Source: Halichondria panicea (lineage: Eukaryota > Porifera > Demospongiae > Suberitida > Halichondriidae). Taken from it: a stretch of 64,000 bases of DNA. Shown one piece after another: positions 1 to 64,000 of the stretch. Location of the stretch: NCBI RefSeq assembly GCF_963675165.1, contig NC_087377.1, positions 3,006,978 through 3,070,977 of the forward strand, read 5' to 3'. Position 1 is the stretch's first letter; each line of letters begins with the position of its first letter. Under the pieces are notes generated by a model. The model was not told the DNA's origin. It worked only from the letters and a program-made list of their open reading frames with translations, and ran no database searches. The position numbers were made by a program, and so were the translations under genes.

Positions 1-2177
1 CCTGTTCTGTCGAATAATCCGTATCTCGTAGCAATCGACGTGAGCAATCAGGGTAACAAAATGCTTGGCAGAGTTGTCAATGTGAAAGGAGACGAGGTTT
101 CTCTTTACTGAAGTATCAGTGGCAAGTTTCCAAGTCATGCCCACAATGCCTTTGTCTTTACTCCCCCTTGAGACCAATTCACTGATCATGGCACAGAATA
201 TTCCAACGGGAACATATTGAGGGTCAAATGTGATCTTGATTGGAGGGGGTGTATCAATGCCAGTGGGAGGTGGTTTCGTTAGTTCCTCGCGAGATGCACA
301 CTTGAGAATAGCAGGGATAAAAAACATCGTTTCGACTTTTTCTGTGGTATGGCCTTCCTCCACTGTTGTGATTTTGGCTAAAAGGTGGGAATGTTCGAGT
401 AGTATGAGCAACTTCTCAACAGGGATCAACTGGTCTTTCTTCACACCCTGGTTTTCCTCCGAAAGGCATCGAGTGATTGTTTTCAGTGAGAATTGCCCCT
501 TGAGTATCCAATTTCTTCTCTCAGCTTCCTTGAACTGAATACGGCTGTCTTCAGAATGGAGCTCCAGCAGCGGATTGACAACGAGAACACTGAGGCTGTT
601 GAATACCACTTGGGGATCGCAAATGACAAAGTTCCCAAACCAACCATCTCTGTCCTTGATCTCTGGATGATAGATCAAAGACCCAACGTACCGATCCAGG
701 TACCAAATGGTGAATCGAACCTCCTTCTCTCTCATCTTTAACCCCTCGGTACCGATACGAATGCATTCTTCCATAGACACAATGTCAAACTCTTTTCTCA
801 GTACAGCTCCAAACAAAAGCTGTTGTGGGCGAATTCGAAGCTTGGCATCTTTGAAATAGCTATTGAATAAGCCATGAAGATGCTCACGAAGAGGTTCCAT
901 ATCAGAATCAGTGCCTTCGTAGTTGTCCACTGCTATGAACTTCTTGTCTTTTGGTTGAGAAAGTAAGTTCTCAAACTCGCTGGTAATCTTGGTCACGGCT
1001 TCGTTTTTCTCTGTCAACTTTTGCTCTAAACGGTTTTCGACATCTTTCTTGAAAGTGTCCGAGTTTAGGTGTTGGCTGACTATTTGCTCAATGGTAGCCA
1101 TATCTTCTGCACTGACGTTAGCATGCTCATCACTCTTCTGTTGAGTCAAAATGTTCCGAATTGCTTTCTTTTGTTCGTGTTCATTTAGGCTCTTGCTGGC
1201 AGTGGTACTATCGCTCTTGCAGACAGCTTTTGTTGAGGCAAAAAATTTTTCGTACAGAAGATCGACTTCAATTTGCATTGCCAGTTTATCCTTGAAAGTA
1301 CCTATGAGGGTAGCAACAGGCTTAGCAGAGCCTAGATTGCCCAGTTTACTACACAGCTCTCTGTCAATATCCGAGTCAATCTTGGTATAATGGCTGATAG
1401 CTGAGAGGATTTGAGAGAGCGTTTCTCTATTTGTGTACGTTGAATCGTATGGTGTGATCTTGTCATATCCTCGTTCGTAGGAGATTTGACACATGTCGTC
1501 GAAGTCTTTGTCCAGTCGAAAGAATACCAGGAAAATCCCTGGACCTTTGTTTAAAAATGGAAACATCTCCACGAATCCAGGCTGCCCACCTATATCGACC
1601 AGATTGAGAAGGAATTTGTTCAGCAGCTCTTTACTGTACTCTCCTGAACTCACAATACTCCGGAGTCTCGAGACAACCTTTCCAACATCTACAGTATTTG
1701 GTGTTGGTCCAGGTATTGGTGATACCGTTTCCTTGGGTACAATAGCAGCTTCACCGATCTTGAGTTGAGTTTGCTTCTTTGTGTCAGTGGTTTCTCGTGT
1801 GGGCTGTTCCTTAGGTGGACTAGTATTGCTGACAGTGCTGTCTTCAATAGGTTCACAGGACATAAGGTAAGAGAAGATAAACTGTGTTTCTTCCTCTAGA
1901 CTTGAAGATGCTTTAAATTCAAGCTTTGTTCCAGATTTGTCCACAAAGACCAATACTTGTTCATACTCGGCTAGTAATGTACTGCAACGTTTCCTTTGAT
2001 CTTCGGGCAGCAAAGACAGGTTAGTAATGGACCCAACAAGCCGCTGTCGAGTGGTCGTTTTGCCAAGACCCGAGGGACCAATGAAGTACGTCTTGAGATA
2101 GTGTAGCTCAATGGTACCACTTTTGTCGGCCATCAGCTCATCCAGTTTCTTCAAGTAGGTTTGGTTTTGAATATCGA
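1..2177 (-). CDS. Copy A: Roc-COR-type GTPase, 3' part missing (window edge)
   Basis: One long open exon runs from a splice acceptor (CTTTACAG, exon begins at 2177, phase 1) to the window edge without a stop, about 725 codons. Near its start is a P-loop, FIGPSGLGKTT. A long acidic, Ser/Thr/Pro-rich insert follows, then the switch-II-like VDIGGQPGF and the IGTFKD motif that replaces the usual NKxD of Ras-like GTPases in this group. The remainder is a COR-like region. This is the arrangement of Roco-family GTPases, which bind GTP through Roc and dimerise through COR. It is colinear with copy D (28926-31060 plus 37144-37661), about nine bases in ten identical by eye, so the missing end probably carries Ig-like and Death exons. 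The upstream exon is not certain: the phase-1 acceptor could accept the tail of gene CB. I read no frameshift or stop. Confidence 0.8.
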
Positions 2178-2734
2178 CTGTAAAGGATTAAACAATCGGT
2201 CATACATAATTATTGATGTAGTGGTAAATTTGTGGCACATTTTGTACATTAATGGTTTGGGAGCTGAAATCTGCATGTGGATCCAATTTCTGCTGAAACT
2301 ATAGATCAAGACCTCTCAAAACTTTCATTTAAATTATTCAATGATATAAAGTGATGAATGAGCATGTGCTATTCAATTTATGACAATGAAAGCACCGCGT
2401 GATGGTGCATGAAGGTGCCAAAGCTACTGTGAAAGACTACATATATAGTACGTTTCTTAGTTGGTTATTGTTTGTGTGTAGTATTATGCTAGGCATGCAA
2501 GGATTCTTGCCTTAGCTTGATTATTTACTTATTTGGTATTGTTGTGCAATAATGTATGATTGTACACCCATGCAAGGTGTTAATCCCTCTCTCCTGCTGC
2601 GTGAGATGCTGTCAAACCAGTTTAGGACCTGACAAACGGGAAGTGTTCAAAGTGTATAAAAAGGACAGTGTTTTAGAGTTGAGTTATTGTTATTGCAATG
2701 TTGTTGAATGATTAAGATTGTTGAACTGAATTGT

Positions 2735-2850
2735 TAGCCTCCTTCGCAGCCTCTCCTTTTTCTGTTCTTAGTCACACAGATAAGAATTGGAGGAACAAAG
2801 AAAGAAAGAACGAACCGTCCAAGAAAAAGGAGAGGCTGCGAAGGAGGCTA
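2735..2850. repeat. Perfect hairpin, 29-bp arms
   Basis: Arms 2735-2763 and 2822-2850 are exact reverse complements, beginning TAGCCTCCTTCGCAGCC, around a 58-bp loop. The terminal TAGCCTC/GAGGCTA is shared with hairpins elsewhere in the window, which suggests a small non-autonomous mobile element. Confidence 0.85.
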
Positions 2851-2869
2851 CTGAATTATGAGAACCTAA

Positions 2870-3076
2870 TACCGTATAGCGGGTAATTTTCGGGGGACAA
2901 AATATTCGTGGTTCAGTATTGAGACATTTCGTGGATAATATTTTCGTGGTTGCTGCTTGGATTGTAGGTAAAGGTAGGCAAGGTCGCTTCATTCGTGGGT
3001 AAAATATTCATGGTCAGACCCCCAACCACGAAAACCACGAATATTTTTCCCCACGAAAATTACACGCTATACGGTA
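2870..3076. mobile_element. MITE of the TACCGTATAGCG family
   Basis: The ends are inverted repeats: TACCGTATAGCGGGTAATTT on the left and its near-exact reverse complement on the right. Inside, motifs such as ATATTCGTGG and CCACGAATAT are themselves mirrored. Related copies lie at 16617-16864, 20114-20342 and 21604-21782, with a partial one at 19000-19097. It has no coding capacity. The transposase superfamily is not identified; the TA at each end would fit a TA target site. Confidence 0.8.
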
Positions 3077-3284
3077 GTCTAGAGATGGATCTTTTACAGC
3101 TATATACATAACATAAAGCTACAAATAGCTTTTATAATAATTATACACACATTATAATTTTTATAATCATGATGATGGAACATTAATTTTTGCTGCAGCA
3201 TGCAGGAGAATCCAGAATTAGCAGGTAGCCTCGTCAACCATAAACGGCTTGTCTCGAGGCTAAATAGCAGGGAAACTCATAAAG

Positions 3285-3690
3285 TGGATAATGATCAACC
3301 ATGATTGTTGTAAAAACGATTGATGCCAACATTTTAATGGCTGCATCAGCAGAGCCTTGCAGCTCTCTAGTCTTCTCACTCTTGCAGCTACCAATAGCCA
3401 GCGTTCTAGTGCAGAGCTAACTACTAAGTATATAGAGTAGCAACATGCACTCGGTGAACATGTTTTGCTATGCACTCTTCTGAAAAGGCTGCAATGACAT
3501 TCCAAGTAAGCAAAACTAGGCATAACTTGAGACCGAAGCATTATTTTACAAATCCAAGAATTACAATCCAAGAAAACATGATTAGAAGCCTATAGAAACT
3601 CTTACTTGCACTTCATTAATCCTTGAGCAGCTGTAGCAGTCTACACAGACACACATACAAACACACTACCGTATATATACCTCGCTTCGG
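3285..3690 (+). repeat. Dispersed ~400-bp repeat (family 2), full copy
   Basis: It runs from GATCAACCATGATTGTTGT through GAGTAGCAAC and CTTGAGCAGCTGTAGCAGTC to ACACACTACCGTATA and TACCTCGC. The same order of landmarks recurs at 50214-50480, 51615-52060 (opposite strand) and 52520-52855, with a diverged relative at 22085-22270. The open frame on its minus strand is not conserved between copies, so I treat it as non-coding. Confidence 0.75.
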
Positions 3691-3699
3691 TGCGCATGC

Positions 3700-4030
3700 A
3701 TATTGACAATGATAAAATGAAAGAATCACAAAGTACGCAGTAAGTGATCGAAGTGAGCATTCCATGATAGTAATATTAAATATAAACTATCTTCATACGA
3801 TATTACAATGGCAAGGTTAGCTGCGAAGTTGCTTCGTTCTCAGATTCTGTGTCCCGTTAATTGTTACTGACTCAGCAACACTTTCACCCGTTTTAAAATT
3901 GTACAGCAAATCGTAATTACAACGCGTATAATTATGAATATAACATGTGCGTTCAATTCCAGTTGACATGCAAGAAATATATTAATGTTCTGTTTGCGTA
4001 AAAACGACAACGTGACGTGCAATGCAAACG
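3700..4030 (+). repeat. Dispersed ~340-bp repeat (family 3)
   Basis: Its core contains GGCAAGGTTAGCTGCGAAG, TTCTCAGATTC, AGCAACACTTTCACC and TCCAGTTGACA in that order. The same landmarks occur at 42580-42925 and 58936-59290. The copies differ by many substitutions and small indels, so the family is not young. No coding potential is seen. Confidence 0.75.
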
Positions 4031-4107
4031 GTAATACGGGAACTTTATTCTGACAGCTACTGCATGTATGTTATATTACTCATGCACAAGGGATGTACGT
4101 TATAGTT

Positions 4108-4162
4108 AGAACATGGGCATGAGGTATCTATAACCATAGATACCGAATGCACATGTTCTAAC
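4108..4162. repeat. Imperfect hairpin
   Basis: The arms read TTAGAACATGGGCATGAGG and, in reverse complement, TTAGAACATGTGCATTCGG, and meet at a short AT-rich centre (GGTATCTATAACCATAGATACC). Confidence 0.7.
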
Positions 4163-5937
4163 TGATTTAGATCCCAAAACCTATATATTGGCTACTAGAA
4201 ATGCACTAGCTTAGCAACAGTCAATCTATATAAACAGCCAACCTAGCAACTGCATCATTATTTTTGTGAAAACTAATCTGAAGTTGGCATCTCTGTGTCT
4301 CTACTAAATCTGTGGTCTCTATTCAAGTCAATCCTGTTCCTCCACCTCAGTTTGATGGACAAAATTATAGTCCTAGCTCCACCCACAAAATGGAAACATC
4401 CAGCTCCTCCCCCAGTTTTGCAGCAAACAAGCCCAGCACACTTCCCAAGAAACAAGCGGCTCGTACTACTCTCACAAAGCGAAAGGAAGGCACCTAAGCT
4501 ATAATTTGCAGCTAACAAGCCCAGCAAACGAGCGGCTCCTATACCACTCTTGAACAAAGCGAAACGAACTTTAGGAAGAAGCCAAAGCTAGAATCCTAGC
4601 ACTTCCATACATCCAGCTCCTCCCCCATGCAGCCTTGCAGCAAAAAAGCACAGCACTGCCCAAAAAACGAGCGTCTCCTACTACTCTCGAACAAAGCCAA
4701 AAAAAGAAACTAGAGCTTCTCTCTTTCATTCTAGTTCTGTTATTATATTACTAGACAAAGCATCTAGCTACAATAATTTTTATGTTATTACATGTGTATC
4801 TTCTTGTAAATCACAATACAATGTACAATGTTGTAGTTTATACCCCAAAGCAATCTATAGTACCGGTACTATAGCTCATAGTTCCCTGCTAAATATACAC
4901 TCAAATGGGATATAATGCAACGAGTGGTGCAAGCTGGGCTGTACATGCTAATGCCTATAGCTCTCGCCGTTGTTTTGCTTTCGCTTAGAAGAGGTGACGA
5001 GGTACGTTATTATTGTTGATTGCAATTGTTGACAGAATTGAATTACACACAGTCATTATAGGAGAGGAGCTAAATGGGACTTATCTGATGGCTTGATGAG
5101 TAATCTTCAACGATTCTGAAGCAACTGCATGTTAACCAGTAAATATGATGATTTTATATGGTAGCATAATTATAGGCGTATAAAAGAAGGCGTCCTAATG
5201 GAGGCTGGTTCTATAATTAGAACGATTACGGTACTGGCTGTACAAATAATGGCTATATAGCTGTGGCTTTAACTGACTCTTGTAGCTAACAAAAAGCTAG
5301 CGCAGTGCACTTGCAACAGAGAATTGCCAAACAACAAAACCACAATCAGATAAATTATTATGAATATCATTATCAGTTGAGGAGTTTACTTTGAACTTTT
5401 CCAAGAGTACTTAACTTGGCACTTCAATAGAGCCAACTGAACATTTTCTCTATAGGCATACTCCCTCTCCCCCAAAGAACGTAAGTTACATGCATGATAT
5501 TTGTACACTGCAGTTAAGCATTTTTGAATGCATTTATCTATGTTCATAGACTATACTATAGCCTATACTATAGACTTTTCAAGAATGGTATCATAAAGTA
5601 TCCATTCTGTAGGTATCTAAAAAAATATGAGTGAAACTAATAGAAGTGCACTGCTCTGAGAATATCTATATATAATCGCTTGTTGCCCAGTGAGTGGGCA
5701 GATCAAAGCAATCCAGTGCTCAGTATATGGCATGTTGCATCACTGCCGCTCTAGATCTCAATTGAGAAAGACGGCCTGGGTATATACACTGTCTGTGCAT
5801 GCGTCAATTGCCCCTCTCGATTATACAAAAAAGGGGATTTCTGAGTTACGATGCAGTTATATATTAATAATAGTTGCCTCGCGCTAAGGTGCTTGGCAAA
5901 TAAATGTGAAAATTCAAGGAGAGAATTTTCTGCATAA
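4163..5937. other. Gene-free stretch with a degenerate duplicated segment
   Basis: A unit containing CATCCAGCTCCTCCCCCA, then AAACAAGCCCAGCA and GAGCGGCTC, occurs about three times in decayed form between 4400 and 4710. The fragment CGAGTGGTGCAAGCT near 4920 belongs to a short dispersed repeat seen also near 13525 and 21528. I see no exon. If gene CB reads on into copy A, this is part of an intron; otherwise it is intergenic. Confidence 0.5.
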
Positions 5938-8900
5938 TTATAAGTACACAGAATGTTGCCTACTTGTTTGAGCATTCAGGACTTCATTTAATCCACTCTC
6001 ATACAAGACAGTGACGAGTGTATCTCGAGTAGCGTCTTGTCCATTTCTTTGCTTCCACTCATAGAAAAACTGACAAATCTGCTCTTTCAGATCTCGTTTA
6101 TCGGCATATTCAATCGATTGAATGTCAGTTTCTGTAAAACCAAGACCTCTGGCTAGGACCATCCAATCTTGTCCAATGTGGTCAGAGATTTCCTTGATGA
6201 GTGCATCCACCGACTCTACAGCATACTTAGCATCAGGGGACTCCAAGATTGATGGGTCCATTGCAATGGGATTAAGCCCTGTAATGGTTGAGGAGGACGG
6301 TGCACATCTCTTAAGCTCTTGAACAATTTCATCATGTCCTCGGTGCTCTTCACTGGTATTAAACAAGCAATCGTAGAGTAGGTCAAAACCATTTTCACCT
6401 CCATTTCTTTTTGTTAGATTGAAAAGATTAGTTATCTTAGTTAAATTGTCAAGATACAATGATTGTACAGAATCGACGTCAGCCATATGTACCAGACGAT
6501 ATTTTAGCAAGTATGGAAGGAGTGTGGATATGCTAACAAAGAGTATAAGGCTTGGGAGACACTCTTTAAAGACATCTTCAGTCATGTAACGTTCAATTAG
6601 GGAAGTATCTGAGGATCAAAGAAAACAGTGGTATACATATACAGCCTAACAAAAACGATTGGAATAGTATACATAGCTATAATATAGTGTGATTTCAATC
6701 GCAAAAGGCCTCTATGCTGAACGTTTACAGCCTCTAAAGAAATTATACCTGATTGTTTCAAATACAAGAAGACTTGTTGAACCTCCTTCCAGCTAGGGTT
6801 GTGATGTGTGTGGAACCATTTTCTGATCACCTCCATTAGTGCTGCATCTGTGTCTTGGCGGTACTGTACTGTTATTGTTTCCAACACATCATTTTCCAAT
6901 TTGAAGAAAATACCTACTTTGTACCACGAATTTGACCATGGGATGAGCACAGCAAACACGTTGTGAACGGTAAGTGTGTCAGCACCTATTAATTAATATA
7001 ATTATAGGAACATAATAATATTATCATATTTTTTATTAATATTGAAGTAACTTACCATTACGATTAATAAACCAGATTTCTTGAACAGAAAGAAGTGCAA
7101 GTATTTCATTTGTAGCAGAACATCTCCAGTGATCCTCTGTGCTAGGAACGATCATGTGTGTGTAGTTAACCTGACCACATGTACAATGAAACCCCACAAC
7201 AGGAACAGCTTGGCTAGAAATGTGAAATGCTTCCGCGGCTTTATTTAAACCATTAACAATTGCTGCTCTGATAGATGGTAGAATCTCATAATCTTGCATT
7301 GAAGTGACATAAACAGTCATTTCAGTATTTTCCTGTCTATACAAAGTAATGAGAACATTCAGTCCAGGTAAAATGAACTGCACGCAGTTTTTGAAAACTC
7401 GAAATTGAGGAGCCTTAATTTTCCATGGCCATGGGTGACTATTGCACTGTGAGCACAAGTAACACATTATGTACTCAAAAATGCCACGGGATAATGAACA
7501 CTGGATCACAAGCGGAGCAACTTTGGTGTCATTTGCACTGAAAATAGAGCTGAGAGTTTCAACACTGACTTTTCCCCTCAGTAAACATGGCATCAAGAAT
7601 AACGAAGTTTCCAGCTCAGTTAATATATGCAAATCTTTGAAGAGGGACATTGCTTCTTTACATGTGAACAATCCTCCATACATTTTTTCACAAGCTTCAA
7701 ATGCAGTGAGGGGAATAATAGCTCCTTGATTATGCTGCATGGCATAAAGATTTATCTGGGCAATCAATTCGATCAATACAATGGAATCTTTAAATATCAC
7801 ATTTGGAAGGACATTGCCATAATATAGAATCAAGCCACTCATGTGCAAGTTAAGTAAGGCAAGTTCAAGATCAGTGTTAGATAGTCTGAATTTGGTGGCA
7901 ATAATCAATACTTCTTGTTTGCTAATAAATTTCCGATTGTATTGTCGCATTACTTTCTTGATAGCGTGACCAAGCATGTGCCAGGATAGAGAGACTTGCT
8001 TCAATTCAATCAAAGCCAACGATGATACTAGATGCTGCTCAATGTTTTCTATTTCACTCCTTGATATTCCAACTTCAAATATTGCTTGTTTTCCATCCTC
8101 ATCTGTAATGAACTTTGCCTGTCCAATATCCCTAAAAATAATCTCACTCATTCTCTCATTAGATTCAATCGACTCAACTTCTGCGTGCTTTCCAACTACC
8201 AGCAATTTTGTTGCTAGTACACTGATGTCTTTTAATAGTTGCTTGCTAGTGACTTGTATTTTATCTCCAGAAACTGAACTGTCCTGTTCTTTTTCAAGAT
8301 ATTGGCTCATACTAATAGAGTTAATGCCTATGGCAATCCCTTGAAGGAAAATCGGTAGTACATCCAACAACCAAACATCAGAGCAGCATACGCAATTAAT
8401 AATAGTCAAATTATCGAAATCTGTTGTAAGCGATCGATCACGATTGACCATTAGTTGCATAATTTTCTTAGAAGAGACACATTTTAATATACTATTCTTA
8501 GATATTGGCTCATAGATTATAGAAGTGAGATGCTGTGGGGAATTTCCAGCAGGTATCGATCTTGGAACTTCTTTACCAACAGATTGAATAGGTTTTTCTT
8601 GCTTACTTGGATTATTTTCAGGATTTTCACTTGATGCTCCCTCGGGTCTTTGTTGTATAGAATGTTTGTCTGACTCGTCCTTTTCAGCTCGAGCAAGCAC
8701 TATTTCCAAATCACTTGATGCTTTGGGTCCTTCTTGCTTAACACTTTTATCTGACTTATCATTTTCAGCTCCTTTTGGAGTTTCTATTGCAGTAAGCTCC
8801 GTATCCACATTGCTTGGTGCTTCTTTAGGTCCTTGTTGCATAGAATATTCATCTGACTCGTCAATTTTAGGAGTCTGTACTGCAGCATTACAAGCAAACA

Positions 8901-11900
8901 CCATATCTAAATCGTCATCTTGTAGAGTTATAAGATGTTTACCACTGACAGTGTAGCAACTAAATTCAAAGTTAGCCGGTCCAGGTTGAATGGAATCCAG
9001 TGAACGCATTGACTCAAAAGGCGTGACATTTTTATCCATGATCAATCGCTTGTAAGCATAGACATCTGATTCTGGCAGTCCAGTAAAAAGGATTGTTGTG
9101 AATCGCACACCAAATTTGCTTCCTTCCATTGCAGCTCCAAATCTAGCCTCAGCATCTGCAAAAGGAATTAGTATATTGGGCAGTGTAGTAATACCCAAAT
9201 AATTATACTTACCTTCTAGAGTAGCTATCTTTGGATGATGTTCATCAGTCAACCATATTTTGTGGACAGCAGTGAGCTCCATTTGTTTGCCAGTATGTTC
9301 ACCACATGGTATATGGTTATCAGTTGCAAATGGCAAATATTTGAGAAAGTGGATGCTACATGAATGCTCGGAGCAAGAACACACAAATGTTAAGCGCATC
9401 GATTTCGCATTGATAACTCTTTGCAGCTGCACATTCAGAGTGGATACAATTTGAAGACATAAGTCAGGCTGAGGAATATTGTCATCAGTAAGTCCATCAA
9501 AGTGAGCTCGAACACAGTCAATAAACTCAGTAAATACAAGCCGAAACTGGTTATTAATTTCAAACGACACCATGTTCTTACAATTTATAAAATTGGGTGA
9601 CAGTTTCCATATTATTATGCCTTTTTTGATTCCAGAAAGTACGGTCATTAGTCTTGGGAAAAAACCTGGTGGTATAAACTTAGAAATTGGAACCAAAAAC
9701 AGTGGTGCCACTTGTAACTCGGCTGGTAATACAGAACAGGCTGAAATTCTCGTACCAAATACATGCTGATGATTAGGTAGTACAGAACAGGCTGAAATTC
9801 TTGTATGAAATACATGCTGATGATTAGGACAAATGGGAAGCACTTGGAGCATAGACGGAATAAAGTAGCTTTCCAGTAAAGGCATATGCATTGCTAAATG
9901 GTGTTCATCAAAGAAGTTTAGAATCCATGATAGCGGGAGACCAGTCTTACTATCCTCTAGAAGCTTTTTACCAACTTGGACATTCAGAATACCCCGTGTT
10001 TGAAGACTCTTCCATTGCTTAGGATGATCCTTATACACTTGGGGATCAAGAATAGTTCCAAGAATGGAAAGTAGGTTCTTAGGCTCAACAAAAACATATT
10101 CTTGGAGCCTTTTCTTGTCGTGATACCATATGAAGATACCAAGTTCATGAAAATAGCAGAGAGCTGCTCTAAGGTCTGTTTTACACTTTTTAGCTATTTC
10201 ACTAGCTTTTTCAAATGTCACAATTCCTGTGCAAGGCTGTTGTAAACGTGATTCTCGTTCTAGATCAATCTTGAAAGCAACCCATTTCCTAGGTATCTTT
10301 GCTTTGGCACTTTTTGTGCAGGAAATTATTTGCTCTCGCAAAATTTTCATTCCAGGATCATCATACTTCGCTCCTGATTGTGTGTTGTCTATCTCGAACA
10401 TAACAGAGCTGGGTGTAGAAGCTGAAGGCAAGATTATCTTTTCATGAAAGTTCGTTTTTAGAGAGTTCAGATTGAGTTTTAACTGAAGAAGCATTTGATC
10501 CAAGTCTTGCTTGTCATCTATTTTAATCTGATCTTTGAAAGTACCGATAAAGGCTATTTTAGGAAAAACCGTTCCACTAGCTAATTCGAATACTCTCTTC
10601 TTTAATATATCTGGAAGGTTGCTGAGATGCACATCCAGTGAATTAGAGTCTAAGAAGGAAAGACATCGATACAGGTAATCAGTATATGTGTAAGGAGACT
10701 CTCTCTCTATTTCAAGTGGGCAGGTAGGTCTAATGGAAGCGTTAGAATTATCCAACAAATCACAAAGTCGAACAACAATACCATAAATGGATCTAAATTT
10801 GGCGAAGCAAGGAAGAAGATCTTGAAACATTGGTTGCCCTCCTGTGTCCCAGAGAGTGAGATAAATATTATCTGGGTCGCTCTTATAAACGCTGTCGTAC
10901 TTCTTAAATACCACGGCGCTTTTCTTGGAGTCTATTGTACTTTCAAATGTTTCTTGATATAGCAGCTCTTGCTCCATTATGATTGTGCTTTTCTCCTTAT
11001 CATTAAAGGGAATGTTCTGAAGATGCTTTCTGATGGACGTCTTTCCAACTCCCGTGTGCCCAATGAGAAGCATGTGCAAATGTGGTACCTCCAAATATTC
11101 GGAATCTGCTAGGTCAAGAGTAGCTTTCATTTCCAGTCTGGTTTTCTCCAACTCTAAATCGTATGAGATAATTGCTGTTTACTTATATAATATAATTTAC
11201 TTACTTACCTAGTATGTGTTCTAGTTCTTTGGCAACATCTGCTGTTACAGTACTTGAGGAGCCTAGTTTATCGTCTGGGAACCACCTGTGCTTGAAAATG
11301 TTGAAGAGAATGTGGTTTTCAGGTAGTTTGGAATTGCTGTTGCACTGTTTATGATGAACCATCAAAAGAAGACTGTCGTTGAGCCAATTCAAGCTAGGTA
11401 CTTCAGGTTTGATTTTGGGTTCCAATTGATGGAAGTACGATTGCTCATATATAGGTAAAAACATTGCATTTGTGTCATTAGTACTAGATTTTTGTACAAA
11501 CAGAGATTCTGTAGTCAATTGAAGGGTAATATTTGGTGAGAACCCAAGAACACTAATAGCAGCATTCAATAACAATGAAAGCTGTTGTATTTCAGATAAG
11601 GCCTCAGATGAAAAGCAATACTCTTTTAATGGTTGCTGAACTTCAAACAGGACAACAGGGTGTGAATAGAGTTTAGTATCAAAATGAATGCATTTTGCTG
11701 GCATTACATTGGGCTTATTTTTTTGCACATCTTCAATGTATTTGGTGAATTTCAGTTTATCACCTTCGCCATTGTATACTAATGCCATACATTGCTGTCC
11801 ATTGTGAAGAGCTTTCCAGAGCGAGCATGGAGACACGTCTAGGTCCATTTCCTCTTGTAGTTCAAGTTTAGTTTCACAAAAAGTGTTGAGAATTTGATTG

Positions 11901-12093
11901 TAGGTTACTTCCACTTCAGATCCAGGACCTAAAATAAAATTAACTATCATACTGAATAATCTAATTTACTTGCCTGTAAAAGTGTATTCAATGTCCGTGG
12001 TATCAATATCTGCCTCTTCTCCATCACTTGTCTCATTGTCTGCTTCACTACATGTACTGCCCATCCCACTGCTATCGAGACTAGACACAGAAC
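5938..12093 (-). CDS. Gene CB, main body: Roc-COR GTPase with Death, CARD and Death domains
   Basis: Exons (minus): 12093-11974, 11928-11209, 11153-9213, 9155-7056, 6985-6749, 6608-5938 (stop). All junctions are phase 1 except the 57-bp intron 9212-9156, which is in frame and could be read through. The first of these introns has a GC donor (ACAG|GCAAGT). The third exon opens with the Roc P-loop GHTGVGKTS, then DTGGQP and IGTFKD; COR and a Ser/Glu-rich linker follow. Exon 6985-6749 is a Death domain (motifs WYKVG, NPSW). The last exon holds a CARD (LLPYLLKYRLV, GFDLLYDCL) and a second Death domain (DWMVLARGLGF, RDLKEQICQFF) close to the FADD/CRADD type. Such proteins are thought to assemble death-fold complexes; nucleotide-controlled sensing is an inference. 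The 5' half is probably 16079-19655, joined by a phase-1 intron. Confidence 0.85.
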
Positions 12094-12299
12094 CTGCATA
12101 AATTAACAAATGACATGCATAGCTTACATGTACCGTATATACTAGTATATACTTATACCACACTTACGTCACCACTCATTGGTCAACAGCTGTAGGATAT
12201 TATAGCATACAGCCCCAGGCATGCACAGTTTTCAAGTTGTTTTTTCATTTGTTCAAGAAAGTAAGCAAAGCCATGCTTGACGGTTCTAAAACTCAAAGC

Positions 12300-13000
12300 A
12301 ACGGCAGAAACACGGAAGCTGCTCTCCAACAAGATGGCTAAGCTTCCATGGCACGGTTAAGATACATTTTATCCAAGAAATCTTGCAACTCCAGTAAGGG
12401 ACGTCGAATGGTCAACGCTTGGACCAAGAAAGCTCTTGAGCATCTGTATATATAGGAGTTGACGTGTTGCTCAACTAGCTCTTTGATGGCTACAAAATCC
12501 GGCATAGTCTTGTTCTTTTTGCAGTCTGCATCATGGATTGAATTGTTGCTAGGGGGAGGCAGTGGTGTAGGTAGAGGGGGGCTAACAAGGCTAGAGCCTC
12601 CCCCCTTTTGTGCTCCAACTTAGCTTAAATCACTGTAATCTTTCGATCTATTCTGCACTGTACTGCATGCATGCATAGTTATTAGAGAACGATGTTATTC
12701 AATGGATATGGGCAGGGCCATCTAATGCTGACTGCTGAGGAAAAGTGATGACCTTTTTTAGGTAAAATGTCATGTTATTCAGCGCCTGCTCTGCATGCTC
12801 AACCGATTTGAGCCCTTCCCATCCTGGCTACGCCACTGGGAGGTCCTCTTATAGTGCTGCTGTCACGTGGTATAAGTCAGATATGCCACATCTACTCGGA
12901 GGATATTCACCCCATATATCCTCCGCTACCGTGGTTACTCCGAGGCGGAGCGGAGGATATATGGGTGCATTTCCTTCTCTTAAATGTAGTATATCCTATT
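12300..13000 (+). repeat. Dispersed repeat carrying a nested MITE
   Basis: Segment 12315-12520 recurs inverted at 46193-46390 (shared TCTCCAACAAGATGG, AGTAAGGGACGTC, AAATCCGGCATAG). Segment 12500-12559 plus 12839-12980 recurs at 18748-18985 without the interruption. It sits inside the long intron of gene CB. No open frame is shared among copies. Confidence 0.7.
12560..12838. mobile_element. MITE, CAGTGGYGTAG termini, 5-bp target duplication
   Basis: The element begins CAGTGGTGTAGGTAG and ends CTGGCTACGCCACTG. It is flanked by GGAGG on both sides (12555-12559 and 12839-12843). The related uninterrupted site at 18825-18835 has a single GGAGG, which confirms the boundary. A second full copy is at 51108-51406 in opposite orientation, a fragment at 53445-53545, and a relative at 24708-25550. 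Confidence 0.85.
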
Positions 13001-13904
13001 ACTTGATCAGAAGCCGCTCCCAAATAGTAGCCTCAGAAAAGTTTGACTATAGTAGAACCTCACAGACCCCTTTAGTCCAAAACCCGGACAAAATGGCTAA
13101 CAGTAAAATATTTTTGACTCTAATTTGCTCAGCAATAATTTTATAATAACGTGCTCAATACCTCTACCATTAATGGCCACTGCAAAGAAAAGAGGAAAGC
13201 TCACCACTGCCACGGTATTGGAGATAAAGTTGAGACTGTTTGGAGGTTTTCAGTGGGATTTAGAAGCCCAAAGGCATTGATTTAGCATCCCAAGCTTAGC
13301 CAGGGTACTATGTGATTGGACACCTGTCTAGATACTAGTGCACATACGTAAACCTTGCCCTCAAGGCTTGACTACAATGCAATTACTTGACAACAGTTAT
13401 TACTAGTAAGTTGCAGGTGTACTATAAGTCCCATAATATATACCTGGTCTGAGGCACTTTTCCCATGTACTTCCCATGTATATAGATCTGAATATTTGGT
13501 GTGAACTCATTCTAGCTCTGAGATACGAGTGGTGCAAGCTACGCTATGCTAATCTCTCGCCATGTTTTGCTTTCACTTAAAAAGTATTGTCAAATGCATA
13601 GTCTTGTAAGAACATTAAGAGAGAATTTAAGCACAGAAAATAGCATCTAATATAATGAGAAGAAAGTGTATAATTATAATCGTCTATCTCATAACTGAGA
13701 CTTGTGTACATGACGTTGTAACGGATTGGAGTTATGCTTCTTGTTTCCACGCTTTTTGGTGGTTCCCCCGGCAAATCCTATCAATTTTTCACATCGCAAA
13801 TGTTTTTCTAGTCCGATCATTGTAGTGTTTTGTGGCTTACAATGCCTTCAAGCTGCTACCAGGATCTAGATATTCTCTCACATATGGGGATGAGCGTGCA
13901 TGCG

Positions 13905-13995
13905 CATTACTAGCCTCGACCCCAGGCCGATCCGTCTCCAATTGAACGCTAGGTCGCCTACTAGGCCTGGTATTGATTGTATTTGGGCGTGATCT
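13905..13995. repeat. TAGCCTCG...CCAGGCC hairpin-element fragment
   Basis: It contains TAGCCTCGACCCCAGGCCG and, in reverse, GTAGGCG...AGGCCTGG. Homologous sequence (CCGTCTCCAATTGAACGCTA) lies at 27425-27550. It abuts the RecQ relic and seems to mark where that relic is truncated. Confidence 0.6.
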
Positions 13996-14034
13996 GGGCG
14001 TGGTTTTTAATAAATTGACTCTGTACAACAAAAA

Positions 14035-14469
14035 ATGAATCATCCAACAGTGGTCTTCAACAACAGCCTCTGGGGCAGTATACAGCAGGAAATACTTCCC
14101 AGAAGACACTTCTTTGGCAGTGGCAACCAAATCTTTGTCGATTCCTTTATTGCTACTGAGGATGGCAGCAGAAACACCTCTATTGTTTAGACTCCTGACC
14201 TGGTCAATCATGAGTCTCATGATGAGAGATACAAGGGGAGAGACAATTAACAAGAACAACACTTTTGTCAACAGGAGGAGCTTTGGTCCTACCTAGCTTG
14301 TAGTCCATTAAAAAGGGTAGCAACTGATATAGCAGAGAGACTTGCCATACCCCGTTGGGAACCAGATAAACACGTCCCTTCCCTCAAACAGGAGCTTGAG
14401 AGCCTGGGCCTGTTCTGCCATGAGAGTGAGGCCATCTTGCTTCAAACAAGACAACGCGTTGCATGCCAT
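14035..14469 (-). pseudogene. RecQ-type helicase fragment, frameshifted
   Basis: Read on the minus strand from ATG at 14469, the sequence encodes in pieces the N-terminal helicase lobe of a RecQ-like protein. It shows EQAQALKLLFEGRDVF, Walker A PTGYGKSLCY, then SPLVSL, IDQVRSLNNRGVSAA and LLYTAPEAV. At least two frameshifts separate these (a 2-bp excess near 14325 and another shift near 14245), and a short in-frame duplication sits near MRLMIDQV. The DEAH motif and second lobe are missing, replaced by a repeat. RecQ enzymes unwind DNA using ATP; this copy cannot be functional. It lies in the long intron of gene CB and may have come with a mobile element or a retained gene fragment. Confidence 0.8.
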
Positions 14470-16078
14470 AGCTAGCTAGCTATAAATTGAGAACATGACA
14501 CGGAGCTACATTACTGTAACTTTTACGGGGAGTAAAATGCCTCTACGTACACCTTTAGTATTACAGAAAAAAAGCAGGAAACGAAATGTGAAGAATCTCT
14601 GCTTTAGTTTCCGGTTCCTGCCACGCCCAGATACAGTCAATACCAGGCCGTATTTTTCAACTTCGTTCTATTAAAAAAATATCGGCCTGGGACCGAGGCT
14701 AGCGCATTACATGAACACAGGAATAAGGGGTGTGTCTGCAAGAGGGAGTGAGGCTAAATACAGGAATACTCCAAAGTACTTTGACCTTTGGTGCAATTTT
14801 TTAGTTGGCCTGTATAATGTTCAATGGCACAACTGTACATTGGAACACATAACGATGCAGAAGATTAATTGACTGCATATGTGCCAACTCCCGTAATCCG
14901 GAGTTCACAAAAGCACTATATTATGTTTTGTACCCTCTAGCTAGCTAGCCACTATATATCTATTGGCAGGCTGAAAGATTATTAATGATTTTCATTTCAA
15001 TACTTCAGCATTAACATAGATCTATGGCATTAGATTTCAGCTACTACACTTAATTGCAAGACTCCACGAGTAGAACGACGAAGATGATATAAAGCAGAGA
15101 TTCGACTGATATTTGTGATGCTCATCAATGGAAGCTCTGGATGTTGTGTTACTCTAGCTAGTGGACTTAGAACTGTGCATATAATACATTATACTGAGCG
15201 ATTTTTTTTACAAGATTATCATGTGGACTTGCTGAAACATGTAATTATTTTGAGTTTTGGTGGTACATTATATATATGCACTGTGGACTAGGAGCACAGC
15301 AAAGAAGCCTGGAGTCTCAGAATGACAAGCACCCTCATGGCCCTATACGCTGCCTTATAATTAAATGTGTTGACTCGATATTGAGACATAAAACGCGTGT
15401 GTCCATCATAAATGTCACAAAGAGAGTACAAAGTTGCTAAAATCGACGTAAAGAGTAATTTTTCCCTCGTGTTTTGGCGCGCTCCCCCGCACAGTGTATG
15501 GGGGGGGATCGAGTGAAAGCTCCCTTTAACTGGGATATTCGTCTCTTGCCTTGGTTCAGTAATTAAGGAGAATCATTCGGCAGGTATAAATGGCCAACAC
15601 ATGTATGTACATCGTGTGCTATACAGAGAGACCTATTGTTGAACATATCATTTCAAGGTTAAAGTATGACTGATTATGACCTGTTAGTTATTACGTAATT
15701 TAGTCCGTAATCCAGACTATTTTAACCACGCGTATATACGATTATATTTTTGTCAAGTCTTGGTCTGATGATTGTTGTTGAACACCTGCACTATACCTAT
15801 ACAGTACTCTACCGAGATTACGACCATCCTAATTGCATGCTACAAAGCAGTTACATGCATACAGGTGGGATGAGCTTAATCTTCGAAAACATGTAGTTTA
15901 CGCCCATGACTTATGAGTGCACTTATAACTGTCTGCATGACAAATGCTTCACTTCCTGTTCTCGAGGCAATTAGCCTATGAAGGAACTTTAACTCAATTT
16001 CGGACGTGGGCGTAATCTTGGTAGAGTATATACACGTGTACACATGCATGCATGTGTGTGATAAACGCTGAGACTAAC
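14470..16078. other. Intron sequence without a recognisable gene
   Basis: AT-rich sequence inside the predicted long intron of gene CB. I see short GCATGC and CTAGCTAGC runs, one G8 tract near 15510, and an inverted partner of the AGGCC/CCGTATTTT repeat at 14640-14700. There is no exon with usable splice sites that I can support. Confidence 0.5.
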
Positions 16079-19000
16079 CTCCATACATCTGCACTAAACC
16101 TTGAATGGTCAGAACACTGTCACCTATCACTGATTCAAAGTCTTCCTTTTCAGAAGATATATCTCTGAACTTACTCGCTTTTTGGCTGTTCAGATGTCCC
16201 TCTGCTTCTAGCTGTTTTCCTTTTCTCCTGTCATCAACCTGTACGGATTATGGTGATAATTATCATGCCACTCAAAATAATTTGTCTCTAGTTTCTGCAT
16301 TGAATACTAGCTTGCTCATAGCCTTCCTCCTTATACTGTGCATGCATGCATGTGTGTACATATGAAATGCATGCAGGAGCAACGTACAATCCTCATTGTA
16401 TCTTCAGGAACAGTTGAGGGTTTTATCTCAGTTCTGAAACAGAAGCCACACAGTTACACAGTACACTGGCTCATTTTCAAAAACTTGAGACTTTGTATAA
16501 TCTTACCCTTGCATGCATAGGTTGTTGTCGTTACATGTACGTGGTGATTTTATTTTAGAAGTACGTAAATGCCACACATGAAACATCGTATAGCAATACA
16601 TGCATGCATGCATTACTACCGTACAGCGAGAAATTTTCGTGAGGTGTAAAATTTCGCGTTTTTCGAGGGTATAGAGCAGTATAACACGAAAATTAAAGCC
16701 GGGATAAACTCCCATGCACCGGTATTTTACATGCAAAGCTATTGATGGGTGTGGTTTCCTGACATTGAACCGCGAATATTAGAACTCACAAACATTTTTG
16801 CTGAGGGCTCTTGGAGCCAAATAGCAAAAATGTTGCACCTGCGAAAATTTCCCGCTATATGGTATCAGTCATAGTGTACCTCTCAACAGTTGTAGGTGCA
16901 TCTTGAAAAATACTGATTCCTGCCTCACAGAGAGAAGCTAGTTGTGAAACCGTGGGTGGAAATAACTTAGCAAAAGCCTTTGCAGAAAAAAGGAACCTTA
17001 GACACAAGCATCCATCCTCTATACTACATAAGTGAAATGTCCATACATTCACGTCAAAGATAGAAGCAATGGTATCTTTTGCTGAGATAACATCACCAAG
17101 GGAAGAGTATCTACTTGAAGTTAGTTTCACTGTCAAAATGTCTGTACCGTTCCTCGATTTAGGTAAGCTGGGAAAAGTGTTGCGGGGAATCTCAAAAGCA
17201 CTTCTTTTACAAAAGTTGTCAAATGCAATTACATAATCCTTCATGATCATTTTGTCATTTTCGGAGCCAAATTCCAATACAATACTATTGACAATTTTGT
17301 AGTTCAAGAAAGACTTGTACGGCCTAAGGGCAACAAAAATAGAAGGAATTGTATCAGCTAATTCCAGTTTTGCGATGTGTTTCTCATCCAAAGATGAAAT
17401 CATATCCAAAACAAAATTTTTGACCACCGCTACATCTTCCCTGAGATTTTTTGCAATACTAGTGTCGGTTGAAGCAAAGAGCTCAATCATTTTCTGAGTA
17501 TCCTTTCTGAGAGTGGCCTCTAGTATTGATCGATCTTCATCAGAGAGTGCAGGTGTGTTGAGGTATGGAAAGAGGGTTTCACCAGTTGCTTTGGGGCAGG
17601 AATTTTTTGACAAGTACTGCTCAAGCGTGCATTTCTGACAATATGGACAGATAAAGTTGGGCCCAGGTGAAGCTTCATATTGTGTTTGATGAGCGGTAAA
17701 TTCTATAAAGAATAAAAAACAGTCAATAATCATTTAGTAGAATTGTTAAAACCAGTAGGCTTTCACTAGGATTGTACCACTCTTGAAGCTTATAATTATA
17801 TGCATGCACGTATATATAATTTTCACGAATGTTCGAACCGTTATAATTATCTTGATTTTTGTGTCAATGAATCAAAACAGCATGGAAACTACACATGCAC
17901 ATGCATGCAGAAAGCCTTTATCGTGTATATATATGAACGTGTGCTATGATATTTGTTCATGCATATAAGGGCCTATAGAATAATGAAAGCACTGCGGGTG
18001 CTACATGATGCCTACTACTAGCCTCTCTATGGGTGATAAGTGCATAGTAAACCTTTGTAAAGTTATACCGTAAACTAGTTTCTTTACTAGTTTCTTTCCG
18101 TATTAATACTTGTCTCCTGTGAAGCTGCATGTGGCTTATATGCTCTCTATTGTGTTGTCGAGAAGGCTTTCTAGCTAGCTGTGGCCCTCTATGATGTTGT
18201 CGAGAAGGCTTGGACATGCACTAGTCTGAAGCCAGAAGAAGCTCTCATTTGTAAAAACCAAGTTCAACATCACGACCATCCAATCATCATAGGGTAGATG
18301 ATAGCCTCTCTGGTTTCAGACTATAGTGTGCAAGCCTTCTCGACAACACCATAGAGGGCCACAGCTAGCTATAACTATAGGCTATAAAGCTTCACATACA
18401 TAAGTAGATAGTACATGGGCGTGTATGGACCACGCCTATGAATAATTTACACATGCAATAGACTGTATTTTAATCGGCCTAGATTCGAGGCTACTTTTAT
18501 ATAGCCTCAATACCAGCCGTTCGTTATTTGAAAGAACGTCTGGGTCAAGTTCTACTGTACAACTTGTCTAATTGGTCCAGGTATTTCTTGGACCGATAAT
18601 TGCCCGCACAAGGTGTATTAACCTATAAATATCATTATGATGCTGTAAAACGCTGACTCAGCTAGACAAGTTGTACATTGGAACTTGACCAGGCGTTCTT
18701 TCAGATAACGAACGGCTGGTCTCGAGGCTAACTTTTATACTAGCTTTTTGACGGCTGGAAAATCCGGCATAGTCTTGTTCTTTTTGCAGTCTGCGTCGTG
18801 GATTGAATTTTTGCTAGGGGGAGGTCCTTTTATAGAGCTGCGGTCACATGGTATAAGTCAGATGTGCCACACCTATATACTCGGAGAATATGCACCTTAT
18901 ATATCCTCTGCTACCATGGTTACATACCCCTCGACTCCACCTTGGAATAACGGAGGATATAATATGGGTGCATATCCTCCTCTTATGGTGTGGTATATCA

Positions 19001-19655
19001 TAGAACAATTTTCGTGGACTTAATTTTCATGTAAGATTGCTAACCCACGAAATCAGCGAAAATTAAAGCCACTCGAAAATGTTGTGCTATACGGTATAAC
19101 AGATGTTCAAAAGCTTAATAAAGATGACGAATCTCAAATTAATGAAAGCACCGTGGGTGCTGATGCCTCGGTAGAGATGCCAAAGCTACACATAACTATA
19201 CACATGTAATGACTTAACTGGTTACGAAAATCAATACTTACCAATTAGGCCAGTTTCTGATAAAGGATATGGAAATTGAGTAGTTATAGACTGCTTTTTG
19301 CTCATCATTCCTATTGAAGAGCAAAAAAAAAGTGATCATTTGCTGAATTAATCAATAATAATTATGTTATAATTATTTGGGTACCTATTCTCCACTCCTC
19401 AATCTTCTCCGCCACATCATTACGTTTCACGGTTGAAGATCGGAGACAGTCACACACATCCCTCCATGAGAGGGGACCACCAGAGTGCAGACGTTCAGTC
19501 AGCATTTCACGGAGACAGATGTCAGGGGGTTTGCTGTTTAATACGTTTATCGCACTCAAGTCGTCACTATTGATGTTCAGCTTCAATCCAATATTGAACC
19601 ACGTAGTACGAGCAGGACAGAGTTGATCATACAGTGGTGACAGGTCATCACACAT
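16079..19655 (-). CDS. Gene CB, 5' half: Death domain plus cysteine motif and sponge module
   Basis: Exons (minus): 19655-19385, 19310-19242, 17702-16880, 16227-16079; junction phases are 1, 1 and 2, and the end is phase 1, matching the exon at 12093. The first exon starts with ATG (MCDDLSPLYDQL) and is a Death domain (TWFNIGLKLNI, LSWRDVCDCLRS). The third exon begins with a possible zinc-binding CPYCQKC motif. A helical stretch follows, then a module with TIPSIFVALRPY, LNYKIVNSIV, DNFCKRSAFEIP and CLCLRFLF, which I recall from many sponge Death-domain proteins but cannot name. The fourth exon is a charged linker. Because phase is kept throughout and the full sum is 2,366 codons plus stop, I infer one gene with 5938-12093. 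Earlier exons may exist upstream; the ATG lies next to a CA-rich minisatellite. Confidence 0.72.
16617..16864. mobile_element. MITE of the TACCGTATAGCG family
   Basis: Left end TACCGTACAGCGAGAAATTT, right end AAATTTCCCGCTATATGGTA. It lies just downstream of the donor at 16880, within an intron of gene CB. Confidence 0.75.
18173..18370. repeat. Inverted repeat, 40-bp arms
   Basis: Arms 18173-18212 and 18331-18370 are reverse complements with one mismatch (AGCTAGCTGTGGCCCTC... against ...GAGGGCCACAGCTAGCT). The left arm is preceded by a second tandem copy of TGTTGTCGAGAAGGCTT at 18152-18169. It is intronic in gene CB. Confidence 0.8.
18503..18730. mobile_element. Short inverted-repeat element with TAGCCTC/GAGGCTA ends
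   Basis: Left arm CCAGCCGTTCGTTAT...AAGAACGTCTGG mirrors right arm CCAGGCGTTCTTTC...ATAACGAACGGCTGG. Inner sequences also pair (ACAACTTGTCT with AGACAAGTTGT). No coding capacity. Confidence 0.75.
18748..18985 (+). repeat. Second copy of the 12500-12980 repeat, uninterrupted
   Basis: It shares AAATCCGGCATAGTCTTG, TTTTTGCAGTCTGC, TGGTATAAGTCAGAT and ATATCCTC with 12500-12980 but lacks the MITE, so it shows the empty target site. Confidence 0.75.
19000..19097. repeat. Partial TACCGTATAGCG-family MITE
   Basis: Only the right half is present: CCACGAAATCAGCGAAAATT then GAAAATGTTGTGCTATACGG. The left terminal repeat is missing. Confidence 0.6.
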
Positions 19656-19735
19656 GTCTGTGTGCGTGTGGGTGTGTATGTGTGTATGCGTGTGGGTGTG
19701 TATGTGTGTGTGCGTGTGGGTGTGTATGTGTGTGC
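19656..19735. repeat. GTGTATGTGTGTGCGTGTGG minisatellite
   Basis: About four copies of a 20-22 bp GT-rich unit lie immediately 5' (minus sense) of the first supported exon of gene CB. On the minus strand it is CA/pyrimidine-rich and may serve as the acceptor tract if this exon is internal. Confidence 0.75.
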
Positions 19736-20113
19736 ATGCTGTGCAACAATATCTTGTAATGATTCGATCCACTAACAAAATTCATGCCCTCATACACGAT
19801 TTCTTGGAATGTGTTTTATTTGTTACACTGTACTTTCCCCCATGTTACCCCCATCCCCCATGTTGAGTAGGCCAAAGAATTTACTATAAAGAGAACAATA
19901 CTTCAGTCCTGTGAATAAATTAAAAAGCTATAGATCTATATATATACCGTATAGTTAGCCGTCGAACCGCCCACCTGTTTTGATGGCTCCATTTAGGCTA
20001 TAATGGTGTAGGATTGGATCATAATAGCAAGCAAATACCTGGTGTAAAGTATAAAGATCCAATACTGCACAGCTCTCATTTAGGCTAAACAAGGGGGTGG
20101 GCAAATATTTGAT

Positions 20114-20342
20114 TACCGTATAGCGCGAAATTTTCGAGGGGCTTAATTTTCGCGGATTTCATGGGTTAGAATTCTACACGAAAATAAGTCCACGAAAATT
20201 GTTAAACTACCTGCTATAACGTGCAAAGATTTAAGGCGTGGCTTCCGGTTAGCAGTCATTCCGCGAACATTGTGCAACGAAATGAGTTTTAGAGGCCAAT
20301 CCACGAAATATAAGTGCCTCGAAAATTTCGCGCTATACGGTA
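20114..20342. mobile_element. MITE of the TACCGTATAGCG family, well preserved
   Basis: Ends TACCGTATAGCGCGAAATTT and AAATTTCGCGCTATACGGTA are perfect inverted repeats. Internal TTTTCGCGGATTTCATGG and CCACGAAAAT motifs match the other copies. This is the best-preserved copy in the window. Confidence 0.85.
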
Positions 20343-21603
20343 TGTGGCTACTAAACCGTGCAAGCGCCCATCCAATTAAGAGTTGTGCTGGTACTTTCTG
20401 TGAAAACTACACAACTCATCTTCTGTACATGCAGTTACAGATCACAGAAGATACTCTGCCACAAGAGAGAAAGGGGCCTGAGCTGGAAGCCGGTATACCA
20501 TGCTTGTGTTCTGGTGTTCAGAGGAAACAGTCTCATCTTGTAACGTCTGTTCTATAACTAGATCTATAATTTATAGCTAGTCCTAGTAACTTTTAAAGTC
20601 TTGTGTTATGCACGTTTATGAGCTACAAGCTATTTAATAGCTCCACACAGTGAAAATCTTGCATCGTGTTGACCTTTGACCCAATTATATGTATGCGCAA
20701 TAGTGGGCGCTTCTATACGATTGCAATTAGGCCTCCACAGGACTTTCAGGCAAAAGTAGGGGATGGGTAGTTCGACAGTTAACTACGGTACACACAAGTG
20801 ATAGTAAACTGGCACAATTGATCAACGGATTGAGTTGCTGTGCAGCTACAGATCTGTTATTTTAGACTAGAGTTGCTTATAAACTAGAGGTGCTGCATGC
20901 ATGTTAATAAAATATGTTAGCATGCATCATGGGTCCAATCAGGAGTACATTAAGAGAGTGTCCAACTGTTACCGTAGCAGTTGTAGTGTAAACCAGGTTA
21001 CGGTAGGAGTATGTCATACCACGTCACTATCAGACCACATCTTAAGTGGGTGCGTAGGTGTAGTGGTTAATTAGTTAAAAATGATATCAGCATACACACG
21101 TGTGGTTTGTACCTCCAGCCTACATTTAATTTTGGCTAGCAACTACAAGTGTTAGTCGGATTCAGTCCTATAGATGTAGAAAATGGAATGTGCGTGAGAG
21201 TTGGATACTCCTCTTGATATAATACTCCTGGTCCAATGAAAAGGTGTACACATACAATAGCTTCGATGACCCTCAGAGAGTGGACTCAGCAGTATAGCAT
21301 TAATTAACAGTATAGCAGGCTTGGATCTGTAAACTTGATCACTTTGTTGGAGAGCATAATTATGTTATGTTGCTGGGTGCTCTTCAGCAAAGTGATTACT
21401 ATATGGATACAAGCCCCGAGTATACATAATAACTTCTGTGTAAAAAAATGTTGTTGCCACTCACGACGGAACAGTTGCTAACATTTTTGCTTGAAACCAC
21501 GCCCCGTGCATAACCTCTATATAACGAGTGTTGCAAGCTGCGCTGTGATAAATTCCTCTTGTTATGTTTTGCTTTCGCTCAAAAAGTTATTAGAGTAATT
21601 AAT
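20343..21603. other. Gene-free stretch
   Basis: I see no exon or structured repeat apart from a short dispersed fragment at 21528-21590 (GCAAGCTGCGCTGTG, TTTTGCTTTCGCT) shared with 4921-4990 and 13525-13590. Confidence 0.5.
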
Positions 21604-21782
21604 AATTATAGCGAATAATTTTCGTAGGGTAAAAATCCGTTATTTTCGTGGTCACTGACCTCCACGATATTTTAACGTAGGTGTGGCTTATTGAATGCAG
21701 TGCAGACAACGAGATTTATACTCACGAAAATCACCGTTTTCCAATTTTTTACCCCTACGAAAATTATCCACTATACGGTATA
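21604..21782. mobile_element. MITE of the TACCGTATAGCG family, diverged
   Basis: Left end TATAGCGAATAATTTTCGTA and right end TACGAAAATTATCCACTATA with ACGGTA beyond. The outer bases of the left repeat are eroded. Confidence 0.65.
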
Positions 21783-24707
21783 GAACTTCAGATATACTTA
21801 TAATGTTATGCTGACACTGTCTGAATCACACAGTTTTTTATAGAAAAGTCTATATGATGGCTCGATGATATTCAAGGATAGAAGCCAGAGGACAGAGGTT
21901 ATTGCACGTTTCCTGTCAATGAATAATGAAAAAAGGGGTGGATTTCCAATGAGGTTAGTTCACAAGGCTGTATGCTGGCAGTGTATATACGTGCATGCAG
22001 CTTTGTAGCTCTTTTCTGGCTTAGCAATAGCTATAGCGCTTTAGTTCAAGGTTAATTCATAAGTTGGCTTACTATACTGATGAAGAAGCCTTCACTGTGA
22101 GTCAATTAAACTAGACATAACTCGAGAAGGAAGCTTTAGTTTACACGAATCGAGACCGTGGCTATATAGAATCTGTTAGTTTTCGTCGCATTGCAACCGT
22201 TGAGCAGCTGGAACACACACATACACAGACAGTCAGCTTTATCGTATCTCCCGTGCGGCTATATACCTCGAGGCATAATAATCAAGAGCAGAGGAGGATA
22301 TAGGGTTACTTTACTGAATGAACATTCTTGCATGTTAATTCTAGGATCTTGACAGCGCTCTTGTTGCTGTTTGGAATGTCGCTTACTATAACTGATATAT
22401 AAACCTCCTATATAGCTGCAGAAAGCATGGAAAAAACGCCATATCAATTCAACGAAATTTAAAACGCATATAGCTGCAATGTTGGGTTTGTAAATTAACA
22501 ACATGGCTTCTGAGATTGAGAAATTCAGGTGCTCGCCCATAGTAACAAATTTACCACAAGAATGCAGATAGTATGGCTGCAATAATTGCACACACGCAAT
22601 GTTCACAATCACTGCAATCACTGCGTGTGCGTTATCTCATTAGTTGTGGCTGCGCTCACATGTACATTGTACTACCGTACTAGCGCCTATCCTCACGTAC
22701 GAACGCACAATATCATTTGGGGGCGTGGCTTTCATTTAAGCGAGCTATTTAGCCATTACCGTAGAGGGTAAGCGTTTAAAACGTTCGATCTATAGAGTTC
22801 CACGTGCAGGATATAGGGCCTATATTTAGCATAGTTAACCCATGATGTCATGTTAACAAAATTACAGAGAGTTTTGCTCCATATAATTATGGTCTAGATT
22901 TTTCTAAACTGGGTGTGTCACAGCAAAAAAGTCTATAAATTGAACAACACAGGAAAAAACGTTCAGAAAAGCATTTCAAACAGCATATAATGACATAAAA
23001 ACCAAGTCCCTAGCACTAGTGGTTTTCTAGGCAGAACCATTTTTAGCTATTCACAAAAAATGGCTTGCTGTACCTCTTCTGGGTGATATTTCTTCTTGAT
23101 TCTTGAGGTAGGCACTAGTAGGATAGTGCTTTTAAGTATAGTGAAGGACCCATGTCTCTACTGGCAGCAGTTTCATAGTTAGTTTTCCCTAGCAACAGCG
23201 TGTGGGCGTAGGTGGGCCAGCACCCTTTCTAAGATCTTAATATCATATCTTATCATCTTAATCTTCTATCATCTTGTTGCCAAAGAAATTCCGCATCATT
23301 TGGCATGTTGTATGGCTTCACTCAATACATTAGTGTTCTTTGAACTCAGACTTCTCAAAAACATTTTTTAAGGACTGTTTATATTTTCTCAAACAACAAA
23401 TAAATTATTGCCCAAGTAACACTACATCCTACAACATATCTCGTGATATGAACTAAAACATAGCTTCAAAAGAGTTCAAAAGATGTAGAATTTCCTAGGC
23501 AACAAGATGCTATACAATTTTAGTCTTCAATGTTAATGGTTAGACACTCACAGTTACAGTTTAACTAACAGCAGCCACTTCCTAAAAGTTGAGAATTTCT
23601 TCATTTTTTAATCAACTCAATCTCAGAAGCCATATTTTTTACAAAACCCAACATTTTTTCTAAGATGTTATCATACCATTCCTCTCATACATACACCAAG
23701 TTTCGTGCAATTCTAAAGACGTCACGTTTTAAATTTCGTTGAATTTATATGGAATGACCCATATATATCTCTTAATTCTCTCAAGCTAGTTCGTCTGAGG
23801 CTCAACCGATTTTATTGCGATTATAAAAAGGATCAAGCTATTGGTGGTATTGGTGGTGTGTAAACCCAGGAGCGCGAGTCAGTTTTGCATGCCGTAAAAC
23901 ATAAGGCCACGTCATGTTTTAATTGACCATGGCATTCCTCTCAACCCAGAGGAGGTACGACAGGCGCGGTGCAGCTCTAGCAATTAGCCTTTGACTAATT
24001 ACCCGCCCACATTGTGTTGTTATTGCTAGTACAAGTACAATTAGAGGCTAATTGCTTTAGCTGTGCACAGCGCCTGCCGGACCTCCTCCGACAGTATGTT
24101 TACCCGAAGACCTCTAATCAAGCCTCCACCTCCAAACAAATAATTGTTGACCTCTAAAAGTAGCGACAGTTTGCGTTGACAATTATTTTTAATGTCGTGT
24201 CCTAAATGGGGGCAAATTTAGCCACACTCTATAGCCGGCCCAATAGAAAATACACGTTTTTAAGCACTGATCAGAGCTACATGCTACTCTCTATAAAATT
24301 ATGCGACATTCAATACAATTTTTCAACCTCCAAAATAACCAAACTCAAATTAGGTATTGCACTGCAGTATTTATAGCTTGCCCGACTCACCATCTAGTGG
24401 AGATGCCTCTCCACTGTCGACACCGTGTCCACCACCAGTAGCCATGATAGTCTTGTGGACCCAGACCACCCTGAAGAGGCTACAGTATACTGAGTACAGT
24501 AGCGGTGGCAGATCTTTCGAGGTTATGTGCTTATGCGCAGACTATGCAGATCGGGATTGGCTCGATGTCAGGAACGGAAGTTAAATTTAACCACAACACA
24601 CCCCTCGAATTCTTATGCAGTTAATTGCAGGGAAGGCAAACTGGGGCACTGGGCACAACAATAGGTCAACATAATTATATAATTATGGAGGAGTAGTGGA
24701 TGATGTT
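21783..24707. other. Gene-free stretch; diverged family-2 copy and a hairpin
   Basis: 22085-22270 resembles family 2 (ATAACTCGAGAAGGAAGC, GAGCAGCTGGAACACAC, TACCTCGAGGC). 23948-24096 is an imperfect inverted repeat: GAGGAGGTACGACAGGCGC...TAGCAATTAGCC opposite GGCTAATTGC...GCGCCTGCCGGACCTCCTCC. I found no exon. Confidence 0.55.
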
Positions 24708-25550
24708 CAGGGGCGGATCCAGGATTTAGGGAAGGGGGGTTCTTACTTCTTGGCCGAGCGAAGCGCGGACAAGAAGTGTCACTCTGCGCGTAGCGCCGAA
24801 ATTTTTGGGTTGACCACGCCCCCTTTTACATGCCACGCCCATTAATTAACCACATTCCCCTAATATCTGAAAGAACACAAGGCAAAGCCATTCTCATGCT
24901 CTGGGATAGTGATTGCACTTTCTTCTCTTTCAGGAGAGCACCAATTAATGTCCATTGGCTGATCCTCAGCGGAAGATCTTGTTGCTTGCTTCGATGAACA
25001 CGGAGGGGGCTGGTGGTTCCAGTGGAGAGATAGTTGTGACTGGAGGAAAGATGGTTGTTACTGGAGGAGAGACGTTGATGACTGGAGGAGTGACGATGGT
25101 GGCTGGTGGTTCTCTTGAAGAGGAGACTAGCTGTAGACTTGACGCATCATCTAGATTATTATATTAGTCAATATAATTATTATAGCAATTATAATTAATC
25201 TATACAGTGTCTATCATTCAGTATGCAGTGCCATGAACTCTCCCTTACCTGAAACTTTACTCCAGGAGTCAATGGAGGGTTGCAATCTAGCCTTTTGTTA
25301 GGATTCATGGCCAGGCTCAATTACCACTGCTACCATGTGGCTGGATGAGTCAATATAGCCAGCCCCACCCTCATATTATGCAGAGAGTACCAGCCCCACC
25401 CTCACATTATGCAGAGAGGACTTTGTACCCTATTGTCATGACAGTAGTACAGTATAAAGCTAGCTAGCCAGGTGTATTAAATATAAAGTATCAACTTAGT
25501 GGAAGGGTAGTTCGTACAAACCCAACGAACTACCTCTGGATCCGCCACTG
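24708..25550. mobile_element. Non-autonomous element, CAGGGGCGGATCCAG ends, 5-bp target duplication
   Basis: It starts CAGGGGCGGATCCAGGATTT and ends TGGATCCGCCACTG, flanked by ATGTT at 24703-24707 and 25551-25555. The left part carries CACGCCCC and GCGCGTAGCGCCG motifs seen again at 38463-38560. Inside are a short tandem of GTGACTGGAGGA-like units (25030-25110) and a 37-bp direct duplication (CCAGCCCCACCCTC, 25358-25430). No transposase is present. Confidence 0.8.
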
Positions 25551-25555
25551 ATGTT

Positions 25556-26282
25556 GAATGCCTCCTAGAGCTGCACAGCTCTATACTGTACTATGAGTAT
25601 ATTGGTACCATGCACGCAAGGTGCAGGTGCAGGTGCATGGACAATCAACAAACTCCCATTGTTACCAAAGTAAGTAATGACAGTAAGTTAAAACTATTAA
25701 GAACATGTATATCGTTAACGATGTTTTTGAATCCTTCATTCATATCCCACTGATTTATTGTTTTGAGCATTTAAAAGCAGTAGTTTGATCAGCAGTACTT
25801 TAATTAAGGGACAAACTTCAATCAACATATCTCGTCTCCAATTACAATTATCAGCACACATTCATGTACATGAGTTGATACTTTCCATTATTAATTTTGG
25901 TGTTTCCATTGAACCCAGCAGCCATTCACTCGGATCTAAGAAACAAAGGCAACAAAGTTTGCAGCTCTACAAGTACTCTTAACGGGAAAGAAAGTGGAGA
26001 CAACAAAATGTAGTAACATAATTATATACTGTTCGAGAGATTATCACGGATAAAGGCACTAAGACAGGTATATGTCGTCACTTTTCAAGCATAATTATTG
26101 GTACCATAATAATTACATTTGTAGGCTATTAATTAGTAAGGAGAAATTACTGGAAAAAAACACACCTGAGTCTGCATCAAAGCAGTAAATTCTTTGTTTT
26201 ACTATATACACGCTTTAATCTGTGAATGTACCTGCATGTAAATGCCAACGAATACATCACTATAGTTACCAACACATATATG
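25556..26282. other. Gene-free stretch
   Basis: AT-rich sequence with no exon, repeat array or hairpin that I could support. Confidence 0.45.
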
Positions 26283-26710
26283 CTGCATTTATTATATGCG
26301 ACTGCTACATATATATTATATGGGACTGCTGCATATATTATATATGAGGCTGCTGCATTTATTATATGCGACTGCTACATATATTATATGGGACTGCTGC
26401 ATTTATTATATGCGACTGCTACATATATTATATGGGACTGCTGCATTTATTATATGACGCTGCTGCATTTATTATATGCGACTGCTGCATTTATTATATG
26501 CAACTGCTGCATTTATTATATGCGACTGCTACATATATATGGGACTGCTGCATTTATTATATGACACTGCTGCATTTATATATATCAGGTACATATATAC
26601 AAATGTATGTGCTGCATTTGTATATGCAACCACTTCATTTGCTATATGCATGCACATGCTGCATTTACATATATGGGGCACCTGCATATCATATGCACCA
26701 CCTGCATTTA
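26283..26710 (+). repeat. Degenerate satellite, TGCTGCATTTATTATATG units
   Basis: Units of about 22 bp, alternating ACTGCTGCATTTATTATATG and ACTGCTACATATATTATATG, form a higher-order unit of about 43 bp. Two or three reading frames stay open through it only because the unit lacks stops in those frames. The reading frames are repeat artefacts. Confidence 0.85.
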
Positions 26711-27424
26711 TATATGTATTCATTTATGATGTACGCGCAATTTGTATTAATTTTGACACAAATGGCACCCCATATATATAGTTCTATGGAGCACAATAAT
26801 CTGACATAACAACTTGCAAGTCGTTTTTTCGTTTCTTTGAAGTCAATGAAGGTGATTAAGTAGACTCCTAGCAGCTGGTACATTGTGGGGTATCGGGTAC
26901 GGTATATAAAATCTGCAACTGGAAGAATCACATGCAAACACATTTATTTAGCATGAGCAACATAACTTAAATCCTGAAGCTGCATGGTACATGGTGGAGT
27001 ACGCCGGTGCGGTATATTTGTATAGCAGTGATTTGTAAACCGTGAATTCAGAGAGTTTTGGGATCATGTACATGCCAACAGCATGCATGCAATGGAACTT
27101 AACTTTTTTCTTTGATATGGTGGTACTACTCTTTAAGAAAATCTTAAAGAGAGTATTGGGCAATAAGTTGATTTAGCAATGAGCACTGACTAACTTGCAA
27201 TTGTCTTTTCTTTCAAGCTGCAGATGCAGGTGACTCTTGACTCCTAGATCCTAGCTGGTATACATGGAACATGGTAGCCCAGGGCCAGGGGTACAGGCTA
27301 GGCAAGCACCATCATGTGTAAGTAATTTCGCTGAATCTGTTGACAGCTAGTTGTGTTTGGTGTCTATGATGGTTACTGGTAACCCTATCAGCACATAATA
27401 TCCATACTAGCCTCGTTCCCAGGC
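26711..27424. other. Gene-free stretch
   Basis: No exon, array or mobile-element boundary that I can support. Confidence 0.4.
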
Positions 27425-27550
27425 CGATCCGTCTCCAATTGAACGCTATAGGAGTCGACCTAGCCTCCTTCACAAGGCCTCTCTTCGAGGAAGAGCTGCA
27501 TGGGATCGAGGCTAGGAGTCGACCTATAGCGTTCAATTGGAGACGGATCG
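27425..27550. mobile_element. TAGCCTCG-family hairpin element
   Basis: The first 27 bases (CGATCCGTCTCCAATTGAAC...) are the exact reverse complement of 27524-27550. GAGTCGACCTAGCCTCC and its mirror continue the pairing inward with small offsets. Left-flanking TAGCCTCGTTCCCAGGC ties it to the same family as 42019-42078 and 59401-59450. Confidence 0.75.
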
Positions 27551-27975
27551 TCATGTTCTACTGCTGAGTCAGCAAAACGAAAAGCAATTTAGCCTGGAAT
27601 GTCATTAAAAGGTCATAATTAGTGAAAGTTCAAGTGATGTCCGACCTCCTCTGAGCTAGAGCTATAGATCTACACAAGAAGAATTGTAAATGGTCACTAA
27701 ACTAGAAAGCTGGAAATGATAAAAAAGAAGGTGATATGCACACACAGAACACAGAGCATTATAATAGTCAGTACTTTAATATAGTCAACACAGAGTTAGT
27801 TCTTTACTTGACATTCTTGCATGCTTCTTTACTTATTCATCCCTTTCAAGTAACTCCATGCAGTATCTGTATGAAAGCATGAGTACAGCACAATCAACCA
27901 AAGCTATAGAGAACGAAATATAAGATTAGACTACAATTAGATTACAAACACAAGTACCTTGTCAGGTTCTCATGA

Positions 27976-30900
27976 TCAATTGGTGGCACTATGAGCAACT
28001 GCAGTTGCTGTCCTCAAATACTTGTCTTCAATTTCCTTGGCTATATCGTTACGCGCAACGGTAGGACTCCTTAGACATTCACATATGTAAGGCCATGTCA
28101 TCAGATGTTCTAGATCAGTGACTTCAAGACGCTGGCCCACCATCTCAATTAGGCGGCGTTTGTTATGACGGTATTCATCTTCAATGTTTTTCAAATCATT
28201 AATCTTCACCCCGAGAGCCAATCCTAAATCAAACCAATTATAGGTGGCTGTTTTCAGACTCTCACAAATTGTATTAATATCCGCTCCAGTCAGAACAATC
28301 GGCTGGTCTCCATTGCTGGTATCCTTCTCTGATGATGATCCTGTACAAACATTATTAACATCAATACTCAAACGCTACACAAAACTATACACTAGACCTG
28401 CACCAAACACTATAGCTGCAAGATAAAACGAAAGAACCCAAAGAGAAATTAGATAAAATGTAGCCCCTCCCTTTGTATATGTACTTATGGAAGGGCAACA
28501 CAACAATAAGGAGGAACGACCAATAATTACATGCATGCATGTATTGAAATTAAGAAATATGCTACAGCTCTTTACCGATACTGTTCGTGAGGCAGTGGTA
28601 CACGGTAAAGAAATGCATCCTGTTTTTGGAGATCTCACAACTGATTAAGCCTTTGAAGTGACTATTTGACGAGGCTTTGAATTCCAATTCATTTCCAGTC
28701 CCGCACATTTTCGGACTTCTCTTCTTCCACTTGAAGGTGAGGCTTGGATCTAGATCCTCTAGATCAGCAAAGGGCAGAGCTAGGAGAGTAACATCATCCC
28801 CCAGGCTGACTTCCTGCACACACATGCAGACATAATAGGTCAATTAATTTTGGAACACTGGTACACATAATAGTTCAATGTATGTTAGTTATTATACATG
28901 CAGATATATAGTTATATAGAGTTACTTTTGCAAACCAGCATTCTTGGTGGAGACTTAGAGGGATTTCTGAATCACTGCATTTAAAGCATGGGTACACTCC
29001 AGGTGTGAGGAGACAAAGCTTGGAACCATCTTCATGTTTGCCACAGTAGCAGTCAAAAGCAATGATCGGAGAGAGTAGTGAACTAATGTCCTTCATCACC
29101 AACAGGAGGGTTGAGAGGACGTAGGAACAAAGCTCGTGCATTGTATACTTTCTATCCCGTCGAATAATCCGTATCTCGTAGCAATCAACGTGAGCAATCA
29201 GGGTAACAAAATGCTTGGCAGATTCGTCAATATGAAAGGAGACAAGGTTTCTCTTTACTGAGGTATCGGTGGCAAGTTTCCAAGTCATGCCCAGAATGCC
29301 TTTGCCTTTACTCCCCCTTGAAACCAATTCACTGATCATGGCACAGAATACTCCAATGGGAACGTATTGAAGTTTGAATGTGATCTTGATTGGAAAGGGT
29401 GTATCAACACCAGTGATGGGGGGTGATTTCGTTAGTTCCTCGCGAGATGCACACTCGAGAATAGCGGGGATGAAATACGTTGTTTCGATCTCTTCTGTGG
29501 TATGGCCTTCCTCCACTGTTGCGATCTTGGCCAAAAGGTGGGAATGTTCGAGTAGTATGAGCAGCTTCTCAACAGGAATCAACTGGTCTTTTTTTACATC
29601 CTGGTTTTCCTCCGAATGGCATCGAGTGATTGTTTCCTGTGAGAATTGTCCCTTCAGTATCCAATTCTTTCTCTCAGCTTCCTTGAAGTGAATACTGCTC
29701 TCTTCAGAATGGAGCTCCAGCAGCGGCTTGACAACGAGAACACTGAGGCTGTTGAATACCACTTGGGGGTTGCAAATGACAAAGTTCCCAAACCAACCAT
29801 CTTTGTCTTTGATCTCTGGATGATAGATCAAAGCTCCAACGTACCGATCCAGATACCAAACGGTGAATCGAACCTCTTCCTCTCTCATCTTTAACCCCTC
29901 GGTACCGATACGAATGCATTCTTCCATAGACACAATGTCAAACTCTTTTCTCAGTACAACTCCAAACAGAAGTTGTTGTGGGCGAATTCGAAGCTTGGCA
30001 TCTTTGAAATAGCTACTGAATAAGCCATAAAGATGTTTACGAAGAGGTTCCATATCAGAATCAGTGCCTTCGTAGTTGTCAATTGCTATGAATTGGAATT
30101 TCTTGTCTTTTGGGTTGGAAAGTAAATTCTCAAACTTGCTGGTAATCGTGCTCACGGCTTCGTTTTTCTCTGTCAACTTTTGCTCTAAACGGTTTTTGAA
30201 ATCTTTCTTGAAAGTGTCTGAGTTGAGGTGTTGGCTGACTGTTTGCTCAATGGCAGCCATGTCTTCTACACTGACGTTAGCATGCTCATCAGTTTGATTC
30301 AAAATGTTCGAAATTGCTTTCTTTTGTTCGAGTTGTTTATGGCCACTATCCCTCTTGCTGGCAGTGGTACTATCGCTCTTGCTGGCAGTGCTATCGCTCT
30401 TGCTGGCAGTGGTGCTATCGCTCTTGCTGGCAGTGGTGCTATCGCTCTTGCTGGTAGTGGTACTATCGCTCTTGCTGGCAGTGGTACCATCGCTCTTGCT
30501 GGCAGTGGTACTATCAATCTTGCTGGCAGTGGTACTATCGCTCTTGCTGGCAGTGGTACTATCGCTCTTGCTGGCAGTGGTACTATCGCTGTTGTCGGCA
30601 GCAGTACAATCGCTCTGATTGACAGCTTTTTTTGAGGCACAATATTTCTCGTACAGAAGATCGACTTTGATTTGCATTGCCAGTTCATCCTTGAAAGTAC
30701 CTATGAGGGTAGCAACAGGCTTAGCAGAACCTAGGTTGCCCAGTTTACTACACTGCTTTCTGTCAATATCTGAGTCAATCTTGGTATGGTGGCTGATACC
30801 TGAGAGGATTTGATAGATCGTTTCTCTGCTTGTGTACATTGAAACGTACGGTGTGATCTTGTCCTTTCCTCGTTCGTAGAAGACTTGACATGTGTCATCG

Positions 30901-31060
30901 AGGTTTTTGTCCAATCGAAAGAATACCAGGAAAATCCCTGCGCCTTTGCTTAGAAATGGAAACATCTCCACAAATCCAGGCTGCCCACCTATATCAACCA
31001 GATTGAGAAGGACTTTGTTCAGCAGCTCTTTAGTGTACTCTCCTGAACTCACAATACTCT
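27976..31060 (-). CDS. Copy D, 3' part: Roc switch region, COR, Ig-like and Death domains
   Basis: Exons (minus): 31060-28926, 28813-28576, 28340-27976 (stop); junction phases 0 and 1 both fit. The first continues the exon interrupted by the transposon and holds VDIGGQPGF, an expanded octapeptide tract, IGTFKD and a COR region rich in FDIVSMEECIRIG-type helices. The second exon looks like an Ig-like fold (SLTFKWKKR, GLISCEIS) lacking the first cysteine. The third is a Death domain (YNWFDLGLALGV, CLRSPTVARNDI) ending in HSATN. It is the near-twin of copy A. The product would be a GTPase coupled to an Ig-like and a Death module, plausibly signalling through death-fold contacts. As it stands it has no promoter or P-loop, because the CACTA element separates it from 37144-37661. 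Confidence 0.85.
30350..30605 (-). repeat. In-frame 24-bp coding minisatellite (SDSTTASK)
   Basis: Ten near-identical 24-bp units encode SDSTTASK octapeptides; one unit lacks a codon and a few carry single substitutions. Copy A has a single unit at the same place (about 1195-1225). The tract lies between the IGTFKD-containing GTPase core and the next helical region, in frame throughout. Confidence 0.95.
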
Positions 31061-31179
31061 CACTGAAAAAACAAATGGTTCATAATAACCCAGAAAAATG
31101 GGTTAAAACATGTGCAATTCAGATGACCCACTCGCTGGGTTACAACAACATTTAAAAACATAGGTCGGATGTACCTACA

Positions 31180-31620
31180 GCTTGATGGGTTATTCCAACA
31201 CATTCACAAAAGGTATAAATACCCAGATATATATTGGTTGTAGCAACCAGCCACATAGGTTATTTTGAGCATATTCGTAATGGGTTGTATCAACCTCTCA
31301 TAGGTAAAAATACCCAGCTATAATATAGGTTGTAGCAACCAGCCACATAACGTATTTTAAGCATATTGGTAATGGTTTGTATCAACTCCCATGGGTAAAA
31401 ATACTCAGTTATACATAGGTTGTAATAATCAGACACATAGGGTATATTTGGTATTGGTTGTATAAAGAAACCTCCCATAGGTAAAAATACCCAGCTATAG
31501 GCTGTAGCAACCAGCCACACAGGTTCCTTTGAGCATATTGGTAATGGTTGTAGCAACTTCAAATAGGTAACAATACCCAGCTATATAATAAGTTGAAGTA
31601 ACTAGCAACCTCCCATAATA
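31180..31620. repeat. Left subterminal repeats of the CACTA element
   Basis: Four to five units of about 85 bp share ATAGGTAAAAATACCCAGC, TAGGTTGTAGCAACC and AGCCACATAGGTTATTTTGAG. Such arrays are the usual binding sites of CACTA transposition proteins; that role is inferred here. Confidence 0.8.
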
Positions 31621-31850
31621 ATATTATGTGCCATAGGCTCTATAGCACAACCGTTATTTTGAGTAGTAGCTAGTCATAGCAGTCATCACCCGGCCATAAT
31701 TATAACAGTACACATGAATGGGTATACTAACTATATTTGCACAAAAACAATAAACTGATAACGTACTTATACACATAGCTAATAATTATTATAGCTAGCT
31801 GGTCTATAGTGAATAGTTATAACGTACTTACATAGTGAAATGGTTGATTG

Positions 31851-33724
31851 TTATCGTTTAACTTGGCTTTTGATATCTGAGACCACAGACAGGTATGTAG
31901 CAGGCCGTTTAAGTGAATCAGGATATGCAAGAATATAGTCTTGTAGGAAATAAAATATTCCAGCAGCTTTTTTCGGGTACTCCAAGTTAAACACATAGTA
32001 GGCTGAAAACGTATAGAACAGAGCACTTGGGATCGATGGAGCTTCACACAAAACAATTCTCTCAACAACGACAAAGTATTGTGTTATTTCTGCGCCACAA
32101 AGAGCAATAATTCTTGGGGAGTTTCTAACGGGCTCTCTTTGAATGGCATCTGTAAGAGATGTATCCTACATGGGAAAAACAAAACAATAGGTCAGTAGGG
32201 AATACACACCACACATACACGCATGCAAGGTTAAAGTGCATACAAAATGAGAAAAAAATCTTACCATTGAAAATTCTTGATAAAGATAGATAAGGGCATC
32301 ATCTAGCATTTTAGCCACTAAAACTCCTAAAAAGCTCAATGGGCCAAGATCTGCATGCCTTTCAACTGTAAAAAGAATGCGTTAAGTACCTATACTCTCG
32401 TTACTGTAATCCTTTACCAGTGTCATCAAGGGTTTCAAATATAGTTGAGAGTCCTTTTTTCCCCTTATTCTTCCTAGCATACCTCATGATTGCTGGAACA
32501 AATAACTTCCAGTTATTAATGAAGGTTTGCTTGACATCATGACACCCCGTCACTAGCCCCATTTCCTGTTCCAGCTATAATAAGGTAAGAAAAAAACTTA
32601 CTAATTTTACTTGTTAATTTTAACACTTACAGCAGCTGGCCGTTTTAGTGCTGCATGGCATTCTTTCAGTACCTCTTGCACAGACACTGCTTCAGCCTCG
32701 ATAAATGTTCTTCTTTTTGAGTAGGTAGACTTCATCAAGGGAAGAATGATAGTGTCTCTGGGATTAGCCTTTTCCATTTCTATTGACAACGCTTTCATAT
32801 GTTCACCAAAGCTTCCAATGTCTTCTATTGGTCTAGTCACTCCAATTGGGTACCTCCGGAGAAGCTGGCCTCGTTTTAAAGGCAGTTTTTGTTTCTTCTG
32901 TTTAGGACAAGAAGAATCTTCTCTGTCTCTCTTTTTTCGAGCACATTTGATCACATTTCTTACACGCTCAACCATTTTGTCCTCCCAGGTTTGCTAAAGA
33001 AAAATAATTATATACCACCTGAAATTGAAAACCAAGTATTAACTTACATATCCACTCCCCTGGTCATCCTTCATGAAGCCGTATTGTAAAATAAGTCTTC
33101 GAGCTAAGGAAGAACACTGCGCCCGAGTTGGGGAAGAGTAACAGGTGAAGAGAATGTTGACAAGGGTGCGTACTATCTCGTTTCTCGCAGAAATATCTAG
33201 CATTTCATCCGTTATGCAATCCTGGATTTCAGGACGCCAAGAAGTTGGTATAGTCAATATTTCTCTGTCGCGTGCTCTAGGCATGGTGCTAGCTTCCGAC
33301 GGGGGCGACTCAGAACTTGACCAGATAGAGGAACTTGAGCCGATCGAGATATCATCATCACCACGTTCAGGATTGAGAGGATTGAGAGAAGAAGGTGAGG
33401 GTAGAGCAGGTAAGGTGAAACAATCGTTTTGAATCCTTAGAATCTTTTTCACAATTCCAATTGGAGGCACCATCTCCTTGATGTCAGATTCTTTTATGCA
33501 TTTAAACGCTTCTCCATCAACAAAGTTTTCTGTCGAAAAGAGTAAAATAATGATGGCTTACAAAATACAGGCGAACACATGCAAACAATTCTTGCAATTA
33601 TGCTAGCTGTAGCAAAAAATATATTACCTTCAAACACTTCACAAAACTTGTCAGGAACACCCTTGTCTTTCAGCATCTGGGAAACTTCATCCACCTTCAT
33701 CGCTTCCACGGACATTGAACTCAT
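31851..33724 (-). CDS. SAM-domain protein carried by the CACTA element
   Basis: Six exons (minus): 33724-33628, 33529-33048, 32993-32631, 32574-32418, 32365-32265, 32165-31851. All have GT-AG borders and matching phases, giving 504 residues. Residues of about 5-68 form a SAM domain (VDEVSQMLKDKGV, EVFEENFVDGEAF, IVKKILRIQ). An acidic Ser-rich linker follows (about 75-110), then a conserved helical region (EIVRTLVNILF, LARRLILQYGF), a Lys/Arg-rich nuclear-localisation-like stretch, and a C-terminal domain with WKLFVPAIMRYARKN and GAEITQYFVVVE. The layout recalls SAMD3-like proteins that are multicopy in fish and cnidarians (memory only). SAM domains mediate self-association. As the second gene of the element it could be the accessory DNA-binding partner of the transposase, by analogy with plant TNPA; this is inference. 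It is divergent from 34041. Confidence 0.85.
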
Positions 33725-34040
33725 GTTCTCATCAAAAGGATGTCCTAGTACTTGCTTTCCTTTTAACAGTATAAATATATAGCTAGATAGATCTATATAG
33801 GGTTAGGGTTTGAGAGAAGAAGCAAAAAGTACTAACTTTAAACAGAAGTTGGACTTTAGCACATGTTTGTGAAGAGCTCACATGCACTCTGGATCACCTG
33901 AACCAGAATCACATGATATGAATTTAACCCTAACCCTAGGTTATACTAACCCTACCCTAGGTTACCCTAACCCTTAACCATAGGTTACCTAACCCAGAGG
34001 AGGTTTAATTAACCCTCCTAAATTAGCACATGATTTTTCA
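33725..34040. promoter_or_regulatory. Shared divergent promoter region with telomere-like repeats
   Basis: These 316 bp separate the two start codons of the CACTA genes. They hold GGGTTAGGGTTT near 33800 and a run of variants of CCCTAA from 33928 to 34010 (AACCCTAACCCTAGG, CTACCCTAGG, ACCCTAACCC). CCTAGG makes several units locally palindromic. I see no clear TATA box. Regulatory use is inferred from position only. Confidence 0.6.
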
Positions 34041-36728
34041 ATGTCAAGTTTGAGGCAAAAACACTGTCCTTTGTGTTCATTCGAACCACCAACTATTGCT
34101 CTGCTACTAAGCCATCTACGATTGGTTCATTCTAATGATCCTAGGTTTCTCGTTACCTGTGGAATCAATGGCTGCACCGTAACTTCAAAAAGTTTTTCTG
34201 CCCTATACTCCCATGTTTACAGGCGTCATCCAGAGTTTTGTATCAGACGTAAGACCCCCCAACTCCTTCCACAAACAGAGCCTGAGATCAGTGGTGATGA
34301 TCACAGTGGAATGACTCCTCTTCCAGGTGTGTACAGTGTAGATATGTTGTGGCTGCGAAGCTATTACACCTAACAGTATGATTGTTCGTCTGCAGAGTTT
34401 GTTTCTAGTGACATTAATCGGCTTACTGGAACAGACACAAAAATTCGATGCCGTTCTAGTGCCCTACTAATTCTCAAGCTAAAGGAAACACGAAATGTGT
34501 CTCAAGTAGCAGTCAATGATATGATTGACAGCAGCATAACCCAATATGATGAAACCGTATCAATGATACTTGCTGGCATTCGTTCTCAACTGGCAGATAA
34601 GGGATTAGACCCTAATGACTTTGATTTCGACACTCCTCTTAATGGTATAGGTCATCCCTTCACTGGACTTGAAACAAAATATAAGCAGGACAAGTATTTC
34701 AAAGAACAGCTTAACTTTATTGTAAGTGTTAATTATACATAATACCCTTGTAATAATTATGTATGTATATCTGCACTCATTATGTGCAATCAGTAATTGA
34801 CTGCTAATACTATATAAGTGCATCACTCAAACTACATGCAGGAACCAGTGGAAGTGCAAGTTGGGACGCCAAAGTATGTCAGACAATTCACAGGGGAAAA
34901 GTCTCGCTTTGTCTCTAGGTATAGTTCATATCATTACGTTCCCCTTTTACCAACTCTCAAGAGCCTTCTAGAAGACCCTACCGTTATAGAGCAAATAGAT
35001 GATTTTCCGTTACGAGTTCGTAATGATGGTATATTTGAAGATTTTTGTGATGGAAATTTGTTCAAGAGTCATCCTTTATTCTCAAGTGATCCATATGCCT
35101 TACAAATTATTGCATATTTTGACGAATTGGAAATTTGTAATCCCTTGGGATCGCATATCAAGAAGCATAAAGTGGGTATTTTTTTCTTTTCATTGGGAAA
35201 CATTCATCCTAAATTTCGGTCGTCACTGAGAGCTATGAATTTGGTGATTGTTTGTTCAAAGCCTGTTTTAGAAGAGCATGGGCTAGATGTTATCATGGAA
35301 CCATTTATTCGTGATTTGAATGTGTTAGCAACTACTGGCATTAGTGTACTTGTAAATGGGACTGAGCGTGTATTTAAGGGTGCTTTGCTTACGTTTTTGG
35401 CTGACAATCTTGCAAGTAATGAACTAGGTGGATTCAAGCTTTCTTTTTCCTTCTCGTTTCGTTTCTGTCGAACTTGTTTGCTAAAAAATGATGAGATGTC
35501 ACAGTATGTTACATGTGTTGGCTTGGTAGATCGAAGTCTTGCACTTCACGAAGAGCAGTGCAAGCAATTAGTAGGGCCAACAAGGAGTCATTATTCAAAA
35601 ACATATGGTATAAACCGCAGATCAGCATTACTAAATGTCACTCATTTCTCTATGTTCGGTGGTGGATTGCCGCATGACATCATGCATGACATTCTTGAAG
35701 GTATTGCACCAATGGAAATCAAGCTTTTGCTGAAACACTGTATATCTGAAAAGTTATTAACTCTTGACCAGTACAACAAAAGACTAGTTGATTTTAACTA
35801 CGGTTATTCTGATTGCGATAAACCAATACCTATTACGAGTAGTCACTTTCAAACTGACAGATCACTGCGTAGCTCTTCATCTCAAATGTTATTGTTGCTA
35901 TATATCTTACCTTTCCTTATTGGTGATAAGATACCTGAGGGGGATGGTTATTGGAAGTGTTTTTTACTTTTGCGAAAGATCGTGGACATCGTGCTTTGTC
36001 CGTGTGCATCAGAAAACACAGCATTCAGTCTGAGGATTCTGATTGAAGAGCACCATACAGCATTCATCACCTTGTACACAGGACGCTTCATTCCAAAAAT
36101 GCACTTCCTTCTGCATTACCCTGCCCAAATCCTACAAATTGGTCCAATGGTCAGAAGCTGGACTATTCGCCATGAAGCAAAGCTATATTTTTTCAAAAAA
36201 GCGACTATTACATCTAGCTTCAAAAACATTACACTATCATTAGCCAATCATCACCAAAGATTAATGTGTTACGAAATGTCTACATCTAGACTTATTTGTT
36301 CTTCTTTCGAATGTGGTCCTGCAAAATCGCCGACTTTGTTTAAAAATGAAAGATCAGACATTCAAGATCACATAATTAGGGAAGTGCCTAATATTACTAT
36401 GGATACAGTGCTGCATCGTCCTAATTGGGTTCGTCAAGATAGAGTTCAATACAAAAGCAACAATGCTTACATTATTGTAGGAACTGATGGCCTTGATCCC
36501 TGTTTTGCTTACATCGACGAATTGATAGTAGTTGGTGGTGATCTGCTTTTTTTTCTTGTCAGGTTGTGTGATATGCTGTACTTCGATAATCATTATCATG
36601 CTTATGTCATTAAAATAACATCCCAGCAATCCATCTATACCAAATTATTGGATAGAAATGTGTATCACAGTCACATACTCTCGGATGGACTTCGCTATAT
36701 CACATTGAAACACTTTTTTATGTCATAA
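34041..36728 (+). CDS. CACTA-element transposase-like protein, 832 residues
   Basis: Exons 34041-34326, 34396-34721 and 34842-36728; introns of 69 and 120 bp with GT-AG ends and phases 1 and 0, open throughout. The N-terminus has two C2H2 zinc fingers (CPLC...HLRLVH at about 8-29, and CGINGC...HVYRRH at about 41-64), suited to DNA binding. The long last exon carries CRTC and the hallmark GLPHDIMHDILEG, then PKMHFLLHYP and WTIRHEAKL. Many multicopy animal proteins I associate with EnSpm/CACTA-like elements share the MHDxLEG signature. The catalytic residues are not established by eye; the Asp residues of that motif are candidates. It would cut at the CACTG ends. Start chosen at the first ATG, just before the first zinc finger. 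Confidence 0.88.
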
Positions 36729-36744
36729 TTTCATAATTATCAGA

Positions 36745-37040
36745 ACATTTATGGTTGTTTTGACACAGTGCTGGAGGATTTACTGCATGAGTAAAGGAAT
36801 TGACCACACCAGTAGTTTTAACCAATTATATATTTATTACCTACCACAAATGGTTATTTTGACACAATTATAGAGTTTTTACTGCATGAGGAGAAGTGAT
36901 TTGACCATTGTGGAAGTTTTAACCCTTTACATTTTTATTACCAATCACAAATGGTTGTTTTAACACGGTGCTGGAAGTTTTTACTGTACGAGTAAGGTAC
37001 TTTTGACAACTACAGTAGTTTTAATCTATTACAGTTGAAA
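36745..37040. repeat. Right subterminal repeats of the CACTA element
   Basis: Three units of about 100 bp start near 36752, 36851 and 36951. They share TGGTTGTTTTGACAC, a TTTTACTGCATGAG core and AGTAGTTTTAA. They differ from the left array except for GGTT/AACC motifs. Confidence 0.8.
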
Positions 37041-37143
37041 AAACTCCAAAATGTTACTTTACTATTCGCTGGTTTTTTTAACCCTTTGGTTGAAAGGTAC
37101 ATTTACCCATTAAGGTTAAACTAACCCAGTTGTTTTTTCAGTG

Positions 37144-37661
37144 CTGGAGTCTCGAGACAACCTTTCCAACATCTACAGTGGTCGTCTTTTCCGGTTCTGG
37201 TGTTGGCCCCATTTTTTGGGGTGCAGTAGCAGCTTCATCGATCTTGAGTTGAGTTTGATTATTTTGGTCAGTGGTTTCTTTTGTGGGCTGTTTCTTAAGT
37301 GGACTAGTATTGCCGACAGTGCTGTCTTCAATAGGTTCACAGGACATAAGGTAAGAGAAGATAAACTGTGTTTCTTCCTCTAGATTTGAAGATGCTTTGA
37401 ATTCAAGCTTTGTTCCAGATTTGTCCACAAAGGCCAATACTTGTTCACACTCGGCTAGTAAGGTACTGCAACGTTTCCTTTGATCTTTGGGCAGCAAAGA
37501 CAGGTTAGTAATGGATCCAACAAGCCGCTGTCGAGTGGTCGTTTTGCCAAGATCCGAGGGACCAATGAAGTGCGTCTTGAGATAACGTAACTCAATGGTG
37601 TTGTTTGTGTCGGCTATCAGCTCATCCAGTTTTTTCAAGTAGGTTCGGTTTTGAACATTGA
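37144..37661 (-). CDS. Copy D, 5' part: P-loop exon cut by the transposon
   Basis: From a phase-1 acceptor (CTGTACAG, exon begins 37661) the frame encodes QNRTYLKKLDELIAD, the P-loop FIGPSDLGKTTTRQ and the acidic insert, up to VVSRLQH. There the first bases of the transposon (CAC TGA) create a stop. Without the element the frame reads straight into SSGEYTKELLNK at 31052, matching copy A. The upstream exon is not found; sequence similarity to copy A continues at least 150 bp into the intron. The P-loop has Asp where copy A has Gly, at a variable position of the consensus. Confidence 0.82.
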
Positions 37662-37673
37662 CTGTACAGGAGT

Positions 37674-39871
37674 AACAATCGGTCATACTGAGCTGATTGA
37701 ATAGTTTGTAAATTTATGGCAATGAATCGAGGTATATTGATAATAATTTCACATTAGATCAAGGATACTAACGTATGATATTTTAATTACAATCCCCTCC
37801 CCTCCGTGGTTCGAGGACTCTTTCAGCTGCCATAACTTAAATTCGGTGGTTCCACTTTTACTGAAACCATAGAAAAAACCTAGTGTCCAAAGTTCATAGT
37901 TGCATGAAAGATATAAATGGTTATCTATTTGGCGATACATAATTATAGCCGTCAGACAAGTTCCTGTTGCGTTTCGTTTCAAAAATGGCTGTTGAAAAGC
38001 TGGTGTAATAATGGAACAGCAACGCAAGGCAGCTCATTACAAAAACCAATACCGTTAGGCCACACCAACTGATCTTATGTTTCACTGACTTTTAGCTAAC
38101 CCCCAAAAAAACAGACCAAGGTGGCAGGCATAAAAATAAAAATTGATGAATAAAACTACAAACAGAGTCACAAACATACTACAAAAAGTCACTTCAGTAA
38201 ACATTACTACGTTTTACTTGATCACGTGGCCATTCTGACCTCTGACCTGGACCACTAATTGTTGTTTTTTGTCATTCTGCAAAAATATGACCAGGAAAAT
38301 CCGTGAAACATAAGATTAATTTGGTGGCCTTATAATTATACACAAAAAAATCACAAACATGATGCAGGTACTAAAAATTTCAATCAGCAGAAGCCTTCCA
38401 GAGGAGGCAAGCAGTGATGGATAAGATGCTCAAGTGATATACTGGGAGACTGGCACCATCCAGGGGCGTAGCCAGACTTTTGAGACAGGGGTTTCTTCAG
38501 AAAAATCAGCGATGCGATAGCGCCGCGAAATTTTTTAGGCCACGCCCACTTCCGGTAACACACACTCTTGATTGGGGCACACCTATACTGCTTATTGACT
38601 ATTGTTCATGACTTTTTTACATGTTTGTGAGAAGCTAGCTAGCTATAGACGTAACATACTAGGCATGCAGGTGCCAATTGTGTATTGCTAGTCTAGCTGA
38701 GCAACAATTAAATGTCATTTACCTGAGAGGTTTCATGTGGCTGAGATTGTTCTAAACTTGTACACTTCCTGAATAAAGTTGTGCTTAGAGCTGAGTCTGA
38801 GAATACTGGAGCATTCAGGATTGATACTAGATCTAGAACTTAAGTCTTGGTCTTCTTTGTTTGAGGTAGCTAGCTAGCTGAGACTAACTAGCTGAGACAA
38901 AGCCAAGTGAAACGTACGGAAGCCCGTTTATCCCTTTCCTTGCCATTCGTGAAATCTGGAACAGGAGCATCTTTAGGTCGATCAATTAGTGTGGATCCGG
39001 CCTCACCACGCCTCCATGTCATTCTATTAGTCTAGATCCGGCTAGCAATTCTAGCTGGGACTCCCAGTTCTAGCTCCTTTTGTTTAGCGTGTCAGAGACT
39101 GGGAGAAGATGATTGGCACTCCCTGGCTCCTTTGGATGTACAGCTGTCCAGATCCCTAGAACATACCCTCCATTCTGACGAGTTATCAGTGCATAGGGTG
39201 CTTACTAGATTCTTGCCAGCCAGTACAGTTCAAGCTACACACAGCACCGCTCAACTATTCTCTACCCCATTATCTAGCTAAATCTGGTCCAACTAGACAG
39301 CAGACACAGCTAGTTAATTCAGTAAAGCCAGGGGTACCGGGTAGCCTACCCACGGTAACAATTCCTCTGGGCTGGGCTAACTAGTTGAGCCACGCCTCCC
39401 AATTCTTAAGGCTAGGTACATGTCTCTGTCTAGCTGCTTCTTCAGCTTCTTGCTCAGTTTTGTGGCTTAGAGAAAGGCCAGCTACTCAGGGGGAAGAGTC
39501 CAGATGAAAGTCTGGCAGCCAGGTGACGTCCAAACGGTCAGTTATTCTTTCCACCAACTTTTTAATCTAGTCTAGTCCTGCTTGCACTGCTACTACTACT
39601 ACTGCTACTCTTCCTACTACTACTGCTGCTACTCTTCCTAGCTAGTCAAAGGTTTCTTTTTTTTTTTATTTTTTATAACTACATATGCACAAAGAGACAT
39701 CAAAGCTTACATCGAAGGACACAGATTTTTAGCCTACTTGACTGATAAGGCCGTTACCTAGACTACAGTTTGTTTGTCAGGGAGGAGCTCACATACAACT
39801 TCATCTAATTCATCATAACGATTCCTTACCCATTGTTGTAATTTCTACAACAGATTGCCAAGGAAAGAGAT
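37674..39871. other. Gene-free stretch; fragments and simple repeats
   Basis: 38463-38560 is a one-ended fragment beginning CAGGGGCGTAGCCAGACTTT with AGCGCCGCGAAATTTTT and CACGCCCAC. (CTACTA)n-like runs lie at 39582-39640 and a T/A-rich tract at 39656-39677. No exon found; the upstream exons of copy D may lie here or beyond. Confidence 0.5.
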
Positions 39872-40908
39872 AGGGGCCATTCTGTTCCACTCTAAGATTC
39901 CACTCTAGAATGTACTTCCACTCTAAAATTCCACTCTGGAATGCACTTCCATTCTAAAATTCCACTCTGGAATGCACTTCCATTCTAAAATTCCACTCTG
40001 GAATGCACTTCCACTCTAAAATTCCACTCTAGAATGCACTTCCATTCTGAAATTCCATTCTAGAATGCATTTCCATTCTGAAATTCCATTGTGTTTTTTG
40101 TCTCCATCCAGTGTGAAAAATGGCTATAGTGAAGTTGAGAAACTTGTTAATATTTTGAGAGTGCATAGGTATTCTTACAGGCTAATCCGGCCTGTGTTTT
40201 TTATCTTGTTAATCCCCAACAGCTACTGCTTGTAATACTTATTCTGAAACATAGTTAGGACACAATCAAACAACCATTGTTATACGGTGACAGCATTGGG
40301 GACATGAATGCTGTCTCCAACAAATTGATATAAATGTTACAAATCATCAATAAACGCTAAATTTCTAGCTGCAGTTTTAATGTTCATAGCTGCCAGTTCT
40401 GTTACTAAGTGCCTGAACACGTACAGACCAGATGATGTCAATTTGACCTTTGCTGTCTTGACATATATACCTCCAGGCTCCACTCTGGTTGAAGATCAGA
40501 GAGGGCAGAGCTGGGTGGCGAGACTTTATCCTGCATTGAGGACACTATATACTCCCATGCACACTCCTTTAATACAGATATCACACTGTATGTGTAGGGG
40601 GGGGGGGGGGGTCAGATTTATAATCTCAAAGATGTGTAGCTATACAACGGCTGAATTTCCGTAGCCCTTGCTATACAGAATAGTAATTTATATCTAATTA
40701 TAACTACTTGCATGTGGGAGGTCATCAAAAACATGCACCATTCGCGTGATATCATGTGATTGGCACAATGGAAGTGCACTCCAGAATGGAAGTTCAGAGT
40801 GGAATTTTAGAATGGAAGTGCATTCCAGAGTGGAATTTCAGAGTGCATGGAAGTGCATTCTAGAGTGGAATCTTAGAGTGGAACTGAATGGCCCTACGGG
40901 CTTTCGTA
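39872..40908 (+). mobile_element. Foldback element X (GGAAGTGCATTC minisatellite arms)
   Basis: It is bounded by AGGGGCCATTCTGTTCCAC and GAACTGAATGGCCCTACGGG. Next to each end is an array of about 28-bp units (CCACTCTGGAATGCACTTCC on the left, its complement on the right). The unique centre (40100-40770) is matched, inverted, by 41300-42165. A G14 tract sits at 40598-40611. No transposase is seen. Confidence 0.75.
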
Positions 40909-41212
40909 CTTTTGGCTAGCTAGCTAACAACAACAACCACACGTGGCTGAATTTTTTGCGCAGGGGCGTTCCCTTCCATTGAGGAAGTGCATTCTAGAGT
41001 GGAATTTTAGAATGGAAATGCATTCTAGAGTGGAATTTTAGAGTGGCATTTTAGAGTGGAAGTGCATTCCAGAGTGGAATTTTAAAATGGAAGTGCATTC
41101 CAGAGTGGAATTTTAGAGTGGAAGTGCATTCTAGAGTGGAATTTTAGAGTGGAAGTGCATTATAGAGTGGAATGTTAGAGTGGAATTAAATGGCCCCTAC
41201 GGGCTTCCGTAA
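40909..41212. repeat. Minisatellite block between the foldback copies
   Basis: About eight more units of AGAGTGGAATTTTAGAATGG/AAGTGCATTC run from 40983 to 41185, ending in ATGGCCCCTACGGGCTTCCG. It may be the remnant right arm of a third copy. Confidence 0.65.
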
Positions 41213-42406
41213 TTTTCACTCTAAGATTCCACTCTAGAATGCACTTCCACTCTGAAATTCCACTCTGGAATGCACTTCCATTCTAAAATTCCACTCTGAA
41301 CTTCCATTCTGGAGTGCACTTCCATTTGTGCCAATCACATGGTATCACGCGTCGGCCTCTCTGTACCAAGATCGTATCTACCAGTGACTAAACTGCTCTG
41401 ATAAATCGTTTGTGACTATCATGGTATATATTACTGTGTGTGTGTATAGTATTTATTAGTGGACTCTGCATGCAATTGAGAATGGTGCATGTTTTTGATG
41501 ACCTCTCGCATGCATAATTATTTAGTATACTATTCTGTAGCCAAGGGCTACTGAAATTCAGCCGTTGTATAGCTATACATCTTTGAGTATATATATATCT
41601 GACCCCCCCCCCACACATAATTATAGTGTCGTATCTGTATTAAAAGAGTGTGCATGGGAGTATAGTGTCCTCAATGCAGGATAAAGTCCCGCCCACCAGC
41701 TCTGCCCTCTCTGATGTTCAACCAGAGTGGAGCCTGGAGGTATATGTCAAGACCGCAAAGGTCAAATTGACATTATCTGGTCCTGTACGTGTTCAGGCAC
41801 TTAGTAACAGAACTGGCAGCTATGAACATTAAAAGTGCAGCTAGAAATTTAGCGTTTATTGATGATTTGTAACATTTATATCAATTTGTGCATGTGTTGG
41901 AGACAGATCATTAGCATTCATGTCCCCAATGCTGTTACCGTATAACAGTGGTTGTTTGATTGTGTCCTAACTATGTTTCAAATAATTATTACATGCAGTA
42001 TAGCTGTTGGTGATTAACTATAGCCTCGATTCCAGGCCGATTAAAATACGTATTTTAATCGGCCTTGAATCGAGGCTAGCAAGATAAAAAATACCCATGC
42101 ACTCTCAAAATATTAACAAGTTTCTCAACTTCACTATAGCCATTTTTTTCACACTGGATGGAGACAATAACACAATGGATTTCAGAATGGAAATACATTC
42201 TAGAATAGAATTTCAGAATGGAAGTGCATTCCAGAGTGGAATTTTAGAGTGGAAGTGCATTCCAGAGTGGAATTTTAGAATGGAAGTGCATTCCAGAGTG
42301 GAATTTTAGAATGGAAGTGCATTCCAGAGTGGAATTTCAGAGTGGAAGTGAATTCTAGAGTGGAATCTTAGAGTGGAACTGAATGGCCCCTACGGGCTTC
42401 CGTAAA
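41213..42406 (-). mobile_element. Foldback element Y, inverted copy of X
   Basis: Its body is the reverse complement of X over most of its length (for example TTAGCGTTTATTGATGATTT against AAATCATCAATAAACGCTAA), and its ends are the same GGGGCC...CCGTA sequence. It has one extra hairpin of about 62 bp at 42017-42079 that X lacks. X and Y can pair into a very long cruciform or stem. Confidence 0.75.
42017..42079. mobile_element. TAGCCTCG hairpin inserted into element Y
   Basis: TAGCCTCGATTCCAGGCCGA and its mirror, ending GAATCGAGGCTA, form a near-perfect 30-bp-arm palindrome centred on TACGTA. It interrupts GATTAAC/AAGATA, which is continuous in element X (40190-40205, opposite strand). Confidence 0.8.
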
Positions 42407-42579
42407 TTTTCATTGCATTTCACTTGTTATCATGATGATATCATTGATATTAGGGATTGGAAACGCTTACATGACTGCTAGTGAAAACGTCACTTCTGCT
42501 GAACCATGTGCTGCCTGATAAACCTAAAAAGTGAACAGTACTACACTTAGTGAAATCCTGTTCCAACCCCTCTTCCTCT

Positions 42580-42925
42580 AATTATCCATGATGATATCAA
42601 GTGATAAATGACGGTTCGATAATTATCACTCACAATAAAGTGAGCATGTGCTATAATTATAATACTAGTAACATAATAGTATACATGAGTATTCTGAAGT
42701 CCATGCAGCAATCCGTCTAATTAAATGTACTCTGCATGGTCTCACACAAAATAGCTGCAGGCTATAAAGTTATAGCTATACGAAGTTACTTCGTTCTCAG
42801 ATTTGTTGTGTCCGTAACAGTTTCACCCGTTTAAATGATCGTACAACAAAATGTACATGTATATAAAATGGGTGCGTTAACATTTTTTTGTTGCAAAAAC
42901 GGTAACGCAATGCGATCGGATTATT
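42580..42925 (+). repeat. Family-3 dispersed repeat, second copy
   Basis: It shares GTGAGCATGTGCTAT, ACTTCGTTCTCAGATT, TTTCACCCGTTT and GCAAAAACGGTAACG-type sequence with 3700-4030 and 58936-59290, with several deletions. Confidence 0.65.
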
Positions 42926-43739
42926 CTGGGTCCAGATAATAATTATGTCACTAAATGAAAAAAGTGCCCCAAGTATATAGGAGAGCTTTAATGCTCGTCG
43001 GCACTATATCTCTACTATAATTATACTATGAGGGATTTTTATAATGCATGTGCATTAAACAATTTCCCCAGGTATATATATAGGAGAGCATTAATGTCCA
43101 TTGGCATTAAATACTATAGGAAACATTTAATGCTCGGCACTAAATCTCTCCTATAATAATATGGGATATGCTTTATGATTGAGGGCATGATATGGGATAC
43201 GCTTAATGCTCGGCACTAAGTCTCTCCTATAATAATATGGGAGGTTCTTAATGACTGAGGGCACTAATACTCTCCTATATTACTTTAGGAAGGATGCAAT
43301 GCCCCTTGCATTAAACCTTTCCTATATATCAGATATAACTATAGGAATGATATGGTGTGCCCAGCACTAAAGCTCTCCTATAATAATATGGACAATGCCT
43401 AATGTCTGGGGGCACTAAGTCTCTCCTATAATAATAATTATGAGATATGCTATATGATTGAGGGCACTAAGTCTCATTATCTATGGTCTCTCCTATAATA
43501 ATATGGAATATGCTTAAAGATTGAGGGCATGCACTAAGTCTTCCCTGCATGAAGCAAACATGGGAGATATAGCCCACCAAAAGGTGTTAATGTAAAATGA
43601 TATGAGGCACTTACATTAGTTAATGAAGGTGCTAATGTTGATAAATTAGTTGCTTCACTTCTTATCTATCAAATCCACCAACTCATGATCACTAGCTCAT
43701 TCATGACAAGATATACTAGTACTGTATGAAAGGCTGTAT

Positions 43740-44640
43740 TCAGAGTGCAGTTGGAGAAGAGAATGCCAACAAAGTGGTGAAAGGTTGCCAAGTAAGCCAA
43801 AGAATTGGACTATTATTATATTATGTTCTATTGTTACTTTCTATGTACGTATAGGTGCACTCTGTAAGAAGAGTCAGCGAAAGAGTTAACAAGTCACAAT
43901 CAAAGGCACATAATGCTTTCACTATCATGCATCGCTTACGCCATTCCCAACCTTGACTCAAAACCACATGTAGAGGCTTTATTCAAAGTTTTATGTGGTG
44001 GCGAACCACTCTCATCAGCCGTACAAATCTTGGACGAGTCAGCACTGTTGAAAGACTACAGCTTGGAACATAAGCCAAGCGATTGGAGGGCAAGCAAAAA
44101 CTGGTGCAACTGGTGGATGAGACCAAACCACTTGAGTGAGTTGAATGAGCATACATAATTATAATTTGACATGAATGCATGTTTATCAGCATGTACATTT
44201 AACTATGTTTTTAAACAGGAATGCTCTCTCCATGTTACTGCCTGATGGATCCTGACACTTTCAGGGAGTTACCTAGCTCAATAAACGCGGTAGAATCACA
44301 CAATCGATTTGGCAAACCTACTCACCCACTTCCTTTAAAAGGAGCTATGATGGCCACGTATATAGGGAGGATATGGCAAAAGGCATAGAGATTATGGCAA
44401 AGAGAAAAGGTCTCTCTACATCATTTGACAGCCCTTCAGAAAGTGCACGTTCCAAGAGGAAAGACCAGCAAAACCGAGCTCGTCGAAAGAGACTGCACAC
44501 AGATAATGACCCAGAAGGTCCTCCCGACAGAAAATGTGCATTCAATTCAGGTGATCATACACCAACAGGTCACAAGAAAACAAGACACAGTTTTAAGTTA
44601 GCAGACAGCAGCAACAAGAGAAAATCAGGTTGGTACTAAG
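43740..44640 (+). pseudogene. Transposon-encoded protein relic (NAVE motif)
   Basis: Pieces with splice-like borders encode DWRASKNWCNWWMRPNHL, then (after an intron 44137-44219) PCYCLMDPDTFRELPSSINA and VESHNRFGKPTHPLPLKGAM. After a frame change comes a basic stretch, KRKGLSTSF...KRKDQQNRARRKR. I recall the WWxRPxHLRML...TTNAVE arrangement from multicopy animal transposon proteins; function unknown. A frameshift near 44375 breaks it. Confidence 0.6.
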
Positions 44641-44889
44641 GGGGCAAAGTGTATTATAATTTATTTAGTAGATCAATCTAACATGATTTATAATGATGCA
44701 TATAGGAGGATGTGCAAACAATTAAGAAAGTACACTTTAAATCATTTATGTATATAATTATAGGTATATATAGTTACATGTAGAATTCATTCAGACTGAG
44801 TTATTTTTATGCAGATAAAATTCTGATCTCGGATAGTCCTCAACACCCACCGAGTATTGGATTTCAGTTCTGAAACTTACAAACAATGA

Positions 44890-45426
44890 TAGGTCGATAC
44901 TACTGAAAGGAGGCTTACTCACTGACAAGCACACGGATGCTTGTCTAAACACCCTATCAAAGCAATTCCCTGGTATTCTAGATCCTCAGACAGCTCTCCT
45001 TGCCCAACTTCCATTCAGGATCTCTTAAAGCCGCCCAACAAAAATCTATGTTCTTTCACAATTTTTATGGTCATTGGGCACTGTCAAGTCTTAGCAGTGG
45101 CATCGTCTTCCTCTTCGATTCCCTTCTGCCAAAGGAGCTCGACCTGAAGTTAAAAGAGCAGATGCTGTCGCTCTATATATATGGAAAATGCCTGGTACAA
45201 AGACCATATGTACAGCGCCAATAGGGCAGCAAGGACTGTGGGTGCTTTGCAATCGCCTTTTGTGTGTCATTGTTATATGGGGAAGATCCTTCGAGTTTGC
45301 TGTTTAACCAGAAGGAGATGCGAGGACACATATTCAGCTGCTTAACACAGGAAAGATTTCTACCTTTCCCTACATGTGCCCTGACGAAGAAAGCAAGACG
45401 TCCTCTTGAACTATGCCTTGATTAGT
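44890..45426 (+). pseudogene. Ulp1-like (C48) cysteine protease relic of the element
   Basis: Three pieces can be aligned to a transposon-type Ulp1 peptidase: GGLLTDKHTDACLNTLSKQF, then (after a frameshift near 45010) a segment with the catalytic His in FYGHWALSSL and Asp in FLFDSLLP. After an in-frame TAG at 45222 comes the catalytic Cys segment SKDCGCFAIAFCVSLLYG, then FNQKEMRGHI. His, Asp and Cys are all present in order, but the frameshift and stop make it a pseudogene. Ulp1-like domains accompany some CACTA and MULE elements; their role in transposition is unsettled. Confidence 0.8.
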
Positions 45427-46192
45427 TTTTAACATTGATAGTTTAGTTAAATTGTCCCTTCTTCACCATACAAATTTGAAGCATAATTAATGATTGTTGT
45501 TAGTGCAAACAGGATAAATTCTCTCCTATAGTTATTTAGGAGAGACTTAGTGGCCTCAGATATTAAGCATACCCCGTATTATTATAGGAGAGACTTAGTG
45601 CCCCCAGACATTAGGCATTGTCCATATTATTATAGGAGAGCTTTAGTGCTGGGCACACCATATCATTCCTAGGAAATTAAAGGTTTAATGCAAGGGGCAT
45701 TGCATCCTTCCTAAAGTAATATAGGAGAGTATTAGTGCCCTCAGTCATTAAGAACCTCCCATATTATTATAGGAGAGACTTAGTGCCGAGCATTAAGCGT
45801 ATCCCATATCATTATAGGAGAGACTTAGTGCCCTCAATCATAAAGCATATCCCATATTACTATAGGAGAGATTTAGTGCCGAGCATTAAATGTTTCCTAT
45901 AGTATATAGGAGAGCTTTAATGCCAATGGACATTAATGCTCTCCTATATACCTGGGGAAATTATTTACTGCACATGCATTATAAAAATGCCTCATAGTAT
46001 ATAGGAGAGGTATAGTGCCGACGAGCATTAAAGCTCTCCTATATACTTGGGGCACTTTTTTCATTTAGTGACATTCTGTACGGAACCGATTATTCTGGCG
46101 GCTATAATTATATTGTATAATTATTTTATTACTTCTGTAAGAGGGGATGTACTGCTATAATACAATTACTTGAGCCCGAGAGCAAGACTATA

Positions 46193-46390
46193 TGCCGGAT
46201 TCCGGATTTGCAACCGTCAAAGAGCTAGTTGAGCAACACATCGACTCCTACAGATGCTCAAGAGGTTCCTTGGGTCAATTAGCGTTGGCCGTTTGACGTC
46301 CCTTACTGGAGTTGCAAGCTCTTCTTGGATAAAATGTATCTAAACCACGCCCATGGACCCATGGAAGCTTAACCATCTTGTTGGAGAGCA
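46193..46390 (-). repeat. Inverted copy of the 12315-12520 repeat
   Basis: Shared landmarks are AGAGCTAGTTGAGCAACAC, GATGCTCAAGAGG, GACGTCCCTTACTGGAG and CCATCTTGTTGGAGAGCAGC. Confidence 0.75.
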
Positions 46391-46447
46391 GCTTGAATCA
46401 TGGATAATTAGAGGAATGTTTGTGGAAATTATAGGTATATATAGGAT

Positions 46448-58265
<11,818 letters not shown>

Positions 58266-58935
58266 TATATTGAAGCTTTATAGACACACTTGAGCTTTCT
58301 TTGTCTCAGTTCCGCCGTTTTTCAGTAATTCGCTGATTCTGTAGATTTATAAATAATAATAGCTATAAATACGTATAAATCATGCCATGCATAATTACAT
58401 TAAAAGTGGTAAAGATCTTTAACTAAGCAAACCATTAATAAGTGCATGACTCAATTATGATCATGACCACCTTATACCTAATTTTGATATACAAATTAAC
58501 AGATAATTAATTAGTATCTATAGAATACATTAGCTGATTGCGAAACATTCGAAAAAAAACCATGTAACAGCATTTAGACGAGATAAGAGAGTCAATCCAT
58601 TTTTCAATCGCATAAAGATATAATTATATAGATTATCAGTATAATAATTATTATATAGGACACAATTTTGGAAGAAATTTTTTTAACAACAATCATGGTA
58701 TATAGGATTCTGGATTCTGCCTAGCACGGCATGCATGCATAATTAATATATATAGCAATGCAAACATCTTCATTATTAGTTATCGAGTTTGCTGAGAGGT
58801 CATAGTTCACTCCTCCCTTGACCACAGCTATAGTGGCTCACAGTAAGGCAGCTCATTCCACATTTATATACATGTATATATACACATGCACTTCATACTT
58901 TTTATTTCACTTCTGATACATTAATTTTCAGTAAT

Positions 58936-59290
58936 ACACTATGATATCAAGTGATGAATGAAATGGTTCACAGTCAATAAAGTGAGCATGTGCTATTCAA
59001 TTTCTGAAAAAAAATCATGACAAGGACAATGGCTCACAAAGTACACATGCAGTGAGTGCATGAAGTGATAGTAATAAACTATCTGCAAACGATACTATAT
59101 ACAGTGGCAAGGTTAGCTGCGAAGTTGCTTCATTCTCAGATTCTTTGTGTCCCGCTAACTCAGCAACACTTTCACCTGTTTTAAAATTGAACAACAAATC
59201 GTAATTATGGTGCGTATAATTATAAATAAAACATGTACGTTCAATTCCAGTTGACAATACATTTTCTGTTTGCGTAAAAACGACATATAT
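58936..59290 (+). repeat. Family-3 dispersed repeat, third copy
   Basis: AAAGTGAGCATGTGCTATTC through GGCAAGGTTAGCTGCGAAG to TCCAGTTGACA and GCGTAAAAACGACA. Confidence 0.75.
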
Positions 59291-59400
59291 ATTAGCAGTA
59301 CAGCACGAGGGCATGACCTATAATCAACTTAATGCTAATTGCGTAGAATATACGTAGTCTTGCATGCGTAAAACATTTGAGCATCTATGCGTCATAGCTA

Positions 59401-59450
59401 TAGCCTCGAATCCAGGCCGTATTTTAATCGGCCTGGTCTCGAGGCTATAC
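59401..59450. mobile_element. TAGCCTCG hairpin element
   Basis: TAGCCTCGAATCCAGGCCG then GTATTTTAATCGGCCTGG and TCTCGAGGCTA: the same hairpin as at 42017-42079, slightly diverged and shorter. Confidence 0.75.
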
Positions 59451-59835
59451 ATCATAGCATATAGCATGCATTGCCGCTAATTCATTATGCAACATTATTA
59501 TACCTATTAAATGAACCAATCAGATTGCATGCAGGTTTCTATAGCATCACACAACTACAGCTATAATTTATAGTGTTACAATAATTATAATTATACGTCT
59601 TGCGCATTTCTTATTCAGCTATATATATCGGCATTTATTTGAGAAAGGCATGCATGCATGCATGCACTTATAATTATTATATATATAGTGGGTAATTTTT
59701 GTTGGTGAACACTTTCGTATGAACTATTATACCCTTTAATAATAATCATTCGTACAGCTCAGGATAGTGACATTAAATATAATAAATTATTTTCAATTTT
59801 CGTATGATTTAATATAATTTTTATATTATTGCATT

Positions 59836-60260
59836 AGCCTCGATTCCAGGCCGCACTTCACTCAGGGAAGTGGGCCTGGTATCGACTGCTTGCACGTGCG
59901 CTAATATCCCCCCGGTATATCTGGGGGCTTTGGATAACATCGTATATGCTCAGTAAAACTATGACGTCACAACGAACGGAAGTGGATTGAAGGAAATAGA
60001 TAGAAGTTCAATTGAAGGTTTCTAGCCCATCGGATATAGCATTCTCTGATAGCTACCATTAGCCTGCTATATGTTAACAAAAGACTCAAAGCCTGCAACG
60101 TACAGTGTGGATGACGATCGTCTGAACGGAGTGAAAGCTGACAAGAGCCTATATGGACAGGCCACGCCCATTTAACACTAACTTTGGTGAAAGTCTTCTA
60201 TACTACTGCTATACTGATTCTATCAGAAGAAAATAGCTGTACAACAAACCTACACAGGTC
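59836..60260 (+). repeat. Family-9 dispersed repeat, copy 2, with TAGCCTCG hairpin at its head
   Basis: TAGCCTCGATTCCAGGCCGC...GGCCTGGTATCGA leads into the body shared with 49650-50040. Downstream, 60257-60420 keeps an open frame with a basic stretch (TTKKRGNKKSDKSI) that I cannot identify. Confidence 0.65.
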
Positions 60261-60783
60261 TGTCTCTATCCGACTAGAAAAACATTTGCAATGTGAAAAA
60301 TTGCTAGGATTGGCCAGGGGAACCACAAAAAAGCGTGGGAACAAGAAATCAGACAAGAGCATAACACAACCTACCGTTTCTTCTGTAGGGGGATATGCTG
60401 ACAGTCACATAGTAATTATGTAAGGACAATAACTAAACAATAAAACCCCCAAAGTTGGAGTTGCAAAACGCTTGTATGTCCATGCAGCAATTATTTCTGC
60501 TGAGTCACTTGTGCACAGCTCAGTAAATGAAGCAAAATGCCACACCCTCTTTCTGTATTTCTCTGGCCGGGGATTTCCCCTACTAATTAGCTATAATTAT
60601 TTGAGTGGGTGTTGAATTGGCCGCCCTCTTGTTTAATCATGCAGTACCAGCAAAATGTACAAAACTGTAAAAACGCAAACAAATCTACCTGTGAAAAGAA
60701 TTATGTCACCTTAAGGTACATTATACACAATAGCACATTAATGGTGGTGACCTAGGTAACGTGTTTGATGACTAGTCTAGTAA

Positions 60784-60855
60784 CTACATCAGTAGTGAGC
60801 AGCTCTTGAAATCCTCGAGCTCTTTGAGAGGCATCCAGTTTAGCCCCTCATACCT
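60784..60855 (-). CDS. Possible terminal exon, unassigned
   Basis: A good acceptor (TTTTCCCACTGCAG) is followed by a frame encoding YEGLNWMPLKELEDFKSC and SLLM, then TAG at 60784. It could be the last exon of the kinase gene to its right, but its phase (2) does not match the exon at 61884-61779. Unrecognised. Confidence 0.35.
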   Translation of the reverse strand, partial: RYEGLNWMPLKELEDFKSCSLLM

Positions 60856-61027
60856 GCAGTGGGAAAACAAGAGTATCAAGTGGAATATTATACTCCTGTG
60901 TGTGTGTGTGTGTGTGTGTGGGCATATGTGTGTGTGTGTGTGGGTGGTATGTGTGGGTGTGAGTGTGTGGATAAAAATATAAGGTGTTACTAGCTCAAAC
61001 GGAATGCTCACTTAAATATACAGTCGA

Positions 61028-61418
61028 CCTCAAAGTCTCCATAGCATGTGTTTGGACTTGTGTTAGCAGGCCACCCTCTATAATACAGCCAGGTTAATGG
61101 GCCTCAAAGTCTCCATAGCATGTGTTTGGACCTGTGTTAGCAGACCACCCTCTATAATACAGCCAGGTTAATGGGCCTCAAAGTCTCCATAGCATGTGTT
61201 TGGACCTGTGTTAGCAGGCCACCCTCTATAATACAGCCAGGTTAATGGGCCTCAAAGTCTCCATAGCATGTGTTTGGACCTGTGTTAGCAGACCACCCTC
61301 TATAATACAGCCAGGTTAATGGGCCTCAAAGTCTCCATAGCATGTGTTTGGACCTGTGTTAGCAGACCACCCTCTATAATACAGCCAGGTTAATGGACCT
61401 CAAAGTCTCCATAGCATG
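61028..61418 (+). repeat. 74-bp tandem repeat, about 5.3 copies
   Basis: Unit starts CCTCAAAGTCTCCATAGCAT and ends CAGCCAGGTTAATGG; copies begin at 61028, 61102, 61176 and so on, nearly identical (GACC/GGCC alternation). Probably within an intron of the kinase gene. Confidence 0.95.
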
Positions 61419-61778
61419 TTTATTACAGGTGCACTATAACTACAGTGTACACAGTGGGACCACAATAGACTCCGTTTGTCTAATTTGGCCGGAAGATAGG
61501 ACTTAATTTATGCTGTATATAAAATTATGGTACAAGTATGCCAGGGACTAACTTGTACATGGAAAATGGCATATCGGATAGAAGCGCTTTTTAACAATTA
61601 AGGGTATATGAAATTTTTTATTTCAGGAAAGCATGACGACGTTATGACAAAATTATTAATGATCCTAGTAGCGTGCAGTCATCCATGTGCTCATGTGAAC
61701 AGTATGAAACACTGACTCTGACCACGACCATACTAACACTGAGGGTTCTGCACTTTAGTGCTCTAGTAATGTACTCAC

Positions 61779-62257
61779 ACAGACATTAGTGACATGGTTG
61801 GTGGTTCCTGTGATCCTGGACACCACCTCACACACTTGCCAAATACTGGGACACAGCTCAGGGTCAGAGGTCAACAGATGATGCCTACAAAGGGGACAAT
61901 AATAATATACGTATCATTATAATAATAGAGCAATACACTTGAGGCTGGCAGAATATCATATAGCTAGTGTGTGTTCTCAAAGATAGCTCTGAAAACAGGT
62001 TCATTTCACAAAGAAAAAACTCACTATCAATAGTCTTTATAATTATAGGCTTAAAGTTAACATAATTATGCGTAAACCTGGCTACATTTCACTAGGGTGT
62101 GTGTGTGTGGGTGTGGTCTCACCTCTCAAGTTGTGCAGGTTTTGTGTGTAGGGAGAGTCCTCAGGAATGCTGTACTGAGCACTGACTATGGCTAGAGGGT
62201 TGTCACCAAATGGAGTATCCATGAAGCACAGCTTGAACAGTATAGTACGCCCAGTTC
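61779..62257 (-). CDS. NAK-family protein kinase (AAK1/BMP2K/GAK-like), two C-lobe exons
   Basis: Exon 62257-62123 encodes TGRTILFKLCFMDTPFGD then PLAIVSAQYSIPEDSPYTQ and NLHNL. Exon 61884-61779 encodes HHLLTSDPELCPSIWQVCEV and VSRITGTTNHVTNVC. Together they match the end of the kinase domain of NAK-family enzymes: an LCxxxxPFG helix, a (Y/F)xIP strand, a Y(S/T)Q turn and the DP...RP...QV stretch. These Ser/Thr kinases phosphorylate clathrin adaptor subunits. The usual Arg of the RP pair is replaced (LCP). Canonical splicing of the two exons leaves a one-base phase conflict at a spot where the family alignment needs just one residue. The P-loop, HRD and DFG lie to the right, outside the window or unrecognised. 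Confidence 0.7.
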
Positions 62258-62461
62258 CTGTGTGTGGGCGGGTGTGTGATGTGTGAGGGTGTGATGATAT
62301 GGGTATTATTAGATTCGTCTCTTTGAGAGCTTTCGAATGAGTACCACTATACAAACGTGTTTATACTTAACATGGTTCAATGAAATTGGTTAAGTGCATA
62401 CCACCACTCACTCCACAGACTTGATGACTAGACAGCCCACATTCACTACAATTGAAATGCA

Positions 62462-63215
62462 AACCTTATTAGTCCACCACGTATAGCTACAGTGCACACA
62501 GTGGGGACCACACTATAAGCTCTGTACACTAGCTATAGTGCACACAGTGGGATCACATATAAAAAGCAATTTATGGACATTTTGCCAGGTGGTCAGAGGT
62601 GTCACATTCCACCTTTTCACAGTAAACAAAGCAAAGATCCTCCACTTTTTCTATATTGAGCTTTGGGAGGGAAAGTACAATTATCAGTAATCACAACATT
62701 CGAAATGTAAACCTTATTAGTCCACCACGTATAGCTACTGTGCACACAGTGGGACCACACTATAAGCTCTGTACACTAGCTATAGTGCACACAGTGGGAC
62801 CACACTATAGGCTCTGTACACTAGCTATAGTGCACACAGTGGGACCACACTATAAGCTCTGTACACTAGCTATAGTGTACACAGTGGGACCACACTATAG
62901 GCTCTGTACACTAGCTACAGTGGGACCACACTATAGGCTCTGTACACTAGCTACAGTTCACACAGTGGGACCACACTATAAGCTCTGTACACTAGCTATA
63001 GTGCACACGTGGGACCACACTATAGGCTCTGTACACTAGCTACAGTGTACACAGTGGGACCACACTATAGGCTCTGTACACTAGCTACAGTGCACACAGT
63101 GGGACGACACTATAGGCTCTGTACACTAGCTACAGTGCACACAGTGGGACCACACTATAGGCTCTGTACACTAGCTACAGTGCACACAGTGGGACCACAC
63201 ATAAAGAGCAATTTA
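62462..63215 (+). repeat. 45-bp tandem repeat (CTCTGTACACTAGCTATAGT)
   Basis: About a dozen units of TGCACACAGTGGGACCACAC plus TATAGGCTCTGTACACTAGC, main block 62735-63195, with an outlying block at 62480-62560. TATAGT/TACAGT variants alternate. The open frames across it are repeat artefacts. Confidence 0.95.
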
Positions 63216-64000
63216 TGGAAATTTCGCCCCTTTCAGCCTTGTTTCTCAGTAAACATAATCATTGCTCAGATCCTCCCCCTTTTCAGAGAGGTGTCACATT
63301 CCGCCCCTTTCACAGTAAACAAAGCAAAGATCCTCCCCTTTTTCTATATTGAATGTGGAATGCTTTGGGAAAGTACAATTATCAGTAATTAGCTACAATA
63401 AGCTGTCAAGCTATTTGGTAGAATGTCATTGAAAGGTCATAATTAGTGAAAGGTCCGACCTCCGATAGTACTACCACATGTCCATACATGCATGGATAAA
63501 TAATTATACCATACTGTGTAGTTTAAAATACTATGATATTGAAAAAAAAGTGAAATCTCTGAGCCCATGCAAACTCAGCTAGCGTATGGTTGCTCAATAT
63601 TGACCTCCCTCCACCAATAAGGTCTAACACATGGGCTAGTCTCGCGAGCAGACGTGGGAGGGAGGGAACGTCTGGTCACTATTGCAGCAATTCCGTGGAC
63701 CCCTGCCAGAATGTTGGCAGTGCCAATCAGATTTGTCCACGTCATAGTGGGCGGTAACACCCCGTATATTTTCCTATTATAGAACGTGAAAAGAAGGATT
63801 ATTGACTCTAGCAAAGGCTAATTTTAGTATTGAACTATACCTGGCTGTGAAGGAACTTGGTTACAAGGAGCTCACACCAAGCAAGAGCTAGCTATAGCTG
63901 CGAATGAAAATATTTGTCTACATGTGAATTAACAAATATCTTGCACGTGACTACATTCCTCAGTGCCATGGAATTGCTGCAGTAGATACCAAACGTTCCC
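63216..64000. other. Gene-free right end
   Basis: 63290-63390 duplicates 62592-62690 (GAGGTGTCACATTCC, CAGTAAACAAAGCAAAGATC). 63420-63470 resembles 27593-27650 (AGGTCATAATTAGTGAAAG). No exon supported. Confidence 0.5.

Follow-up and report, generated by a model that had tools for sequence, protein, structure and literature searches.

The window, by which we mean the whole stretch of 64,000 nucleotides of Halichondria panicea DNA that was analysed, contains at positions 31061-37143 a DNA transposon of 6,083 bp that carries a divergent gene pair. From left to right, its features are as follows:

31059..31060 and 37144..37145, no strand: target-site duplication CT, the flanking dinucleotides being identical on the left and on the right
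31061..31074, plus strand: left terminal inverted repeat CACTGAAAAAACAA, exact 14-bp match
31211..31606, no strand: left subterminal array, 4.5 copies of a 91-bp unit rich in GGTTGTA
33724 to 31851, minus strand: SAM-type gene, spliced model with 6 exons (33724-33628, 33529-33048, 32993-32631, 32574-32418, 32365-32265 and 32165-31851), predicted product 504 aa
33725..34040, no strand: intergenic region of 316 bp, dense in GGTT/AACC, presumed shared divergent promoter
33925-33995, intergenic, between the SAM-type and transposase genes: TAACCCTAACCCTAGGTTACC repeats, telomere-like (TAACCC)
34041..36728, plus strand: transposase gene, modelled with exons 34041-34326, 34396-34721 and 34842-36728, product of 832 aa (model) with an N-terminal C2H2-like region and a tnp2-like core
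36751..36966, no strand: right subterminal array, 2.2 copies of a 101-bp unit
37130..37143, minus strand: right terminal inverted repeat CACTGAAAAAACAA, exact 14-bp match

In the model of the SAM-type gene, all introns are GT-AG, the phases are consistent and 504 codons are followed by a stop, while the splice sites of the transposase model represent one choice among several possible. The initial annotation had described a complete six-exon, 504-residue gene between the termini and divergent from the transposase, and this description was borne out, as the model splices and the perfect ends enclose both genes. Perfect matches to CACTGAAAAAACAA occur at only two places in the window, 31061 (+) and 37130 (-); when up to 2 mismatches were allowed, 3 places were found versus 1.23 expected, a number that was reached in 11 of 100 shuffles. 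The name "CACTA" element given earlier does not describe the termini, since both ends begin with CACTG and not CACTA in all six copies of the element described below.

The element seems to have inserted into the coding sequence of a minus-strand gene (window 28875-31079 and 37138-37713), and this copy of the gene would be interrupted. On either side of the element, open frames of that strand run right up to the insertion, and the N-terminal piece contains a P-loop-like GPSDLGKTTT. Within the interrupted gene, tandem repeats at 30299-30635 encode an SDSTTASK-like run, with several frames open. Further to the left, at 27420-27560, a long inverted repeat was seen by eye (CGATCCGTCTCCAATTGAACGCTATAGG...); it is hairpin-like and perhaps represents a small inverted-repeat element.

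A search of the 131-Mb genome with the exact 14-mer returned 20 places, compared with 6 for the reversed pattern, and 12 of these places mark the termini of six full-length copies, one of which is the window copy. The host genome is that of an animal by its Wnt genes, for which 10 exon matches exceeded the Pfam cut-off, compared with none in 14 control genomes. These copies are 6,081-6,091 bp long and 99.7-100% identical to the window copy, and the first 145 bases of the left end are 100% identical across all six. The flanking dinucleotides match in 5/6 copies, the mismatch being in L001, and no general 3-bp match was found. The idea that we are dealing with a host gene pair and not a transposon is ruled out by the perfect ends, the 2-bp duplications and the dispersed, near-identical copies. 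The initial annotation had left it to other copies of the element to show whether the SAM gene belongs to it, and in all six full-length copies the SAM frame is intact; the transposase frame is intact in five, with L001 frame-shifted by insertions of 6 and 4 bp. A passenger gene confined to one copy is thus ruled out by the six copies, together with the diverged families described below. Two of the full-length copies, L004 and L005 (G000:C11:2501680-2515566), lie in the same orientation about 1.7 kb apart. When the 145-bp left end was used as the query, 13 genome matches were obtained, namely the six full copies, two places at 85% identity and five short matches of 57 bp. The sequence of L007, which is one of the two 85% places, showed neither gene; no SAM profile match was found there, and a single match (E 0.025) was to the finger region of the transposase. 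Gene-less derivatives of the element ends therefore exist, as is expected for such elements.

The annotation had also assigned an N-terminal SAM domain to the 504-residue protein. For the window copy alone this assignment is weak, with the Pfam SAM_1 match remaining below the cut-off (E 0.093), but the family as a whole upholds it. Among seven diverged N-termini, three exceeded the SAM_1 cut-off (L043, 8.6e-8; L050, 7.4e-9; L051, 3.4e-5), those of L045 and L047 gave sub-threshold SAM matches only, and those of L046 and L052 gave no SAM match in Pfam. In addition, the family profile matches solved SAM domains, with Polyhomeotic as the best match (6.9e-6), followed by SARM1, L3MBTL3 and SAMD1. 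Judged from these sequence matches, several relatives begin with a true SAM domain, an assignment that is firm for the family and sub-threshold in the window copy. The remainder of the window protein gave only a sub-threshold match to CAAP1 in Pfam searches to E 10, in which filters remove most matches above about 0.1. The same searches returned no match to Transposase_24, the TNPA-type domain, in agreement with the earlier statement that the second protein is unrelated to its plant counterpart. The middle domain is followed by a basic stretch, which in 2/7 models contains KRGRP, a motif that we take to be the core of an AT-hook. Structure predictions run without an alignment on one SAM exon and on the main transposase exon were unusably poor (pLDDT 42 and 33, respectively).

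Searches of the genome with the SAM protein and the transposase revealed diverged pairs at seven places (C3:5.297 Mb, C1:5.079 Mb, C12:6.307 Mb, C2:4.835 Mb, C20, C5:3.960 Mb and C8:3.844 Mb), for which SAM models were built using a purpose-written spliced aligner. Near full-length, colinear SAM homologues, each encoded on the other strand from the adjoining transposase, were recovered in L043, L045, L046 and L047, and likewise in L052, where the homologue is divergent from a diverged transposase. Partial homologues lie beside diverged transposases in L012, L040, L048, L051, L053, L056 and L057, and several of the diverged SAM homologues are decayed. Of six fetched loci that had a transposase but no SAM gene in the first search, five proved to hold one (L051, L052, L053, L054/L056 and L057). 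A profile built from five SAM models uncovered divergent SAM exons in L051, L052 and L053, three of the first four loci fetched. L051 retains only the N-terminal SAM exons, the following stretch being occupied by the frames of another transposon; by eye, transposase frames at 4586-6377 of this locus, where the SAM gene should continue, are pogo/Tigger-like. L057 carries decayed SAM exons in divergent orientation. The L054 family has a different arrangement, in which the two genes share a strand and the SAM gene follows downstream (L056, colinear matches of 4.1e-11, 1.3e-9 and 8.3e-7; tandem pair at G000:C7:3.994-4.0065 Mb). The sixth locus, L061 (C6:949 kb), showed no SAM gene within the 4 kb that precede its transposase. 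When a profile of seven SAM models was run against 6,156 control fragments, it gave one match, with an E value of 0.28.

Pairwise identities across eight families are 19-44% among the SAM proteins and 25-61% among their transposases. The comparison of the two proteins' relationships that the initial annotation had proposed was made on distances: SAM and transposase distances correlate over the eight families (r 0.82; exact permutation p 325/40320), although by eye the correlation leans on one close pair. Among decayed copies, dN/dS ranged from 0.47 to 0.83, with two further pairs giving no defined dS; these values are sensitive to the alignment and point to constraint only weakly, if at all. 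Moreover, the codon maps must be partly wrong, because the dN/dS run gives 87% nucleotide identity for L044/L050, compared with 97.9% by blastn. A scan for inverted ends in nine diverged loci was convincing for L050, yielded one candidate end pair for L045 (3 mismatches of 14, matching dinucleotide CA, 6,364 bp) and gave nothing convincing in the other seven. A transposase pattern search of viral contigs gave no match, and none of the 45 genome-contig and 83 viral-contig pattern matches to the transposase alignment A2 was a relative by tblastn.

The diverged loci bear directly on the possibility that the window family picked up a host SAM gene by accident and carries it as a passenger. Plant CACTA elements are documented to capture host gene fragments (PMC8195511, in the portion of the text available), so that there is precedent for such an event, but SAM-type homologues adjoin transposases whose mutual identity is no more than about 25-35%, and the SAM frame is intact in every full-length copy. 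We regard this reading, which is contradicted within this genome, as very improbable.

The association can also be expressed as a count. Matches from single-sequence searches were merged into 41 transposase loci and 66 SAM loci, and 27 of the 41 transposase loci had a SAM locus within 8 kb, versus 0.36 expected under random placement. Loci of the same family within these 27 pairs are not independent, with six belonging to the window family, eight to the L052 family and three to an apparent L054 family. In orientation, 23 pairs are divergent, three are tandem with the SAM gene downstream and one is convergent. The remaining 14 transposase loci had no SAM locus within 8 kb in the single-sequence searches, and two of them (L053 and L057) held SAM once read. 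Conversely, 39 of the 66 SAM loci do not form the closest partner of any listed transposase. Loci were merged by hand; SAM places resting only on matches weaker than about 1e-3 were omitted (C1:8492844), and weaker matches were retained where they extended an existing locus. The convergent pair, on C8, involves a locus extended in this way (E 0.004) and would not be counted otherwise, with the stretch in question backed by the profile in L055 (E 1.6e-5), and the same locus also contains a divergent transposase fragment (L012). Outside the 41-locus count, transposase exons lie beside SAM loci in divergent orientation at C2:4.870-4.874 Mb and in convergent orientation at C15:3.359 Mb, and transposases at C6:6948863, C6:5770959 and C5:3907512 have no listed SAM within 8 kb. 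A second family comprises eight SAM-transposase pairs (G000:C1:81 kb to 948 kb, 13.34 Mb and C6:390 kb); six of these lie in the first megabase of contig 1, for which either segmental duplication or transposition could account.

Some SAM genes are found without a transposase. Two of the 39 SAM loci just mentioned, L050 and L044/L049, share 97.9% identity over 2.4 kb, contain no transposase and look like a SAM-only derivative, with two breaks in each of the SAM models. The SAM-only element in L050 measures 2,880 bp and has the ends CACCGTAAAAACAG and CACCATAAAAAATG (CACC(G/A)TAAAAA) with flanking CA. An element with ends of its own is what one would look for if the SAM gene were an independent SAM element that had repeatedly become nested in, or adjacent to, the transposase by chance. 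This is set against the observations that both genes lie inside one perfect end pair with fixed spacing in 6/6 copies (the search for internal ends covering the 14-mer only) and that the pairs so far outnumber chance expectation, and of the explanations considered here we find it the least credible.

The SAM partner is kept by so many distant relatives that it has the appearance of a functional component of the element, as opposed to a gene strayed in from the host. We favour, with a probability of roughly 0.65, the reading that the SAM gene belongs permanently, as a second gene, to an old lineage of CACTA-like (tnp2-related) animal transposons, that its product would be an analogue of TNPA, and that it does not represent a recent capture. 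The term "cargo", used in the initial annotation, is too weak a word, because the conservation of the SAM gene fits an integral component.

Short motifs in the non-coding parts of the element speak to what such a component might do. The left arm (31061-31850) contains 22 GGTT/AACC motifs, compared with a simulated mean of 7.5 and maximum of 14, and the intergenic region contains 14 (simulated mean 3.7, maximum 10), making it the densest part of the element at 44 per kb. Both genes lie under their simulated means, and the right arm is within the simulation (10 motifs; mean 5.9, maximum 12). By analogy with plant elements, these motifs match in part a role in binding arms and promoter, and the SAM protein is most likely a TNPA analogue acting as the arm- and promoter-binding partner, with binding and polymerisation as its putative activities. 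According to the model that we propose, the SAM protein would enter the nucleus, where its basic middle region, which sometimes carries an AT-hook, would bind GGTT/AACC-type repeats in the arms and in the shared promoter, and SAM-SAM contacts would render it multimeric. Being multimeric, it could gather the two ends of the element and bring them together for the transposase, and it could tune the transcription of both genes.

The same motifs would also suit a SAM protein that is encoded by the element and under selection, yet acts outside the transposition complex, either by countering silencing or host defence or by doing nothing other than regulating the transcription of the pair from its shared promoter. 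That the motifs are densest between the two genes and that SAM-only derivatives without transposase occur (L050 and L044/L049) both accord with such a role; the enrichment in the left arm, which a protein devoted to transcription would need less, does not. We consider this role unlikely, if clearly less so than a chance origin of the pair, and prefer the reading of the SAM protein as a TNPA analogue that takes part in transposition.

The core of the window transposase matches Transposase_21 (PF02992) weakly (E 0.012-0.015, with 15.2 bits at E 0.012 where the cut-off is 28.6), the relatives L047 and L054 give no PF02992 match, and the C2H2-like features of the window protein's N-terminus are likewise weak and sub-threshold in Pfam. 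Like the present element, whose own tnp2 relation is thus sub-threshold, plant CACTA elements such as En/Spm, Tam1 and Tgmt* combine a tnp2-type transposase (TNPD/tnp2) with a second protein (TNPA/TNP1), and share short inverted ends starting with CACT as well as subterminal repeat arrays at both ends. They differ in having CACTA ends and a 3-bp duplication, as opposed to CACTG and 2 bp here, in producing their proteins from alternatively spliced transcripts of one unit, whereas two divergent genes are present here, and in having a Transposase_24 partner where this element has a SAM-domain partner without a Transposase_24 match. The subterminal repeats of plant elements are bound by TNPA, which is needed alongside the transposase, and the second proteins TNPA and TNP1 have little similarity to each other (both from excerpts of PMC2613891); Transposase_24 is the domain by which plant TNPA is recognised (part of the text of PMC8195511).

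Animal TRC elements, SmTRC1 and its relatives, offer the second comparison, as described in the accessible sections of PMC1636069. They resemble the present element in their animal host, in a Transposase_21-type transposase (an assignment that is sub-threshold here) and in inverted ends, and in the 2-bp direct repeats at their insertion sites, seen here in 5/6 copies. Their ends, however, start with CCC and those of the present element with CAC, and box A is only approximate here: the TRC motif D-x-[LM]-H-x3-L-G was not found, and D-I-M-H-D-I-L-E-G was seen by eye instead. In SmTRC1, PrA, PrA2 and PrB are alternative splicing products that appeared not to be detectably conserved, conservation having been seen in the transposase domain only, and those sections of PMC1636069 mention no SAM protein for SmTRC1 and its relatives, in contrast to the pair found here. 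By analogy, then, the present element works like a two-protein CACTA element, and we class it among CACTA-like animal elements related to tnp2, with a partner protein that is new; in Pfam the relation to tnp2 is sub-threshold.

The initial annotation had further connected the gene with multicopy SAMD3-like families. For this comparison we used an unverified version of the human SAMD3 sequence, which was set down when the SAM models were already known. Against the seven-sequence profile, this sequence matched over nearly its whole length with an E value of 7.5e-33 (20,000 proteins), and with its SAM domain removed the E value was 4.5e-24; neither the reversed sequence nor any of 20 shuffles matched. 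The best single match was the L045 protein and not that of the window (23% identity over 531 columns, E 1e-17), and a comparison with solved structures returned no match that could confirm its letters. In this unverified version, SAMD3 and SAMD3-like proteins would resemble the transposon proteins in the order of SAM, middle and C-terminal parts over nearly the whole length. Tentatively, and at somewhat less than even odds, we suggest that proteins of the animal SAMD3 family, human SAMD3 among them, represent the accessory protein of a CACTA-like animal transposon lineage of ancient origin, and that SAMD3 is an analogue of TNPA that became domesticated and may still bind DNA and multimerise by way of its SAM domain. 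In titles and abstract openings of the literature, nothing among the matches listed links SAM or SAMD3 proteins to transposons, most subscription papers and Repbase being outside this scope; samd3-like appears in a zebrafish expression list in the accessible part of PMC7037442.

If this suggestion is true, SAMD3-like multigene families would be transposon genes, and if the SAMD3 match is right, the human gene would descend from, or share its origin with, the second gene of a transposon. The SAM partner could also explain the multiplication of SAM gene families in animal genomes, and it provides a concrete subject for studying how elements gather long subterminal arrays. More generally, the conservation, in an animal lineage, of a second protein that is not homologous to the plant one would extend the two-protein principle known from plant CACTA elements to animals, with a different partner.
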